DNA of 64,000 nucleotides from Methanolinea mesophila (lineage in GTDB: Archaea > Halobacteriota > Methanomicrobia > Methanomicrobiales > Methanospirillaceae). Within the stretch, counting starts at the first letter, position 1. Every line of letters starts with the position of its first letter. Shown here in pieces: positions 1 to 64,000 of this stretch. A model generated the notes under the pieces. That model had not been told where the DNA came from, did no database searches, and saw only the letters and a program-made list of their open reading frames with translations. The position numbers were made by a program, and so were the translations under genes. Location: assembly GCF_017873855.1 (NCBI RefSeq), contig NZ_JAGGKR010000002.1:62001-126000 (forward strand). Reading direction: 5' to 3'.

Positions 1-427
1 CCCGGATGAGAGCGTCTCAGATGCGCTCCGGATCGCGGCACTCTCCGGTGTGGACGTCAGGATCATGATCCCCTGCAAGCCCGACCATCCGTTCGTGTAC
101 TGGGCTACCTATTCGTTCATCGGGGATCTCCTCGATGCGGGGATCAAGGCGTATACCTACGACAACGGGTTCATTCATGCCAAGACCATAGTGGTGGACG
201 GGATCGCCGCTTCGGTAGGCAGCGCCAACTGGGACGTGCGAAGTTTCAAGCTGAACTTCGAGGCGAACTCGTTCCTCTACGACGAGGATATCGCGGGAAC
301 ACTGAAACGGGCCTTCGAGGAAGATCTCCCGAAGTGCACCGAGATCACCATGGACCTCTACCGGAAACGTTCGAGGAGGATAAAGTTCAAGGAGTCCATA
401 TCGCGCCTGGCCTCGCCGCTGGGATAA
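1..427 (+). CDS. Cardiolipin synthase / phospholipase D family protein, C-terminal part
   Basis: The gene enters from the left edge, in frame from base 2, and ends at TAA 425-427; about 141 residues remain. The retained part carries a complete second HKD motif (HAKTIVVDG followed by SANWD), the catalytic signature of the phospholipase D superfamily that in cardiolipin synthases joins two phospholipid head groups at the membrane. The C-terminal sequence after the motif (SFKLNFEANSFLYD) is the usual cardiolipin synthase ending. An archaeal enzyme of this type would act on archaeol-based lipids; that is inference. The first HKD motif and the membrane segments lie outside the window. The ATG at 50 is internal and not a true start. 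Confidence 0.9.
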   Translation, partial: PDESVSDALRIAALSGVDVRIMIPCKPDHPFVYWATYSFIGDLLDAGIKAYTYDNGFIHAKTIVVDGIAASVGSANWDVRSFKLNFEANSFLYDEDIAGTLKRAFEEDLPKCTEITMDLYRKRSRRIKFKESISRLASPLG

Positions 428-598
428 TCCGAAGAATCTTAATTTTTTACCAGCCGGACACCGCTTCTTCTGCGGCAATCCGTATCGGGAATATCCCATC
501 CGGCAGGGAAGGGCCTGTAGTCGTAGCTGCCTTTCCGAAACGGTGAAATTCGGGCCGGGGACCTGGACAGGGATTGGGTGGAGACCGGAGTGCAGGAG

Positions 599-608
599 AA
601 ATATTTAT
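599..608 (+). promoter_or_regulatory. TATA box of rnhB
   Basis: The A/T run aaatatttat at 599-608 is preceded by purines (gcaggag), a BRE-like context. Its centre is about 27 bases before GTG 631, the distance expected for a leaderless archaeal transcript. It lies inside the reading frame that would start at ATG 574, which argues against that longer start. Confidence 0.5.
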
Positions 609-630
609 CCCCGGCGCTCCTGTGAAGTGT

Positions 631-1338
631 GTGGCAAACGGTAAGGTCCGGAGGGTCCTCGGGATCGATGAAGCCGGCAGGGGAGCCGTAATCGGCCCGC
701 TGGTTATCTGCGGTATAGTGTGCCGGGAGGACAGGACGGATGACCTGGTCGCATCCGGGATAAGGGACTCGAAATGCCTGAAGCCCGACGAACGGACCCG
801 TGTATGCCTGGCTGCGAGGTGCCATATCGATGACATGCTCTATATTGTCCTTACCCCGCAGGAAATTGACGCGAGTGTCCGGAAGCACCAGTTGAATGTG
901 CTGGAAGCGAAGGGGATGGCGGCCATCATCAATACTCTCGAGCCCGACCTGGCGATCATAGATTCGGTGGAACGTGTCCGCCCGGGCGTTGTGGAGGCGG
1001 GTCTTGGGATCCGGAACTTCCGCCACCTTATCGAGGCGCTGGTACAGAAAGAGGTGCCTATTGTCGCAGAAAACCACGCCGACAGGAACTATCCCGTGGT
1101 TGCCGCGGCATCGGTCTATGCAAAAGTGAAAAGGGACGAACTGGTCGCATCGCTCTATGAGAAGTACGGTGAGGACTTCGGGTCCGGCTATCCCACCAGG
1201 AGGACGTTCCAGTTTCTCTCGGAGTATTTCCGGGAACATCACCATTTTCCCGAAGATATGCGCACGAACTGGAAGACCCGGAAAAAGATCGAGGAGTACC
1301 TTACCCAGCACGATCTCGGGGAGTTCATCCCCCGGTGA
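631..1338 (+). CDS. rnhB: Ribonuclease HII
   Basis: Ribonuclease HII cleaves RNA in RNA/DNA hybrids and removes single ribonucleotides from DNA, using two metal ions. The N terminus has the family signature GIDEAGRGAVIGPLV with the catalytic Asp-Glu pair. Further Asp residues occur in the IIDSVERV segment, and the SVYAKVKRDE and GSGYP motifs complete a typical archaeal RNase HII. I chose GTG 631, which gives 235 residues, because the TATA box sits about 27 bases upstream. GTG 622 and ATG 574 are possible longer starts, but archaeal family members begin shortly before the GIDEAGRG motif. It appears monocistronic. Confidence 0.93.
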   Translation: MANGKVRRVLGIDEAGRGAVIGPLVICGIVCREDRTDDLVASGIRDSKCLKPDERTRVCLAARCHIDDMLYIVLTPQEIDASVRKHQLNVLEAKGMAAIINTLEPDLAIIDSVERVRPGVVEAGLGIRNFRHLIEALVQKEVPIVAENHADRNYPVVAAASVYAKVKRDELVASLYEKYGEDFGSGYPTRRTFQFLSEYFREHHHFPEDMRTNWKTRKKIEEYLTQHDLGEFIPR

Positions 1339-1556
1339 ATTTCCCGATAATGGTTCGCAGGGGAATCAAGACCCATAATGCGGGATGGAATCGATATTCT
1401 CCCGGGAAGTTCTTCCTCAATCCTCTGCCGGCAGTCTTATGGGGAAGAGTGTGCGGGCAACGAGAGTGAAATCCGTGAACGCCGGGAAAGTCTACTTTAT
1501 CGGGGTCTGAACCACCCTACGATTTATTAAGGACATCTCCTTACAAAGAACAACAT

Positions 1557-2774
1557 ATGGCCTCCGAGATCTTTTCCACGGTGGAGTTCCAGATGGTGCT
1601 CCTCCTCTTCATCGCCCTCGCCGGGTACATCCTGGCAACCCGGGTCAACCAGTCGGCGGTGGTTGGAGAGATACTTGTAGGCTTGATCATCGGGCCCAGC
1701 GTGCTCGGATGGATCACCTACACCGATATCGTCCAGACGCTGGCGGGGATCGGGGCAATCATCCTTCTCTTCGTGATCGGGTTTGAGTTCGAGTTCAAAG
1801 ACCTGTTGAACGCAAAGTACGTCGTTATCGGGGCGGTAGGGATTGTCATTCCCTGGATCGGGGGTTACGCGACGGCCCTCGCATTTGGGTTCGATATGGC
1901 GAGCGCCATCTTTGTAGGTACCGCGCTCACCGCCACCAGCATCGCCATTACCGCGAATGTGCTCAAGGAGATGGGTGTTCTGGACACCGAGGTCGCGAAA
2001 GCGATTATAGGGACCGCGGTGATCGACGATATCCTCTCACTCATGGTCCTTGCCGTCACCGCCGACGTGGCAACCGGCTCGGTCTCGATCTTTTCGGTGG
2101 GGGTTGTGCTGGTCACAGAAATCGTGTTCATTGTCGCAGCCGCGGCGATAGGGCTCTTCGTCCTGGCCCCCCTGCTCGAGAGAGTGGACCACACTCATAT
2201 CGCCCAACTCTACCCGGAGTTCGTCTTCATATCAGCGGTTATGATCGCATTCCTGTATGCTACAGTCGCTGAAATCCTGGGGATATCCGGGATTATAGGC
2301 GCCTTCATCGCCGGGGTCTCGCTCAAGAGCGTGGGACTCGAGCACTCGCGGAGTATCCGCGACAGCGCGGAGGCGCTCTATATCATTTTTGCCTCAATCT
2401 TCTTCATCTCGCTTGGGATACTCGCAGATATCCACGCACTTACCGGACCGATCCTGATCTTCCTTCTTGTCCTAACCGTGGTGGCAGTAATCACCAAACT
2501 GGTCGGGTGCGGACTCCCGGCCAGGCTGCTCGGGATGAACACGCGGGACTCCCTGATCCTGGGGTTCGGTATGTCACCGCGGGGCGAAGTGGCGATGATA
2601 GTGGCCCTGCTGGGGCTGAGCCTCGCCCTGATCGGGCAGGACATCTTCGTGGCCATCGTGATGATGAGCCTGCTCACCACGATCATCACCCCGATCATCT
2701 ACCGGAACTGCTTCTTCCGGGGGACGTGCGGAAAGGATGACGTAAAGCCCGGCACCCCTCCCGATTGGGAGTGA
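1557..2774 (+). CDS. Cation/proton antiporter (CPA2 / KefB-NapA type)
   Basis: This 405-residue integral membrane protein exchanges Na+ or K+ for protons. Roughly 11-13 hydrophobic segments fill the protein. Conserved antiporter landmarks include LVGLIIGPSVLGW, FVIGFEFEF, the TALTATSIAITANVLKE region and the DDILSLMVLA segment, whose paired Asp residues bind the ion in this superfamily; GMSPRGEVAMIVA is the late CPA2 motif. There is no C-terminal RCK or UspA domain, so it is the short form. A gatttattaag element at 1521-1531 lies about 30 bases before ATG 1557 and fits a promoter with almost no leader. It stands alone between rnhB and a convergent small gene. Confidence 0.9.
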   Translation: MASEIFSTVEFQMVLLLFIALAGYILATRVNQSAVVGEILVGLIIGPSVLGWITYTDIVQTLAGIGAIILLFVIGFEFEFKDLLNAKYVVIGAVGIVIPWIGGYATALAFGFDMASAIFVGTALTATSIAITANVLKEMGVLDTEVAKAIIGTAVIDDILSLMVLAVTADVATGSVSIFSVGVVLVTEIVFIVAAAAIGLFVLAPLLERVDHTHIAQLYPEFVFISAVMIAFLYATVAEILGISGIIGAFIAGVSLKSVGLEHSRSIRDSAEALYIIFASIFFISLGILADIHALTGPILIFLLVLTVVAVITKLVGCGLPARLLGMNTRDSLILGFGMSPRGEVAMIVALLGLSLALIGQDIFVAIVMMSLLTTIITPIIYRNCFFRGTCGKDDVKPGTPPDWE

Positions 2775-2933
2775 GGTGAGAAGACGCCCTTTTTGTTGAA
2801 ATTCTCCAGAACGAATCGTCCTGTTATCATCCTGAATAAGGAGATCATCTTGCGTACTCTGAAAAAAACTGCGTTCCATCTTCGCTGATGAACGTACAAG
2901 AACCTGAAAAATAGTTATATTCCTGTCGTCATT

Positions 2934-3320
2934 TCACCATCCGCAACGGGATTGTAAAACGGTCGAGGGGTGAATGCGATCCCAAATCTGTCCAGGGATC
3001 CAGGACCCCGATTGAAATGTCCGGAATATTTTTTCAGACCAGGTGGCCGGGGAGACGTCGGCCTGGGGATCCCCGGTATATACGAATTCCTCTACTGAAC
3101 AAAGACATCCCTCGTGGCACCCGGAGGTGACCACGCCGGATGGAGGCTGGATACCTGGATATGCCGGGAGAAGACCGGAGGAACTTGCGGATTGGTATGT
3201 AATTCCGTCAGCCACGAGCGTGTGGGGATTATCCTGGACAGAGAAGGCTGTGGCCTGGAACGGAATAATGGCAAGGGCCAGGGCGCAGCACAGGAACAGA
3301 ATAGTGATAGGGATTTTCAT
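2934..3320 (-). CDS. Small secreted protein of unknown function
   Basis: I do not recognise a family. Starting at ATG 3320 (preceded by GGTGA) the product is 128 residues with a clear Sec signal peptide (MKIPITILFLCCALALAI, with likely cleavage after ATA). The mature part is short and rich in Ser, Pro and Gly, with a cysteine cluster (GCHEGCLC) near the middle and one more Cys near the end, which could form disulfides or bind metal. A longer reading to 3497 adds a charged N terminus before the signal peptide and is unlikely. It diverges from the lipoprotein gene at 3513, and both may be driven from the AT-rich stretch at 3345-3370. Confidence 0.55.
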   Translation of the reverse strand: MKIPITILFLCCALALAIIPFQATAFSVQDNPHTLVADGITYQSASSSGLLPAYPGIQPPSGVVTSGCHEGCLCSVEEFVYTGDPQADVSPATWSEKIFRTFQSGSWIPGQIWDRIHPSTVLQSRCGW

Positions 3321-3512
3321 ATAGTTCACCGGAACAGTATATCGGGAGATTTTATTATTACAAAAAAAATTCTGATCCCTGTGGGTAAACGTTGAACCAC
3401 AAGGATACATCGTGGGAAGATTTACGTAAAATGGGATTATTTTGGTGAATGATCCTTTTCTATCGTAGTCATTTATGGTGGTTCCGGTCCAGAACATCTA
3501 TGGGAGACAAAG

Positions 3513-4400
3513 ATGAAAAAGGGAACATTTGCAGCTTTTCTTGCAGCCCTGCTGGCAGCGGCGCTCCTGTGCGGATGCACCACACCTGCAGGAACCGGGA
3601 CTACTGTATCGGGGACGGGGAATGTGGTGTTTAATGATCTCGAGGGGGGCTTCTACGGGATCGTCGCATCCGACGGGACGAAATATTATCCCCTGAACCT
3701 GCCGGAGGACCTCCGGCACAACGGCCTCCCGGTCACGTTCACCGGGACCGTCGAAAAGGATGTGGCAACTACCGTCCAATGGGGGATGCCTATCCTGCTG
3801 ACCTCGATCTCCGCCACCGGGACACCGATCCCGACCGGACCCGGATCAGTTTCTATGGAGGAAAGCCAAACAATCGCGGATAATTACGTGCGGAACATGC
3901 CCGAATACACCAATTACTCCGGGAAAAACCTCATGCTGGTCGAAAACCTCACGCTCAAATGCCCCTCCTGCTACCAGTTCAGCTATACCTTCGATATGGT
4001 GTCCATGAAAGATCCGGATGTGATTGACCGGACGACCGTGGAAGTCACCATTTCGGAAGGGAAGGTTAACCAGGTCCTTATCGGCGAGGGTCTCCCTGCC
4101 GGCCTTATCACGGTCGGGGAATTCCTGGACAACCCGATCCCGGGAACACGGGTCAACGTCACCGGGAGAGTTTCAGACCTTGGAATAATGAACTGTCCCT
4201 GCTTTATCCTCACGTCGGGCGGAGCATCGGTCGAGGTATGGTATTCGGTCATGGTGACCTCCGCTGAGTCGGAAAACCCGAACGTTGATATCAGCGCCAT
4301 CTCGAACGGCGACCACGTCATCGTGCGGGGGATGGTAGTCCCGGTCGAGGCCGCGGGGGCACCGTTGAGGCTCCAGGCATCAGGGATAGAGAAATTGTGA
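3513..4400 (+). CDS. Lipoprotein with PepSY-like and OB-fold regions
   Basis: The 295-residue product begins with a lipoprotein signal (MKKGTFAAFLAALLAAALLCGC), with the lipobox Cys near residue 22, so it should be anchored to the outer face of the membrane. GGGAG lies eight bases before the ATG. Three parts follow. Residues 35-90 (NDLEGGFYGIVASDG ... VTFTGTV) form a compact beta domain. Residues about 115-200 resemble a PepSY-like fold and contain KCPSCYQFSY. Residues about 205-295 look like an OB fold (GEFLDNPIPGTRVNVTGRVSD ... GDHVIVRGMVV) with a CPC motif. The exact role is unknown; a CxxC and a CxC could bind metal or act in redox. Confidence 0.7.
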   Translation: MKKGTFAAFLAALLAAALLCGCTTPAGTGTTVSGTGNVVFNDLEGGFYGIVASDGTKYYPLNLPEDLRHNGLPVTFTGTVEKDVATTVQWGMPILLTSISATGTPIPTGPGSVSMEESQTIADNYVRNMPEYTNYSGKNLMLVENLTLKCPSCYQFSYTFDMVSMKDPDVIDRTTVEVTISEGKVNQVLIGEGLPAGLITVGEFLDNPIPGTRVNVTGRVSDLGIMNCPCFILTSGGASVEVWYSVMVTSAESENPNVDISAISNGDHVIVRGMVVPVEAAGAPLRLQASGIEKL

Positions 4401-4413
4401 TAAAGGGAGTTTT

Positions 4414-5241
4414 TTAAATATTCCCGCCTTTCGGCCGGAAGGCTCCCGTGATCAGCTCCCCGGAAAATGCTTCCGGGACCTTGCCGGTCTTGGCATACCC
4501 GTAGAGAGCGGCGGTAAAAATTCCTCTCAGTGCAGAGTAGAGCACCCCGGTAACGGCAAGGACCAGGACGAAGAGCGCCGCCATGGGAATGATGAATGCA
4601 CTTGCCGCGATCGCCGTCCAGATCGTCACGAACAACACCAGGATCGCAGGGATCCACACGAGCCCGAGCCCGATACTCCCTACGATGTTCTCACCCCACG
4701 TCCGCTTGAACAGTCCCATGGACTCCTTTATCGCATCGATGACCCCTTTCTCCTCGAAGATCATCACCGGGATCACAAAGAAGGTCACCAGGCTCCACGC
4801 GGTCCCGAGGATCCCTGAAGCGACGGAGCCTGCGACCCCGCCCCGGTTTCGGAGAGCCGAGAGGACCAGACCGACCGTTGCCGAGATGAGGGCCCAGGCC
4901 GCGATCTGGCCCAGGTGCCCGCCCGCGTGAGAAAGCCCGTCACGAATAGTGGGATCCCCGCCGGTAAGCCGGATGTACGCCGCAGCGATCAAGGCGGTGT
5001 TAAAGAAAATGACCACGAAGTAGGTCAAGAAATAGAATACAAAGAGGAGCATGATCCAGGCCACCGGGCCGACGATGCTTCCCAGCAGCCCGGAGAAGAG
5101 GAGCGGGAGGATGAACGAGGCGATGATGAGAACCACCGCGATACCGGATACCAGGGGGAACACGAGCAGCTCCTTGTCCTTCGAGAGCACGCTCCAGCTC
5201 TCTTTCACGAGCTGCCAGCTCCTGGAGAATGTGCCAGCCAT
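4414..5241 (-). CDS. DUF6159-like polytopic membrane protein
   Basis: Start at ATG 5241 gives 275 residues (MAGTFSRSWQLVKESWSVL). About six hydrophobic segments follow, with the soluble N-terminal part (KDKELLVFPLVSG) and the central IFEEKGVIDAIKESMGLFKRTWGENI amphipathic stretch typical of the DUF6159 / glycerophosphoryl-diester-phosphodiesterase-like membrane domain proteins found in archaea and actinobacteria. No catalytic residues are evident and no function is known. A GTATAACGTATTATAG element (minus strand, about 5262-5280) lies just upstream, so the transcript is nearly leaderless. It converges with the lipoprotein gene, 13 bases apart. Confidence 0.72.
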   Translation of the reverse strand: MAGTFSRSWQLVKESWSVLSKDKELLVFPLVSGIAVVLIIASFILPLLFSGLLGSIVGPVAWIMLLFVFYFLTYFVVIFFNTALIAAAYIRLTGGDPTIRDGLSHAGGHLGQIAAWALISATVGLVLSALRNRGGVAGSVASGILGTAWSLVTFFVIPVMIFEEKGVIDAIKESMGLFKRTWGENIVGSIGLGLVWIPAILVLFVTIWTAIAASAFIIPMAALFVLVLAVTGVLYSALRGIFTAALYGYAKTGKVPEAFSGELITGAFRPKGGNI

Positions 5242-5720
5242 GAGAGATCTCACATCTCGTTCCCTATAATACGTTATACAATGAAACGACGTTAAGGAAC
5301 GGATAGGAGGCAAATGGATGGATCGGGGGGTTCTGCCGCGCCCTGACTTCCTCTTTTCGCATATAAATCCCGTTTCGGATTGTGAACCGGATCGCTATGC
5401 AGCCATGGTGAACCTCGACCTGCATCTCCAAAATGTATACCTTTGTCCATGTTTCCGGCCAAAGGAGAAGTCGCGAATTCTCTCGAATGATCCGGGTTCT
5501 CATGGCGAAACACCGGGACGACTTCGCACCGGTCAGACCTGCAAGGGGATCCCAGTTCCGGCCTGCTGCCGCGATCTCCAGCTGTACCGATAAAAATCTC
5601 TGAAGATCCTGCAATCTGCCCAGGCCTTGAATGAGAGTTCCAGAAGGTTGATATCTGTTCACCAGGCTATAGTACTTAACCGAACGGTTCGAATTCGGAC
5701 TATCGTATTCCGGGCATGAT
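5242..5720. other. Intergenic region between divergent genes, no gene seen
   Basis: This 479-base stretch holds the promoter of the DUF6159 gene at its left end and the PadR promoter/operator at its right end. Reading frames within it lack starts with ribosome sites and have no recognisable products. Confidence 0.6.
5668..5698 (+). promoter_or_regulatory. Promoter and candidate PadR operator
   Basis: A TATA-like element (ctatagtactt, 5668-5678) is followed by an inverted repeat, CCGAA (5680-5684) and TTCGG (5694-5698) with nine bases between, in which smaller palindromes are nested. The dyad covers the expected transcription start of the padR gene at 5721. A repressor bound here would block initiation, which fits the usual autoregulation of PadR proteins. 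The link to PadR is inference. Confidence 0.45.
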
Positions 5721-6200
5721 ATGACAGGAATCTGGAAGTTTGCGGGTAAAGGAGGGAAAGAAAGGGGTCTTTTAGCCCTGTATATCCTCCATGCTCTGGA
5801 CACGCGTCCCGGCACGGGGTACGATCTCCTGAAGGAGATCGAGGAAAAGACCGGGGGACAGTGGGTGCCGAGCAAGGGGACCCTCTACCCGGTCTTAAAG
5901 CAGCTCGAGGAGGAGCGGTTGATAGAACTCTCCGAGACCGGTTCCCGGGCCAAGAATATCTACGTCCTGACCCCGAAGGGAAGGAAAACGCTTGCCCACA
6001 TCAAGGAGCACCGGAGAGGGCCGGGAGAAAAACTGGTCGTATACCAGACCCTGCTCGCCGAGATCTTCGGCCAGGAAAAGATAGTCCTCATGAGTCTCGG
6101 AATGGAGATTCACGCCCTGATCCACGACCTGCCACCGGAGAAGGAGCACGACGCAATAACCGTCATGGAAGAGTGCATTAGCAGATTGAAGAATATTTAG
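5721..6200 (+). CDS. PadR family transcriptional regulator
   Basis: PadR proteins are dimeric winged-helix repressors that sense small hydrophobic compounds and commonly control an adjacent exporter. The 159-residue protein has the family core: GLLALYILHALDTRPGTGYDLLKEIEE, then WVPSKGTLYPVLKQLEEERLI as the recognition helix and LTPKGRKTL in the wing. A helical C-terminal dimerisation region follows (about residues 95-159). It is the first gene of a three-gene unit, with eight bases to the ABC ATPase and then one base to the permease. The upstream dyad at 5680-5698 is a plausible operator. The inducer is unknown. Confidence 0.92.
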   Translation: MTGIWKFAGKGGKERGLLALYILHALDTRPGTGYDLLKEIEEKTGGQWVPSKGTLYPVLKQLEEERLIELSETGSRAKNIYVLTPKGRKTLAHIKEHRRGPGEKLVVYQTLLAEIFGQEKIVLMSLGMEIHALIHDLPPEKEHDAITVMEECISRLKNI

Positions 6201-6208
6201 AGGAATTT

Positions 6209-7195
6209 ATGCCAGCAATAGAAGTTACGGACCTCACCCGGTCATTCGGAGACCTGGTCGCGGTCGACCACATATCGTTCCGTATAGAAGAGGGAGAGAC
6301 CTTCGGCCTTCTGGGCCCCAACGGGGCGGGGAAGACTACCACCATCTCCATGCTCTCCACGATCCTGGAACCGACCTCGGGGCACGCGAACGTAAACGGG
6401 CTCGACATTGAAAAGGATCAGGACGGGGTCAGGAGGTCCATCGGGATAGTCTTTCAGGACCAGAGCCTCGACGAGGAACTGACCGCCTACGAGAACATGG
6501 ACTTCCACGCCAGGCTTTACCGGATCGAGAAGTCTACCCGGGATGAGAAGATCATGAACCTTCTCCGCCTGGTTGGGCTGGATGACCGGAAAGACGACCT
6601 GGTGAAGACGTATTCCGGGGGGATGCGACGGCGGCTGGAGATCGCCCGCGGGCTCCTCCACGAGCCGAAGGTCCTCTTCCTCGACGAGCCCACCCTGGGG
6701 TTGGACCCCCAGACCCGGAACCACCTCTGGGAGTATATCGACCGGCTGAACCGGGAGAAAGGGATCACCATCATCCTCACCACCCACTACATGGAGGAGG
6801 CGGACCGGCTCTGCCGGAGGGTTGCCATCATCGACCACGGGAAGATCATCGCGATGGACACCCCGGCACGGTTGAAAGAACAGATCGGCGGCGAGGTCAT
6901 CACCGTCAGGTCACCTGAACCCGGGGGTATCTGCCAGAGCATCCGGGCCCCCTGGGTCCAGCACATCGAGAAGCACGAGGACTCGGTAACCATCAGTGTG
7001 CAGAACGCCGAGGAGCACATCACCGAGGTGGTGACGATCCTCACCGGCAACAAGATACCCATCCGGTCGATCGCTATCAGGAAGCCGACCCTGGAGGACG
7101 TGTTCCTCCACTTCACGGGCCGGACGATCCGGGCGGAAGAAGCGGGGTCGAAAGAGGCGATGAGGATGATCCACCGGGCATTTACGAGGCGGTAA
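6209..7195 (+). CDS. ABC transporter ATP-binding protein (DrrA type)
   Basis: This 328-residue ATPase powers the exporter encoded with it. Walker A is GPNGAGKTTT, the signature is YSGGMRRRLEIARG, Walker B is VLFLDEPTLGLDP, and the switch His is in TTHYMEEAD. After the nucleotide-binding domain (residues 1-220) comes the C-terminal extension seen in daunorubicin-resistance DrrA proteins, ending in the PTLEDVFLHFTGRTIR motif. GAGGA precedes the ATG. The gene lies between padR and the permease, so substrate-induced derepression is likely. Substrates are probably lipophilic drugs or lipids, by analogy with the family. Confidence 0.95.
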   Translation: MPAIEVTDLTRSFGDLVAVDHISFRIEEGETFGLLGPNGAGKTTTISMLSTILEPTSGHANVNGLDIEKDQDGVRRSIGIVFQDQSLDEELTAYENMDFHARLYRIEKSTRDEKIMNLLRLVGLDDRKDDLVKTYSGGMRRRLEIARGLLHEPKVLFLDEPTLGLDPQTRNHLWEYIDRLNREKGITIILTTHYMEEADRLCRRVAIIDHGKIIAMDTPARLKEQIGGEVITVRSPEPGGICQSIRAPWVQHIEKHEDSVTISVQNAEEHITEVVTILTGNKIPIRSIAIRKPTLEDVFLHFTGRTIRAEEAGSKEAMRMIHRAFTRR

Positions 7196-7196
7196 C

Positions 7197-7946
7197 ATGG
7201 ACATCATCCACGCCATATGGCTCCGGAGCATGAAGCGGTACCTGCGTTCGAAGAGCAGAATCGTCGGCAGCCTCGCGATGCCGGTGTTCTTCCTCCTGTT
7301 CCTTGGGTTCGGGCTGAACTCGGTGGTCAGTATCCCGGGCATGGGACAGGACTACATCGGGTTCCTTATCCCGGGCATGATTGCCATGAGCGTCCTCTTT
7401 ACCTCGGTCTTCTCCGGCATCCAGATCATCTGGGACAAGCAGTTCGGATTCCTGAAAGAGACCCTGGTAGCCCCGGTCTCACGGCTGGAGATCATGCTCG
7501 GCCAGACCGTCGGGGGGGCATCGACCGCGTTTGTCCAGGGAGTGTTCATCATGGTCCTTTCCCTGTTCCTGGGCATTAACATCCAGGATGCGTTCGGGTT
7601 CCTGCTCGCGTTCGTGTTCATGATCCTCATCGGGATCGCCTTCACGGCATTCGGGATCGCCATCGCCTCAAGGATGGAGGACATGCACGGGTTCCAGCTT
7701 ATCATGAACTTCGTGGTCTTCCCGATATTCGGTCTGTCCGGGGCGCTCTTCCCCATCGACAGCCTCCCGGAGTTCATCAAGCCGATAACCCTTCTCGACC
7801 CGCTGACCTACGGGGTGGAAGGCATCCGCTACGGGCTGACCGGGGTGTCCCAGATCAACCCGGTGATCTGCCTCGCAGTGCTTGGCGGGTTCGCCGTGGC
7901 GATGACCGTTATCGGGGCGTTCTTCTTCAGGAAGATCAAGATATAA
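7197..7946 (+). CDS. ABC-2 type permease (DrrB type)
   Basis: The 249-residue membrane subunit has six predicted helices with the ABC-2 landmarks: FLIPGMIAMSVLFTSVFSG, WDKQFGFLKETLVAPVSR before the third helix, and FPIFGLSGALFPIDSLP near the end. Two copies would pair with two copies of the preceding ATPase to form an exporter. The start codon follows the ATPase stop by a single base, so translation is coupled. The unit ends here; about 160 bases separate it from the convergent MFS gene. Confidence 0.93.
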   Translation: MDIIHAIWLRSMKRYLRSKSRIVGSLAMPVFFLLFLGFGLNSVVSIPGMGQDYIGFLIPGMIAMSVLFTSVFSGIQIIWDKQFGFLKETLVAPVSRLEIMLGQTVGGASTAFVQGVFIMVLSLFLGINIQDAFGFLLAFVFMILIGIAFTAFGIAIASRMEDMHGFQLIMNFVVFPIFGLSGALFPIDSLPEFIKPITLLDPLTYGVEGIRYGLTGVSQINPVICLAVLGGFAVAMTVIGAFFFRKIKI

Positions 7947-8110
7947 TCCAATCCTCCTTTATAGAATCCGATCCTTTGCGCTGAGAATTTCCCCTAAAGA
8001 CAGGAAATCCTGATTTTAATGAAACCGTTTTTTCCCGACGGTCTCCTGACAGGGCCCTGGAGCGTTAATATGAGGAAAAAAACAGATGCAGACCCGTACG
8101 GGATCGGGCG

Positions 8111-9499
8111 CTACCCGTTCTCATCCGGATGCTTTACATTACCCCTGGCAATGCTTGCAAAGACCCCGAACAGGCAGAGCACGGTCATCACGATGAATAT
8201 CAGGTGAAGGCTCTCCAGGAAGAGCGGGTAGACCTCGGGAGTGACTACGACCCGCCCCATAACCAGGGAAAAGATCATCATCACGAGAGCCATGCTGGTC
8301 ATCTGGCCTATCGCCCGCATGGTCGCAACCATGCTCGACGCCACGCCGTAGTGTCTCCGGTCCACCGAGGACATGATCGCATTGGTATTGGGAGACGAGA
8401 ACAATCCGTATCCCAGCCCGAGCAGCATCAGCACCCCGACGACAAAAACGAGCGGGGCATTATCCGTGAGGAAGATGAAAAGGAACAGGCCTGTGGTGGT
8501 AAGCGCCATTCCCGCGCTCGCAACGGTCCGGGGTTCGATCCGGTCCGAGAGCCTCCCTGCGAGGGGGGAGAAGACCGCCTGAACCACGGGCTGGGCGACC
8601 AGGACCAGGCCTGCGGCCTCGGGAGAAAAACCCCTGGTATACTGGAGGTAGAGGGAGAGCAGGAACGTCACACCGTAGGTCGCCGCGTAGTTAATCATCG
8701 CCGCGAGGTTGGAGAAGGTGAACGTCACATTTCCCGAGAAGACGCTCAGGTCGAGGACGGGGCTCGTGCTGCGGTGTTCCCACCAGAGAAATCCCGCGAG
8801 GAGCGAGATCCCGACTGCAAGCCAGAAGGCGGATCCGGGTTCCGGAACAAGTGTCAGGCCGTACATTATTCCGAAGAGTGCGAGGGCATAAAACGCGGAA
8901 CCCGGAAGGTCGAACCGGGCCCCGCGAGCCTCGGCCCACTCGCTCTTCACGTGCGTCCGGGTGATGGAGAAGACCGCGATCCCCATGGGAACAATGACCA
9001 GGAAGATGCTGCGCCACCCGAGGTATGCGGTGAGGACGCCCCCGATGAACGGGCCGAGCGAGAGGCCGGTATAGACCGACGCAAGGGTGATGCCGAGCGC
9101 CCAGCCCCTCTTGTCTGGGGGGAACACCGAGACCACGATGGCGACGGAGGTGGTGAAGATCAGCGCACCTCCCGCTCCCTGCAGGACCCGGAATGCGATG
9201 AGAGCTTCAGGGGACCAGGCCAGGGCTGCGAAGAGGCAGGAGACCGTCATCAGGGCGATCCCCGCAAGAAAGAGCTTTTTCCGGCCCACGATATCCGCAA
9301 ATCTCCCGAACGGGACGATGCAGATTGCGGTGGCCAGGACGTAGCTGGAGACGATCCATCCGAGGACTACCGCATCGAGCGAGAACTCCTTTCCGATCGC
9401 GGGGAGCGCTACGGTGATGGAGGAGGTGAGGTAGGGGACGAAGAACGAGGCGATCGTGGCGGTCGCCAGCACGATCCCCTGCTCCGTCGCCCGTTTCAT
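8111..9499 (-). CDS. MFS exporter (DHA2 / EmrB-QacA type)
   Basis: A drug:proton antiporter of the major facilitator superfamily. With ATG 9499 the protein has 462 residues; a TTG at 9541 would add 14 residues without helping the fold. Motifs include ITVALPAIGKEFSLD in helix 1, FGRFADIVGRKKLFL (motif A), RVLQGAGGALIFTTSVAIV (motif B) and LGITLASVYTGLSLGPFIGGVL (motif C, diagnostic of exporters). About 14 hydrophobic segments are present, matching the DHA2 family. It stands alone, convergent with the PadR-controlled ABC exporter, so two export systems lie side by side. Confidence 0.92.
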   Translation of the reverse strand: MKRATEQGIVLATATIASFFVPYLTSSITVALPAIGKEFSLDAVVLGWIVSSYVLATAICIVPFGRFADIVGRKKLFLAGIALMTVSCLFAALAWSPEALIAFRVLQGAGGALIFTTSVAIVVSVFPPDKRGWALGITLASVYTGLSLGPFIGGVLTAYLGWRSIFLVIVPMGIAVFSITRTHVKSEWAEARGARFDLPGSAFYALALFGIMYGLTLVPEPGSAFWLAVGISLLAGFLWWEHRSTSPVLDLSVFSGNVTFTFSNLAAMINYAATYGVTFLLSLYLQYTRGFSPEAAGLVLVAQPVVQAVFSPLAGRLSDRIEPRTVASAGMALTTTGLFLFIFLTDNAPLVFVVGVLMLLGLGYGLFSSPNTNAIMSSVDRRHYGVASSMVATMRAIGQMTSMALVMMIFSLVMGRVVVTPEVYPLFLESLHLIFIVMTVLCLFGVFASIARGNVKHPDENG

Positions 9500-9748
9500 G
9501 AGATGAAAGTTCTGACACTGATCATTGATAACATATGGCAACCCGTGTCACGGCTGTCAACCGGGCAGGAAGAGCCAAGGCCAGGGTTTCCTGTTCACGA
9601 ATAAGAGGAAATTGAGGGGAAAGAGGAATATACGTTGTGGACGTCGTTTGGTACAGGGCCCAGGGAAGGAGTGCCATCGCCGGGTCGCGCACAGGAGGAT
9701 GATCGCTCCTGCAGATATCGTTTCCCAAAAAAAACCACGTTTGTCCGG

Positions 9749-10552
9749 TTAGCAGCCGTTATCCGGGGTCGTAAGGTACTCCATCACCCGGGCGATGACC
9801 TCCGCGTTCCGGGGGAGGTGGATATGGCAGTACCGATCGGGAGGTGAAACCGCCGGTTCCGCGTGTGCCGGCAGTATCACGTGCTCCGCACCGGCGAGCC
9901 AGGAGTCGCGGTGAGGGACGATCCCGTCCCCGGAATAGGTCTCGTTCCACCCCTTGCCGGGCAGGTATTCCCAGGTCCGGCCCTCGAACGGGGGAAAAAA
10001 CTCCGGCTTCGAACACGGGTTTTCAGAAAGGATCATACGGTACGCGATATCCTCGCGGGTACCCGACTCCTTTAAGCGGGCGATCGTCCGGCTTTTAAAC
10101 CGGAACTCCCTCACTATCCTGTCTTCGCCCGGTTCGAACCCCGGGGGGACGAAGGAACCCGTGAGCCGTTCGATGATCCCGGGACCCTGATCGGGGTCGA
10201 AAAAGAGTTCGGCAAGGGCTGAACCGTTGTTGGGGGGGGCAAGCCCGATGAGCTGGCGGACACGTTCGGACCGTTCCTTCCCGTCGATCACCTCGATAAG
10301 ATACCTTGCGATACACCCCCCCATGGAATGGCAGACCAGGTCGATCTCGCCCTGGTATCGTGCGGCATCCCTCCTTTCTCTGAGGTAGTCCTGCAGGAGA
10401 TAGGCGATCTCGCCGGGATCCCGGTTTCCGCATTTATCGTGCGAAAAATTCCATACAGGGATACCCCTCTCTTCAAGCAGGGGGACGAGGCGGTTCCAGA
10501 CCCCCGGGTGGCTGTTCCATCCGTGGACCAGGACAACGGGACGAAGGATCAT
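9749..10552 (-). CDS. Alpha/beta hydrolase (lipase/PGAP1-like)
   Basis: Serine hydrolase of about 267 residues. Near the N terminus, PVVLVHGWNSHPGVW gives the oxyanion-loop HGW. The nucleophile elbow is CHSMGG. The acid is probably Asp in GDGIVPHRDSW, and the base is one of the His residues in YCHIHLPRN close to the C terminus. Lipases and PGAP1-like esterases share this order. There is no signal peptide, so it is cytoplasmic. ATG 10552 is preceded by AGGAC and preferred over TTG 10582. The substrate is unknown; lipid or thioester hydrolysis is an inference from the fold. The YwbE-like gene lies upstream on the same strand. Confidence 0.88.
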   Translation of the reverse strand: MILRPVVLVHGWNSHPGVWNRLVPLLEERGIPVWNFSHDKCGNRDPGEIAYLLQDYLRERRDAARYQGEIDLVCHSMGGCIARYLIEVIDGKERSERVRQLIGLAPPNNGSALAELFFDPDQGPGIIERLTGSFVPPGFEPGEDRIVREFRFKSRTIARLKESGTREDIAYRMILSENPCSKPEFFPPFEGRTWEYLPGKGWNETYSGDGIVPHRDSWLAGAEHVILPAHAEPAVSPPDRYCHIHLPRNAEVIARVMEYLTTPDNGC

Positions 10553-10732
10553 CTGTCCTGGATAATCGACCTGAACTACCAAATGGGTTTTGATCGGAGA
10601 AAAGAAGAACCAGGCACTCCCGGGTGCGAAGAGCTATGCGTGCCGGTCGGCCGGCAGGTTCGCATTTCGCAGGAAATGACGTGAAACTAATCACTGCCGG
10701 GTCGGCGCGACAGTGTTCGCCTGATCCGGCGA

Positions 10733-10951
10733 TCAGGGATTGATATTCTCCCCGATCTCCTGCACTCTCCCCACGATACCGCTTGTCAGCCGGACTTTTA
10801 TTCCGTGGGGGTGAAAGGAAGAACCGGTCAGGATCGCACCCACCGTGCCGGTGGTGATTTTGCCGCTCGCCTGGTCCTTCTTCTGTACGACGCCTACGGT
10901 CGTGCCCGGTACTATGTTCTTTCTCTGACGGCCGTCTTTATCCTGTTTCAC
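10733..10951 (-). CDS. YwbE-like small protein (DUF2196)
   Basis: The 72-residue core matches the YwbE / DUF2196 family of about 65-residue proteins: RKNIVPGTTVGVVQKKDQ, SGKITTGTVGAIL, then SSFHPHGIKVRL and GIVGRVQEI. The family is widespread, folds as a small beta barrel, and has no known biochemical role; the charged surface and size suggest nucleic-acid or ribosome binding, which is inference. GTG 10951 makes the length agree with the family. The frame is open to a TTG at 11083, and the upstream part (PGKITGEIRV) is weakly similar to the core, so a longer protein with a degenerate second barrel is possible. Confidence 0.75.
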   Translation of the reverse strand: MKQDKDGRQRKNIVPGTTVGVVQKKDQASGKITTGTVGAILTGSSFHPHGIKVRLTSGIVGRVQEIGENINP

Positions 10952-11434
10952 CCGAATTTCCCCTGTGATCTTACCGGGAACAATCCCCGGTCCGCCGGAT
11001 TGGAACGTCGATTCGATACCAAGCGGGTATGTACTTCCGGTAATTATTGTGCCGGTAAGATTTAGACCAATCGAATTCTGCAAATTAAATTATTCATTGC
11101 CAGGGGCCGGGGCACGCGATAAAAAATATCAGATTGCCCGGGTGACCCGAAAATCATGGAAAAATCCGGTAGTTTATCGGAATAAGGAAAATGCAGGGGG
11201 AAGTATCCGTCGCCGATACCCGATGCCGCGGATATACCTTCCAACGGATCACCAGGTTTATTTTTCTGATCATTTCTGATCCTGTGCAGGTACCGCCGGC
11301 GAACTTCGTTCCCGATCAATGCCGAAACAGGTAATGGGGTGCCGGATGGTTCGGTGAGGGCTCAGTCGGGGCAGCGACATCACCCATCTTCCGGGATGCA
11401 CGTAAATCTCCCTCTTCCTGGCCGGGTGATCAGG
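10952..11434. other. Region without a convincing gene
   Basis: Apart from a possible N-terminal extension of the YwbE-like gene (to 11083) nothing codes convincingly. An ATAATTTAATTT element on the minus strand (about 11081-11095) could be that gene's TATA box. On the plus strand gtttatttt at 11256-11264 resembles a TATA box followed by about 150 bases with no reading frame, so a short untranslated RNA cannot be excluded. Confidence 0.4.
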
Positions 11435-11605
11435 TCACGAACGGAACAGGGCAAGATAGAGCCCGAGCACGAACAGGAATGCAAATGCGATGCCCGCTGA
11501 AACCAGGGGATTCACCATCGCGGAGAACAGCACCACGAATGCGGCAGCAATGGAGACTCCTGCTTCGACGTGATTTTTACTCACCATCATCCCCATATCC
11601 GGCAT
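11435..11605 (-). CDS. Small membrane protein of unknown function
   Basis: About 56 residues from ATG 11605, preceded by AGGAC; ATGs at 11596, 11590 and 11587 are alternatives. After a short polar start (KNHVEAG) the rest is two hydrophobic helices (VSIAAAFVVLFSAMV and VSAGIAFAFLFVLGLYLALF) separated by a Pro turn, ending in RS, so it should be a two-pass membrane hairpin. I recognise no family. A longer frame to 11710 begins with a Cys-rich segment but lacks a ribosome site. Confidence 0.5.
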   Translation of the reverse strand: MPDMGMMVSKNHVEAGVSIAAAFVVLFSAMVNPLVSAGIAFAFLFVLGLYLALFRS

Positions 11606-11727
11606 TTGTCCTATTGAACTTTTGTAAACGAGCAGGAACCGGTGATCGATACCAGAGCACCGATCCTCTGCGAAATTCCACCTGCATTCTCTGCAATTCC
11701 GCGGGAGCATACGGAATTTAATCCCGG

Positions 11728-12108
11728 TTATTCGGAGATCTCTTCATTCTTTGTGGCGTTTCGAATGAAATTAAAATCTTCATCGGTCGCGTTTATCTCG
11801 TAAAGTATCGGTCCGAAACAGATCTTCTCGAATGGCAGGAGTATCTTTTTCTTCTTTATCTTGAATCCGACCAGCATGGGGGCCTGAAGCAGCACGGTGA
11901 TACATTTGAACCTGAAATTCGGAGGTATTTCGTAATATTCGCTGCAATTTTTGCGGATGTACTCATTGATCTCTTCTGCCGTGGTATCTTTCATTACCAC
12001 CGCTGCCCGGAGCTTGTTGATGCAGCGTTCGGTTGAAACCATCTCCACAATATGCACAATTTCAGCAGATAACTGGATCGTTCCTGGCCGGGACCGGTAC
12101 AGTTTCAC
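11728..12108 (-). CDS. Hypothetical protein
   Basis: A 126-residue soluble protein that I cannot assign. The start is GTG 12108 with GGGAG six bases upstream. Predicted alternating strands and helices include VVMKDTTAEEINEYIRKNC, a hydrophobic strand CITVLLQAPMLVGF, a lysine run (KIKKKK), and an acidic tail. Composition is lower in GC than in the neighbours, suggesting a lineage-specific or acquired gene. It is 18 bases from the small membrane protein on the same strand, so the two may form a unit. Confidence 0.55.
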   Translation of the reverse strand: MKLYRSRPGTIQLSAEIVHIVEMVSTERCINKLRAAVVMKDTTAEEINEYIRKNCSEYYEIPPNFRFKCITVLLQAPMLVGFKIKKKKILLPFEKICFGPILYEINATDEDFNFIRNATKNEEISE

Positions 12109-12198
12109 AAGTATCTCCCACCACCTCCCGCCTTTCCCGTTTCCCCAAACCTAATTTGGAGGGAACGTATACTGGTGAGACAGAGGTGCGTTCCAGGG

Positions 12199-12867
12199 AT
12201 GAAGATCGTAGGGATATGTTCCAGCCCGAGAGGGAGGAAGAGCAGGACCCTGGCACTGGTCAGGGCAGTGCTCGATGGCGCCAGGGAGAAAGGGGCATTC
12301 GTGGAGTTGATAAATATCGGGTCGCTCTCGGTAGGATTCTGCGACGCGTGTGAAAGCTGCGGGAAGAGCGGGAAATGCCACGTTAACGATGATTTTTCCG
12401 GAGTTCTCGAGCAGGTCCGGGACGCGGACGGCCTGGTCCTCGGCTCCCCGGTGTATGTCGACAATGTGTCCGCCCAGATGAAAGCCTTCGTCGACAGGAT
12501 GGCAGATGCCATCCATTACCAGATTCTCGCCGGAAAATACGGTTGTTCGGTTGCCACTACCTGGGAATCCGGTGGGGACGATGTCTGCAGGTATCTCAAC
12601 CATTTCGTGAACTATCTCGGGGCGGTGAGCGTCGGAAGCCTCTCCGTCATCCTCGGCGACCGGCCGGACCTGCCGTCCGCATCGTTGAACGATGCACGAC
12701 TGCTTGGGGCAACGCTCTACGAATCGATCGCCACCTCGTTCCACGACCCGTCGCAGGAAGAGTGGATTTCCGAGAACCGGGAATTTTTTACGGAGATCGT
12801 GAAGCGCAACAGGAAATTCCGACCCGATGAATACAACCTCTGGGTCGACCAGGGATGGATCAGATAA
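12199..12867 (+). CDS. Iron-sulfur flavoprotein (NADPH-dependent FMN reductase fold)
   Basis: Iron-sulfur flavoproteins of methanogens pass electrons from ferredoxin through a 4Fe-4S cluster to FMN and are linked to detoxifying oxygen species. The 222-residue protein opens with the flavodoxin-like phosphate loop KIVGICSSPRGRKSRT. It then has the compact cysteine motif CDACESCGKSGKC (C-x2-C-x2-C-x4-C) at about residues 47-59, the ISF cluster signature, and LGSPVYVDNVSAQMKAFVDR, the FMN-binding loop of the family. ATG 12199 is preferred over 12175, since the fold begins there. It is divergent from the hypothetical gene at 12108. Confidence 0.88.
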   Translation: MKIVGICSSPRGRKSRTLALVRAVLDGAREKGAFVELINIGSLSVGFCDACESCGKSGKCHVNDDFSGVLEQVRDADGLVLGSPVYVDNVSAQMKAFVDRMADAIHYQILAGKYGCSVATTWESGGDDVCRYLNHFVNYLGAVSVGSLSVILGDRPDLPSASLNDARLLGATLYESIATSFHDPSQEEWISENREFFTEIVKRNRKFRPDEYNLWVDQGWIR

Positions 12868-13137
12868 TTTACGCAGGGTCATCCGGGGACGCCGGCGCAA
12901 CGGTGGACAAGTGCGGGGCGGTGTATCCCGGAACTCCTTTGTCCGGGAATGACCGGAGCGCGCGGGACATGCACGTATGGCACCCCCCGGTTCCCGTTTG
13001 ATCAGGCCCCTCCCTCCGGCGACTCCACCCCCGGCATCCCGTACCCGGGGGATAAAAGGGGCCCGGATACGGGGATGGAGGTGGAAGGGGTGGGGGTATT
13101 ATATTCAAGCTTTATCACCTTATTCAACAATTATTAT

Positions 13138-13155
13138 ATGCAGCTTCAACTGCAT
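13138..13155 (+). promoter_or_regulatory. Dyad between TATA box and start of the zinc protein gene
   Basis: A perfect six-base inverted repeat (ATGCAG and CTGCAT, six bases apart) follows the TATA-like ttattatatg at 13131-13140 and precedes ATG 13167. With a start site expected near 13160 it occupies the core promoter and could be a repressor site. Confidence 0.4.
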
Positions 13156-13166
13156 GAGTTAAAACA

Positions 13167-13340
13167 ATGGACGGAAGAAATAATTACGGTGGGCAGAGAA
13201 GAAATTTCGGCCCTCGCGAGATGCATAAGGCAGTTTGTTCTGACTGTGGAAAAGAGTGTGAGGTTCCCTTCAAGCCCACCGAGGGGAGACCTGTTTACTG
13301 TAACGAGTGCCTTCCGAAATACCGGAAGCCCAGGTACTAA
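13167..13340 (+). CDS. CxxC-x17-CxxC zinc-ribbon protein
   Basis: A 57-residue basic protein. Cys24 and Cys27 (VCSDCGKEC) and Cys45 and Cys48 (VYCNECLPKY) are spaced exactly C-x2-C-x17-C-x2-C, the pattern of the CxxC-x17-CxxC domain common in methanogens; an extra Cys31 lies between. The zinc ribbon is preceded by an Arg/Asn/Gly-rich tail (GRNNYGGQRRNFG) like those of RNA-binding proteins and followed by a basic end (KYRKPRY). Nucleic-acid binding is therefore likely but unproven. A TATA element about 30 bases upstream and no ribosome site suggest a leaderless or nearly leaderless mRNA, with a dyad in the promoter. Confidence 0.85.
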   Translation: MDGRNNYGGQRRNFGPREMHKAVCSDCGKECEVPFKPTEGRPVYCNECLPKYRKPRY

Positions 13341-13545
13341 ATTCTAAAAATCCTCATTTTTACCTATTTATCACCCTATTCGAGCGAATGCTCTCATCCC
13401 GGCCGGGTCTATTTAGTATCGGGCCGACATTTAACCGGTTCCTGCCGAATCTCCGGTCTCACAGGAACCGTTCCTGTATAACATCGAACGCGCCCCGGTC
13501 CCTGACAACCTTACCCTTTTACGCGAAGGTATCGAATCTGAAACA

Positions 13546-14142
13546 ATGGTATCGTATTGCCACCTCTGCACCACAAGGTCGTGGAAAACCCCCCTCGCGC
13601 TGGGGATGTGTGGGATAATCCTCGGAGGCCTGCTCTTTCTCTTTCCTTCGCAGGCGCTCCGGGTCCTGATCTACCTGACCGGTGCCATCGCGGTCCTCAT
13701 AGGCATCGTCCTCCTGTTTATCGCCTGGACGATATCCAGATCAGGGAGCCCGTTTGCTCTCATTCCATTACTGATCGGTCTGCTGGTGATAATCCTCGGG
13801 GTGTTCGCACTTCTCTATCCCAATGTTGCCGGGACATTTATCGCGGTGATAATTGCGGCCTTGTGCATCATTGCGGGGTTGGGAGGAGCGTTTACCGGGG
13901 GAATACAGAACGGTCCGATTTTACGACGGATCGCAATAACAGTGGGGGGGATTGCGCTCGCTGCGCTGGGTGTCGCCATCCTCCTCTATCCAGACCTTAC
14001 GACGGCAGGTATCGTGAAGATCCTGGGGATATTCATCTTCATTGCGGGGATCGTGTCGCTTGCCGGATCCGTCGTTCTCCGGGCAAGGATCCGGAGGTGC
14101 GCACCGCGGGAAGTCGAGGTGCCCGAAAAATACCTTGAATGA
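13546..14142 (+). CDS. HdeD-like membrane protein (DUF308)
   Basis: The 198-residue protein has six hydrophobic helices arranged as three similar two-helix units, each with a LYP or FPS turn (GLLFLFPSQALRVLIYL, GVFALLYPNVAGTFI, GVAILLYPDLTTAGI). This is the internal repeat of the DUF308 / HdeD family, first named for acid resistance in enterobacteria; the role in archaea is unknown. The N terminus contains CHLC, a CxxC pair before helix 1 that is not part of the family core. The C-terminal tail is charged and cytoplasmic. It appears monocistronic. Confidence 0.82.
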   Translation: MVSYCHLCTTRSWKTPLALGMCGIILGGLLFLFPSQALRVLIYLTGAIAVLIGIVLLFIAWTISRSGSPFALIPLLIGLLVIILGVFALLYPNVAGTFIAVIIAALCIIAGLGGAFTGGIQNGPILRRIAITVGGIALAALGVAILLYPDLTTAGIVKILGIFIFIAGIVSLAGSVVLRARIRRCAPREVEVPEKYLE

Positions 14143-14409
14143 TCTCATGGGCGGGTCCGGAAAATGTACCCGTTTTAAGGTCAGGCTCTCCGCCGGGAAT
14201 GGAACGTTCTCCCGGGTCAGTGATGTTCGTCACACGAATACCCTGGTACATGCCAATGAATCTTCCATGTAGATTCCCGGACTTTCTGACGGGATCCCTA
14301 TAAAAGAAGGCCGGGATGTCCGGACCCCTGCCGGTCTGAGCCGCAAGGACCGGCTGCGCAGGTGTTATACGCTTCCGGGGGGATACCGAACCGGTCCATA
14401 TCCCCCGAA

Positions 14410-15240
14410 TTATTCATCGAATATACTGGAAACACTGAGGTGTTCCGCGCGGGACTTATAATGCTGGAACAGCCGTTCCCCCCACGCTACCGCATCCGGG
14501 TCCTCCGAGAAGAGATCGGATGCACTATCGTATAGTTTCCGGTCTTTATTGTACAACCCCATGGAGAGGTGCCGGTCCGTAACCGTGAGCCCTAAATAGA
14601 GCAGTTCATTCGTCACCCAGATCCTGAAATTCGGGAAATCCGAGAGATCTTTCATGTTGCTCGCATACGGGTCCTGGGTAAGGAGTGAGATGACCTCGTC
14701 GTTCACCACCAGGTCCACCGGCACCCCAAGGGCAACCTTCTCCGCCAGGAACGTGGCCAACCCCGGGCTTGCGACCGAGGAGATGCCGTGGATGTACTTC
14801 GCATCCTTCAGGATCTCCAGATAATGAGAATAGACAAAAAACATGTCCGTGGTGGTGTCGCTTTTCACCTCGCCCTCGTGAAGGTCTCCTATGGCTCGCA
14901 AAAAATCGGGGGGGAGGCCAGAGAGGTCATGAGATGCCCAAAACCTTGCATGACGCCCTATGCCTCCCATCATCTCCACGTAGTCCTGCACGTTTCCTGC
15001 GACGACTTTGCCGAGAGGTGTCAGGAGGTACTCGTAATTCGAGGCTTCAATGAGTACCTGCGACTCCAGGTTCCGGATCTTGGGGATGAGGGCCTGGGAG
15101 GTGCTTCCGGTCACCGTTCTCAGGTGCGCAAGCGAGGCATTACCCTGGTTGAGGGTCAGGAGGATCTGGACCTTGAGCCGGGAGCTGTAGATCGAGTGGA
15201 TCAGCTTGTGATGTCGTTCATAGATCTGGAGAGGATCCAT
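14410..15240 (-). CDS. Winged-helix regulator with FilR1 (DUF1724) domain
   Basis: A 276-residue archaeal transcription factor. Residues 15-85 form a winged helix (SRLKVQILLTLNQGNASLAHLRTVTGSTSQALIPKIRNLESQVLI ... YLLTPLGK). Residues about 130-260 match the FilR1/DUF1724 ligand domain (SHYLEILKDAKYIHGISS, then PVDLVVNDEVISLL, and FRIWVTNELLYLGLTVTDRHLSMGLYN). FilR-type proteins in Methanothrix (Methanosaeta) regulate methanogenesis and cell shape in response to cell-density signals; the signal here is unknown. Strong TATA sequence at 15261-15277 lies about 28 bases before ATG 15240, so the mRNA is likely leaderless. It stands alone; the UbiA gene is upstream on the same strand. Confidence 0.88.
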   Translation of the reverse strand: MDPLQIYERHHKLIHSIYSSRLKVQILLTLNQGNASLAHLRTVTGSTSQALIPKIRNLESQVLIEASNYEYLLTPLGKVVAGNVQDYVEMMGGIGRHARFWASHDLSGLPPDFLRAIGDLHEGEVKSDTTTDMFFVYSHYLEILKDAKYIHGISSVASPGLATFLAEKVALGVPVDLVVNDEVISLLTQDPYASNMKDLSDFPNFRIWVTNELLYLGLTVTDRHLSMGLYNKDRKLYDSASDLFSEDPDAVAWGERLFQHYKSRAEHLSVSSIFDE

Positions 15241-15260
15241 TCAGTGGAGATTGGCGGACC

Positions 15261-15277
15261 ATATAAATATTATATTC
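15261..15277 (-). promoter_or_regulatory. TATA box of the FilR1 regulator gene
   Basis: On the minus strand the sequence reads AATATAATATTTATAT, centred about 28 bases before ATG 15240, the spacing of leaderless archaeal transcripts. Confidence 0.6.
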
Positions 15278-15362
15278 GAAACCCCTCCGGTGCCGCTCCA
15301 GATCCCTTGAGAAAACCCGGAGGGGGTTCGACATGGGAAATCGAAGTCTCATAAAATTTTAT

Positions 15363-16328
15363 TTATTGGAGGACCGCGAGACCCGTAAATGCCATATACG
15401 CGTACGTGAGAACGAAGAACAGTGCTCCCAATACAAGGAACTGCCCGTCGGAGATTACGTCGCAGAGGAAATCAGCCGAGTGATCATGACCGATGGCGAG
15501 TATACACCCCTGGGAGTACGCGAGGGAACATATCAGAAGACCGGTTGAAGCGAGCGGCTGGGTTCGGATTCCCAATGTCAGTATGACTGCGCCTGCGATC
15601 AGATTGATGACGGTAAGCAGCACCCTCGATCGCGAGATTCCCAGCACTACCGGTATGGTCACGACCCCCACAAGGGCATCACCTTTCATATCCCTGATAT
15701 CGGGAAGCACCGATGCGACGAACGTCCAGGAGAAGATAAATACGAAGGTGAGCAGAGAGGCCCCACCAGGGGCAAGCCCGGAGAGTGCGACCGGAATAAG
15801 GGCAAATGTTGCTCCCCAGGCGAACGACACCAGGATGTTCTTTACCAGGGGAATCTCTTTCAGCCGGCGGACACCCCACCCCCGGGGGATGATCGGGACA
15901 CTATAGAGTATCCCGCAGAACAGGGGGATCATCGCGATCCCGCATCCGATGAAGGAACCGGAATACAGTGCGATGCCAACTGCGAGGGCATAACTGGCCA
16001 GCGCCGCGAGGAAGAGCGGACGCTCAAAACGGCTGGTGAACGAGAACCTGCGCTCGTGGTTCAGTGCATCTTCGGCCTGGTCAGTCCTCCGGTTCAGGTT
16101 GTACACCGAGAATACCACAAGGCAGAGCACAAGCACAATGGGAACCGAACACGGTATTCCCTGGAGGGTACAGGAACACCAGGCCATCCCTGCGGCGGCC
16201 ATGCTCAGATAGAGGGAGCTGAACACCAAAAACTCGAAGAACGCAACCGGCCTGGAAATAAAAGAATTTAACAGTTTCGACCAGGAGTACCAGGGTTTCC
16301 TGAAATCTTCATGGACAAATGATTCCAT
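15363..16328 (-). CDS. UbiA family prenyltransferase
   Basis: Integral membrane enzyme of 321 residues that transfers a polyprenyl group to an acceptor; in archaea UbiA members make digeranylgeranylglyceryl phosphate or modify quinones and hemes. The first Asp-rich site appears as NLNRRTDQAED and the second as LPDIRDMKGD, both needed for Mg-diphosphate binding. About eight to nine helices are present. The sequence is divergent from the core lipid enzyme, with an unusually Cys-rich first loop (AWCSCTLQGIPC), so a dedicated substrate is possible. ATG 16328 opens with MESFVHEDFRKPWYSW before the first helix. No neighbouring gene explains its acceptor. Confidence 0.82.
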   Translation of the reverse strand: MESFVHEDFRKPWYSWSKLLNSFISRPVAFFEFLVFSSLYLSMAAAGMAWCSCTLQGIPCSVPIVLVLCLVVFSVYNLNRRTDQAEDALNHERRFSFTSRFERPLFLAALASYALAVGIALYSGSFIGCGIAMIPLFCGILYSVPIIPRGWGVRRLKEIPLVKNILVSFAWGATFALIPVALSGLAPGGASLLTFVFIFSWTFVASVLPDIRDMKGDALVGVVTIPVVLGISRSRVLLTVINLIAGAVILTLGIRTQPLASTGLLICSLAYSQGCILAIGHDHSADFLCDVISDGQFLVLGALFFVLTYAYMAFTGLAVLQ

Positions 16329-16578
16329 GGAATTTTACTGGTCGCGAACGATAACATTCATCACGATGATGAATGTTAATCGCAGCGATTAATCTGAAAG
16401 TCCGTGATAAATATGGAGTTACGAGCGTACTTCTTAGTGCAGGCAGGGTGTATCTCGTCGGAAGCCATCTTCACCCCTCTCAACCGCGACCTGATAGGAC
16501 CCGATGGCTTCCCGGTCTGCAAATTATTATCTCCCCCTAAAATTCCGGGACGCATCCGGAAGGAGGGTGCAGGGACAG

Positions 16579-16995
16579 ATGAGAGACAACTGGAAACCAC
16601 TGTTAGGAGAGTTGCTCGCAAGGATGCTATGCGCTGCCCGGGAGAATCCGCCCGTCTCCTCTCAGGAACTGATCCGACACTGCCAGGAACGACTCGTTCC
16701 CTACGGTATTGATCTGAGGGGAGGAGAGGTCCAGATCCTGGACAGGAGCAGGATTGGCAGTTCACAGATCGTGATCGGGAGATTTATGCTCAATTACCGA
16801 AAGGAGGTTGACGGAAGGAACCTGCCGGTTACCACCGAAGGCATAATCTCGGGAAGATACAGCGATTCCGGCGAATTGAGAGTGAAAGTGGTTTCTTCGA
16901 TCATCCATCTCGATATGAGAGCCGACTATTCTGATCGGGGAATCGAGTTGCTAACCATCGAAGATAGTCAGCAGGTGAAGGTTCAATGTACCTGA
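16579..16995 (+). CDS. Hypothetical protein
   Basis: A 138-residue soluble protein without a recognised family. An AT-rich element caaattattat (16519-16529) followed by GGAGGGTG supports ATG 16579; an in-frame ATG at 16504 would precede the promoter. The N-terminal half is helical (LLGELLARMLCAARENPPVSSQELIRHCQERLV) and the C-terminal half is a run of beta strands (QIVIGRFMLNYRKEV, TEGIISGRYSDSGELRVKVVSSIIHLDMRADYS). No catalytic pattern is visible. It is flanked by divergent and convergent genes and seems to be transcribed alone. Confidence 0.55.
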   Translation: MRDNWKPLLGELLARMLCAARENPPVSSQELIRHCQERLVPYGIDLRGGEVQILDRSRIGSSQIVIGRFMLNYRKEVDGRNLPVTTEGIISGRYSDSGELRVKVVSSIIHLDMRADYSDRGIELLTIEDSQQVKVQCT

Positions 16996-17219
16996 TGCTG
17001 AAAAATCCTGCATGAAAATGAGAATGAATTATTGTTCCACACACCCTTTGTTCGGATTGTGGGGGGGTAGCGTTCCACACCCGCCATCCGGATCGTCCCG
17101 GGAGCCAGAAGGTACCCCCTCCCTGCTTTTCTGAAACGAACGTGCTTAAGTAAGGATTTTAAAAATTTCCGGGCCGAAGAGGGACCATTCCGTTCGTAGC
17201 GGGAATCTTCGATTTTTTT

Positions 17220-18038
17220 TCATGATTTCCGGCACTTCATCCAGTCCCCGACACGTTTCTGCCGGCAGGGGCACAGATACGTTGATCTCCCGGAAACCCG
17301 TATTTTTTCGACCGTACAGTCCCCCCGCGGACATTTTGCCCCGGACGACCGGTGTTTCAGGAGCCAGTCATCCGGATACCGGTCGATATCGGCATCACAT
17401 TCCACCGCTGTTTCAAGGACCCTGTGCAGGGTACGGTAGAGGTTCTCCTTCTCTTTACGATCAAGCATGTCGGTGGTGGTAAGAGGGTGGATGCCTGCCT
17501 GGTAGAGGATCTCGTCGGAGTAAATGTTCCCCACGCCGGAGACGAACGACTGGTCCATCAGCAGGGGCTTGATATGTCGCCGAGGTCTTTTCGTCAGGTC
17601 GAGGAATTGCTCCAGAGAGAGTTCGAGTGCATCCGGGCCGACATTTTTCATCCGGAAAAATTCCTCCGCATCCTCTGTAAATGAGACCCTGCCGAATTTC
17701 CGCTGGTCGTCGAATGCGAGGTGGTACCCGCTCAGGAACGTAATCAGCACCCTTTCATGACCCGGTTCATCGTCCATATCCAGAAAATAGGCAAGAAACC
17801 CCGTCATTCCGAAGTGGAGAATCAGTCCGGAATTATCGTCCCCGGTAGCGGCAAAGAGATACTTGCCTCTTCGGGAGACTTCGGTGAATTCCATCCCGAT
17901 AAGCCGCCGGCGGAGTTCTTCCGGGGTGATGTCTCCGAGGACCGAGGGACTGCTCACCTCGACCCCGGCGATCGGATCGTGCAGTGATGTGGTCTCAAAA
18001 TATTTCCTGAACGATTCGACTTCAGGCAGCTCTGGCAT
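17220..18038 (-). CDS. Fpg/Nei family DNA glycosylase
   Basis: Base-excision repair enzyme that removes oxidised bases and nicks the strand. The N terminus is MPELPEVE, giving the catalytic Pro after Met removal and Glu3; RRGKYL supplies the conserved Lys and QSFVSGVGNIYSDEILYQAGIHP is the helix-two-turn-helix. ATG 18038 is fixed by the need for an N-terminal Pro. Length is 272 residues, normal for the family. The C-terminal zinc finger is odd: Cys spacing is C-x4-C (CPRGDC), 14 residues, then C-x-C (CPC), where C-x2-C-x16-C-x2-C is usual. Metal binding may be altered. Fpg proteins are uncommon in methanogens, so past transfer from bacteria is possible. Confidence 0.9.
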   Translation of the reverse strand: MPELPEVESFRKYFETTSLHDPIAGVEVSSPSVLGDITPEELRRRLIGMEFTEVSRRGKYLFAATGDDNSGLILHFGMTGFLAYFLDMDDEPGHERVLITFLSGYHLAFDDQRKFGRVSFTEDAEEFFRMKNVGPDALELSLEQFLDLTKRPRRHIKPLLMDQSFVSGVGNIYSDEILYQAGIHPLTTTDMLDRKEKENLYRTLHRVLETAVECDADIDRYPDDWLLKHRSSGAKCPRGDCTVEKIRVSGRSTYLCPCRQKRVGDWMKCRKS

Positions 18039-18168
18039 GAAATTCTCCCGAACTGATCCGAGATACTCCCCAGTCCGTATCCCCCTCCGATGCAACGCAT
18101 TCATGTATGCTGCGGGATGGCGCCGGAGGATTTCCGACTGTTGGACGGGCCGTAGTGTGGAGTTGCAT

Positions 18169-18579
18169 TTAGAGATATTCCTGACCGCCGTTTACCTTTT
18201 CCGGCTCCTCGAGGGCGAAAAGGATCGCCTTCCTGAAGTAGATCTCGGGAGCCTCCTCGCAGGGGGTGCCGTCCTTCCGGACTACATGGCGGTAGGTTTC
18301 CCCGGTCGCCATGCACCGGGATGCCCGGCAATAGTCCTGTGCGGCCCCCACCCCTGAAAGGAGGTCTTCGAGCGCGAGACCGTTGAGCAGGATCCGGGTT
18401 CTCCCGGTTCCGGGGACGAGGCTCTCCCCGTGTGTAATTGAGATGCCATCCCGGGCCATGAGGGGTCCGATCTCATCAAGCAGGAGTGAGAACGGCTTGG
18501 CGGTATCGTACGCCCAGTAGCACGGCCGGGGTGCACCGGTGCTGTGCTCCCATGTGACCACCAGTTCCGATCTTCCCAT
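18169..18579 (-). CDS. DUF2703-like protein
   Basis: From ATG 18579 the protein has 136 residues. It begins with a strand (SELVVTWEHSTGAPRPCYW), continues with LLLDEIGPLMARDGISITHGESLV and RILLNGLALEDLLSG, and has a cysteine-containing segment (YCRASRCMATGETYRHVV) then EEAPEIYFRKAILFAL. This order of strand-helix-strand with late Cys pair and a terminal helix resembles DUF2703, a small thioredoxin-like family found in anaerobes, but the resemblance is by eye. Function is unknown; a metal or redox role would fit the cysteines. It is upstream of the Fpg gene on the same strand, 130 bases apart. Confidence 0.55.
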   Translation of the reverse strand: MGRSELVVTWEHSTGAPRPCYWAYDTAKPFSLLLDEIGPLMARDGISITHGESLVPGTGRTRILLNGLALEDLLSGVGAAQDYCRASRCMATGETYRHVVRKDGTPCEEAPEIYFRKAILFALEEPEKVNGGQEYL

Positions 18580-18714
18580 CGGATCAACCTTGGGAGAAGA
18601 TCTATTTGAGGGGATCGCCGACCTTCGAACTGGTAAAAAAAAGATGTGCGGCATCTCGCTGTTATTTTACGGATAATTCAAAATCAGTCAAAAAACGTGA
18701 AATTTCCAGGGGAT

Positions 18715-19167
18715 TTACCGTTCGATGAGCGCGATGTGCTCCTCCGCATTGGCGAGGAGGACCTCCCGGTTCCGGAGTGCCGCGATGTCCCGGATAGCCT
18801 CCAGCGCGTGGACGGAATCCTCCAGGAAACTGAGGAGGTCGGCCGGGTAAATATCGATCCCGTACTCCTCGAGGAGGTAGGAGGCGATCTGGCGGTGGTC
18901 GAGCCCGGTCTCCCTGAGTTCGATGATCTCCCTGGCGAATTTACGCTCGGGACACCCGCAATGAGGGCTCTCCCTGCACTTGCAGCGGAGAAATGCATTG
19001 AAGAAGGCGAGGACCTGATCCCTCATCGTGTGATCGAGATGGTCGAAATCCAGCCTGGTGCATATCGCGTCCAGCGTGGCACCGTGGAACGCGAGATCCG
19101 GGATCCGGAACCCGGCCACACGTTCCAGTTTTCTCGCATACCTGAAACGGGCTTTCTCGGAGATCAC
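18715..19167 (-). CDS. DUF5814-like Cys-rich protein
   Basis: A 150-residue protein starting at GTG 19167, whose first base overlaps the TAG of the DUF2150 gene (TAGTG), with GGGAG just upstream; translation must be coupled. The central CKCRESPHCGCPERK (four Cys in 11 residues) probably binds zinc or iron. It is followed by REIIELRETGLDHRQIASYLLEEYGIDIYPADLLSFLE, a helix-rich region. I associate this pattern with DUF5814, a region at the C terminus of some methanogen superfamily II helicase-like proteins; here it stands alone. The function is unknown; DNA or RNA binding is inference. Confidence 0.6.
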   Translation of the reverse strand: MISEKARFRYARKLERVAGFRIPDLAFHGATLDAICTRLDFDHLDHTMRDQVLAFFNAFLRCKCRESPHCGCPERKFAREIIELRETGLDHRQIASYLLEEYGIDIYPADLLSFLEDSVHALEAIRDIAALRNREVLLANAEEHIALIER

Positions 19168-19796
19168 TAATCTTCTCCCGCGACCTCGTCGAAGTTCTTC
19201 AGCGAGCCCATCGCCTCGCTCATGCTCTCGATCTCGATCAGCCATTCGTCGAACAGGGTCGGCTGATCCAACGTGTCTTTCACGTATTTACCACAACATG
19301 ACGCACCGTTTATCACGTTCGCGCCGATGCTCGCTGCGATATCGAGCGCGTTCTCCATGTCGGCATCGATCGCTTTCTTCCCTTCTTTTACCAGGGACTT
19401 GATATCGGTGGGATATTCCCCCTCGAGGAACTTCCGGCAACTGGCGAAGAGAACCAGCATAGAGAGCTGGATCGATTCGAGGTACTCTTCCAGCTCGTCC
19501 TCTGCGACTTCGCTCATGACGATTGCCTCGACCTGGTTCAGTTTTTCCAGCGCCTCTTCCTTTGAGAACCTCTGGTTCTGGTAGAGTCTGACGATCTTCA
19601 ATACCGCCAGGGTGATGTCCATGGAAAAGTTGTAGAGCACCCGGTAGCCTTCCGGCATCTCCTCGCTGTCGTCCGCGGCCTCGAAGCTCGATTCACGAAG
19701 GGTCGCGATCCAGTTGTCCCACCGCTCCTGGTTATAGAAGATATAGAAAAGTTTCAGGGGCTGTTCGGTCTCCTTCGGTGCCTTCTTCTTTGCCAT
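19167..19796 (-). CDS. DUF2150 family protein
   Basis: A 209-residue acidic, mostly helical protein, matching the methanogen-restricted DUF2150 family: LFYIFYNQERWDNWIATLRESSFE near the start, the long helices KEEALEKLNQVEAIVMSEV and LEEYLESIQLSMLVLFASCRKFLEG, and GASCCGKYVKDTLDQPTLFDEWLIE near the end. No function is known. ATG 19796 follows a 50-base leader from a TATA-like element near 19870-19880 (minus strand). The gene's stop overlaps the start of the Cys-rich DUF5814-like gene, so the two products are probably made in fixed ratio and may interact. Confidence 0.8.
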   Translation of the reverse strand: MAKKKAPKETEQPLKLFYIFYNQERWDNWIATLRESSFEAADDSEEMPEGYRVLYNFSMDITLAVLKIVRLYQNQRFSKEEALEKLNQVEAIVMSEVAEDELEEYLESIQLSMLVLFASCRKFLEGEYPTDIKSLVKEGKKAIDADMENALDIAASIGANVINGASCCGKYVKDTLDQPTLFDEWLIEIESMSEAMGSLKNFDEVAGED

Positions 19797-19975
19797 TATG
19801 TTACACATGATCTCTTGAATCTTAAAGATTATCAGGAGATTACCCGGAATTACGAGTGGATTGACAAATTTAATATACTGGAGAAATTGTCTGCTTTATA
19901 TAATCCCATACACGGGCACACAAAAGCGCCGGATTACGGTGTCAGGAACACCGGGGATGACTTATCAGGAAAGGA

Positions 19976-21232
19976 ATGAAAACATTACTTATAATGGGTA
20001 GAGGAAATCCCCCGGAATTCCCCGGCGTCGTGCTCGTCCGGTATGGTGAGCTGTTCCTGAAGAGCGAACCGGTCAAACGACAGTTCACGGGAGCATTGCT
20101 TCGCAATATGGGTGCCGCAATGGAATCGGAAGGGCTCGTGTATACCTGCGAGGTGCACCGGGGAAGGATCCTGGTCCATGGCCCGGACCCCGGAAGGATT
20201 GCCGCGGTGCTCTCCCGGGTCTTCGGGGTCGTGGAGGTGGCGGTCGCTGTACTCACCCCTCCCGACCCGGAAGAGATTGCAAAAGCCGCCCTTGGTCTCG
20301 CGGCAGAACGGCTCTCTCCGGGAATGACCTTCGCGGTCCGGGCCCGGAGGCAGGGCGTGGAGGGAATAACGAGCCAGGAGCTGGGGGCGATCACGGGGTC
20401 CCGGATCTATGATGCCATCGGTGGTCTCCGCGTGAACCTCGATTCCCCGGACTATGAGGTATTCGTGGAACTCAGGGAGTTTGGCGGGCTGGTCTACGAT
20501 CACCCTGTCCCGGCGCCGGGAGGGCTGCCCTGGGGAACCCAGGGTCCGGTCATCTCCCTTCTCTCGTCGGGGATCGATTCCCCGGTCGCATCGTGGCTGA
20601 TGATGAAAAGGGGATGCATAGTGGAACACCTCCATTTCGACGGAGGGGCCTTTGCGGGATCGGATGTATTGTCCATGGCGCTCCGCCATCATGCGACTCT
20701 TTCGGGATGGTGCCGGGGCTATCCGTTTATCCTCAACGTCTGCGATGCGGAATTTTTTTACCGGGAACTGGTGGATAAAGTTCCTCCCCGTTACCGGTGC
20801 GTGCTCTGCAAGAGGTTTATGTTCCGCGTGGGAAGCCTCCTCGCCGAGCAGCGAGGGGCTCTGGCCCTGGTGACCGGCGACAACCTCGGCCAGGTGGCGT
20901 CCCAGACACTTCCCAATATGGCGGCGATCTCCGGTGCGGCCGGCAGGGTGCCGGTCCTCCGCCCGCTGATCGCGAATGACAAGAACGACACCATCACCAT
21001 GGCCAGGAAGATCGGCACGTTCCGTCAGGAGCGGCAGGGCGACCTGGGATGCAGGGCAGTCCCGGGAATGCCCGCGACAAAGACCACCTCGGATGAACTG
21101 GAACGCCTGGAGAAACGGCTGGGTATGGACGACCTGGTGGCCGGGGCGCTCTCCCGGTGCAGGCAGGTCACCGCCCGGAACGGGGAGATCGCCGAAGACG
21201 GGAACGGACAGGGATCTACTCTGCAGGGGTAA
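19976..21232 (+). CDS. thiI: tRNA 4-thiouridylase ThiI (no rhodanese domain)
   Basis: ThiI adenylates U8 of tRNA and inserts sulfur to give 4-thiouridine. In order the 418-residue protein has an N-terminal ferredoxin-like domain (VLVRYGELFLKSEPVKRQF), a THUMP domain (about residues 60-165), and a PP-loop ATPase domain with the motif SLLSSGIDSPVASW (about residue 197). CVLCKR and TGDNLGQVASQT are family motifs; the CxxC probably carries sulfur since the rhodanese domain of bacterial enzymes is absent, as in methanogens generally. A strong TATA (ctttatataatc) lies at 19892-19903. ATG 19994 is an alternative start. The last 17 bases overlap the convergent NERD-CAP gene. Confidence 0.93.
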   Translation: MKTLLIMGRGNPPEFPGVVLVRYGELFLKSEPVKRQFTGALLRNMGAAMESEGLVYTCEVHRGRILVHGPDPGRIAAVLSRVFGVVEVAVAVLTPPDPEEIAKAALGLAAERLSPGMTFAVRARRQGVEGITSQELGAITGSRIYDAIGGLRVNLDSPDYEVFVELREFGGLVYDHPVPAPGGLPWGTQGPVISLLSSGIDSPVASWLMMKRGCIVEHLHFDGGAFAGSDVLSMALRHHATLSGWCRGYPFILNVCDAEFFYRELVDKVPPRYRCVLCKRFMFRVGSLLAEQRGALALVTGDNLGQVASQTLPNMAAISGAAGRVPVLRPLIANDKNDTITMARKIGTFRQERQGDLGCRAVPGMPATKTTSDELERLEKRLGMDDLVAGALSRCRQVTARNGEIAEDGNGQGSTLQG

Positions 21233-22463
21233 TGTTCCCGCCGGGTCCGGGATCATCCGGAACACCGGGTAATACCCCGATGAATGAGCAGTATCCCCCG
21301 GAGCAGGCGATGGCGGCGCCCTGATACGGTTCCATAAGCCGCTCATGGTTCCCCTTGTCCGAGAGCCACGAATCGATCGCCTGGATCTCAATCCCGTAGG
21401 TGTACCCGTTCCACTGCCCGTAGACACTCTCCCGCACCTCGTCGGGAGGGGATATACCGTACAATTCCTGGAGCCCGGGCGCGGATTCCCCGGTATCCGG
21501 GTTTGTGTATCCGAGGTACCCGAACCCGTTCATATCTTGTGCTCTTGCCATGGCAAGGTCGTAAGCAGCCTGTTCGAAGGGGACCGGGGCCATCGCGTTG
21601 TTGACCCGGATCCCGTTGAGGTACACGATCGCCTGCTGGGAATCGTAGGGGGTGGAATTCGACTTGAGGGCATCCTTGGAGATCGACTGCACGACCCCTC
21701 CCGTCATGGAGAGGACACCCTGCAACAGGTTTATCGCCGCCACCTTGAGCCCGGGAACGACCAGAACAACCCCGACGAGGACTGCCAGGGCAAGTAACAG
21801 GACGATCAGCGCGATCCATTTCTTTGCGGGAAGTTTACTCTTTGCGGCGGGTTTTGCGGCCTGAGGGACCACGGGCCTGTCGGTCCAGAGGGAATATTCC
21901 TGGAGCCGGAGTTCGTGCACGATGGCGTCCATATCCTCGGGGCGGAACGTATATCCAGAGTCTATGAAGCGGAGTTTTTCGGTGAGGTCTTCCGCGGTGA
22001 CGATACGGAACCATTTCACCCGGCGGAAATCGATCTGTCCCTCGGGATACGTGCTCCCTTTACAAAAATAGAGCCAGGAGCCGATCTTCCGCAGGTTCTG
22101 CTCCCCGATGTGCGGGAAATATTTCCGGGTGATCGGGATCATCACGTCGATAAAATCCTGGCGGTGCATCCGGGCCTGTGAAAAAAGGTTCGGGAGGGGG
22201 ATATCCCCATCCTTTGCGCTCACCTCCCATTTCCCGTTCTCTCTGCCACGTATCTCTCCTTTGAACGCCTTGAGGTCGAGGACGACAGGGCCGTTTCTGG
22301 TGAGAATAATGCAGTCTATCTGGCCGTTCGCGACCAGGACATTGGTGATCAGGTAGACCTGCTCGTGCGGGAATTCTTTCCGGAGCACCCGTGCGATCTC
22401 TTTCTGCTGCCGGAACTCATGTTCAAAGCGTGTTCGCTGTCCCCTGAAAAACCTGACACCCAT
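21216..22463 (-). CDS. NERD domain - TM helix - CAP domain fusion protein
   Basis: A 415-residue membrane protein with an unusual layout. Residues 10-130 form a NERD (nuclease-related) domain with the restriction-endonuclease-like core GQID (Asp50) and VVLDLKAFKG (Asp63, Lys65). A linker rich in Pro, Ala and Lys (198-215) leads to one membrane helix (216-238). Residues 275-400 are a CAP/SCP-type domain: YLNGIRVNNAMAPVPFEQAAYDLAMARAQDM, then GNHERLMEPYQGAAIACSGGYCSFIG. The positive linker implies the NERD domain is cytoplasmic and CAP outside. GGAG lies ten bases before ATG 22463. Neither substrate nor partner is known. Its 3' end overlaps thiI by 17 bases. Confidence 0.82.
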   Translation of the reverse strand: MGVRFFRGQRTRFEHEFRQQKEIARVLRKEFPHEQVYLITNVLVANGQIDCIILTRNGPVVLDLKAFKGEIRGRENGKWEVSAKDGDIPLPNLFSQARMHRQDFIDVMIPITRKYFPHIGEQNLRKIGSWLYFCKGSTYPEGQIDFRRVKWFRIVTAEDLTEKLRFIDSGYTFRPEDMDAIVHELRLQEYSLWTDRPVVPQAAKPAAKSKLPAKKWIALIVLLLALAVLVGVVLVVPGLKVAAINLLQGVLSMTGGVVQSISKDALKSNSTPYDSQQAIVYLNGIRVNNAMAPVPFEQAAYDLAMARAQDMNGFGYLGYTNPDTGESAPGLQELYGISPPDEVRESVYGQWNGYTYGIEIQAIDSWLSDKGNHERLMEPYQGAAIACSGGYCSFIGVLPGVPDDPGPGGNITPAE

Positions 22464-22521
22464 TCCGCGGACTCCTTTACGTCGGGGATTTCTGATATCT
22501 ATTATGTTTGGCGTTGGATTT

Positions 22522-22557
22522 GGATATATTTATTTAATTATTTCCACCCGTGGAAAT
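22522..22557 (-). promoter_or_regulatory. TATA box and upstream palindrome of the NERD-CAP gene
   Basis: On the minus strand a TATA element (AATTAAATAAATATATCC) spans 22522-22540, giving a start near 22500 and a leader of about 40 bases to ATG 22463. Directly upstream lies an almost continuous palindrome at 22540-22557: ATTTCCAC and GTGGAAAT separated by two bases. Its position at the BRE side of the TATA box suits a transcription-factor site. Confidence 0.5.
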
Positions 22558-22684
22558 TGTCCTCGTCCCCGGCTTATTTATTCGCTCCGGGGTGCGGCAT
22601 CAGGCTGGAGAACCCCCAGGGCGGGCCGCTGGGGAGGTCACCATCGCGATCTATCTATAGCTCCGAACCTCACATTTCATTTGG

Positions 22685-23716
22685 ATGGCCTGGAGGAAAG
22701 GGTGGGAGCGGGTGAAGATAAAAGCCCCCGGGGGAATATTGTCCCGCGATGCGGTTGCCCCGGTGATCGTGTCCGCAAGCCGATCTACTGATATCCCTGC
22801 GTTTTACGGCAACTGGTTTGCGGAACGTCTCAGGAAAGGGTACGCGGCCCGTGTCAACCCGTTTTCCGGGAAGACCGAGTACGTTTCGTTCCAAAAAACC
22901 CGGCTCATCGTTTTCTGGACGAAAAACCCCGCACCGTTCTTCGAATATCTTCCCGACCTCGATGCGGGCGGTTTCTCCTATCTTTTCCAGTATACCCTGA
23001 ACGACTACGAAAAGGAACGGCTTGAACCAGGCGTACCGGATATGGAAGAACGGATCGCATCCTTCACAGAGCTCGCAGACCGGATAGGGAAGGGGCGAAT
23101 GGTATGGAGATACGACCCGATTCTCCTGTCCCGTTCGATCGACGCCGAGGAGATTCTTGTCCGGATTGGGGATGCTGGGGATGCACTCCGCGGGGCGACC
23201 GGGAGAATGATCATCAGTTTCATCGATATCGCACGATATCCGCGGGTCCGGCGGAATCTTGCATCTGCAGGGTTCGCAGATGTCCGCGAACCTGCGGCCG
23301 ACGAGATCGAGACACTCTGCAGGGGACTCGCAGAACTGAACCAGAGATGGAACTTTACCATCTCCGCCTGTGGAGAACCCTGGGACTGTACCAGGTTCGG
23401 GATAGCCGGTGGATCGTGTATAAATTACCATCAGATCATATCCGAATTCCCTCATGACTCTCCGCTCATGGATTTTTTGAGCGCACCCGTCACCGAAAAA
23501 GGTCTCATCAGGGGATTGCGAGCATTAAAGGATCCCGGGCAGCGAAGCAGTTGCGGGTGTATTGTCGCGAAGGACATCGGCCAGTACAGCACATGTCCCC
23601 ATCTCTGCACCTACTGCTACGCCAATGCGTCTCCGTCAGCGGTCGCCAGGAATATCACGAGGATACGGGCTCAGGGTCAGGACACAGAATCCATTCTCGG
23701 CAGATCCCGCGAATAA
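22685..23716 (+). CDS. DUF1848 family protein with radical SAM-like cysteine cluster
   Basis: A 343-residue protein of the DUF1848 family. The N-terminal part has VIVSASRSTDIPAFYGNWF and SFQKTRLIVFWTKNPAPFFEYL, both conserved; the middle has GRMVWRYDPILLS. Near the C terminus a cysteine-rich block (CGCIVAKDIGQYSTCPHLCTYCYAN, residues about 295-320) is the family hallmark and is thought to bind an iron-sulfur cluster in the manner of spore photoproduct lyase-like radical SAM enzymes; that relation is from family knowledge. ATG 22685 follows a short AT-rich stretch; an alternative is GTG 22712. The reaction is unknown. It is divergent from the NERD-CAP gene. Confidence 0.88.
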   Translation: MAWRKGWERVKIKAPGGILSRDAVAPVIVSASRSTDIPAFYGNWFAERLRKGYAARVNPFSGKTEYVSFQKTRLIVFWTKNPAPFFEYLPDLDAGGFSYLFQYTLNDYEKERLEPGVPDMEERIASFTELADRIGKGRMVWRYDPILLSRSIDAEEILVRIGDAGDALRGATGRMIISFIDIARYPRVRRNLASAGFADVREPAADEIETLCRGLAELNQRWNFTISACGEPWDCTRFGIAGGSCINYHQIISEFPHDSPLMDFLSAPVTEKGLIRGLRALKDPGQRSSCGCIVAKDIGQYSTCPHLCTYCYANASPSAVARNITRIRAQGQDTESILGRSRE

Positions 23717-23912
23717 GCCTGGCGTGGCCCCCTTCCTGTTATGCGCAAACCGTTCCAAGCAATGAAGCCTCGCCTCCCGCGTAATGGTGACCCGGGAGCT
23801 CACGGCGGCGGTTCGATCGCTCTTTTCCTTCAGAAGAGGGAAGCGTTATTTCCCGGCATTGACCGATACCTAATATTTTAACCCCCGCGGGCGAAAAAGA
23901 ACTTGATGAGGA

Positions 23913-24431
23913 ATGGCCGCTCCTGATATTCCTGACAGAGTAAAATGGCAGATTGCAGCCAGGATAGCGTCTTCGTTCCCGGTGATGTATGACATGGCAT
24001 TCCGTCCCGCCCTCGGGAAAGACTACGACAGACTTGAACAGGACATCTGGGTGCACCTCGGAGCCGAAGCAGCCCAGGTAGCCCGATCTTTGTCCCTCCC
24101 TGCAGGGAACTCGCGGGAGATCGCGTCTAGCATGATGACGGTATTTTCCCTGTTTTTCGGGCCCGAGGTAAAGGACGAACAGGTGTACTTCGAGGGAGAG
24201 CGGGCGGTGGTCATGGTAAAACGGTGCCCGTTCCTTACCCGCGACACGGAGATGACCCGGGAACCTGCACATCTGTTCTCCAGGTGCCTTGCCTTTGCAA
24301 TCACCACCACGGAGGCACTCAACCCCGGCTATACCCTCCGGTTCGTGCGAAGCATGTGCATGGGAGACCGCAACTGCGAGATGAAAATCGTGCGAAAAGA
24401 TACCCTGAAGGAGAAAAAACCTTCAGGCTGA
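23913..24431 (+). CDS. Small sensor-like protein (ATC hydrolase / V4R-like fold)
   Basis: A 172-residue soluble protein. The C-terminal pattern C-x-GD-x2-CE (MCMGDRNCEMKIV), an upstream VKRCPFLTRDTEM and a mid-protein Cys (FSRCLAFAIT) resemble the L-2-amino-thiazoline-4-carboxylic acid hydrolase family and the related V4R domain, which bind small ligands or metal; methanogens use such domains in signalling proteins. The N terminus (MAAPDIPDRVKWQIAARIASSF) is helical. Assignment is by motif only and enzymatic activity is not implied. An ATTTTAACCC element about 35 bases upstream may be the promoter. Confidence 0.5.
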   Translation: MAAPDIPDRVKWQIAARIASSFPVMYDMAFRPALGKDYDRLEQDIWVHLGAEAAQVARSLSLPAGNSREIASSMMTVFSLFFGPEVKDEQVYFEGERAVVMVKRCPFLTRDTEMTREPAHLFSRCLAFAITTTEALNPGYTLRFVRSMCMGDRNCEMKIVRKDTLKEKKPSG

Positions 24432-24502
24432 AGGATCTGGGAACGGTCCACTACCGCACGACCTGTTTTCCGCATACTCCCGGAGAAGAAGGGTGCCCGG
24501 CC

Positions 24503-25306
24503 CTATGGTGAAAGCCCGTAGTTATTAAGAAGCACCTGCCAGTGAGGGTCAGCCATCAGCCGGCGAAGCCCGTCGTTCATCGTGGACAGGAGCTTCGGAT
24601 CGGTCTTCCGGACGGCAACTGCGTACCGGTCGTCTGTGGGGATCTCTCCCACGATCACCAGGTCTTTTCCCGCGATCAGTCTCTCCTGTGACGGCGTATC
24701 GGCAAGCGATGCATCGATCTGTCCCTCGAGGAGACCCCCGGTGAGAGTGACGAGATCCGGGTAGAGGACAAGGTATGCGGCAGGCATCTTCCCGGTCCGT
24801 ATCAGGGTGCTCTCGACCCAGGTCACATCCGCCGACCCTGACTGGGTGCCTACACGTATCCTGCCGTCATACAGATCCTGCAGGGTGATATTGGAGCCTG
24901 AACGGACCGCCATGCTCGTGTTGACGGTGTAATATGGTATCGTGAAATTGACTTCCTTCTGACGCTCGGGAGTGATAGCCATTCCGGAGTAGATCATATC
25001 AATCCGGCCGTCCTGGAGGGTGGGAATGATGGTATCCCACGGGATCTGGACAAACTCCACGGTAAATCCTTCGCGTTCGGCAATCCAGCGGGCGGAATCG
25101 ATATCAAAACCCGAAAAATTTCCCGTGCTGTCGCGGTAGGTAAAAGGTGGATAATCGGCGTCGATCCCGATATTATAATGGGGCTTTTCCTCCGGCGGAA
25201 GCGGTGTCACGACCGGAGCAGGCTCGCCCTGCGGGCTGTTCACGCACCCCGAAAGGAGGGTGATCCCTGCAAGGGCGACGAGGAGAAGAATGAAGGCCCT
25301 CTTCAT
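24503..25306 (-). CDS. Amino-acid-type solute-binding lipoprotein (SBP family 3)
   Basis: From ATG 25306 (AGGGAT upstream) the product has 267 residues. MKRAFILLLVALAGITLLSGC is a lipoprotein signal with the lipid-bearing Cys at about residue 21. The rest is a family 3 periplasmic-binding fold: YNIGIDADYPPFTYRDSTGNFSGFDIDSARWIAE, then GRIDMIYSGMAITPERQKEVNFTIPYY, RVGTQSGSADVTW, and DASLADTPSQERL. These match polar amino-acid receptors, including the Arg in TPERQ that binds the ligand carboxylate. No permease or ATPase gene is nearby, so it is an orphan receptor. It diverges from another orphan binding lipoprotein at 25470. Confidence 0.9.
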   Translation of the reverse strand: MKRAFILLLVALAGITLLSGCVNSPQGEPAPVVTPLPPEEKPHYNIGIDADYPPFTYRDSTGNFSGFDIDSARWIAEREGFTVEFVQIPWDTIIPTLQDGRIDMIYSGMAITPERQKEVNFTIPYYTVNTSMAVRSGSNITLQDLYDGRIRVGTQSGSADVTWVESTLIRTGKMPAAYLVLYPDLVTLTGGLLEGQIDASLADTPSQERLIAGKDLVIVGEIPTDDRYAVAVRKTDPKLLSTMNDGLRRLMADPHWQVLLNNYGLSP

Positions 25307-25469
25307 ATCCCTACCGTAGCCGATCGGGGAGATATTTGTTTTGGAGCATGAACCAGACATCCTTCCTGTTTTATGCGTAGTGCAAATGAACGGGAATACC
25401 ACCGGCCACACCCGGCCGCACAGATAGAAATTCGAAAACTATTAACATCCCTCAATGAATGTTCACTGT

Positions 25470-26738
25470 ATGCGTTATCCTGTCCTTATCGGGTGTATTT
25501 TTTTGACAGCCGTCCTCCTTTGCGGCTGCACGGGTACTGCACCGGATGATACCGGGGCCCCGGCCGCAACTTCGGGGCCGGGTATAGTCCAGGTCGATGC
25601 CATCCTCGACCTCACCGGTGTGGGATCATCGCTTGGGGAGTCATCGCAGGCGGCCCTGCTTACCGCACAGGACGATATCAACCGCTATTATGCCGGGATC
25701 GGTTCGCCTGCAAGAGTGCAGGTCGTCATCCACGATGCAGGGTCTGACCCGTCCACCGCACTTTCCCTGGCCGGTCAGGTCCATGCGGTCAACAGGAGCT
25801 TCGTGATCGGGTACCTCGGAAGTGCCGAGGTATCTGCGATAAAGAACTATACCGATGCGAACCGGATGATTGCCATCTCATCCGGGAGCACCGCACCTTC
25901 TCTCGCTATCCCGGACGATTCAATCTACCGGATGATCTCCGACGATACGGCCCAGGGAGAATTTATGGCGGCATATCTCGACTCTGAAGGCGTGGATGTG
26001 GTTATACCCGTCTGGCGGGGAGATGTATGGGGTGACAGCCTCTCTAACCTGACGGGCTCCGCCTTCTCCGCCCGAGGAGGGACCGCTCTCGACGGAGTCC
26101 GCTACGACCCGTCGACAACGGATTATCAGGCCGCGGTCTCCTCTCTGGACGTGATCACCGGCGAAGCGATGGCAGAGTATGGGGCTGACCGGGTCGGGAT
26201 CTATGCCGTCACCTTCAACGAGATCGGCGATATCATGGGAGCGGCGGCGGAAACCCCGAATCTCTCCATGGTCCGCTGGTTCGGGAGCGACGGGAACACT
26301 CTTGATCCCTCGCTCACCGGAAATTCTCCCGCCGCCCGGTTCGCCTCTTCGGTGAACATGACCGGGATGATCTGGGGCATCCCGATCCTGGAGAGGGATA
26401 GCGACGTTGTCACCCGGATAACGGCCCGGCTGGGGCGCGAACCGGACGGCAGCGCAATCGCACTCTATGATACTCTCTGGGTCGTTATGGAGGTCCGGGA
26501 AGAGACCCCGGGGGGGGCGGACAGGGACCAGCTCGCCCGTTCGCTGGTCCACCACCTGGATACCTACACCGGTGCCAGCGGGGATCTCACGGTAAACACG
26601 GCAGGTGACCGGGAACTTGCATCGTATAACATTGTAGAGGTGACAAGAGGCGTGTCCGGGTCGGAATGGAAAAACATCGCCCAGATCATGAAGGGGCCGT
26701 CGGATATCAGGGAACAGATCGTTGCGTATCCGGAATGA
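25470..26738 (+). CDS. Branched-chain-amino-acid-type ligand-binding lipoprotein
   Basis: A 422-residue surface receptor starting at ATG 25470 (ATG 25455 adds five residues). MRYPVLIGCIFLTAVLLCGC is a lipoprotein signal. The mature part is a Peripla_BP_6 type fold: VQVDAILDLTGVGSSLGESSQAALLTAQDDINRYY, GSDPSTALSLAGQVHAV, FVIGYLGSAEVSAI, SSGSTAPSLA, and a second lobe with VRWFGSDGNTLDPSL. Such proteins bind branched amino acids, amides or other small solutes. Its genes for membrane transport are absent, and a histidine kinase gene follows 177 bases downstream on the same strand, so a sensing role is possible. Confidence 0.88.
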   Translation: MRYPVLIGCIFLTAVLLCGCTGTAPDDTGAPAATSGPGIVQVDAILDLTGVGSSLGESSQAALLTAQDDINRYYAGIGSPARVQVVIHDAGSDPSTALSLAGQVHAVNRSFVIGYLGSAEVSAIKNYTDANRMIAISSGSTAPSLAIPDDSIYRMISDDTAQGEFMAAYLDSEGVDVVIPVWRGDVWGDSLSNLTGSAFSARGGTALDGVRYDPSTTDYQAAVSSLDVITGEAMAEYGADRVGIYAVTFNEIGDIMGAAAETPNLSMVRWFGSDGNTLDPSLTGNSPAARFASSVNMTGMIWGIPILERDSDVVTRITARLGREPDGSAIALYDTLWVVMEVREETPGGADRDQLARSLVHHLDTYTGASGDLTVNTAGDRELASYNIVEVTRGVSGSEWKNIAQIMKGPSDIREQIVAYPE

Positions 26739-26915
26739 GGTGCAGGCCGGAACAATTTTTCCGGCCGGCCGTCCCCGGGACACCGATGACCCCGGCGACA
26801 TCCCTCTTCATGCAGGCGAATCCCAAAATCATCACACGCCAAAGAAAGCACAATCATTATTCCGAAGCCGTTCCCACCGGTTAATTATCACTGCAGGTGC
26901 GCAGGCGACGGTTCC

Positions 26916-28610
26916 ATGTCATTTTTTTCTTTTACTCCACTGGTATATGCCGGCCTCATTGCCACGGTCATCCTTGTTTTCACCGGAATCCTGTCCTGGC
27001 GGTTCCGTTCCACGATCGTCGGCCGTGTTGCAGTGGTGATACTGGCATGCGCATCCATCTACTCGTTCCTGCTTACCCTCTCCCTGGGTATAACCGATCC
27101 CGCTGCGAGCCTGGCATTGATTGTTTTCGAGTTGCCATTCCGTCTCTTCCTGCCGATCCTTTCGTTCTTCTTCATTCTCCTTTATATCGGCGAGATCCAG
27201 AAGATCACCCTCCGCATCCTGGCATTGACGAGCGCAGTCCCCCTCCTGATATTCGCAACTGCACTGACCTCGCCGTTCCATCCCTTCTTTGCCTCGAATC
27301 TGGTCCCGGTCGTGATTGACGACAGGATATTTTTTTCGTTCACACCGGGCCCCGTCTTCTGGCTCCAGGTAATCTACTCATCCGTTCTGATCATTGCCGG
27401 AGTGACCCTGGTCGTGAGCAGGTTCTTCAATTCTCCGCCGATATACCGGATCCAGATCACCGCGATCATGGCAGCCTTCATTCTGCCGTTCTTCATTCAC
27501 TTAAGCCTCATCTTCCTGCCGGGGTCTTCCTTCGCAATAGCGCTCAGCCTTCTCGCTTTCGTCGTCACTGCTGCCGGGGTATATATTGCGACGTCCCGCT
27601 ATCAGTTCCTCACGCTTACCCCTGTCGCATATCCGACGCTCATCAACCGGATGACCGACGGGGTGATCATCCTCAACATTCAGGGTCTGATCGTCGAGGC
27701 GAACCCGGCGGCTGCCAGAATCCTTGGGAAAGAGCGGGAGCACCTTATCGGGCAGCCCGCAGGGCGGGTCCTGCCGGAGGGTGCGCAGGCCGGGGACGGA
27801 TCAGTTCCCCAGGACTCCATGACAATTACCCTTTCCCTGGACGGAGCGCCGTATCATTATGATCTGCGGCACATCCCTCTTCACGATCCCGACAATCTCC
27901 CTGCGGGGACTATCCTGATGCTCCACGACAGCAACGTACGCCACCTTACCGAACTGGGACTCAGGCGATCGAACGAGAAACTCCAGCTCCTCACCTCGAT
28001 AATCCGCCACGATGTCCTGAATACCCTCACGGCGCTCGTCGGATCGATCGAGCTCGCACGAACAAGTGGCCTTCCGGAAAGGAGCGACCGTTACCTGGAA
28101 GACGCGGAACGTTACGCCGACGTCCTCCAGGGGCAGATCGAGTTTACCCGGGACTACCAGACGCTCGGTCTTCATTCCGCACGGTGGCAGAATGTCAGAT
28201 CCACGATAGCCGCGGACCTGCCGGCGCAAAGCCGCACCATAGTCGCCATCGACCCTGCGCTCACTGAGGTCGTTGTGTTTGCGGACCCCATGTTCGGAAG
28301 GGTCTTTTACAATCTGGTCGATAACTCGCTTCGTCACGGGGGATTTGTATCCCGGATAAGGATAACGGGAACGTTCTCCGGAGAAGAGTATCTCATCATG
28401 TACGAGGATAACGGTACCGGGATCCCGTCCGGTGAGAAAGAGAAGATCTTCGATAAGGCATACGGGAAAAATACCGGCCTCGGGCTGTTCCTCACGCGGG
28501 AGATCCTTGCCCTCACGGGTATCACCATTTCAGAGACCGGGATGACCGGGAACGGAGCCCGGTTTGAGATCCGCGTCCCAAGGGGGGGTTTCCGGGTAAC
28601 CCGGGATTAA
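26916..28610 (+). CDS. Sensor histidine kinase: 7TM + PAS + HisKA/HATPase
   Basis: A 564-residue membrane kinase. Residues 1-230 hold seven hydrophobic helices, similar to the histidine-kinase N-terminal 7TM region. A PAS domain follows (about 245-345: MTDGVIILNIQGLIVEANPAAARILGKE). The phospho-acceptor is His365 in SIIRHDVLNTL, a variant of the H-box with Asp and Val after the His as in many methanogen kinases. The ATPase has the N-box NLVDNSLRHG, G1 EDNGTGIP and G2 GLGLFLTREI. No response regulator is encoded nearby. Two orphan binding lipoproteins lie upstream and could present ligands to it; that is inference. Confidence 0.93.
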   Translation: MSFFSFTPLVYAGLIATVILVFTGILSWRFRSTIVGRVAVVILACASIYSFLLTLSLGITDPAASLALIVFELPFRLFLPILSFFFILLYIGEIQKITLRILALTSAVPLLIFATALTSPFHPFFASNLVPVVIDDRIFFSFTPGPVFWLQVIYSSVLIIAGVTLVVSRFFNSPPIYRIQITAIMAAFILPFFIHLSLIFLPGSSFAIALSLLAFVVTAAGVYIATSRYQFLTLTPVAYPTLINRMTDGVIILNIQGLIVEANPAAARILGKEREHLIGQPAGRVLPEGAQAGDGSVPQDSMTITLSLDGAPYHYDLRHIPLHDPDNLPAGTILMLHDSNVRHLTELGLRRSNEKLQLLTSIIRHDVLNTLTALVGSIELARTSGLPERSDRYLEDAERYADVLQGQIEFTRDYQTLGLHSARWQNVRSTIAADLPAQSRTIVAIDPALTEVVVFADPMFGRVFYNLVDNSLRHGGFVSRIRITGTFSGEEYLIMYEDNGTGIPSGEKEKIFDKAYGKNTGLGLFLTREILALTGITISETGMTGNGARFEIRVPRGGFRVTRD

Positions 28611-29295
28611 GGAAATTCTCAACCGCGGATTGGTGAACTATGCGAAGGCACTCCACCGGGGAGGAATTATAGTGAGGACACGGTGGTTGTGGGATATTAA
28701 TAAGGACCTGATGGTGCAGGTTTTTACGCCCACGGTAAGGGATGCCTACTACAGGAAGTCCGAGGCATGGGACGCCGGAAAAGACCCTCCGGACAGTCAG
28801 GTCCTACGGAAACCGAGGATCTGCGACAGATTTTCGTATTGAGGACCATGCTTTCCTGAATTTTCCTTATTCTCTGCATTGTTGTCTCCTTTTTTCGGAT
28901 CCGAATTTGCTAGTTTGAAAGTTAAGATATCTTCGGATTCGCATGCGATCGGGAATTCCTGGATATCTCTGAAAATGGTGTCGGAACGCATTTTGGTCGC
29001 GTATTTTTTCTGGGTTAAACGAATGACATTTTAAGGGTACATCGTAATTCGGCGAGCAAAATAATTTTATTTTTTACTATTAGTAAGAATTGTCTTCTTT
29101 TCAAAAAAATTTAAGGTTAAGCTGTCATGAACTTAGAAAAAATTACAAAAATATAGCGAAAATTTTTAAATTCAACTCTATGATAATCTCCATAATGAAT
29201 ATTGAATGAGGTACGTTAAGGGTACTCGGATCCAGTTGCCTTGAGTGCGTATAATGTCAAAAAGAGCCCGGATATCTATTAAAAATATGAGAAAG

Positions 29296-29330
29296 ATTTA
29301 TATATCTATCAAGAGACGTAACGATAGATA
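29296..29330 (+). promoter_or_regulatory. TATA box with overlapping 8-base inverted repeat
   Basis: TATA sequence gatttatatatc (29296-29307) is overlapped by an inverted repeat, TATCTATC (29303-29310) and GATAGATA (29323-29330), with a 12-base spacer. The right arm falls on the expected start site near 29,328. A repressor dimer bound here would cover the whole core promoter. The spacing (20 bases centre to centre) places both arms on one DNA face. Confidence 0.5.
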
Positions 29331-29349
29331 CATTTATCAGGGGGGATTG

Positions 29350-29405
29350 GAGCCGAAATACCGGCTCTTTCGAGATCTCGCCAAAGAAAAATGTAGTTGC
29401 AACTA
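29350..29405 (+). promoter_or_regulatory. Three palindromes in the 5' untranslated leader
   Basis: The leader of about 85 bases contains a hairpin GAGCCG / CGGCTC with a six-base loop (29350-29367), a perfect ten-base palindrome CGAGATCTCG (29371-29380), and a perfect 12-base palindrome TAGTTGCAACTA (29394-29405). GGTGA follows at 29408-29412, directly before ATG 29415. Leaders this long and structured are unusual here, where most mRNAs look leaderless. Confidence 0.45.
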
Positions 29406-29414
29406 AGGTGACCT

Positions 29415-32400
29415 ATGAGCCATTCAAGATGTGTAAGGTACGCGGTTCCTTTATTGCTCCTGGTGCTGGTAGGGGTGCCGGTATCGGCTGCGCTCAGCCT
29501 GAACGGCATAACTCCCGGGACAGGGCTAAACAACGGGACTGTGTTCATAACGAATCTTTCCGGTACCGACTTCCCGATGGATGCGACGGTACTCCTGAAC
29601 CGTAGCGGATACCCGGACATCCCGGGTATGTATGTGACCGTGGCCGATCCTACCAGGATCACCTGTGTAATGGATCTTACCGGGAAAAGGTACGGCCCCT
29701 GGGACGTGGTGGTGAACGACCCCACGAATGTAACCCGTGCGGTACTGCCGAACGGGTTTACGATCGTGAACCCGCCGCCCTATCTCTACGGGATAGTTCC
29801 CGCGTCGGGGATCAACACGGGCAGCGTAGGAGCTTCCATATCGGGAGCGAACTTCTTCTCGCCGTCGGTAAACCTGACGAACGTCACCTACGGGACAATC
29901 GTGGGGACCGGGGTTTCGGGCAATGCGACCGATATCGTCTGCACCTTCGACCTCAACGGCCGGAATGAAGGCCTGTACGACCTGGTGCTGACCAATGCCG
30001 ACGGCCAGAGCGTGACGCTGCCGAACGCGTTCAGGGTCACGTATCCTCCGCCGGTGATTACCAGCATAACTCCCTCGAGTGGCATTAACAACGGCGTGAT
30101 AGGCATCACCGACCTTGCTGGTGCGAACTTCATGACCGGTGCGACCGTTACGCTGGTCAAGACCGGGGAGACGCCGATCGCGACGATCAACGGCCCGATC
30201 GTGCAACCGAATAAGATCCTGTGTTTCTTTGACCTTACCGGCCAGCCGGTGGGTGTCTGGGACGTGGTGGTGGACAATCCCGACGGCCAGAACGGCACGT
30301 TGCCGGGTGCGTTTACTATCTATTATCCGCAGGCCCCGGTAGTGACCGGGATCACGCCGTCGACCGGCGTGAACGACGGTCCCATCGTCATTCCGGACAT
30401 CAGCGGCACGGGCTTTGAGAACAACCTCACGGTCACCCTCACCATGACCGGGCAGCCTGACATCCCGGGAACGGACGTGATCCGGATGAGCGGCACGCAG
30501 GTGAATGCGACCTTCGACCTTACAGGCGTTGCGACCGGCGCGTGGGACGTGGTGGTTACCAATAACGACGGCCAGTCCGGAACCCTACCGGCGGCTTTTA
30601 CCGTGACCAACCCTCCGCCGACGCTCGTTTCAATAACACCTGATACCGGGGTAAACACCGGGCCCGTGGTGGTTACCGACCTTGAAGGGACAGGGTTCGT
30701 GACCGGAGCGACCGTTACGCTCACCCGCACGGGAGAGCCGGACATCGTCGCCACCGGCGTGACCGTGGTGAATTCGACGACCATTACCTGCACCCTCGAT
30801 ATCACCAATGCGGCTGCCGGTCTCTGGAACGTGACCGTGGAGAATACCGACGCCCAGTCGGCCACCCTGGTCGACGGGTTCAATATCACCAACCCTGCGC
30901 CAACGGTCACCATGCTCACCCCGTCCGAGGGAGTGAACACCGCACCGGTGTATATCAGCGATCTCGCGGGAACCGGATTTTTACCCGGAGCGACCGCGAA
31001 ACTCTCCATGACCGGGCAGCCCGATATCGTGGCCACCGGCCTGACTGTGGTCGACCCGACCTCGATCACCTGTACCTTTGACATCACCGGCGTGGCGACC
31101 GGGTCCTGGGACGTGACGGTGGAGAACCCCGACGGTCTGACCGGTACTCTGCCGAACGGGTTCAACGTGACCAACCCGGCGCCCACAGTTACGGGCATCG
31201 ACCCCGCGTACGGGACAAACGACGGGCTGGTGCCGATCCTCAACCTGTCAGGGACCGGGTTCCTGCCGGGGATCACGGCGAAGCTGACCAAAACAGGCGA
31301 ATCTGATATTGTTGGCCAGGGCCTGGTGGTCACCAGCACCAAGATCATCTGCTTCTTCGACCTGACCGGAGCGAAGGTCGGGCCATGGGACGTGGTGGTG
31401 GAGAACACCGACGGCAAGTCGGCGACCCTGCCCGACGGATTTATTGTCTACTACCCGCAGGCACCTTCGATCACCTCGATCACCCCTGATCAGGGCATAA
31501 CCTTCCAGACCGTGTCCATCACCGACCTCGCCGGAAGCGGGTTCGAGCCGGGGGTTACGGTAAACCTCACCAAAGCCGGTGAACCGACGATCGTTGCGAC
31601 CAACGTGACCCGGGTCAGCGGCAGCCAGATCACCTGCGACCTCGACCTTACCGGCGCGGTTGTAGGGCCGTGGACCGTGGTGGTGACCAACGACGACGAT
31701 CAGCTGGGAACCCTTAATGATGGATTTTTGGTGGTATATCCGGCGCCCACGGTGACCTCGATCACCCCGCCGACCGGGATCAATAACGGCCCGGTGTTCA
31801 TCACCGACCTCGCGGGAACCGCGTTCCGGAACGGTGCGACGGTTACCCTGGAAAAGACAAACCAGTCCGATATCACCGCAACCAACGTGACCGTGGTCCA
31901 CCGGGGCAAGATCACCTGCACCTTCAACCTCGCCGGTGCCATGACCGGCCCGTGGGACGTCGTGGTCAGGAACGATGACGGCCAGTCCGGCACGCTGCCG
32001 AACGGGTTCACGGTGCAGAACCCCGCGCCCACGGTGACTTCGATCTCCCCGAACAAGGGTCCGAACGACCGCTCGGTGGACATCGGCAGCCTTCAGGGTA
32101 CCGGGTTCCTGCCCGGAGCGACGGTGAAACTGACCCGGACCGGGCAGCCCGATATCGTCGCCTCGGGCGTCACCGTACAGAGTGCGAACCTGATCAATTG
32201 CACGGTCGACCTGTCCGGTGCGATGACCGGGTTGTGGAACGTGGTCGTGACCAACACCGACGGCAAATCGGGATCCCTGCCCAACGGGTTCACCATCACC
32301 CCGCCCCCGCCGGTGGCGGCGTTCACCGGGAACCCCACGCTGGGAACGGTGCCGCTCACGGTACAGTTTACGGATGACTCGCTGAACGGCCCCACGGTCT

Positions 32401-35336
32401 GGGTCTGGGACTTCGGCGACGGCACGCTCGCAGGTATCTACGAGCAGAACCCGATCCACACCTACAACGCACCGGGAGTCTACAACGTCACACTCACCGT
32501 GTTCAACGCGGGCGGCTCCGATACCCTTACAAAGTACGACTACATCACCGTGGTGACCCGGCCGATTGCCAACTTCACCGCGGCGCCCACCGATGGCACG
32601 GCACCGCTCCTGGTCCACTTCACCGATACCTCGGACGGCAACCCGACCAAGTGGACCTGGAAGTTCGGTGACGGCAGCTTCTCCATACAGCAGAACCCCT
32701 ATCACCTCTACACAAAGGCAGGTGTGTATAATGTCAGCCTGACCGTCCTCAATCCGGCGGGAACCGACACGCTCACCAAATACGGTCTGATAACTGTCAG
32801 GTCGCTGCCGGTCGCGGCGTTTACCGCCAACACCACCGCGGGGATGTCCCCGCTCGCCGTCCAGTTCCTGGACCAGTCCACCGGTGACCCGACCAACTGG
32901 ACCTGGAGCTTCGGTGACGGAGGAATGTCCACCGAGCAGAACCCGGTCCATGTCTATACCCAGGCCGGGACCTACAGCGTCCAGTTGATTGCAGCCAACC
33001 CGTCTGGGCTGAGCACCGAGACCAAGAACAGGTACATAAACGTGCAGGAAGGGTTGCAGGCGGCATTCACCTACACCACCAGCAACCCCGATAACACCGC
33101 ACCGCTCTCGGTTGCATTCATCGATATGTCAACGGACCGGCCTATCAGGTGGACATGGCAGTTCGGTGACGGTACGATCTCCACGAGCAGGAACCCGATC
33201 CACAACTACCCCGTGGCTGGGAATTACACCGTTACCCTCACCGTGACCGGGCTCTCGGGCACCAGTGCGACCTCGAAGACCATCGTCGTTACCAGCCCGC
33301 TTGCAGCGCACTTTACCGCCATGCCCGAACGGGGGACGGTCCCGCTCACCGTACGGTTCACGGACAACACCATAGGCGAACCTGAACGCTGGTTCTGGAT
33401 TTTCGGCGACGGGCAGTTCCAGGAGGTCACCAACCCGGCCGAGAAGAACGTGGTCCATACCTACAATACACCGGGGAACTTTACCGTGAGCCTCACCGTG
33501 ACCGGGGCGGACAGGACTGATACGGCCTCGCGGGTTATCGAGGTCATCAACCCGGCACCGGTCCCTCCCCAACCACTCGACCCCCACAGCATTCCCAAAT
33601 GGGTGAACCAGATCGATGGTCCACCACCGGTCTATGTCCCGGGCGAGGATGGAAAATATGATGTGACCATGTCGAGTTTTACCCAGCAGATCCTGCCTTC
33701 TCCGCTCCCCGCCTCCGAGGTCTGGGGATACGGCGGGCAGACGAAGGATGCGGTGACAGGCCAGTCCCTTGGGTTTATCAGCAACTCCCCGGGGCCGACA
33801 TTTGAAGCAGAAAAGGGTTCCCCAATAACGGTAAAATGGGAAAACCAGATTACCGAGCCGCATCTGTTCGCCGTCGACCCTACGATCCACTGGGCAAACC
33901 CGAATCAGATGGCACACCCGCTCCCGCCGTTTAATCTCTACCCGCCAGGATACGAGCAGGCCCAGTACCCGGTCCCGCTGGTAACCCACCTTCATGGTGC
34001 CGAGGTCCAGTCCACATCTGACGGGGGGCCGGAACAATGGTTTACCTCGACCGGCATTCACGGAATGGACTACCGGACCGAGGAACCGACGGATCTAAAT
34101 TCCGCGGTATACGTCTATCCCGACAGCCAGCAGCCAACTACGCTCTGGTACCATGACCATGCACTCGGCATCACCCGCATCAACGTAATGTCCGGTCTTG
34201 CCGGGTTCTACCTGCTGCGGGACGAGGCGGACCCCGTCGGGGCGATCCTGCCCCAGGGTAAATACGAGGTGCCCCTTGCAATCCAGGACCGGACATTCCT
34301 CACGGACGGTTCCATATTCTTCCCATCGGAGGGGAACGTTCCCGACGTGCACCCCTACTGGAACCCCGAGTTCTTCGGTGATACCATCATGGTCAACGGC
34401 AAGGTATGGCCGAACATGAACGTGGACCGTGCGGCATACAGGTTCCGCCTCCTCGACGGCTCGAATGCCAGGTTCTATACGCTCTCCCTTTCGAACGGGA
34501 TGAACTTCACCCAGATTGGGAGCGACGGCGGGTACCTCAAGACCGCGGCAGAACTCTCCGAACTCACGATTGCCCCTGGCGAACGTGCCGACATCCTGAT
34601 AGATTTCTCGAACCTGGCCCCGGGAACCACCGTGGTTCTCACGAATAACGCCCGTACCCCCTATCCGTCCGGGGACCCTGTAGACCCTACCACGACCGGA
34701 CAGATAATCCAGTTCACGGTCACCGCGAACGCAGGGCCCGGGATGCCGGTATTGCCGGCGGAACTGAACCCCACTCTGACGGGGTCGTTCCCCAATCTGC
34801 CGTCCCCGGTCAATACCAGGATCCTGACCCTCCAGGAAGTCGTCGATCCGGGCGACAACCCGCTGGAGATCCTCCTTGACGGCCAGAAGTGGATGGCCCC
34901 GGTCTCCGAACTCCCCGTACAGGGAACCACTGAAGAGTGGATGATAGTGAATCCGACCATGGATACCCACCCCATCCACCTCCACCTGGTGCAGTTCCAG
35001 CTGGTGAGCCGACAGGCGTTCAACGTCGATGCCTACCAGACCGACTGGATTGCGCTCAACGGGGAGCCACCGCTCAGCCACCCCACGATCAACGTCCCCA
35101 ACCTTACGCCCTACCTGCAGGGAAGTCCGAGTGGGCCTCTCCCGAGCGAGACAGGATGGAAGGATACCGTCCAGATGAACCCCGGTGAAGTGACCATAAT
35201 CAGGATTCGGTGGGCCCAGCAGGACGGCAATGCGTATCCGTTCGATCCCACGACGGGACCAGGATATGTGTGGCACTGCCACATCCTCGATCACGAGGAT
35301 AACGAGATGATGCGACCCTATATGGTGGCCGCCTGA
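29415..35336 (+). CDS. Giant secreted protein: IPT/TIG repeats - PKD domains - CotA-type multicopper oxidase
   Basis: 1973 residues with a Sec signal (CVRYAVPLLLLVLVGVPVSAA). Residues 27-960 are ten tandem IPT/TIG-like repeats of about 93 residues, each opening SITPxxGxNNG and closing GTLPNGF. Residues 963-1377 are five PKD domains (WDFGDGT, WKFGDGS, WSFGDGG, WQFGDGT, WIFGDGQ). Residues 1395-1973 are a complete laccase of the CotA/bilirubin-oxidase type. Its copper ligands are HLH (1525, 1527), HDH (1580, 1582), HPIHLH (1852, 1855, 1857), HCH (1954-1956), His1960 and Met1965, so type 1 and the trinuclear centre are both intact. Such enzymes oxidise phenols, metals or bilirubin with O2. No membrane or sorting anchor follows. 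The repeats suggest a surface stalk or adhesin. The substrate in an anaerobe is unknown. Confidence 0.95.
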   Translation: MSHSRCVRYAVPLLLLVLVGVPVSAALSLNGITPGTGLNNGTVFITNLSGTDFPMDATVLLNRSGYPDIPGMYVTVADPTRITCVMDLTGKRYGPWDVVVNDPTNVTRAVLPNGFTIVNPPPYLYGIVPASGINTGSVGASISGANFFSPSVNLTNVTYGTIVGTGVSGNATDIVCTFDLNGRNEGLYDLVLTNADGQSVTLPNAFRVTYPPPVITSITPSSGINNGVIGITDLAGANFMTGATVTLVKTGETPIATINGPIVQPNKILCFFDLTGQPVGVWDVVVDNPDGQNGTLPGAFTIYYPQAPVVTGITPSTGVNDGPIVIPDISGTGFENNLTVTLTMTGQPDIPGTDVIRMSGTQVNATFDLTGVATGAWDVVVTNNDGQSGTLPAAFTVTNPPPTLVSITPDTGVNTGPVVVTDLEGTGFVTGATVTLTRTGEPDIVATGVTVVNSTTITCTLDITNAAAGLWNVTVENTDAQSATLVDGFNITNPAPTVTMLTPSEGVNTAPVYISDLAGTGFLPGATAKLSMTGQPDIVATGLTVVDPTSITCTFDITGVATGSWDVTVENPDGLTGTLPNGFNVTNPAPTVTGIDPAYGTNDGLVPILNLSGTGFLPGITAKLTKTGESDIVGQGLVVTSTKIICFFDLTGAKVGPWDVVVENTDGKSATLPDGFIVYYPQAPSITSITPDQGITFQTVSITDLAGSGFEPGVTVNLTKAGEPTIVATNVTRVSGSQITCDLDLTGAVVGPWTVVVTNDDDQLGTLNDGFLVVYPAPTVTSITPPTGINNGPVFITDLAGTAFRNGATVTLEKTNQSDITATNVTVVHRGKITCTFNLAGAMTGPWDVVVRNDDGQSGTLPNGFTVQNPAPTVTSISPNKGPNDRSVDIGSLQGTGFLPGATVKLTRTGQPDIVASGVTVQSANLINCTVDLSGAMTGLWNVVVTNTDGKSGSLPNGFTITPPPPVAAFTGNPTLGTVPLTVQFTDDSLNGPTVWVWDFGDGTLAGIYEQNPIHTYNAPGVYNVTLTVFNAGGSDTLTKYDYITVVTRPIANFTAAPTDGTAPLLVHFTDTSDGNPTKWTWKFGDGSFSIQQNPYHLYTKAGVYNVSLTVLNPAGTDTLTKYGLITVRSLPVAAFTANTTAGMSPLAVQFLDQSTGDPTNWTWSFGDGGMSTEQNPVHVYTQAGTYSVQLIAANPSGLSTETKNRYINVQEGLQAAFTYTTSNPDNTAPLSVAFIDMSTDRPIRWTWQFGDGTISTSRNPIHNYPVAGNYTVTLTVTGLSGTSATSKTIVVTSPLAAHFTAMPERGTVPLTVRFTDNTIGEPERWFWIFGDGQFQEVTNPAEKNVVHTYNTPGNFTVSLTVTGADRTDTASRVIEVINPAPVPPQPLDPHSIPKWVNQIDGPPPVYVPGEDGKYDVTMSSFTQQILPSPLPASEVWGYGGQTKDAVTGQSLGFISNSPGPTFEAEKGSPITVKWENQITEPHLFAVDPTIHWANPNQMAHPLPPFNLYPPGYEQAQYPVPLVTHLHGAEVQSTSDGGPEQWFTSTGIHGMDYRTEEPTDLNSAVYVYPDSQQPTTLWYHDHALGITRINVMSGLAGFYLLRDEADPVGAILPQGKYEVPLAIQDRTFLTDGSIFFPSEGNVPDVHPYWNPEFFGDTIMVNGKVWPNMNVDRAAYRFRLLDGSNARFYTLSLSNGMNFTQIGSDGGYLKTAAELSELTIAPGERADILIDFSNLAPGTTVVLTNNARTPYPSGDPVDPTTTGQIIQFTVTANAGPGMPVLPAELNPTLTGSFPNLPSPVNTRILTLQEVVDPGDNPLEILLDGQKWMAPVSELPVQGTTEEWMIVNPTMDTHPIHLHLVQFQLVSRQAFNVDAYQTDWIALNGEPPLSHPTINVPNLTPYLQGSPSGPLPSETGWKDTVQMNPGEVTIIRIRWAQQDGNAYPFDPTTGPGYVWHCHILDHEDNEMMRPYMVAA
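29493..32300 (+). repeat. Ten tandem coding repeats of about 280 bp
   Basis: The DNA encoding the IPT/TIG-like repeats is itself recognisably repeated, for example the recurring gacggccagtccggcacg and acgtggtggtg blocks once per unit. Repeats 5-7 and 9-10 are the most alike, implying fairly recent duplications, while repeats 1, 2 and 8 are more divergent. Unequal recombination could change copy number. Confidence 0.7.
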
Positions 35337-36067
35337 TTCGTCTCGACAATTTTTACATTTTTTTGGTTTGCTGAAATCCTCTTATCGTGACGTTTGGGAA
35401 GGATTTGCCCGCTGCTGTGGCAACTCACAACGCGATATTTAAAATAAGTGGACTCCCGGCTGGAATCGCTCAGCATCTATCGACGTATCAGATCCTGGAC
35501 ATATCATGGACCTGTATTGTCCTCTGGTGCGCGAAAAAGGAGGGAAGGGGCGGGTGAGCGGTATAGGTGCGTTATTTTATCTTGGATCATCATAAGGCCC
35601 GATACATCCCATAGCGTTGAACTGACCCTCCTCCTGGTCTTTCAAGGGGGGGTTGCCTCAGGTTTCGGATGAATGCCGTGAGTATACAGGATATGGCGGC
35701 GTGGCATAACGGCATGCAGACCCGGATACACGGTCATAATCACGATGAAAAACCGGGCCGGTCAGCGAGAAGATTCACGGCCCGGGTGCCGGACGATGAT
35801 CCGGCTCTTCCCGCCATAGTCCTGAGTAGTGAAGAGAGGATTTTGGAGGGATATATAATATTTGGGGCAAAAGTATTTAAATTATTGTCTGAAATATCCC
35901 GGATTCTCTTCTAATTTAAATAGGCCGCCTGAATATTCGTCCTGGTCATGATTGTGATGTTATGAGGGGCCCAATTCATCGAAGGCCGGCGACACACGAA
36001 GGCGCGATACAAATGGAGGTGCGGATCACACACCACAGGCCGGCGGAAAAATTTTCAGGATATTGAT
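35337..36067. other. Region without a recognised gene
   Basis: About 730 bases after the multicopper oxidase gene. Two overlapping short frames on the plus strand (35448-35672 and 35669-35914) have no family match and no ribosome site. An AT-rich block at 35848-35925 (ggatatataatatttggg and atttaaattatt) looks like an archaeal promoter but has no gene after it on the plus strand; it might serve an untranslated RNA. Confidence 0.45.
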
Positions 36068-36289
36068 TCAGGGCTTATCAGCCACACGCCTGGTTACCGG
36101 GAAGTACGGCGGCTCTTCCTCGGCGACGATCGCCATCTGACCTCTTTCGCGGTACCGATATGGAGGAAGGACCGGGAAGACCGCCCGGCAGAGGTCATGG
36201 TGGCACTCCCACATATCAGAACCTCTCTGTGGCGAGGTATATGCCGAGCCGCAGCACGGGCACCTGACCGGGGGCGGGTCCTGTTCCAT
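36068..36289 (-). CDS. Small zinc-ribbon protein
   Basis: From ATG 36289 the product has 73 residues. The N-terminal half is a zinc-ribbon-like cysteine set: CPCCGSAY (C10, C12, C13) and WECHHDLC (C-x4-C, with two His that may also ligate). The C-terminal half is Pro/Arg-rich and disordered. I recognise no named family. The longer open frame to 36493 adds low-complexity sequence and is unlikely to be translated. Nucleic-acid or protein binding is possible. Confidence 0.5.
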   Translation of the reverse strand: MEQDPPPVRCPCCGSAYTSPQRGSDMWECHHDLCRAVFPVLPPYRYRERGQMAIVAEEEPPYFPVTRRVADKP

Positions 36290-36515
36290 GCACAGGTATT
36301 GCACTGAGTGATTCAACAGGCTGGGCCGAATGCAGCGTGAAAGTAAACCGGCGGATGATCCGAACCGTGGGAGAACACTGAAAATGGAGGGAGGACCGCC
36401 CTCGCTCCGGTCCGGCGCCGGGAAACAATCGGTGAGAGGAACGAATATACGTGATTCGGGGCGTCCTGGGGGATCACGCGGTAATTTTTTCAAAATTAAT
36501 CATGTCAGAGGGGGT

Positions 36516-37013
36516 TCAGATATGGCACCCTCCACCTTTCATACCCCTCTTCTCGAAAAATTGCTGGTGGTATTCCTCCGCCGGCCAGAAGGTGGTGGCC
36601 GGGACGATCTGGGTCACGATCTTCTTTCCCGCAAATCTCGGCGAGTCCTGCTGCCTCTTCAGCGACTCTCCGGCCTTCTCCTTCTGCTCCCCGGAGTGAT
36701 AGAAGATTGCCGACCGGTAATTGCTGCCGATATCCGGCCCCTGGCGGTTCATCTGGGTCGGGTCATGTATCGACCAGAACACGTCGAGCAGCCGGGTGTA
36801 GGTGACGACCGTCGGGTCGAACACGATCTCCACTGCTTCCGCGTGTCCCGTAGTATGCGAGCACACCTGCTCGTAGGTAGGATGCTCCTTTGTCCCCCCC
36901 GTATACCCTACCCGGGTGGAGATAACCCCCTTTATCTGGCGGAACGAGGCTTCGACGCCCCAGAAGCATCCCGCGGCGAATGTCGCAGTTTCGGTGCGAT
37001 TCATCTCTGTCAT
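36516..37013 (-). CDS. msrA: Peptide methionine sulfoxide reductase MsrA
   Basis: Repairs methionine-S-sulfoxide in oxidised proteins. The 165-residue protein has the active-site motif [14 protein letters not shown] (catalytic Cys about residue 16), [18 protein letters not shown] and the conserved Tyr/Asp segment [23 protein letters not shown]. The C-terminal Cys in KGGGCHI is a likely resolving Cys. GGAG lies five bases before ATG 37013. MsrA is common in methanogens facing oxygen exposure. The PEBP gene is upstream on the same strand, 36 bases away, so the two may be cotranscribed. Confidence 0.96.
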
Positions 37014-37049
37014 GAAACTCCGGGTGCTTGGGATATTCCGGTCATGATC

Positions 37050-37514
37050 CTATCTCCTGAACTTCCCCATCAGTTCACCTTTCGCGAGCACGTGCCCTGC
37101 CATGGCATCTTCGATCACCTTCCTGGTCACAGGTGCCCGAAGGGCGAGCACGGTATCCAGCGCGAAGATCCGGAAGAAGTAGCGGTGCGGGTTCCCGGGA
37201 GGAGGGCAGGGGCCGCCGTACTCCATCTTCCCATAGTTGTTCAGCCCGTGCCGGCTGCCGTCCATGAGCACTGGCTTTCTCTCGACCCCCGGCATGAGAT
37301 CCCGGTGATCCGGAGGGATATTGTAGAGTATCCAGTGTGAAAAGATCCCGCCGGAAGAATCCGGGTCTTCAAGAATGATCACGATGCTTTTCGTCCCGGG
37401 CGGAACGTCCGACCAGGAAAGGGGCGGCGAGATATTCTTCCCGCTGCAGGTGTACTCGCCTGGGATCTGCTCACCGGATTCGAATGCGCCTGAACTGACC
37501 TTGATCGTTTCCAT
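37050..37514 (-). CDS. PEBP family protein (YbhB/YbcL type)
   Basis: Phosphatidylethanolamine-binding-protein fold, also called Raf-kinase-inhibitor-like; the role in prokaryotes is unclear. From ATG 37514 the protein has 154 residues: GEYTCSGKNISPPLSWSDVPPGTKSIVIILEDPDSS, then FSHWILYNIPP, YGGPCPPPGNPHRYFFRIFALD, and a final GELMGKF. The anion-binding pocket residues (DPD, GPCPP, HRY) are all present. A TATTTAAATAC element on the minus strand at about 37597-37607 gives a leader of some 60 bases. The longer frame to 37760 would run through this promoter and was rejected. Confidence 0.93.
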   Translation of the reverse strand: METIKVSSGAFESGEQIPGEYTCSGKNISPPLSWSDVPPGTKSIVIILEDPDSSGGIFSHWILYNIPPDHRDLMPGVERKPVLMDGSRHGLNNYGKMEYGGPCPPPGNPHRYFFRIFALDTVLALRAPVTRKVIEDAMAGHVLAKGELMGKFRR

Positions 37515-37758
37515 AACCCCAAACCTCTTTTTTAACGGCAGAACCGGAGCTGATGCGGGCGGTGGGCCCTTCCGGCCTGCTTCATCAGGATATTGGTCCG
37601 TATTTAAATAACCATCGGGGAACAAGTAGTATACCACGCCGGTTCGCACCGCATCAGGATCGCCGGACACCGCGGGAGCAGGAGAAGTTCGCGATCCGGA
37701 TTCCTGACTCCTGTGCCGCAGGCGCGGATACGAACCGGAGATGAGGCGTGAGGACTGC

Positions 37759-38439
37759 ATGAAACTCGGGGTGCTCTGCTCGGGAGGGAAGGACTCGCTC
37801 TACGCCTGCGGATGTGCCATGAGGGAGGAGGAGGTGGCATGCCTGATCAGTATCCGGTCGGCGAACCCCGAGAGTTACATGTTCCACACCCCGAACGTTC
37901 ACCTGGTTCCGCTCCAGGCCGAAGCGGCCGGCCTTCCCCTGGTCGAGGTGGAGACGGCCGGGGAGAAGGAAAACGAGCTCGAGGATCTTGAACGCGCTCT
38001 GGAGTGTGCAGTGGAGCGGTACGGGATCGAGGGGGTGGTGACGGGGGCCATCCTGTCAGTGTACCAGGCGACAAGAGTCCAGAAGATCTGCAACAGCCTG
38101 GACCTCTGGTGCTTCAATCCGCTCTGGCATACCGACCAGGAGAAGTACATGGAATCGCTTTTTACGGAAGGGTTCCGGGTGATCATAGCGGGGGTCTTTG
38201 CAGCCCCTTTTGACGAGACATGGCTCGGGAGGGAGATTACCCGGGAAGTGATCGACGAACTGCGTGCAATCTCCGGGAAATGGAGGGTCTCGCTGACCGG
38301 GGAAGGAGGAGAGTTCGAGACACTGGTCCTCGATGCTCCCTTCTTTAGAAAGAGGATCAGGATTTACGAGGCCGCCCCCGAGTATGCGAATCACAATGGG
38401 GTCATCCGGGTGACGCGGGCGGAGCTGGAGGATAAATGA
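37759..38439 (+). CDS. dph6: Diphthine-ammonia ligase (Dph6, ATP-PPase)
   Basis: Last step in diphthamide formation on elongation factor 2: ATP-dependent amidation of diphthine. ATG 37759 has GAGG five bases upstream and gives 226 residues, the usual archaeal length. The ATP-pyrophosphatase loop is VLCSGGKDSLYA; downstream are GAILSVYQATRVQKIC, LGLxxPLW-like SLDLWCFNPLW, and the family hallmark GEGGEFETLVLDAPFF. The product is cytoplasmic. The glutamine amidotransferase gene begins 112 bases later on the same strand and could supply ammonia, although Dph6 normally uses free ammonium. Confidence 0.92.
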   Translation: MKLGVLCSGGKDSLYACGCAMREEEVACLISIRSANPESYMFHTPNVHLVPLQAEAAGLPLVEVETAGEKENELEDLERALECAVERYGIEGVVTGAILSVYQATRVQKICNSLDLWCFNPLWHTDQEKYMESLFTEGFRVIIAGVFAAPFDETWLGREITREVIDELRAISGKWRVSLTGEGGEFETLVLDAPFFRKRIRIYEAAPEYANHNGVIRVTRAELEDK

Positions 38440-38551
38440 ATATCCCGTGTTTTCCCCGTGCGTTCACCCGTGTGGCCGGAACCTCAATATCGCGAGAGAA
38501 TACTCCCCGCAACGCCTCGTTCCATGGTGCCCTGGCCGCCCGGGGGGGGTC

Positions 38552-39121
38552 ATGATCCTCCTCCTCGACCTCTGCTTTCGGGAAGGATCCCTCTCCTTTC
38601 CTGAGTTCGTAAGTCCGATCCGCCGGATAGTGGAAAAAAGCGGGGGTGAAGCGGAGACAATCCACTATTCAGACCTGGATTCCCTCCCGACCGGGATTTC
38701 AGGGATAATACTCTGTGGTACCGCGTTGAAAGACAATTCGTACCTGGAGCATCCGGATCGGTTCTGCTGGCTCGAACGCTCCCGCATCCCCGTTCTCGGC
38801 ATCTGCGCCGGGATGCAGGTGCTTGCCCGCCTGCTCGGAGGAGAAGTGGTACGGGCACCGGAAATAGGTATGACGGAGGTGAAGGTCACACAAAAGGACG
38901 TGGTTCTCGGTGATGAAAGGATATTCCCTGCCTATGAACTCCACAACTTCGGGGTGACCCTGCCGCCGGGATGCACGGAACTCGCAGGGTCGGGGTGTTG
39001 TATCCAGGCGTTCCTCTCCAGGGAACGACCGTGGTGGGGAGTGATGTTCCACCCCGAGGTCCGGAACGAATGGGTCGTGGAGCGGTTCGTCGGGGTCTCT
39101 CTCTCCGGACCGGCCGACTGA
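38552..39121 (+). CDS. Class I glutamine amidotransferase (GMP synthase-like)
   Basis: A 189-residue stand-alone glutaminase domain. The nucleophile is Cys in LGICAGMQVL, and the His/Glu pair is in MFHPEVRNEW; ELHNFGVTLP is the usual loop. The match is to the GuaA-small-subunit-like family. Residues preceding the elbow (SGIILCGTALKDNSYLEHP) differ from true GuaAA, so it may serve another synthetase. ATG 38552 is chosen because the fold begins at MILLLDLCF; the frame is open back to 38447. It may be cotranscribed with dph6. The partner synthetase is not evident. Confidence 0.85.
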   Translation: MILLLDLCFREGSLSFPEFVSPIRRIVEKSGGEAETIHYSDLDSLPTGISGIILCGTALKDNSYLEHPDRFCWLERSRIPVLGICAGMQVLARLLGGEVVRAPEIGMTEVKVTQKDVVLGDERIFPAYELHNFGVTLPPGCTELAGSGCCIQAFLSRERPWWGVMFHPEVRNEWVVERFVGVSLSGPAD

Positions 39122-39129
39122 AAGGCCGC

Positions 39130-40305
39130 TCACCCGACCGTCAACCCGTTCTCTTCTGCGATCTCCGTGAATGACCTGGCGAGGTACTCGGCCTGGGCCC
39201 TGGTCATCCCGTATGTATTGTATTTCCACACTTTGGTCGCTCCCGGGATAATCCCCGCGATACCCCGGTCTTTCAGGGCGCTGGAGAAGAAAAACCCTCT
39301 CTTTTTGTGAGTCTGTGCAACCTTGTCGAAAGAGTCCAGTGAGTCCACCCGGGTCAGGGTATGCTTCCGGGGGAACTCCGACCTGATCTTCGTGCCCCTG
39401 ATAGAACGGAGCGCCTCTACGACCAGGTTTCCGTTGGCGAGTTCCTGCTCCCACCTTGTGACCCGTTCCCGGACACGGGGGAATGAGGCCATCATCCCGA
39501 TCAGGGTGACCCCCATCAGGGTGCAGCCCATCATCTCCACTTCCTTCACCCCGAACGTACGGCCGGTCTTGTCGGTCTTCGTCATCGTGGTGCGGAATAC
39601 CTCTTCTGCCCGCTCCCCGGTGGTCGCAAGGACTCCTGACGGGGCGGGAGCCGCCATACTCTTGTGCCCCGATCCCACCACAAAGTCTGCACCCAACGCT
39701 TTCCCGTCGACAGGCATGATCCCCACGGTATAGGCCCCGTTGTAGAGTACCGGGATGTCATACCGGTGTGCAACCCGGATGATCTCCTTCACCTGGTGTT
39801 CGTTGCCGTACTGGTAATCGAAATGGTCGAGGAAGAGCAGCACCGGAGGCCGGCCGAACTCTCTATTCACTTCTTCTATGGTGGACGCCGCGGCGTCCGC
39901 GGTGATGATGTTCTCTCTTCCCGGGATCTCCCGGAGCACACCGCCGTTTCCCTCGACCGCAAGAACCTCGGTATAGTGCGAGAGTGCGGTGATCAGCACA
40001 GGGTCTCCTTTTTTCACGTAGGTACCGGCCACCGCCTGGAACCCCCTCCGTGCCCCGGGGACTACCCGGGCGACGTCCATGTTCAGGAATGCTGCCAGGT
40101 CGTTATGAAATTGGTCGACCGGGGGGGTTTTTATCTGGTCGAGGCGGAACGGTTTACGGCAGTTATCGCAAACCGAATACCCGTCCCCATAGGCGATCAC
40201 AGCCTTCATTGCCTCGGCGGTCAGCCTTCCGCCTACCTGGATAGGATCGATATTGATGGAGGACTCGTCCACATCCCGGACATCGATCGGTCCTGCACAC
40301 TTCAT
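39130..40305 (-). CDS. pscS: Sep-tRNA:Cys-tRNA synthase
   Basis: PLP enzyme that converts O-phosphoseryl-tRNA(Cys) to Cys-tRNA(Cys), the indirect cysteine route of methanogens. The 391-residue protein has SINIDPIQVGGRLT at the N terminus, the conserved sulfur-handling cysteines in VCDNCRKPF (C-x2-C) and MGCTLMG, VVPGARRGFQA for phosphate binding, FLDHFDYQYGN with the PLP Asp, and the Schiff-base Lys in VVGSGHKSMAA. The ATG overlaps the stop of the 60-residue upstream gene by four bases (ATGA), so expression is coupled. SepRS is not in this window. Confidence 0.96.
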   Translation of the reverse strand: MKCAGPIDVRDVDESSINIDPIQVGGRLTAEAMKAVIAYGDGYSVCDNCRKPFRLDQIKTPPVDQFHNDLAAFLNMDVARVVPGARRGFQAVAGTYVKKGDPVLITALSHYTEVLAVEGNGGVLREIPGRENIITADAAASTIEEVNREFGRPPVLLFLDHFDYQYGNEHQVKEIIRVAHRYDIPVLYNGAYTVGIMPVDGKALGADFVVGSGHKSMAAPAPSGVLATTGERAEEVFRTTMTKTDKTGRTFGVKEVEMMGCTLMGVTLIGMMASFPRVRERVTRWEQELANGNLVVEALRSIRGTKIRSEFPRKHTLTRVDSLDSFDKVAQTHKKRGFFFSSALKDRGIAGIIPGATKVWKYNTYGMTRAQAEYLARSFTEIAEENGLTVG

Positions 40306-40484
40306 TTGAGCAGTTCCTCCCGGAGGATCCTGACCTGGGTCTCTATCTTTGCCAGGATCTTCTCCGCGTTCTCCCGTCCGGAAGGGTCGAGCGTGTGAGC
40401 GGGGGCGGTCTCCCGGAGCATGACCCGGAGGTCGGTGAAGAGGAACATACCCTGAAATACCGCATCTACAGCCCTTTTCGACAT
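40302..40484 (-). CDS. 60-residue helical protein coupled to SepCysS
   Basis: Begins at ATG 40484 with GGTGA nine bases upstream and ends in the ATGA overlap with the SepCysS start. The sequence is predicted to be two amphipathic helices (RAVDAVFQGMFLFTDLRVMLRE, then GRENAEKILAKIETQVRILREELLK). Length, charge and position resemble the N-terminal helical region of SepCysE, the scaffold that tethers SepRS to SepCysS in other methanogens; here it stands alone. This link is inference from context and gross properties. A CTTATACTCC element at about 40512-40521 (minus strand) may be the promoter. Confidence 0.72.
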   Translation of the reverse strand: MSKRAVDAVFQGMFLFTDLRVMLRETAPAHTLDPSGRENAEKILAKIETQVRILREELLK

Positions 40485-40784
40485 GAATTCACCATACTAA
40501 TATCGCAACCGGAGTATAAGAGTTAGCGATCGTAACGCCCGCACAGTCCCTGTCCGAATATGACTCCTGAAATTTCGGGCACGTTACCGGCGTTCCTAGA
40601 AACTTCGGGTATCGCATATCGTACTTTGTGTGAAATGACTGTACACCCCCTGGCGAAACCCTCGTCCGGTGCGTTCCGGGCAGTCACCTGAAAATTCCGG
40701 GAGATCCGGGAAGAGTACGATGTTCCGGGTAATTTCAGCAAAAAGAACAGATTTCCGGATTCGAAGGGAATAATGCAGGGGAAA
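40485..40784. other. Intergenic, no gene seen
   Basis: About 300 bases between the SepCysS unit and the OB-fold gene. A 90-codon frame on the minus strand has no family match and overlaps the 3' end of the OB-fold gene; I consider it spurious. Confidence 0.5.
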
Positions 40785-41318
40785 CTATTTTTCACCCTGT
40801 ATTTTCTTTTTCGTTTCGATCGTTTTATTGATCTTTTTTATGGAGACACCGTTTACTACCGCGTCTCCTGTCGCGATATACCGCTTGATGACCATTCCTA
40901 GGACTTCCACAACATCGCCCACCTTGATCTTCTCTTCGGGCTGGGTGAATAACTTCACCGATATCTCGCCACTCCGGTCTGCGACGATATAGGATGGCCT
41001 GTTCAGGAACTGGAACCTGATCTTCTCGACGACACCCTCGATCCTTACGGGTTCGCCGACCATGTTCAGATTGATCATCTTGATGCGGACAGGCCGTGCT
41101 TCACGTTCATACTCGGGCCTTACCGCGGCATATTCGCTCTGGCTCATGTAATTGAGACCGATCGGTATCACGAAGAGCAGAACCAGCGTCGGGACACCCC
41201 ATAACAGGATCCGGGAATCTCCGCTCACGAAATATGCGTATGCTAAAAAGATGGCGAAGACCGCCACCACCGCAACCGCGACGATGGAGACCTTTACCTC
41301 GACTTTTCCAATTCTCAT
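40785..41318 (-). CDS. Membrane-anchored OB-fold protein
   Basis: A 177-residue protein with two N-terminal hydrophobic helices (VSIVAVAVVAVFAIFLAYAYFV and ILLWGVPTLVLLFVIPIGL) followed by a soluble OB-like beta domain: EPVRIEGVVEKIRFQFLNRPSYIVADRSGEISVKLFTQPEEKIKVGDVVEVLGMVIKRY. Such stand-alone OB domains occur in Methanomicrobia and are annotated as nucleotide-binding, though nucleic-acid binding by a membrane protein is doubtful. The Lys-rich tail ends in KKKIQGEK. It follows the FNT channel gene by ten bases on the same strand, so the two are cotranscribed and may act together. Confidence 0.7.
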   Translation of the reverse strand: MRIGKVEVKVSIVAVAVVAVFAIFLAYAYFVSGDSRILLWGVPTLVLLFVIPIGLNYMSQSEYAAVRPEYEREARPVRIKMINLNMVGEPVRIEGVVEKIRFQFLNRPSYIVADRSGEISVKLFTQPEEKIKVGDVVEVLGMVIKRYIATGDAVVNGVSIKKINKTIETKKKIQGEK

Positions 41319-41328
41319 TCAATCCCAG

Positions 41329-42207
41329 TTACTTGAGTGCGGCGATTTCCTTCCGGAAGGCTACCCAGTAGAGGACACCCACGAAGAGCAATCCGCCGAC
41401 GATGTTGCCGATGGTCACAACGATGATGTTGTTTGTCCACATCGTGACCCAGGTCAGCCCGGCGTTTATCTTGGTCGGGTCGGTGATGAATGCCTGGGTA
41501 AAGAGACCGGCAGGAATGAAGTACATGTTCGCGACACAGTGCTCGAATCCCGAGGAAACGAAGGCCATGATCGGGAACCAGATCCCGAAGAACTTACCGA
41601 TGAGGTCGTCGGCACAGATACCGAGAAGCACTGCAAGGTTAACCAGCCAGTTGCACCCGATTGCCTTCAGGAATGCGGACCACTGAGCGGCAAGGCTCAC
41701 ATAGCTGACCTTTGCGCCGGCTATTGCGATCGCCCTTGTTCCGAATGCCGATACGGTTACGGCTCCGGCTGCATCCCAGGTGCTGAACGGTCCGTAGGCC
41801 ATGATGTAGGCGTAGACGATAGACCCGATCAGGTTTCCGATATATACCCATACCCAGAGGTTGATGATTGAAGCCCAGCTGATCTTGTGGATGAACGCTG
41901 CCATCGGGGCAAGCATCGCGTCACCAGTGAAGAGTTCTGCTCCGGTGAGCACGATGATAATAAGCCCGACGGGGAAGACGGCTCCCGTAATGAGCTGCGA
42001 GAACCCTGCGCTTGCGGTTCCGAAACGCAGAGTGGCATCAGCTGCCTGAATACCGGTACTGCAGACGGTTGCAAGTGCACCTCCCATAGCGATGTACGCC
42101 CCGGCCATGAATCCACGCAGGAGCATATTCCAGGCAGGAAGCCCTACCTTGTATTTTCCGGCATCGCCAGCTTTCGCGACGATAGCGACCGGAGGATGAA
42201 ATACCAT
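41329..42207 (-). CDS. fdhC: Formate/nitrite transporter family channel
   Basis: A 292-residue pentameric channel of the FNT family that brings in formate, a main substrate of many Methanomicrobiales. Six helices are visible with FNT landmarks: FMAGAYIAMGGALATV, FPVGLIIIVLTGAELFTGD, NLIGSIVYAYIMAYG, AIGCNWLVNLAVLLGICADDLIGKFFGIWFPIMAFVSSGFEHCVANMYFIP, the last carrying the pore His. Formate is the likely cargo by context of a methanogen; nitrite is less likely. No formate dehydrogenase gene lies in the window. The leader has a GAGGTG sequence 11 bases before ATG 42207 and an AT-rich promoter region upstream. Confidence 0.92.
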   Translation of the reverse strand: MVFHPPVAIVAKAGDAGKYKVGLPAWNMLLRGFMAGAYIAMGGALATVCSTGIQAADATLRFGTASAGFSQLITGAVFPVGLIIIVLTGAELFTGDAMLAPMAAFIHKISWASIINLWVWVYIGNLIGSIVYAYIMAYGPFSTWDAAGAVTVSAFGTRAIAIAGAKVSYVSLAAQWSAFLKAIGCNWLVNLAVLLGICADDLIGKFFGIWFPIMAFVSSGFEHCVANMYFIPAGLFTQAFITDPTKINAGLTWVTMWTNNIIVVTIGNIVGGLLFVGVLYWVAFRKEIAALK

Positions 42208-42409
42208 TTTTTACACACCTCTCTCAAATGTCCGACCTATACCAGTAACCTATTAATTCACTTTTCGTATAGGTTCAAAATTAAAATCCTTTCTGGTGTT
42301 ATTAATAATTTTCTAATTGATTTTCGGGGTTTATATGGATAATAACTGATTTATAGAGAAAATCAATGAGTGAAGGGATAAGGAGAATGATTTTAAAGCC
42401 CGGATTTCG

Positions 42410-43174
42410 TCAGACATTCTTCTTCCTTCCGGAAGCGTCCCTCGCATATTTTCCGAATTCACCTCCGTTTAACCGATCTCCGGGGAATACAGGACCGTCT
42501 TTGCATACGCGCAAACCCCCGGGATCCATGCAGCAGGAGCCGCATACCCCCACCCCGCATTTCATATAACGGTGCAGGGAGAACTGCCCTCTCGCTGAGA
42601 TCCCTTCCTGCCTGAGCGTGTGAAATACCGCCTCCATCATCCGTTCCGGGCCGCAGACGAGTATCGACTGGTAACCATGGAGGTCACGGCCGGCCATGAG
42701 ATCCCCCACCCGGCCGTGATGACCCGCGCTCCCGTCGTCGGTGGCGGTCGCGAGTTCGGTGCACTCTTCGAGACGGTCGCAAAAGAGGAGTTCGCTCGCG
42801 GTGCGGGCTCCGAGTAGGAAGGTTTCGACCTTTCCCTTCAGGGCACAGGAGAGAAGGGGTGCCGCACCCACTCCTCCTGCGACCGCGAGCGTTCTCCCCC
42901 GGGGGGAGAACCCGTTCCCGAACGGGCCCCGGATTCCGATCTTCGCTCCTTCGCTGAGGGCACAGAGCTCCCTCGTTGCATCGCCGACTTCCTGGACGGT
43001 TATGGAGGTGCCCGTGGAGAGTGCCATGGGGACCTCATCACGGCCGGGAACCCAGACCATGACGAACTGGCCGGGGTTAAAGACCATCTCCCGGTCGAAT
43101 ACCAGGGTGGTAATCCCCGGCGTCTCCCGGATAACCCTGGTGATTACCGTAACCGTGGGGAGCAGTTCAGACAT
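42410..43174 (-). CDS. pyrK: Dihydroorotate dehydrogenase electron-transfer subunit
   Basis: PyrK passes electrons from dihydroorotate (through PyrD) via FAD and a 2Fe-2S cluster to an acceptor. From ATG 43174 the protein has 254 residues. The FAD domain includes FNPGQFVMVWVPG, the nucleotide-binding domain has TLAVAGGVGAAPLL, and the cluster motif is CGVGVCGSCCMDPGGLRVC. Start and stop of pyrD overlap by eight bases (43167-43174), so the two subunits are coupled. Length is typical of archaeal PyrK. Confidence 0.95.
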   Translation of the reverse strand: MSELLPTVTVITRVIRETPGITTLVFDREMVFNPGQFVMVWVPGRDEVPMALSTGTSITVQEVGDATRELCALSEGAKIGIRGPFGNGFSPRGRTLAVAGGVGAAPLLSCALKGKVETFLLGARTASELLFCDRLEECTELATATDDGSAGHHGRVGDLMAGRDLHGYQSILVCGPERMMEAVFHTLRQEGISARGQFSLHRYMKCGVGVCGSCCMDPGGLRVCKDGPVFPGDRLNGGEFGKYARDASGRKKNV

Positions 43175-44054
43175 GGGCGCACCCCACCAGTTCCGCGGAT
43201 GGTTCGCCGTCCGGTGAATAGAGTTCTCCCGCGATTCGTTCGAAGACCCTGAGGTCCGAGTGCACTGCGCTCCCGATCTGGACCGCGGTAGCACCGGCCA
43301 TCATCATCTCTATCACATCGCCGGCCGATGAAACCCCCCCGCATCCGATAATGGGGATGGAACAGGCCTCATACAGCTCGTATACGCACCTGACCGCGAT
43401 AGGGAAAATGCTCCTCCCCGAGAGCCCGCCGAACCTGTTGCCGAGGACCGGGCGGCGCATCCCGGTGGAGATCCTCATGGCTTTCACGGTATTGATGGCC
43501 ACCAGGGCCCGGGCACCTCCGCGCTCCGCTGCAATTCCGCACGCGGTGATATCGGTCACGTTCGGGGTCAGCTTGACCCACACCGGTATGCCGAGGTCCG
43601 CCACCGCCCTGGTGCACGCTTCGACCAGCCGAGGATCGGCCCCCAGGGCTGCCCCATAGCCCGCGGCGTGCGGGCAGCTCAGGTTCAGTTCTACCCCGCG
43701 TGCCTTCCCGGCGAACCACCCTGCGACCGTGGCGAACTCTTCAGGACTCCCGCCGTACACGCTCACCACCACCGGTTCGCCCTGCAGGGGGACAAGCTCG
43801 TCCACGAAATCAGACGAGGGGTTCGGAAGCCCCATGGCGTTCAGGATCCCTCCTTCCATTACCACCAGGCACGGCCCTGCGTGACCCTCGTTCGGGAAGG
43901 GCCCGATGGACTTGGTCACCACCCCGCCCGCCCCGAGCGACAGCACTCTCTGAAGGGATGCGCCCGTAGTACCGAGCACGCCGGCGGCCAGGATAAGGTG
44001 GTTCTTCAGGTCCACGCCGCCCGCCCGCACCGGGCCAGGCAAAAGACTCACCAT
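43167..44054 (-). CDS. pyrD: Dihydroorotate dehydrogenase, catalytic subunit (class 1B)
   Basis: Fourth step of pyrimidine synthesis. The 295-residue FMN protein contains LAAGVLGTTG, GGVVTKSIGPFPNEGH, the catalytic Cys in NLSCPHAAGYG (Cys is the base of class 1 enzymes), VWVKLTPNVTDI, and the FMN-phosphate site GCGGVSSAGDVIEMMMAGATAVQIGSA. It is the first gene of the pyrDK unit and diverges from mdh at 44114, with only 59 bases between; both promoters lie in an AT-rich stretch at about 44065-44095. Confidence 0.96.
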   Translation of the reverse strand: MVSLLPGPVRAGGVDLKNHLILAAGVLGTTGASLQRVLSLGAGGVVTKSIGPFPNEGHAGPCLVVMEGGILNAMGLPNPSSDFVDELVPLQGEPVVVSVYGGSPEEFATVAGWFAGKARGVELNLSCPHAAGYGAALGADPRLVEACTRAVADLGIPVWVKLTPNVTDITACGIAAERGGARALVAINTVKAMRISTGMRRPVLGNRFGGLSGRSIFPIAVRCVYELYEACSIPIIGCGGVSSAGDVIEMMMAGATAVQIGSAVHSDLRVFERIAGELYSPDGEPSAELVGCAHV

Positions 44055-44113
44055 TCGAGAAAAAGATGGACGTAATTGTAATTATTTATTCTGTGCGCTC
44101 GTATAGTAGTGAT

Positions 44114-44980
44114 ATGGTTACCCTCGCAGTGCTCGGCACCGGAAAGATCGGCGGGGAGGTCGCGTACCTTGCAGCAATGTCCGGCTTGATCGACCGGATG
44201 GTGATGTATGATGCAGCAAAGCCTTTCCTTCGCGCCCAGGTGCTCGACATCCAGCATACCGGGCTCGATATCGAGATAAGCACGGACTGGCGGGCTGCAC
44301 GCGATGCGGACGTCTGCGTCTTTTCAGCAGGCATCCCCCGCACGCCCGAGGTCAAGACCCGCGCCGACCTTCTCTCAGCAAATATCCCGGTCGCCGATGA
44401 ATGCAGTCTGGCATTGAACAAGTTCACCGGGGTCCTCATCACGGTCACGAATCCCATGGACGCGAACAACCTGTACCTGTGCAGGAAGAACGGCTTTGAA
44501 CCATCGCGGTGCATCGGATTCGGCGGGCAGCTCGACAGCGCCCGTTTCGGGATCGCGCTGAAAAAGAAGGGCATTTCCGGGGACCCCTGGGTCCTCGGCG
44601 ACCACGGGGAATATCAGGTGCCACTCTTCTCCCGTCTGGACGCGCCGGTGGACATTGCCGTCAGGGAAGAGATCCTGGCAGGACTGCGTGGGGCGAGCAT
44701 GGAAGTGATCCAGGGCAAGGGCGGGACGGTCTTCGGGCCCGCGTACCATATCGCAGGGCTGATGAGAAGCATAATCCTCGACGAGCGGCGGATTATCCCG
44801 TGTTCATGCGTGCTTGAAGGAGAGTACGGCGTCTCCGGATGTTCGCTGGGCGTACCCGCGGAGATCGGGCGGGAAGGGATTTGCTCGATAAAGGAATGGG
44901 ATCTGGACACATGGGAGCGGGAGCACTTCGATGCTGCCGCGGGGTTCGTGCGGGACCTTGCCGCACATATCGGGCACTGA
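44114..44980 (+). CDS. mdh: Malate dehydrogenase (LDH/MDH family)
   Basis: Interconverts malate and oxaloacetate in the incomplete reductive TCA route of methanogens. The 288-residue protein opens with the NAD-binding loop VLGTGKIGGEV, followed by GIPRTPEVKTRADLLSANI, in which the Arg after Pro favours malate over lactate. ITVTNPMD and the catalytic His in GDHGEYQVPLFSRL are present. ATG 44114 is about 28 bases after a TATA-like aattatttatt, so it is probably leaderless; the frame is open to 44066 but that would start within the promoter. The DNA polymerase gene begins four bases after the stop. Confidence 0.94.
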   Translation: MVTLAVLGTGKIGGEVAYLAAMSGLIDRMVMYDAAKPFLRAQVLDIQHTGLDIEISTDWRAARDADVCVFSAGIPRTPEVKTRADLLSANIPVADECSLALNKFTGVLITVTNPMDANNLYLCRKNGFEPSRCIGFGGQLDSARFGIALKKKGISGDPWVLGDHGEYQVPLFSRLDAPVDIAVREEILAGLRGASMEVIQGKGGTVFGPAYHIAGLMRSIILDERRIIPCSCVLEGEYGVSGCSLGVPAEIGREGICSIKEWDLDTWEREHFDAAAGFVRDLAAHIGH

Positions 44981-44984
44981 ACTG

Positions 44985-47456
44985 ATGGACGGGAAGCATG
45001 CAGGGGACGACATAAGTGAGGAGCCCGGTACCGGAGCTCCGGGATGCGGGGAACCGGGGATCGAGATCGCCATAAACCAGGTGGAGTACTCGAATACCCC
45101 CGAGGGTCCGGTAATTCATGTCTTCGGCCGGGATCGCGAAGGCGCTGCGCATCACCTCGTGGTCACCGACTTCCGCCCCTATTTTTATGTCCCGCTCACC
45201 CAGGCGGACACCATGCGGCACCCGGCACAGGTGGAGGTGGAGACCGTAAAGGAATATCTTTCCATCCGGGGCGACAGGCTGCGCAGGCTCTATACCGGCA
45301 GACCCACCGATGTCCGCGAGGTTCGGGACCGGTATCATCATTTCGAGGCGGACATCCCTTTCGCAACCCGCTTTATGATCGATACCGGCCTCACCGGGGG
45401 GGTAAAGGCCCCGGGGAGCATCGCGGAGTACGGTGAACTGGAACCCTCGGGGGTGAATTATCCCGCCCGGATATGCATGATCGATATTGAGTGCGAGGAC
45501 GAACGGGGATTCCCGGAACCCGAACGCGACGCGATCATCTGCATCACCTCCCACGACTCGTTCTGCGACGACTACGCGAGCTTCATATATTCTCCCCGGG
45601 AGAACTGCGACCTCACGGTCTTTTCCGGGATGGCCCCGAAGAAGAACGGCTGTTTCCTGCCCGGGACCCACGCGATCCACACCTATACCACCGAGAAAGA
45701 GATGATGAAGGGGTTCGCGGAGTACATCAGGTCCCGGGATCCCGACATAATCAGCGGCTGGAACCTGACCGACTTCGACCTCCCGTACATCACCCGGAGG
45801 ATGGAGCAGCTGGGCCTCTCTCCCGTGCAGCTCTCCCGTCTCGAGGGACAGACAGAACGGAACGCGCTCCGGGGCCGGGGGCTCTTCGATCTCCTCCAGG
45901 CGTATAAGAAGATGCACGGCTCGCAACTGGAGTCGTACCGCCTCGACGCGGTGGCGGAGAAAGAAGTGGGGGACTCGAAGGTGCGCTACCGGGGAAAGAT
46001 CAGCGACCTCTGGCGGGAGGACCCCTGCCTCCTGGTGGAATACAACTATAAAGACGTGGAACTCTGCGTCGCAATCAACAAAAAAAACAGGATCATCGAG
46101 TTCTACCGGGAGATTGCGCGGTACGTGGGCTGCCCCCTCGACCGGACCCTGAACTCCTCGTCGGTGATCGATATCTTTGTCCTCCGGAAGGCACACGGGC
46201 ACTTTGTCCTTCCTTCGAAAGGCTTTGCGCAGGGGAGCGAGTTCGAGGGGGCCACGGTGTTCGACCCGAGCCTCGGGTTGAAGGAGAACGTGGTGGTGCT
46301 GGACTTAAAATCCCTCTATCCCATGGCAATGATGACCATCAACGCATCCCCGGAGACAAAGGACCCCTCGGGGGAGTACCGTGCCCCGAACGGTGTCCGG
46401 TTCAGACAACACCCCGACGGACTCACCAGGAGCATTATTTCCGAGCTGCTGGTGGAACGGGACCAGAAGAAGGCGCTCCGTAACACATTCCCGTTCGGGT
46501 CCGAGGAGTACGTGCTCTACGACCTGCAGCAGAACGTGCTGAAAGTGATCATGAACACCTACTACGGGGTCTCGGGTTATGCGAGGTTCCGGCTCTACGA
46601 CCGGGAGATCGGGGCTGCGATCACCTCGGTGGGAAGGGCGATCATCGAGCATACCCGGAACGTAATCGAGGGGCTCGGATACCACGTCATTTACGGGGAC
46701 ACCGACTCATGCATGGTGGTCGTACCGGAGGGGCCTATGCCGGAGATCATCGCCACCGCACGGGCGATCGAGGCGCAACTGAACGAGAGTTACGGAGATT
46801 TCGCCCGGAACGAGCTGAATGCCGGGTCGCATTACTTTTCCATCAAGTTCGAGAAGGTCTATCGCCGGTTTTTCCAGGCCGGGAAGAAGAAGCGGTACGC
46901 CGGCCACCTGGTCTGGAAGGAGGGGGCCGACGTGGACCAGATCGATATCGTCGGCTTCGAACTCCGAAGGAGCGACTACCCCCCGATCACCAAGCAGGTG
47001 CAGCAGAAGGTGATCGAGATGATCCTGAAGGGTGCGGGGTATGCGCCGGTGAAAGAGTACCTGGGAGAGATCATCAGGAGTTACCGCACCGGGAAATTCT
47101 CCCTCGACGAGATCGGCATTCCCGGTGGCATCGGGAAGCAGCTCCACGATTACCAGACGGACGACGCTCATATCCGGGGCGCGAAGTATGCCAATCTCCA
47201 GCTGGGGATGGAATTTTCAAAAGGGTCAAAGCCGAAACGAGTGTACATCCGGAATGTCACCTCGAAGTACCCCAAGACGGACGTCCTCTGCTTCGAGTAC
47301 GGCGACCAGGTCCCGGCGGAGTTCCAGGTCGACTGGGAGCTGATGCTCGACAAGACGATCAAGCAGCCCATCACCCGGATCATCGAAGCTCTGGGATGGG
47401 AGTGGGCCGACATCGACCCCTCCCGTACCACCCTTTCACAGTGGGGGATCGGGTAG
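44985..47456 (+). CDS. polB: Family B DNA polymerase
   Basis: Replicative or repair polymerase with proofreading. From ATG 44985 the protein has 823 residues. The 3'-5' exonuclease has Exo I MIDIECEDERG (Asp and Glu), Exo II SGWNLTDFDLPY, and Exo III near NYKDVELC. The polymerase has motif A LDLKSLYPMAMM, motif B KVIMNTYYGVSGY, and motif C YGDTDSCMV with its two Asp residues; KKRYAGHLVW follows. The 44931 start would overlap mdh and is unlikely. No intein is present. Transcribed with mdh, an unusual pairing with no obvious functional link. Confidence 0.97.
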   Translation: MDGKHAGDDISEEPGTGAPGCGEPGIEIAINQVEYSNTPEGPVIHVFGRDREGAAHHLVVTDFRPYFYVPLTQADTMRHPAQVEVETVKEYLSIRGDRLRRLYTGRPTDVREVRDRYHHFEADIPFATRFMIDTGLTGGVKAPGSIAEYGELEPSGVNYPARICMIDIECEDERGFPEPERDAIICITSHDSFCDDYASFIYSPRENCDLTVFSGMAPKKNGCFLPGTHAIHTYTTEKEMMKGFAEYIRSRDPDIISGWNLTDFDLPYITRRMEQLGLSPVQLSRLEGQTERNALRGRGLFDLLQAYKKMHGSQLESYRLDAVAEKEVGDSKVRYRGKISDLWREDPCLLVEYNYKDVELCVAINKKNRIIEFYREIARYVGCPLDRTLNSSSVIDIFVLRKAHGHFVLPSKGFAQGSEFEGATVFDPSLGLKENVVVLDLKSLYPMAMMTINASPETKDPSGEYRAPNGVRFRQHPDGLTRSIISELLVERDQKKALRNTFPFGSEEYVLYDLQQNVLKVIMNTYYGVSGYARFRLYDREIGAAITSVGRAIIEHTRNVIEGLGYHVIYGDTDSCMVVVPEGPMPEIIATARAIEAQLNESYGDFARNELNAGSHYFSIKFEKVYRRFFQAGKKKRYAGHLVWKEGADVDQIDIVGFELRRSDYPPITKQVQQKVIEMILKGAGYAPVKEYLGEIIRSYRTGKFSLDEIGIPGGIGKQLHDYQTDDAHIRGAKYANLQLGMEFSKGSKPKRVYIRNVTSKYPKTDVLCFEYGDQVPAEFQVDWELMLDKTIKQPITRIIEALGWEWADIDPSRTTLSQWGIG

Positions 47457-47775
47457 GTACCGGATCTCCTTTTATTGAGAAGATGCCACAGGGGATAGTA
47501 ATTTCACAGTAGTTTCTCCTCCCGGACGGTATCGTATCGAACCTGGCACGGCATTTTCAGGTTTGAAGAGTAAGGGTGGGGGCAGGACGTCCCCGGGGTC
47601 GGGGTCCTCTGCCCCGCGAGCGGGTGAGGATGCATTTACCTGCCGGGTCGCTTTTTTTTCGTGTCAGACCGAAACGGGATCAATGGAAAGTGCTATCCGG
47701 CAGCCCGGCACGCCATCGCAGGGTAGTCACACGGGCCTCTTTCTCCCCGCATCCCGGAAACGTTCCGGGGAGATT
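47457..47775. other. Intergenic, no gene seen
   Basis: About 320 GC-rich bases between convergent polB and the SnoaL-like gene. A plus-strand frame (47563-48006) runs antisense through the SnoaL-like gene and looks spurious. I see nothing else. Confidence 0.5.
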
Positions 47776-48207
47776 TCACGGCTCGATCACGAATTTCGAG
47801 CGATAGACCATGAGCGTGATCTTCCATTCTCCTTCAGCCTCCTCGAGCTGAAAGTCGTACTCGCCGACAAAGGTCCTCACCTTTCCTCCGCTGCCTTCCG
47901 CCAGGTAATGAATCGCGATCCCGTAACAAAAGACCCTGGCCTCGCGTTCCCCCAGAGTCACCAGGAAATTTCCGACCTGGTGATGGAGGGCGGGCACGTC
48001 TTTTAACCCTTCTTTCCAACCGTCCGCGATTGCACCGGGGGACTCCGTAGAAGGGACGCCTCCGCCGAGCGAGGTCATATCGAAGAACACAGCATCTGCA
48101 AAACAATTCTGCACGCCGTTCCAGTCTCTGCGGTCCGTTGCGACAAAGAGGCGGATCACCGCCTCGACGACCCGGTCCCTTTCCGGTACAGGTTTCTGTC
48201 CCGTCAT
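47776..48207 (-). CDS. SnoaL-like (NTF2 fold) protein
   Basis: A 143-residue protein from ATG 48207. It starts with a helix (RVVEAVIRLFVATDRRDWNGVQNCFADAVFFDMTSL) and continues with the strands HHQVGNFLVTLGEREARVFCYGIAIHYLAEG, TFVGEYDFQLEEAEGEWKITLMVYRSKFV, the classic cone-shaped NTF2 fold of the SnoaL/DUF4440 group. Members bind or isomerise small hydrophobic ligands; the substrate is unknown. A TTATTATACTG element on the minus strand (48231-48241) is about 28 bases from the ATG, so the mRNA is probably leaderless. Confidence 0.85.
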   Translation of the reverse strand: MTGQKPVPERDRVVEAVIRLFVATDRRDWNGVQNCFADAVFFDMTSLGGGVPSTESPGAIADGWKEGLKDVPALHHQVGNFLVTLGEREARVFCYGIAIHYLAEGSGGKVRTFVGEYDFQLEEAEGEWKITLMVYRSKFVIEP

Positions 48208-48548
48208 CGTTGCTCCATCCCATGGAGTATGTGCAGTATAATAACCCTGGCGGGAAGTTCCCACCTGTCGTTCGATCACCTGTGTGCCGGTGGCGTGGCA
48301 GAACCGGAGGCACCGGCACTGCATCCGTCTGCCTGTACCAAAAATCCGATGGACGTTGAGTGACTGAACGTAGCCGTTGTTTCAAGGTCTTTTTCGGGAT
48401 GGCTGACAGGTATATGCATCGGCGGGCGGTAGCGGCCTGGCGTCGGATTCCTTCACGCGAGGCGGATGTGGAGGCAATGTGTATCGGAGGACGGGTCTCC
48501 GGATGGCAGAGACCATTATACCTCCCCGGAAACGATTGATCATCATAC
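48208..48548. other. Divergent promoter region of the SnoaL-like and cfbB genes
   Basis: About 340 bases holding two TATA-like elements: TTATTATACTG (minus, 48231-48241) for the SnoaL-like gene and cattatacctc (plus, about 48514-48524) for cfbB, each close to 28 bases from its start codon. No gene lies between. Confidence 0.5.
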
Positions 48549-49901
48549 ATGATCGCCCCCGACCGCATCCCCCGTATCGTCATCGCCGGCACCCACAGCG
48601 GGTGCGGGAAGACCACCATCGCCCGGGGCCTCATGCAGGTCCTGGTGGAACGCGGTCTTTCCGTGCAGCCTTTCAAGGTCGGCCCGGACTTCATCGATCC
48701 CGGGTTTCACACCGCGATCTGCGGGCGGGTATCCCGTAACCTGGACCCGTTCATGATGGGGGAGAACGGTGTCCGGAAAACGTTTGCCCGCGCATGCGCC
48801 GGGGCGGATATCGCGGTGATCGAAGGGGTCATGGGGATGTTCGACGGCCTGGACGGGACCGGATTCGCGAGCACTGCCCAGGTGATGGCGCTCCTTTCCG
48901 CACCTGGCGCCCTGGTGGTAGATGTGAAGGGCATGTCGCGGAGCGCCCACGCCCTGGTCCGGGGGTACTTCAGCTACGACCCGGGCATTATACTCGGTGG
49001 AGTGATCTTCAACCGTGTAGGGAGCCCACGCCACCGGTTGCTGATAGAAGCGGGGCTCGAGACCACCGCACTGGGGTTCGTCCGCCGGGACCGCCGTGCT
49101 GACCTGGAGAGCCGGCACCTCGGGCTGAAGATGGCGCACGAGGTCACGGACCATACCGGGGTGGGGGCACTCGTGCGAGAAGGCTGCGATCTAGACCGTA
49201 TCCTGGCGCTGGCGGGGAGTGCCCCCCCTGTACCCGGGGGAAACCGGATCCGGTATCCCGGGGGTATGAAAAAAGGGGAGAGGATCCGCATCGGAGTCGC
49301 ACGGGACGAGGCGTTCTGCTTCTACTACCAGGACAACCTGGACTGCCTTGCTGCTGCGGGTGCGGACCTGATCTTCTTCTCACCGATCCGGGACCCGCTC
49401 CCGGAGGTCGACGCGGTGTACCTGGGTGGAGGGTATCCGGAGCTCCATGCCGGAGCGCTGTCGTGCGCACCCTGCACCAGGGAAATCCGCACCCGTGCCG
49501 CGGACGGTCTCCCTGTCTACGCCGAGTGCGGAGGTTTGCTCTACCTGTGCGAGGAGCTCGTGGCAGGGCCGGGGACCTCACACCGGATGACAGGGATTCT
49601 TCCGGCAGCGGCAGAGATGACGGAGGGGATCCAGGGACTGGGATACACAGAGGGGACCTGGACCGGTGCGGGGTTCATCCCGGCCGGTCTCCCGGTGAAG
49701 GGACACGAGTTCCACTATTCCAGGATCCACCCCTCCCCCGATGCAAGATTCTCTATCAGGCTCACCCGCGGAAGAGGCATCTTCGGGTGCCTGGACGGGT
49801 TGTACGAACACCGCTCCGTGGGAAATTACACTCACTCCTACTTTTCTTCCGAGTTCGCACATTCGCTGATCCTCGCCGCAGAAGATTTCCGCCGATCATA
49901 A
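48549..49901 (+). CDS. cfbB: Ni-sirohydrochlorin / cobyrinate a,c-diamide synthase
   Basis: Uses ATP and glutamine to amidate the a and c side chains of Ni-sirohydrochlorin (coenzyme F430) and, in many methanogens, cobyrinate for B12. The 450-residue protein has an N-terminal ATP-binding domain with IVIAGTHSGCGKTTIARGL and KVGPDFIDPGFH, VIEGVMGMFDGLDG, and a C-terminal class I-like amidotransferase with GGGYPELHAGAL and the Cys in YAECGGLLYL; NYTHSYF near the end gives the His. Family length is about 450. A TATA element about 28 bases upstream suggests a leaderless transcript. No other F430 gene is adjacent. Confidence 0.94.
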   Translation: MIAPDRIPRIVIAGTHSGCGKTTIARGLMQVLVERGLSVQPFKVGPDFIDPGFHTAICGRVSRNLDPFMMGENGVRKTFARACAGADIAVIEGVMGMFDGLDGTGFASTAQVMALLSAPGALVVDVKGMSRSAHALVRGYFSYDPGIILGGVIFNRVGSPRHRLLIEAGLETTALGFVRRDRRADLESRHLGLKMAHEVTDHTGVGALVREGCDLDRILALAGSAPPVPGGNRIRYPGGMKKGERIRIGVARDEAFCFYYQDNLDCLAAAGADLIFFSPIRDPLPEVDAVYLGGGYPELHAGALSCAPCTREIRTRAADGLPVYAECGGLLYLCEELVAGPGTSHRMTGILPAAAEMTEGIQGLGYTEGTWTGAGFIPAGLPVKGHEFHYSRIHPSPDARFSIRLTRGRGIFGCLDGLYEHRSVGNYTHSYFSSEFAHSLILAAEDFRRS

Positions 49902-50315
49902 GTCCGAGCCTCGATCTCCCTGTCACGCCCGGGGTCGCGAGCGGGATTGTACTGCCCTGATCGAGCACCCTCGTGACGAGCGCGGCATTTGATCCGGGCG
50001 GCTCTCCTGTCAGGAACGAGATCCGGAAGGGGGGGTGGAGTGGAGGATATTACCGGGCCTGGTGAGGATGTTCTCGAATGCGCGGTGAAGTACCTCCACA
50101 TCCCGGCCGGCAGCCGGGGAACACAGGAGGCCTATCGTCACCGAATGAGGAAGCACCAGGGAATGCGTGTCAATCTCATCGCGCTCTTCCTTTACAGGGA
50201 GAAAATGGTCGCCAGCCTGCTTACTACATGCCCGGCAAATGTGAAGCGCCGGACGGGCGCCGGGGCGCCAAGATGATAAAGAACAGGCGTGACTGTACAT
50301 GTTAATGGTGAACCT
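49902..50315. other. Intergenic region before ilvD
   Basis: About 410 bases. A frame from TTG 49989 to 50276 encodes 95 residues with no family match and no ribosome site; I do not call it a gene. A GC-rich stretch at 50240-50272 contains repeated ggcgcc palindromes that could fold in the transcript. GGTGA at 50307-50311 is the ilvD ribosome site. Confidence 0.45.
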
Positions 50316-51959
50316 ATGAGGAGCGACGAGGCAAAACAGGGATACCAGAGAGCGCCGAACAGGTCGCTGCTCCGGTCTCTCGGGGTTACCGAGCAGGAGA
50401 TGGGGCGGCCGTTCATAGGGATCGCGAACGCCTGGAACGATATCGTGCCGGGGCACATCCACCTTCGTGCCCTTTCGCAGAAGGTCCGGGAGGGGATTGC
50501 CGCCGCGGGAGGTGTGCCGTTCGAGTTCGGGGTGATCGGGATATGCGACGGGATCGCGATGGGCCACCAGGGGATGCGTTACTCGCTCCCCTCCCGTGAG
50601 AACATCGCCGATTCGATCGAGCTCATGGTCCAGGCCCACCGGTTCGACGGGATGGTCTGCGTGGGAACCTGCGACAAGATCGTGCCGGGAATGCTGATGG
50701 CCGCAGCCAGGATGGACATCCCCTCAATCGTGGTGACCGGGGGCCCGATGCTTCCCGGCTTCCGGCAGGGAAAGGATCTCTCCCTGATCGACGTCTTCGA
50801 AGGGGTAGGAAAAGTAGCCGCGGGTTCCATGACCGAGGCGGAACTCTGCGACCTGGAAACCTGCGCCATGCCCGGGTGCGGGTCCTGCCAGGGCCTTTAC
50901 ACCGCGAACACCATGGCCTGCATGACCGAGGCAATGGGAATGTCCCTCCCGGGGTGCGCCGCCTCTCCCGCGGTGGACGCATCGAAACTCCGCATCGCCC
51001 GGGAGTCCGGGGAGAAGGTGATGGACCTGGTACGGGGCGGGATCACCCCCCGGAGAATCATCACTCTCCCCGGCCTCGAAAATGCGATTCGGGTGGACAT
51101 GGCGCTGGGAGGCTCGACCAACACCGTCCTCCACCTGATGGCGATTGCCCGCGAAGCGGAAGTTCCTTTGAACCTTGGCTCCTTCGACAGGATAAGCGAC
51201 ACCGTACCCCATCTCAGCCACATGCAGCCATCGGGGGTCCATTCCATGCTCGCCCTCCACAGGGCGGGCGGGATCCCGGCGGTTCTCTCCCGGTTACAAC
51301 CGATGCTCTCACCGTCAGTCACGGTATCCGGGAAGGACATCCTGGAGATCGCTGCGGAATCCCGGGTGCAGGACGACGAGGTTATCCGGCCCCTCGACTC
51401 ACCGGTCAGCGCGGCAGGAGGGTTGAAGATCCTCCGCGGGTCCCTCGCCCCCGACGGTGCGGTGGTGAAGTGCGCCGCGGTACCGAAGGATATGTGGCGG
51501 CACAAGGGGCCGGCACGGGTCTTTGATAGCGAAGAGGGGGCGATGAACGCCATCCTTTCCCGGGATATCCGGGAGGGGGACGTGGTGATCGTCCGGTTCG
51601 AGGGACCGAAGGGAGCGCCCGGAATGCCCGAGATGCTCTCCCCGACATCGGCCCTCATGGGTCTCGGGTACTCGAAGGTGGTGCTCCTCACCGACGGGAG
51701 GTTCTCGGGAGGAACCCGCGGCCCCTGTATCGGGCACATCGCACCCGAGGCGGCGGTGGGCGGCCCTCTCGGGCTCGTGAAGGAGGGGGACCCGATCAGT
51801 GTGGACCTTTTCGCCAAGAGCCTCATGCTCGAAGTGGATCCCGCGGATCTCGAAAAGAGGAGAAAAACCTTCGTCCCGAAACTGAGGCAGGTGTCGGGCG
51901 TCCTGACCCGATACAGGGAAGCCGTGGACCAGGCGGATCATGGCGCGGTCCTCCGGTGA
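50316..51959 (+). CDS. ilvD: Dihydroxy-acid dehydratase
   Basis: Third step of valine and isoleucine synthesis; an oxygen-sensitive iron-sulfur dehydratase. From ATG 50316 (GGTGA five bases upstream) the protein has 547 residues, typical for the family. The cluster ligands are in [12 protein letters not shown] and [18 protein letters not shown]; other motifs are [34 protein letters not shown], and [23 protein letters not shown]. The 50289 start would add nine residues ahead of the ribosome site. It appears to be transcribed alone. Confidence 0.97.
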
Positions 51960-52319
51960 ACTCGTGCGGAAACATTGACCGCCTCACTTGGAGTCCCGTA
52001 GTCTGTCGTATCACGGCTCCTTCGGATGCGGGACAAAAAGCATCCGGCCCCTGAACTTGATTCTGCAGGCCCGTCGCCCGATGCCAGCGGCGGGGAATAA
52101 CCTGTTCTGGCTGAACCCGGCGGGGAGACCCCTGCCCCGATCAGGGCCCCGCGGATTATCGCAGTGGGCAGGGAGCGTTGCCCGCGGTACCCTTCGGAGA
52201 GCCACGTCAGAATATCGACCCGGTTCTCCCGGAACAGCTCCCCGGAAGGACTAACTCTGCCTGGCGGGCAGCTGTTCAAATAGAATGGTTTACCGTTCAG
52301 CGGGTCTCACACTTGAGCA
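51960..52319. other. Intergenic, no gene seen
   Basis: About 360 GC-rich bases between ilvD and the small zinc protein gene. Only shadow frames are present. A weak TATA-like ttcaaatagaat (52275-52286) may serve the next gene. Confidence 0.5.
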
Positions 52320-52514
52320 ATGACCTCGAAGGACGAGACCTCGTATGTCAAGGTACAATGCTGTCATTGCGAGGGAGCAGGCTGTCTCTACTGTGATAAG
52401 ACCGGGCACGTGCTGGTCCGGGCCCCGGCCACCCGTTGCAGGCACTGCGACGGAGTCGGATGCATTTACTGCGGCTTTTCCGGGTGGGCCGGGCTTAAAG
52501 GGAAGTACGACTGA
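52320..52514 (+). CDS. Small double DnaJ-type zinc-finger protein
   Basis: A 64-residue protein made almost entirely of two copies of a DnaJ-like zinc motif: CCHCEGAGCLYC at residues 14-25 and CRHCDGVGCIYC at about 40-51, each C-x2-C-x-G-x-G-C-x2-C. In DnaJ this repeat binds zinc and unfolded protein; here there is no J domain or other chaperone part. A few charged residues flank the motifs (VKVQ, LKGKYD). The gene stands alone about 45 bases after a weak TATA element. I know no function for the stand-alone form. Confidence 0.8.
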   Translation: MTSKDETSYVKVQCCHCEGAGCLYCDKTGHVLVRAPATRCRHCDGVGCIYCGFSGWAGLKGKYD

Positions 52515-52669
52515 TTTTCTTCTTCCCAGTAGTCACCGGTACCTTTTCCCATAACGGAATCCGGAGAGACCCCGCTGTTCTCCCGTCGAACATTCTTTTT
52601 TTGCTGATTTACCCGGTAATTGTGCGCCGACAGGATTTATAGAAAAAAAAGAATAAGGTTTCGGATTTT

Positions 52670-53272
52670 CTATTCCTGAACGAACATGAGCGTTCCGGCC
52701 GCCATGTCCTGGAGCGCCTGCTTGCACTTTGTGAACTGGAGAATTATGTACCCGATAAAGAGGGTCAGGAAGACGAGGATTTTTGCGAAGTGACGCAGGG
52801 TCGCCCGGGAGAAGGTGATCCGGTTCCCCTCGCCGTCCGTGACCGCGATCCTGAGCGCCATCTTCCCGAGGGTTGCCTGGTTCCTCGAGCTTTCAAGATA
52901 CGCATAGTAAATCCAGGGGACGATGATGATCAGGATGAAGAACGCCACGATCACCTGGAACGGGACGACCGCATGGACCACCTCCCCGTAACGATCGGTC
53001 ATGGGTAGGTGGCGGGAATACTGGTACACCATCCTGATCCCCTCCGAAAGACCGAGCACTCCGATAAGAAAGAGGTCGATCAGCAGGAGGAACAGAAGGT
53101 CCACGATGAACGCAACGAACCTCCTTCCCAGTCCCGAGAACCGCTCGGTCTGAATCGTGGCCTTATGGTGCAGCAGCGGGCGCGGCGGTCGTACCAGCTC
53201 GGCACCGCACCACTGGCAATATTTCCCCGAACCCTCAGTCTCTTTCCCGCATTTTGAACAGTGCATCCTCAT
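52670..53272 (-). CDS. Zinc-ribbon RDD family membrane protein
   Basis: A 200-residue protein. Residues 5-22 are a small zinc ribbon (CSKCGKETEGSGKYCQWCG, C-x2-C-x10-C-x2-C). The rest is an RDD domain: FSGLGRRFVAFIVDLLFLLLIDLFLIG, with the Arg-Arg and Asp that name the family, then two more helices, and NQATLGKMALRIAVTDGEG, a conserved loop. About four helices in all. RDD proteins are of unknown transport or scaffolding function. ATG 53272 or the third codon ATG could be used. It lies downstream of the ABC-2 permease pair on the same strand. Confidence 0.88.
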   Translation of the reverse strand: MRMHCSKCGKETEGSGKYCQWCGAELVRPPRPLLHHKATIQTERFSGLGRRFVAFIVDLLFLLLIDLFLIGVLGLSEGIRMVYQYSRHLPMTDRYGEVVHAVVPFQVIVAFFILIIIVPWIYYAYLESSRNQATLGKMALRIAVTDGEGNRITFSRATLRHFAKILVFLTLFIGYIILQFTKCKQALQDMAAGTLMFVQE

Positions 53273-53399
53273 CCCCTTGCTAGGTACTAATCGGCAGTGA
53301 ACACTTCAATATATCGAAATATATTCGGCCACGGAACGTGTGCCGATTAAAAAAAGAAAGGGTTCTGCACCGGGGGTCTTTCGGGTCACCCTGGTACCT

Positions 53400-54482
53400 T
53401 CAACCGCCCGTGAGCGCGGTCTTTGACGCCCGTATCGTGTACCAGTATACCACCAGGGAGAGGAAGACGGCCACCAGGCCCACGATCCCCAGGATGACCC
53501 ACTGATCAATCCCGGCAGATCCGGTCGCGATACGGGCAACAAGGTTCAAAGGGTTGTCCGGGATTGCCAGGGCGAAGATCATAAGCACCACGACTGCGGT
53601 AGAGAAGATGAACTGTGCGGCTGTCCTCTCCCTGTAGTAGAGCGCGGTAAGAGCCCCGATAAGGATGAGAACCATGGAAAATGCCATAACCTGCACAAGG
53701 ATCGACACTATCCCCTCGATTACGATCCCGTTCAACGAGAGGAGGATAAGCCACGCCCCGGCCTGGATAGGCACGAGCAGCTCGCAGGCTAGGATCTTCC
53801 CCCAGATGACCTCGTGCAGGGACATGGGAGTGGAGAGCAGCGTCTCGAGCGTGTGGTGCTGGTACTCCTCGGTGATCAGGTCGATGACCAGGGCCGATGC
53901 GATGACCGCCGGCAGGAGGACCAGGAGCGGTATCAGCAGTCCGTAAATGAACTCGTAAAACGACGATCCTCCGGTATTTTCCGGGAACTGGAGTGGGATG
54001 GGGACTATATCGAGGCGGGATTCACGGATATCCCGCAATTGCTGCTCGTACTGCAACAGGACAGCCTTGAGCTTCACGTTCACTATCGCGGACTGTATGT
54101 CGTTTTCCAGAAGGTAGAGCGTAATCTTCACCGGCTCGGTTGAGTCGGGCGGAGTGTCCGGGACATAGATCACCGCCGAAAGTTTCCTCTCCCCGAGCAG
54201 GGTCACCCCCTCGGAGAGGTTCATGGGGAAGACCACGATCTGTCCGCTCGATCTCAGGTAGTCTTCTAGGGCAGAGTCCGTTCCGGCGTAGGCCACCCCG
54301 TAACGGACCCCCGAGAACCGGGAGAGGGTCGTGGGGTCGTACATTGAGGCAAGACCGATCACCAGGAACGAGGAGAAAAGGGCGATGAAAAGCTGCAGAA
54401 GAACCGCGAGCAGGATGGTCCGCTCGTTCATCAGGCCCCGGAGGTCCTTTTTAATGATCATGTTCAGGTTTCGTCGCTTCAT
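53400..54482 (-). CDS. ABC-2 type permease (NatB-like)
   Basis: A 360-residue membrane subunit. An N-terminal helix (ILLAVLLQLFIALFSSFLVIG) is followed by a large extracellular domain (about residues 45-180) and then five more helices containing EEYQHHTLETLLSTPMSLHEVIWGKIL, the conserved cytoplasmic loop of NatB/YhaP permeases. It overlaps the stop of the permease-PrsW gene (54479-54482), so translation is coupled. The ATPase for the pair is presumably the divergent gene at 56449. Substrate unknown; NatAB exports Na+ in Bacillus, but drug or peptide export is equally possible. Confidence 0.85.
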   Translation of the reverse strand: MKRRNLNMIIKKDLRGLMNERTILLAVLLQLFIALFSSFLVIGLASMYDPTTLSRFSGVRYGVAYAGTDSALEDYLRSSGQIVVFPMNLSEGVTLLGERKLSAVIYVPDTPPDSTEPVKITLYLLENDIQSAIVNVKLKAVLLQYEQQLRDIRESRLDIVPIPLQFPENTGGSSFYEFIYGLLIPLLVLLPAVIASALVIDLITEEYQHHTLETLLSTPMSLHEVIWGKILACELLVPIQAGAWLILLSLNGIVIEGIVSILVQVMAFSMVLILIGALTALYYRERTAAQFIFSTAVVVLMIFALAIPDNPLNLVARIATGSAGIDQWVILGIVGLVAVFLSLVVYWYTIRASKTALTGG

Positions 54483-56299
54483 AAGGAGAGCACCCCCAGG
54501 ATGAAGTAGAGGTTATAGAGACAGTGGACCAGCGTGGCGAACATCAGGCCCACGATATACCCGGTCCTGCCTCTCAGTTTCAGCCCTGTCCCCACGATCA
54601 TCACCCCGGAGAAATGGAGGAGGAACGGAAGCCAGAGAACCCCGAGCGAGAGGAAAAGTATGCTGCCGAAAACCGATTCCGTGATTTGGGAGAGTGTCAG
54701 GAAGGTGAGGAGTTTCTCCCCGAAAAGGAAGCCGGCTGCAGTGGCGACCGAAGCGAAGGCCAGCCGCTTCCAGGTAAAGAAGGAGGGATCCCTGTGGTGG
54801 AGGGAAAGAAGCCCGATGGATTTTGCAAACTCCTCGATGAAGGCCGCGAATACCAGGAGCAGCACCAGGGAAAGGGGGACGGGGAGGTTGAAGAAGAGTA
54901 CCAGTACCATCATCTGCGCCATGAATACGAACGGGATAAGGAGGGCGTTCAGCACGAACAGGGAGATGTATGGTCTTTTCCTGGAAATGGCCGTCGAAAT
55001 GAAGTCCTGGAACTTTTCAGAAAGCCCTACCTGGGAGAATAACCGGTCTTCACGGAAGTTCACCAGGCCCAGATAGAGGAGGACTGCGCTCGTGAGGAAG
55101 AACAGGGATGTGGAATAGAAGTACTGGATCACGGTATAAGGCTCGCCCTGCAGGGTGAGGACCACCAGGGTGAGGGGGGAGATGAGGCTGATGATATGGA
55201 CATTGGCAAAGATCGAGGGGAAGAAGAGATACGCGGTCGCGACGGTGGAGAAGAAAATTGAGAGGAACGAGAGCTCCTTGAAACTCCGGGAGATCATCCC
55301 GATGATCAGGGCGCTCGCCAGGAAGAAGAGTATTACCGGGAGCAGGGGGAGCAGGATAGAGAGCGAGGCGCCGAGCCAGAAGATGAGCAGCGTCGATATC
55401 GCGAGCATCAGCAGGAAATAGGGGAGGGCTTTTCCAAGGATGATCGCTGCCGGGTGGAGGGGGGTGGTGAGGAGCACCTCCCCCTTTCGTTCCAGCCGTT
55501 CGTTCATGATGCTCATCATGAAAAACTGCGACGTGAAATACAGGGGGAATATGAAGACAAAGACCAGAATGATGGTATCGAACGGGAGCGGCGGGGTGAG
55601 CTGCGACGGGATGGTGTAATCCCCGAACGGGCTCTCCCCGGTGAGCAGTTCTGAATATCGGGTAATCTGGGAACTTGATCCCTGCGACTGGACAAGCCCC
55701 TGCCGGATCTCGCTTTCGGGGATGCCGAGAGTGGGTGCAGGGGTGGCGATCTCGATGATCGGTCCCGAGGGGACCGGGGGCCTGCTCTGGCGGATGGGAG
55801 CCGCCACCTGCTGGCCCGCGAGCGTGGCGGTGAAATCGAGTTCGCTCCTGATATTCTGGACGTCGATCCATAACGGGTATGCGGCGAACAGGTCGGATTC
55901 CTGGGCATAGACCTGATTCAGGTACCCTTCGTAATCGGTCTGGAGGGCACGTACGGCTGCCCGCCCCTTGTCGGTGTCGCTCCCCCACACCTCGCCTCCG
56001 ATTACGATGGCATCGAAATATTCCCTTGAGTTCCAGAGGGTGGAATCATCTGCCTGGTAGATCGTGAACCGCACGTCCGGAGAGAATATCTCCGCGACGG
56101 CAGGACTGTCGACCCCGAGAGTATAGATCCCGTCCTGGAGGTGGAGCCCCTGCGTGGCCGAAAAGCCGGTCACCACCACCAGGAGCGCCAGCATCACCAG
56201 TGCCAGCGGGAGCACGTTCTTTCCCATGGTCCCCAGGGTCCGGCGGACTTCCCAGCGGGATATGGTAAGGATACCTGAAAAAAACCTAAAAATCCGCAC
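54479..56299 (-). CDS. ABC-2 permease fused to a PrsW-like intramembrane protease
   Basis: A 606-residue fusion. Residues 1-440 are an ABC-2 permease with a large outside loop and the loop MNERLERKGEVLLTTPLHPAAIILGK. Residues about 473-606 match the PrsW glutamic-type intramembrane protease: EEFAK (Glu489, Glu490, Lys493), GFLFGEK (Glu528), HFSGVMIVG (His562) and HCLYN (His592, Asn596), all in membrane helices. Start is GTG 56299, about 28 bases after a TATA-like TATATTATAG (minus strand, about 56327-56337). PrsW cleaves anti-sigma factors in Bacillus; archaea lack those, so the target is unknown. Confidence 0.82.
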   Translation of the reverse strand: MRIFRFFSGILTISRWEVRRTLGTMGKNVLPLALVMLALLVVVTGFSATQGLHLQDGIYTLGVDSPAVAEIFSPDVRFTIYQADDSTLWNSREYFDAIVIGGEVWGSDTDKGRAAVRALQTDYEGYLNQVYAQESDLFAAYPLWIDVQNIRSELDFTATLAGQQVAAPIRQSRPPVPSGPIIEIATPAPTLGIPESEIRQGLVQSQGSSSQITRYSELLTGESPFGDYTIPSQLTPPLPFDTIILVFVFIFPLYFTSQFFMMSIMNERLERKGEVLLTTPLHPAAIILGKALPYFLLMLAISTLLIFWLGASLSILLPLLPVILFFLASALIIGMISRSFKELSFLSIFFSTVATAYLFFPSIFANVHIISLISPLTLVVLTLQGEPYTVIQYFYSTSLFFLTSAVLLYLGLVNFREDRLFSQVGLSEKFQDFISTAISRKRPYISLFVLNALLIPFVFMAQMMVLVLFFNLPVPLSLVLLLVFAAFIEEFAKSIGLLSLHHRDPSFFTWKRLAFASVATAAGFLFGEKLLTFLTLSQITESVFGSILFLSLGVLWLPFLLHFSGVMIVGTGLKLRGRTGYIVGLMFATLVHCLYNLYFILGVLSL

Positions 56300-56448
56300 C
56301 CTTTATCGTAGAATGGTAGGTTCAGCAGCTATAATATAGTAAAGGTAAAGGAATACATTCGGATGCCGAGTTCGTTTATTGAAATTACCTCCCGGATTTC
56401 CGGGCTGCCCGCCACTTTTGAAATATGCCATAATAACCGTGAATTTTC

Positions 56449-57336
56449 ATGATAGAAGGGTGCAATCTGAAAAAGGATTTTGATGGATTCGTCGCACTGG
56501 ACGGGATCAGCTTCTCCTTCGAACGGTCAGGAATATTCGGAATCGTCGGCCATAACGGGGCCGGCAAGACCACCCTCCTGAAGATTCTCTCCGGACTAAT
56601 CCCCCCCTCTTCGGGAACGCTTACCATGGACGGGATCGACGTGCTCAAGAACCCGGACGCGGTCAAACAGGTCCTCGGGTACCTGCCGGAAGAGTCCCGG
56701 CTCTATGAGACGATGACCGTGGACGACTATCTCAGGTTCTTCGGGGAGATATACGGTCTCCCGAAAGAGACCATCACATCAAGGGGCATGGAACTGCTCG
56801 CGTCGCTCAACCTCGAACCGGATAAAAAGAAGATCGGCGAACTCTCCAAGGGGATGAAGCGCAAGGTCGCCATCGCCCGCTCCCTGATCCATGACCCCTC
56901 CGTCCTCATCTTCGATGAGCCGACCTCGGGACTGGACCCCATGACCTCCCGGTTCATCGTCGATTATCTCAGGGAACTGAAATCCGCGGGAAAGACCATC
57001 ATCCTCTCCGCCCACAACCTCTACCAGGTCGAGGCCATCTGCGACCGGGTGATGATCCTTCGAAGGGGGAAGACGGTCGCCGACGGGACCATGCCGGAAC
57101 TCCGGGAGATGTTCGGGTCGATCACGTATCATATCTATTTCACCGCACCCCGGGTCGAAGAGGTGCACCTTGACCGGGACCCCGCAGTCGAAGGAGGTTT
57201 CTACCGGGCCGATGCGGGGTCCGTCCAGGAGATGAATGCCATTACTTCGGCGATCTCCCTGGCGGGAGGAACGGTTGACCGCATCGAGTCCAGGTACCCT
57301 TCCCTCGAAGAGATGATGATAAAGATCGGGGAATGA
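56449..57336 (+). CDS. ABC transporter ATP-binding protein (NatA-like)
   Basis: A 295-residue ATPase. Walker A is VGHNGAGKTTLL, signature LSKGMKRKVAIARS, Walker B VLIFDEPTSGLDP, switch His in ILSAHNLYQVE. The C-terminal 80 residues vary, as in NatA-type proteins. It diverges from the two permease genes, 149 bases apart, and is the only ATPase nearby, so a shared divergent promoter region likely coordinates them. A GAAATATGCC element about 30 bases before ATG 56449 suggests a leaderless mRNA. Confidence 0.94.
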   Translation: MIEGCNLKKDFDGFVALDGISFSFERSGIFGIVGHNGAGKTTLLKILSGLIPPSSGTLTMDGIDVLKNPDAVKQVLGYLPEESRLYETMTVDDYLRFFGEIYGLPKETITSRGMELLASLNLEPDKKKIGELSKGMKRKVAIARSLIHDPSVLIFDEPTSGLDPMTSRFIVDYLRELKSAGKTIILSAHNLYQVEAICDRVMILRRGKTVADGTMPELREMFGSITYHIYFTAPRVEEVHLDRDPAVEGGFYRADAGSVQEMNAITSAISLAGGTVDRIESRYPSLEEMMIKIGE

Positions 57337-57619
57337 GGCCGCAGGTGTTCCAGGCGTTACCTATTCACTGTGAAGCCCGGATCTGCCCGATCTCATTTCG
57401 ATTTTATTGTAAGATGTGATCGTGCCGGCATAAGTGTACGCTACCCTCAGGCGGCTAATTCCCCGTTTCAGTTGTAGTTTCATCATAAAAAAAACAGATT
57501 TTTCCCCTGCGTGAAAGGGCACACCGGAATGAACCAGCCGGATGCAGGTTCATATTAAAAAAGTGAAATCACGGGGGGTTTATTCCCCGTCTTTTCAAAG
57601 AACCGTACTACCGACGATC

Positions 57620-60085
57620 TCAGATGCCTGTTCCCCCGGGCAGGAGCACTCCTGAACTTCCCTGGGGAATACGCGAAGGAGGACCTGCCATGCCCTCGGT
57701 GAGGTTACCCGGACCCCCGTTCCACGCCGTGCCGATCACGCCGCCCGGGGGAGCACTCCTCATGCCGCCGGGCATGAACGCGGGGTTGAAGGATGGAGTA
57801 TCCTGCGATGCGTTTACCGCACTGCCGCCGGGTAAATCCCTCATGACCTGGCCTGGCGGGCTTCCTGTCGAATTCACGGTCGAAGCGGTATACAGACTGC
57901 CCGGGGAGGTTATCGGAGAGAAGTCCGGTGAAAGGCCGGGTGCGGGAGCTGACCAGGTCTCCCCCGGGCTTTCCGGGATACTGCCGGGCAGGAGATCGAT
58001 CACCGGGGTGGATTCATTCCCTGGTTGAAGATACCGTATCCTATCAGGAACTATTCCGGGATCAGTGCCGGCGGGGCTTACCGGGGTGGACCCGGTGATG
58101 TTCCCGAGTATCGAGCTGATCAGGCTCTGGAAAAACGAATTGATCGTGCTCCCCGGCACCGTCCCGCTCTTCAGGCCCGAGAGGTTGCCGGTCAGGCCGC
58201 CGGGGTTGGTCCAGGTCCTGTTCCCTACGGTCCCGCCTGCCGGGACACCGGTCCTGTTCCCCGGCATGGTGACATTCATCCTGGGCATCTGGGCGTTCCC
58301 GGAACCTATTGACGTGACCGTTCCCGATATGGTGAAATTGGCGATCTCCGTGCCCGGGGTATACGCTCCGCCCGAATATACGCCGTCCGTCGCCGACCCC
58401 GTCGAACTCCCGCCCGAATACACCACGTATCCGGCCCCCCTGGTGAGCAGCGGGGAACTGAATACGACGGACTGGTAGGTCTTGGCCGGGGCGAAGGTAA
58501 GGACATCCGCTCCCCCGGCGGTCCCGATGTGAACGAGGGTCCCTGCCGCCTGCTGCGAGGCGTAGGTGATCATAACCGAGCACTGGGACGATGAGGTGCC
58601 CGGGGCCTGAGCCATACCTGAACTGCCCGCCGCAAGCAGGTATCCCCCGGTTATCGAGAACGAGTTAAGGAAATCGAGCGCTCCGTTCCCGTTGTCCGTC
58701 GGTCCGTTAATGATTACCGTCCCGCCTGACATGGTGATCGGCCCGTTGACGTCGATCCCGTCGCCACCTGCATCGACCACCAGGTACCCGCCGCTAATGG
58801 AGAGTGATCCGCCGGCCGCATCGAACCCGCTCTGGCCCGTGCCATCCGCGACCGCGTTCACCCCGTCGTCGCGCGAAGTGAGGTGGATGTTTCCTCCGTT
58901 AATTGCGATATCTGCGCTCTCGATCCCTTCGTAGCAGGTCGGGATGGTGATATCTCCCGCATTTATCCGGAGCGAGGAGTCTGCATGCAGGGCGTCGTCC
59001 CCGGTGGAGAGACGGAGAGACCCGCCATCGATCCCGATCAGGTCGTTGGTGTTGATCGCATCATCGGCCGCATTCACGGTCACTGTGCCGCCCGAGACGA
59101 TCACCCCGACACCGGCCTTGAGCCCCTTCATGCTCGTGGAATCGGAACCTGAGGTCGCGGTGGTTGCGGTGGCAGTCGAGGTCATCGTGCTCGCTCCCAT
59201 TACGCGGGTTCCCTGGCCACCGGAGGGAGCAAAGCCGCCGGGTCCGCCCATGCCGCCGGGGGCACCTCCATTGCCTCCGTTATTATTCGTGGACGCGGCG
59301 TTCCCGCTGCCTCCCCCGGCGGTGATATCAATGATTCCTCCACTGACGTAGATATTCGTCTCGGCCTGGATCCCGTCAGCCCCGGAGACGATCGAGACCG
59401 AACCTCCCTCAACAGAGATGTATCCCTTATCGCTGTCTTCGTCGTTGTTGGACTGGATCCCGTCACCCGCTGCGTTCACCGAGACGGACCCACCTTTGAC
59501 GGTCACGCTGTCCCGGCCCCGGATTCCATCGTTCACCGCGTTTACGATGATTGATCCGCCGGTGATCTTGAGGTCGTCTTTACTGGTGATCCCGTCGTTG
59601 TAATTCGCATGGACCGCGAGCGAACCCCCGCCGTTGATAGTCAGGTCGTCCTTTGAAAATATCGCCGCGTTCGGTTCGTCCGATCCTGCATCCGGGAGGA
59701 TGTAGGTGATTCCGTCCGTTATGGAATTCGCGGTCCCGTCCGCGAGGGTTATCACCGTTTTATCCGCATTGACAATATAGACGGGTGCACCGGTGGAACT
59801 GGTGATGTACGCCCCGTCAAGTACAAGGGTTACCTCCTGGTCGTCGCCGGTATCGACGATAACCTGCCCGTCGTCCAGTGTCCCGCGCAGGGTGTAGGTG
59901 CCTGCCGAGGTGATCGTGACGGTACTGCCGCTCACAATCGCTCCTGTGCCCTCGAATGTTATCGCGTCGCCCGCGAGCGTTATGACGGACTGCCCGGAAC
60001 CGTCGATCGCGGTATCGCCGCTCGCCCCGGCGGTGAAAGCAAATGCCAGCGCCAATGCGAGAATCAATGCCGTTATGGGTTTCAT
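57620..60085 (-). CDS. Secreted DUF4353 (carbohydrate-binding-like) protein
   Basis: An 821-residue secreted protein with the signal MKPITALILALALAFAFTAG. Residues 30-560 are a repetitive right-handed beta structure: LDGAYITSSTGAPVYI, FSKDDLTINGGGSLAV, YNDGITSKDDLKITGGSI, the DGIxxxD-xITGG motif recurring about ten times, as in DUF4353. A Gly/Asn-rich low-complexity insert (about 255-290) interrupts it. The last 200 residues are Pro/Ser/Gly/Thr-rich and probably a disordered stalk; no anchor helix is present. DUF4353 is mostly bacterial, so transfer is possible. GGAAGGAG lies eight bases before ATG 60085, and ACAATATATC on the minus strand at about 60135-60145 is the likely TATA. Confidence 0.85.
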   Translation of the reverse strand: MKPITALILALALAFAFTAGASGDTAIDGSGQSVITLAGDAITFEGTGAIVSGSTVTITSAGTYTLRGTLDDGQVIVDTGDDQEVTLVLDGAYITSSTGAPVYIVNADKTVITLADGTANSITDGITYILPDAGSDEPNAAIFSKDDLTINGGGSLAVHANYNDGITSKDDLKITGGSIIVNAVNDGIRGRDSVTVKGGSVSVNAAGDGIQSNNDEDSDKGYISVEGGSVSIVSGADGIQAETNIYVSGGIIDITAGGGSGNAASTNNNGGNGGAPGGMGGPGGFAPSGGQGTRVMGASTMTSTATATTATSGSDSTSMKGLKAGVGVIVSGGTVTVNAADDAINTNDLIGIDGGSLRLSTGDDALHADSSLRINAGDITIPTCYEGIESADIAINGGNIHLTSRDDGVNAVADGTGQSGFDAAGGSLSISGGYLVVDAGGDGIDVNGPITMSGGTVIINGPTDNGNGALDFLNSFSITGGYLLAAGSSGMAQAPGTSSSQCSVMITYASQQAAGTLVHIGTAGGADVLTFAPAKTYQSVVFSSPLLTRGAGYVVYSGGSSTGSATDGVYSGGAYTPGTEIANFTISGTVTSIGSGNAQMPRMNVTMPGNRTGVPAGGTVGNRTWTNPGGLTGNLSGLKSGTVPGSTINSFFQSLISSILGNITGSTPVSPAGTDPGIVPDRIRYLQPGNESTPVIDLLPGSIPESPGETWSAPAPGLSPDFSPITSPGSLYTASTVNSTGSPPGQVMRDLPGGSAVNASQDTPSFNPAFMPGGMRSAPPGGVIGTAWNGGPGNLTEGMAGPPSRIPQGSSGVLLPGGTGI

Positions 60086-60354
60086 GTCTTTCGTCTCCTT
60101 CCTGGTGACTGTATTCTGCGAGTGTCAGTCAAACTAGATATATTGTAAAACATATCCAACATAACGTAAATACTTGTTGTCATATACCGGTAACGGTGCC
60201 ACCGGTTCCGGGCAGTGGTGGAAATGAGTAAATGCACGCCGGGTATGCAAAGACGGATACATCGGTGAAAGTACGGGTGATTCCTTAGGTTCCCGGAGGA
60301 TCAGGGAGAACCGGCTGCCTGAGAGATAAGAAACCGGGAAAATATGTGAAAAAC

Positions 60355-60427
60355 GGGCCTGAAGGGATTTGAACCCTTGACCTACGGATTAAGAGTCCGT
60401 CGCTCTGCCGAACTAAGCTACAAGCCC
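60355..60427 (-). tRNA. tRNA-Lys (anticodon CTT)
   Basis: A 73-base cloverleaf on the minus strand. The acceptor stem pairs GGGCTTG with CAGGCCC (one G-U). The anticodon arm is ACGGA-CTCTTAA-TCCGT, placing CTT in the loop. The T arm reads GGGTTCAAATCCC. No intron is present and CCA is not encoded. Confidence 0.95.
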
Positions 60428-60577
60428 AAAAATTTGGACCTACATAAATGGTAGCGGGAATGCAATAAACTTTTCGAAATTGGCCACATGCACGGCTTTT
60501 TTTTGCTCCGGAGGTGGAATTTGTTGGAATTCGCGATTGTAACCTTAATATGCTGAGCGGGGTTACCTTACAGACAT

Positions 60578-62044
60578 ATGCCCGAAATGGTCCAGCCTGA
60601 GTCACGCGGCCGGGTAAAATTCGTAATTTTCGGATGCGGGAGCATCGGTTTTTCCATCCTGCAGGAACTGGTGCAGGCCGGTGAACACGTGCTGGTGATC
60701 GATCGCGACCCGGACAGGGTCAGGGAACTCCGCGACCAGCACTACGAGGCCTCGGTAAAAGAGATGACCGATCAAGACCTGATGGCGGGTCTCCCCCCGT
60801 TCGAGATCGGGTTCCTCGTCAGCGGCGACCACCAGGCAAACCTCGCAGCACTCCAGACCATCAAGGGCAAGAGCCCGGCGATCGAGGTAATGGCGCGGGC
60901 AACTGATCCCCTCAACGCGGAAAAACTGGAAAAGGCGGGAGCGGACTATGTGCTCTCCCCCTCGCCGGTAGTGGCCAGGGCCGCGATACACCAGATCACG
61001 AAACTGCATGCAAACCGGGTCTCGATGAGGCTTTATAGCCTCCTCTCCGGCTGGGAGGGGGTGCTCGGGATCGTCACCCACAAGAACCCCGACCCCGACG
61101 CGATCTCCAGTGCAATGGCGCTCGCGGCCATTGCGAAGAGTGCGAACCCGAAGAAGCTCGCGGTCAGGATATTCTATGACGGGGTGATAGGCCACCAGGA
61201 GAACCGGACCATGGTAAACCTTCTCGAGATAAAGATGGAGAAGTACGAACCCCAGCTGCTCCAGGAATGCAATTATCTTGCGCTGGTTGACTGTCCCGGG
61301 CCGGGGATAAACAATCCTCTCTCGCCCCGCACGAGGGTGCACATCGTGATAGACCACCACCAGGACGGACAGGGGCTGGAAGCCATGGTACCCTTCGTGG
61401 ACATCCGCCCCGGTCTCGGGGCGACGGCGAGCATCCTGGCCCAGTATATGCAGGAACTGGATATCGCCATCGACAGGCTGATCGCCACCGGCCTCCTCTA
61501 CGGGATCCGTTCCGATACCCGGGACTTCGAGCGGAACGTCACCCCTTCCGATCTCACCAATGCCGCATTCCTCCTCCCCCTGGCGGACAACGACCTGCTC
61601 GACCAGATCAAGTCCCCCTCCCTCTCCCAGGAGACGCTTGACGTACTGGGGGTTGCCATCCGGAACAGGAAGATAAGGTCCGGGTACCTCTTCTCGAACG
61701 TGGGGTATGTCAGGAACAGGGACTCGCTTCCCCAGGCCGCGGACCTGCTGATCACCCTCGAGGGGGTGAACTGTGCACTTGTGTACGGGATCTCGGACGA
61801 CGCCATCATCATGTCAGCCCGGAACCGCGACATCCGGCTTCATATCGGGAACGTGCTCTCCGAGGCGTTCGGGGATATCGGGGACGCGGGAGGGCACCCC
61901 AACATGGCCGCTGCCACTATTCCGCTTGCGTATTTCCGGAGGGTAAAGAACAAGGATGACCTCCTGAACCTGATCATCGATCCGCTCCTGAAGAAGTTCA
62001 ACCACCTCGCCGGGCTGGAGAACGAGGGTAAGGATGAACTTTGA
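60578..62044 (+). CDS. RCK/TrkA-N domain fused to DHH-DHHA1 phosphoesterase
   Basis: A 488-residue cytoplasmic protein. Residues 12-135 are a TrkA-N/RCK nucleotide-binding domain (FVIFGCGSIGFSILQELV). Residues about 160-350 are a DHH phosphoesterase with THKNPDPDAISSAMALAA, LVDCP, and the metal site IDHHQ (Asp259-His260-His261). The DHHA1 domain ends with GGHPNMAAATIP. DHH proteins cleave cyclic dinucleotides or short RNA; the RCK domain would gate this by NAD(H) or a nucleotide. This fusion is known in methanogens. TATA (cttaatatgc) is about 28 bases before ATG 60578. It overlaps mptE by 11 bases. Confidence 0.9.
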   Translation: MPEMVQPESRGRVKFVIFGCGSIGFSILQELVQAGEHVLVIDRDPDRVRELRDQHYEASVKEMTDQDLMAGLPPFEIGFLVSGDHQANLAALQTIKGKSPAIEVMARATDPLNAEKLEKAGADYVLSPSPVVARAAIHQITKLHANRVSMRLYSLLSGWEGVLGIVTHKNPDPDAISSAMALAAIAKSANPKKLAVRIFYDGVIGHQENRTMVNLLEIKMEKYEPQLLQECNYLALVDCPGPGINNPLSPRTRVHIVIDHHQDGQGLEAMVPFVDIRPGLGATASILAQYMQELDIAIDRLIATGLLYGIRSDTRDFERNVTPSDLTNAAFLLPLADNDLLDQIKSPSLSQETLDVLGVAIRNRKIRSGYLFSNVGYVRNRDSLPQAADLLITLEGVNCALVYGISDDAIIMSARNRDIRLHIGNVLSEAFGDIGDAGGHPNMAAATIPLAYFRRVKNKDDLLNLIIDPLLKKFNHLAGLENEGKDEL

Positions 62045-62654
62045 GGAATGGGAGCCGCATTACCTGGAAATACTGGACTACTTCGGGTTCTCCCGCGAGG
62101 ATGACGAGGACGCCGCGCGGGTCCTCGCCGGGCTCCTGACGAAGGACGATCTCCCGGTCCTCTCATCGATCTGCCGCGGGGGGGATATCACGGTCTGCGG
62201 GAACGCTCCCACACTGAAACGTGAGGTCCCGGTAGTCCGGGGGAAGGTCTTTGCCGCCGATGCGGCAGCCGAAGTCCTCCTCGACCACGGGATCCGGCCT
62301 GCGGCGGTCTTTACCGACCTCGATGGTGCGACCGACCGGTTCATTGAGATGAACCGGGAAGGGACCGTGATGGTGGTGCACGCCCATGGCGACAACATTC
62401 CTCTTCTCCGCCACTGGGTGCCCCGCTTCCCGGGACCGCTGGTCGGGACCACCCAGAGCCGCCCGTTGCCGCACGTCCATAATTTCGGGGGCTTCACCGA
62501 CGGGGACCGGGCGGTCTTCGCCGCGGATGCGCTCGGTGCCGCACGAATAAGGCTCGCGGGGTTCGACTGCGGCGACACCTCGGTCGACCCGGTGAAACGG
62601 GGAAAGCTCTTCTGGGCACGAACCCTCCTGGGACTTCTTGGGTATGAATGCTGA
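62034..62654 (+). CDS. mptE: 6-hydroxymethyl-7,8-dihydropterin pyrophosphokinase (MptE)
   Basis: Makes the pyrophosphate ester used in tetrahydromethanopterin synthesis. The 206-residue protein matches DUF115/MptE: GGDITVCGNAPTLK, FAADAAAEVLLDHGIRPAAVFTDLDG, HAHGDNIPLLRHWV, GTTQSRP, and GFTDGDRAVFAADALGAARIRLAGFDC. It overlaps the DHH gene by 11 bases and the radical SAM gene by 11 bases, so all three are translationally coupled. Confidence 0.93.
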   Translation: MNFEEWEPHYLEILDYFGFSREDDEDAARVLAGLLTKDDLPVLSSICRGGDITVCGNAPTLKREVPVVRGKVFAADAAAEVLLDHGIRPAAVFTDLDGATDRFIEMNREGTVMVVHAHGDNIPLLRHWVPRFPGPLVGTTQSRPLPHVHNFGGFTDGDRAVFAADALGAARIRLAGFDCGDTSVDPVKRGKLFWARTLLGLLGYEC

Positions 62655-64000
62655 GGCCCTGATACTGGACGGGTACGTCGACGAACCTGCCTGCCTGGGA
62701 GTTCCTCCCTACATCTCCCCCTACATCCGGACCATTGCAGGGGTACTTGCCGGACTCGGCTACCAGCCCCGCTATCATACCATAGACCAGGTGAGAAAAG
62801 ACCCTCTCCTCCTCTCCGCCTCCCGGAATGCCGTCGTCTCGGTGATGATCGCGGGTGTCACCGTGCCGGGGAAGTACCTCGGCGGGACCCCGGCGAGTCT
62901 CACCGAGATCCAGCAGCTGGGCCGACAGCTGCCAGGAAAAAAGTTCGTCGGCGGGCCGATCGGGTTCGGGTATTCGGCCGGGGGTGGGCAGAAGGCAATC
63001 CGGCAGGCTATCTCGGGGTTCGACCACCTCCTTGAGGGCTCTCAGGAAGATGCCCTCTTTGCCTTTCTTTCCGGGGAGACCCCGCCAGCCGGTTCTTCGT
63101 ATGCCCGGTACGATTCCTGGGCGGTGGAGGGGGCGGGAATCATCCGGCAGCACCCGGGATTTCCCTGGGTCATGTGCGAGCTCGAGACCGCCAGGGGGTG
63201 TTCCCGGTCATATGCGGGAGGGTGCTCCTTCTGCACCGAACCGTTCTACGGCCCGCCCCGTTACCGGTCGGCGGAGGGCGTCGCCACCGAGGTCAGGGCG
63301 CTCTACGAGGCAGGCGCCCGGCATTTCCGTCTGGGAAGGCAGCCGGACCTTCTCACGTTCCAGGCAGGCACTGGTGAGTTCCCCCGCCCGAGACCCGATC
63401 GGCTGGAGGTGCTCTTCTCCGGGGTCCGGGAGGCCGCACCCGGGTTGCAGACCCTGCATATCGACAATGTGAACCCGGGGACCATCGCCCGGCACGGGGA
63501 TGCGGCACGGGACGCGTTGCGGGTGGTTGTCGCCTACCATACCCCCGGAGACGTCGCCGCCCTGGGGATGGAGACCGCCGATCCCCGGGTGGTGGAGGCG
63601 AACAACCTCAAGGCATCTCCCGGGGACGTGATGGAAGCGATCCGGGTGGTGAACCAGGTGGGGGGGCAGAGAAAGGACGGGATCCCGGAACTGCTTCCGG
63701 GGCTGAACTTTGTCACCGGGCTCGCGGGCGAGACTCCCCTCACATTCGACCTGAATGAACACTTCCTCAAAGAGGTCCTGGCATCGGGGTTGCTGGTCAG
63801 GAGGGTGAATATCCGGCAGCTGATGCCTTTCGAGGGTACGCGGGCCTATACCGACAACACCCTCGGGCTCCACCAGGCCCGTTTCCGGAAGTTCAAGGAG
63901 TTCGTGCGGGAAAAGTTCGACCATCCCATGCTGCAGCAGGTCTTTCCCGCCGGGACCCTGCTCCGTGACGTGGTGATCGAGGAGGAAGGGAATGTATCGT
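62644..64000 (+). CDS. Radical SAM protein (partial, runs off the right edge)
   Basis: Starts at ATG 62644 inside mptE and is open to the end of the window (at least 452 residues). The N-terminal 150 residues resemble a cobalamin-binding-type Rossmann domain (ILDGYVDEPACLGVPPYISPY, and KFVGGPIGFGYSAGG). The radical SAM cluster site is TARGCSRSYAGGCSFCTEPFYG, with Cys spacing C-x7-C-x2-C in place of the canonical C-x3-C-x2-C. Downstream are FRLGRQPDLLTF and LHIDNVNPGTIA, and the TIM-barrel MPFEGTRAY near the edge. Reaction unknown. Tight overlap with mptE suggests a role linked to pterins or cofactor synthesis, which is inference. Confidence 0.88.
   Translation, partial: MNAEALILDGYVDEPACLGVPPYISPYIRTIAGVLAGLGYQPRYHTIDQVRKDPLLLSASRNAVVSVMIAGVTVPGKYLGGTPASLTEIQQLGRQLPGKKFVGGPIGFGYSAGGGQKAIRQAISGFDHLLEGSQEDALFAFLSGETPPAGSSYARYDSWAVEGAGIIRQHPGFPWVMCELETARGCSRSYAGGCSFCTEPFYGPPRYRSAEGVATEVRALYEAGARHFRLGRQPDLLTFQAGTGEFPRPRPDRLEVLFSGVREAAPGLQTLHIDNVNPGTIARHGDAARDALRVVVAYHTPGDVAALGMETADPRVVEANNLKASPGDVMEAIRVVNQVGGQRKDGIPELLPGLNFVTGLAGETPLTFDLNEHFLKEVLASGLLVRRVNIRQLMPFEGTRAYTDNTLGLHQARFRKFKEFVREKFDHPMLQQVFPAGTLLRDVVIEEEGNVS

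What the first reader, a model, noticed from the sequence alone, without database searches (positions are those of the whole stretch)
29415..35336. Adhesin-like giant protein ending in an intact CotA-type laccase in a methanogen
A single 1973-residue frame joins a signal peptide, ten IPT/TIG-like repeats, five PKD domains and a complete multicopper oxidase with all type 1, 2 and 3 ligands (H1525/1527, H1580/1582, H1852/1855/1857, H-C-H1954-1956, H1960, M1965). Laccases normally use O2, yet the host should be a strict anaerobe. A surface-tethered oxidase could scavenge oxygen, oxidise metals or phenols, or pass electrons to the outside. I know of no described archaeal protein of this layout.
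Basis: partly seen in the sequence, partly recalled or inferred. Interest (0 to 1): 0.93.

Follow-up and report, generated by a model that had tools for sequence, protein, structure and literature searches.

The report
Methanogen surface protein carrying a laccase
A methane-making archaeon, a strict anaerobe, carries a very large secreted protein that joins fifteen surface-type repeats to an apparently intact copper oxidase of the kind that burns oxygen to water, which hints that such microbes may deal with oxygen, phenols or metals outside the cell.

Summary
One uninterrupted 1973-residue frame (29415-35336) reads signal peptide, ten IPT/TIG-like repeats, five PKD domains and a complete CotA-like multicopper oxidase (MCO). 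All 12 copper ligands and both CotA proton-relay acids are present and are invariant in 44 relatives. The domain models at pLDDT 92 and its best PDB matches are CotA laccases, at about 37% identity. The host is a methanogen (mcrA present, Methanomicrobiales by related loci).

The assembly-error worry is answered inside the genome. The gene is a mosaic. Its repeat half is 90.6% identical in DNA to a second gene that stops after the fifth PKD and has no oxidase. Its oxidase half is 80.5% identical to a PKD-CotA fusion elsewhere. A third copy is CotA alone. Both halves are under strong purifying selection (dN/dS 0.07-0.10).

Standalone CotA-like MCOs of this clade are widespread in anaerobic archaea and Clostridia. 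CotA-like hits occur in only 8 of 232 Methanomicrobiales genomes. One other methanogen has a separately arisen Ig-repeat/CotA-like fusion.

Most likely it is a secreted oxidase that uses O2 when O2 intrudes, with humic phenols or metals as reductant. Substrate, expression and surface anchoring are unproven. This is a new variant of a known kind.

The parts
29297..29304 (+). TATA-like archaeal promoter element (TTTATATA)
   Evidence: read directly from the sequence; about 111 bases before the ATG; no expression data
29407..29411 (+). Shine-Dalgarno GGTGA before the ATG; the same motif GAGGTGACC/AAGGTGACC is kept before the ATG of the adhesin paralog L158 while its further upstream sequence differs
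29415..35336 (+). gene for the 1973-residue repeat-protein/multicopper-oxidase fusion
   Evidence: open frame; domains
29415..29489 (+). signal peptide, residues 1-25 (likely cut after VSA)
   Evidence: the only strongly hydrophobic 19-residue stretch of the protein; cleavage site inferred by eye
29490..32309 (+). ten IPT/TIG-like Ig-fold repeats of about 94 residues (residues 26-965)
   Evidence: repeat alignment; model of two repeats pLDDT 96.5, best PDB matches plexin/MET IPT domains
32310..33557 (+). five PKD domains (residues 966-1381)
   Evidence: Pfam PF18911, five stretches; alignment
29389..33504 (+). mosaic half 1: 90.6% identical in DNA to an oxidase-less paralog (L158 8182-12333, minus strand; 1383 aa)
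   Evidence: blastn; dN/dS 0.09
33573..35336 (+). mosaic half 2: 80.5% identical in DNA to the oxidase part of the PKD-CotA paralog (L100 9046-11988)
   Evidence: blastn; dN/dS 0.07
33597..35333 (+). CotA-like three-cupredoxin multicopper oxidase domain (residues 1395-1973)
   Evidence: phmmer to CotA; AlphaFold2 pLDDT 92, pTM 0.92; PDB fold matches CotA, TM-score 0.79/0.91
33987..34022 (+). HLH motif (H1525, H1527; CotA H105, H107) and proton-relay D1536 (CotA D116)
   Evidence: invariant in all 45 aligned sequences
34152..34160 (+). HDH motif (H1580, H1582; CotA H153, H155)
   Evidence: invariant
34968..34985 (+). HPIHLH motif (H1852, H1855, H1857; CotA H419, H422, H424)
   Evidence: invariant
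35274..35309 (+). HCHILDHEDNEM motif (H1954, C1955, H1956, H1960, relay E1961, axial M1965; CotA H491, C492, H493, H497, E498, M502)
   Evidence: invariant; model confidence is low just here (residues 561-570 of the model)

Best explanation
It is a secreted, multi-domain CotA-like multicopper oxidase of a methanogen. Shown: the fifteen Ig-fold repeats and the oxidase form one reading frame; all copper ligands and the two CotA proton-relay acids are present; selection keeps both halves; the fusion arose by joining two modules that also exist separately in the same genome. Inferred: the repeats form a long stalk or adhesive arm that holds the oxidase at the cell surface, in the S-layer or on particles. 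Inferred: the type 1 copper takes electrons one at a time from extracellular reductants (humic or plant phenols, possibly Mn(II), Fe(II) or Cu(I)), and the trinuclear site reduces O2 to water. In an anaerobe the enzyme would then be idle under anoxia and would act when O2 intrudes, as a local O2 sink that makes no superoxide or peroxide, with phenol or metal oxidation as the coupled reaction.
For: Fold and sequence match to CotA. Twelve ligands plus D116 and E498 equivalents invariant in 45 sequences; D116 and E498 sit next to the trinuclear (O2-reducing) site in CotA, as the titles of the mutant structures state. dN/dS of the oxidase domain is 0.07 between the two fusions and 0.13 against the standalone paralog. 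Signal peptide and no other membrane segment. Three CotA-like copies are kept in one 2.66 Mb genome. The genome has an Fe/Mn superoxide dismutase and two Cu-exporting-type ATPases but no catalase, and a methionine sulfoxide reductase gene lies about 1.2 kb away on the other strand. Nearest methanogen relatives include MAGs labelled OWC and Chersky; OWC probably stands for the Old Woman Creek wetland, for which methane production in oxygenated soil is reported (PMC5691036). Precedent: Haloferax LccA, a secreted archaeal laccase active on phenols, ABTS and bilirubin (PMC6985049).
Against: No activity, copper content or expression data. No surface anchor found, so display at the surface is unproven. 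No conserved neighbour gene that would name a substrate was seen around nine CotA-type loci (by eye). In oxic soil of that wetland, known oxygen-tolerance genes of methanogens were not consistently transcribed (PMC5691036), so O2 defence is not an obligatory need there; MCOs were not discussed. The AlphaFold model is least certain exactly in the HCH...M loop.
Confidence: 0.5

Rival explanations
1. It is mainly a metal oxidase: it oxidises Cu(I) (or Fe(II)/Mn(II)) outside the cell to keep toxic or reactive metal out, in the manner of CueO or Mn-oxidising MCOs, and phenols are incidental.
For: Complete MCO site; weaker similarity to CueO models; Cu-ATPases in the genome show copper handling.
Against: Score far below the NCBIfam CueO cut-off (168 vs 525 bits); the 15 methionines of the domain are scattered, with no CueO-type Met-rich segment; no copper-resistance genes next to the CotA-like genes (by eye).
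Confidence: 0.2
2. The oxidase works without O2, passing electrons from an extracellular donor to another acceptor (for example oxidised humics or a partner organism), so that it belongs to the anaerobic physiology of the host.
For: The clade is found mostly in anaerobes: methanogens, Bathyarchaeota, Clostridia, Syntrophomonas. A rice-field study speaks of laccase-like enzymes depolymerising lignin anaerobically (PMC10895765).
Against: All residues of the O2-reducing centre and both relay acids are invariant in every relative, including relatives in aerobic groups; a Bacillus badius plasmid carries a 56% identical full-length copy. No acceptor site or cytochrome partner was seen.
Confidence: 0.08
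3. The oxidase half is a passenger: a folded but inactive or dispensable module, and the protein works as an adhesin only.
For: The oxidase-less paralog (L158) shows that the repeat half stands alone as a gene.
Against: dN/dS of 0.07 for the oxidase half and invariance of all ligands; a pure passenger would drift.
Confidence: 0.07
4. Assembly chimera of an adhesin gene and an oxidase gene.
For: The gene is a mosaic of two sequences that exist elsewhere in the genome.
Against: The halves differ from those copies by 9% and 20% along their whole length, so they are not misplaced pieces of them; the frame is intact; the genome is in two contigs at 99% completeness; a second independent PKD-CotA fusion uses the same linker.
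Confidence: 0.02

Closest known systems
CotA laccase of Bacillus spore coat (PDB 1gsk and others)
   Same: Whole oxidase domain aligns; same three-cupredoxin fold (TM-score 0.91 normalised by CotA), all copper ligands, D116 and E498
   Different: About 37% identity; secreted by a non-sporing methanogen; extra loop before the HLH motif; no C229-C322 type disulfide possible (only one Cys in the domain); joined to 15 Ig-fold repeats
Unnamed CotA-like clade of anaerobes (Methanoregula UBA471, Bathyarchaeota, Thorarchaeota, Syntrophomonas, Clostridium) and of Bacillus badius plasmid pPM400
   Same: 55-67% identical over the whole domain, same invariant residues
   Different: All of the best 80 relatives are frames of at most 869 aa, none with IPT repeats or N-terminal PKD arrays
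LccA of Haloferax volcanii
   Same: Archaeal, secreted, laccase-type MCO (PMC6985049)
   Different: Single-enzyme glycoprotein of an aerobe; not compared directly here; haloarchaeal plasmid MCOs are 38-41% identical
Ig-like/CotA-like fusion in another Methanoregulaceae genome (G227, L149, 1492 aa)
   Same: N-terminal Ig-like domains (Big_5, He_PIG, Big_9) followed by a CotA-like MCO
   Different: Different Ig families, oxidase only 46% identical and outside the clade of the window's oxidase: a separate fusion; extra 230 aa after the MCO
Giant MCO proteins of Methanoregulaceae (L102, L103, L153, L154)
   Same: MCO plus FN3, PKD, TIG or FG-GAP domains in one secreted-type frame of 1270-1730 aa
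   Different: Distant MCO family (about 36% identity over part of the domain), order reversed: oxidase first, surface domains after

Membership tests
CotA-like three-domain laccase/MCO | Ten His plus Cys and axial Met ligands of type 1, 2 and 3 copper | tested here: met
   all 12 present; invariant in 45 sequences
CotA-like three-domain laccase/MCO | Three cupredoxin domains in CotA arrangement | tested here: met
   AlphaFold2 pLDDT 92; best 27 PDB matches are CotA or its Bacillus relatives
CotA-like three-domain laccase/MCO | Acids next to the trinuclear site (CotA D116, E498) | tested here: met
   D1536 and E1961, invariant
CotA-like three-domain laccase/MCO | Disulfide of the substrate-site lid in B. 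subtilis CotA (C229-C322; from memory) | tested here: not met
   the domain has one Cys, the type 1 ligand; so it is CotA-like, not a CotA ortholog
CotA-like three-domain laccase/MCO | O2-dependent oxidation of phenols or ABTS | not testable with these tools
   needs purified protein
CueO copper efflux oxidase | NCBIfam NF008205 curated cut-off (525 bits) | tested here: not met
   167.9 bits
CueO copper efflux oxidase | Met-rich segment over the type 1 site | tested here: not met
   methionines are scattered
PhsA o-aminophenol oxidase | NCBIfam NF045554 curated cut-off (950 bits) | tested here: not met
   244.5 bits
IPT/TIG domain | Pfam PF01833 match | tested here: not met
   not reported at E<=0.01 for the window protein
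IPT/TIG domain | IPT Ig fold | tested here: met
   top PDB matches plexin and MET IPT domains, E 5e-6, though TM-scores are modest for the pair
PKD-repeat surface protein of methanogens | PKD domains over cut-off | tested here: met
   five, PF18911 273.9 bits
PKD-repeat surface protein of methanogens | Signal peptide plus membrane or sorting anchor | tested here: inconclusive
   signal peptide seen, no other hydrophobic segment

The most novel reading that the evidence does not exclude
Some methanogens build surface-displayed oxygen-consuming laccases on long Ig-repeat stalks by shuffling modules within the genome, and use them as an extracellular O2 shield that turns humic phenols or metals into the electron source, a kind of oxygen defence not described for methanogens.
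Probability: 0.25. Interest if true: 0.82.

Novelty: new variant of a known kind. Interest (0 to 1): 0.58.

Why it matters
How methanogens stay alive and active where oxygen reaches them, in rice paddies and wetland soils, is an open question for methane budgets, and known intracellular defences do not explain field data well (PMC5691036). A secreted enzyme that reduces O2 fully to water outside the cell would be a defence of a new type for them, and it may also oxidise soil phenols. The genome offers a ready comparison set: the same oxidase alone, with two PKD domains, and with fifteen repeats, plus the repeat part alone.

Tried and rejected
Assembly error or frameshift between PKD and MCO: rejected. 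Filing the domain as CueO or PhsA: rejected on curated cut-offs. A unique one-off fusion: rejected, because a second fusion lies in the same genome and a separate one in G227. Substrate from gene neighbourhood: neighbour genes of nine CotA-type loci were listed and read by eye; no shared partner was seen. A first tree was wrong because one row was sliced out of frame; it was rebuilt, and its deeper forks remain weakly supported. Literature search for an archaeal PKD-MCO protein found none in the held library, and most subscription papers are not held.

Full report
Observation. The window frame 29415-35336 (+) is open over 1973 codons. It starts with a signal peptide and is preceded by a GGTGA ribosome-binding site and a TATA-like box. 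Ten repeats of about 94 residues follow. By sequence, Pfam does not call them TIG, but a model of two repeats (pLDDT 96.5) matches plexin and MET IPT domains best. Then come five PKD domains and a multicopper oxidase domain, residues 1395-1973, that aligns with Bacillus CotA over its whole length. The AlphaFold2 model of that domain (45 sequences, pLDDT 92, pTM 0.92) matches CotA structures best. The loop with the last ligands is the least certain part of the model, probably because copper is absent from the prediction (inference).

Copper site. So are D1536 and E1961, the counterparts of CotA D116 and E498. The sequence gives no reason to doubt that the domain can bind four coppers and reduce O2. 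Activity itself is not shown.

Host. The genome (2.66 Mb, two contigs, 99% complete) carries mcrA and is a methanogen. Its nearest named relatives in the CotA-like set are Methanoregula and other Methanomicrobiales. It has an Fe/Mn superoxide dismutase, no catalase match, and two Cu-type P-ATPases.

Origin of the fusion. The genome has three CotA-like copies: the window gene, a 980-aa protein with signal peptide, two PKD domains, about 190 further residues and the oxidase (L100), and a 630-aa oxidase alone (L101). It also has a 1383-aa protein with signal peptide, ten IPT repeats and five PKD domains that ends where the oxidase would begin (L158). In DNA, window 29389-33504 is 90.6% identical to L158, and window 33573-35336 is 80.5% identical to L100. 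The window gene is therefore a mosaic of two resident modules joined at a proline-rich linker. In the tree the three oxidases of this genome form one clade (100/100), with the standalone copy outside the two fusions, so the fusion is most simply a derived state (the root is an assumption). Synonymous changes far exceed non-synonymous ones in both halves (dN/dS 0.09 and 0.07), so both halves are maintained. This also disposes of a chimeric assembly: the halves differ from their paralogs along their whole length.

Distribution. In 232 Methanomicrobiales genomes, 8 have a CotA-like match at E<=1e-30 and 16 have any PF07731 MCO. The 80 best relatives elsewhere come from Bathyarchaeota, Thorarchaeota, Clostridia, Syntrophomonas, Desulfosporosinus and others; none is longer than 869 aa. 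A Bacillus badius plasmid carries a 56% identical copy. One other Methanoregulaceae genome has an Ig-like/CotA-like fusion whose oxidase lies outside this clade, so the layout arose at least twice. A distant MCO family in Methanoregulaceae carries PKD, TIG, FN3 or FG-GAP domains after the oxidase. Joining surface domains to MCOs is thus a habit of this family of methanogens.

Mechanism. The best-supported reading is a secreted oxidase that takes electrons from extracellular phenols or metals and reduces O2 to water, which in an anaerobe means action during O2 intrusion. Shown: layout, site, selection, modular origin. Inferred: surface display (no anchor was found), substrate, and role. Laccase-like genes in anaerobic bacteria were noted in 2011, with the suggestion that signal peptides let the enzyme act in more aerobic surroundings away from the cell (PMC3192119). 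[quoted passage not shown] No paper on an archaeal PKD-MCO protein was found in the held library.

Verdict. The finding is real and the gene is intact. The enzyme class is known, standalone relatives in anaerobes are common, and an archaeal secreted laccase has been characterised, so this is a new variant of a known kind rather than a new kind. What is surprising is the host, the architecture, and that the genome keeps the modules both apart and joined, which makes the function directly testable.

Noticed in passing
L158 8182-12333 (G000:C1 ~500-504 kb): Oxidase-less paralog of the window's repeat half, 1383 aa, 94% identical in protein over 1350 residues; a natural comparison for adhesion studies.
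   Followed up: yes
L102 6851-11593, minus strand: A 1580-aa protein with a distant MCO, a Thr-rich N-terminal stretch and FG-GAP repeats, next to genes that look like a MacB-type ABC transporter; in another genome (L151) an MCO also lies beside such transporter genes.
   Followed up: partly
L102 143-6556, plus strand: A 2137-aa frame beside the distant MCO gene reads like a subtilase followed by a papain-like protease and PKD and other surface domains.
   Followed up: no
L149 5729-10207: 1492-aa protein of another Methanoregulaceae genome: Ig-like array, CotA-like MCO and about 230 further residues of unknown type.
   Followed up: partly
L146 1-1788: Methanomicrobiales CotA-like MCO ending in a dockerin-like stretch (PF00404 just below its cut-off), a different way of attaching the oxidase to something.
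   Followed up: partly
L154 4511-9574, minus strand: 1687-aa MCO protein with a C-terminal TIG domain that Pfam does recognise.
   Followed up: no
window 36516-37013, minus strand: Peptide methionine sulfoxide reductase (MsrA) gene downstream of the fusion gene, on the opposite strand.
   Followed up: partly
L163 (Bacillus badius plasmid pPM400): A 56% identical MCO on a plasmid, near a Tn3-family transposase, points to mobility of this clade.
   Followed up: partly
L143 (G222:C255:4912-5349): CotA-like fragment with an internal TAG, perhaps a decaying copy.
   Followed up: no
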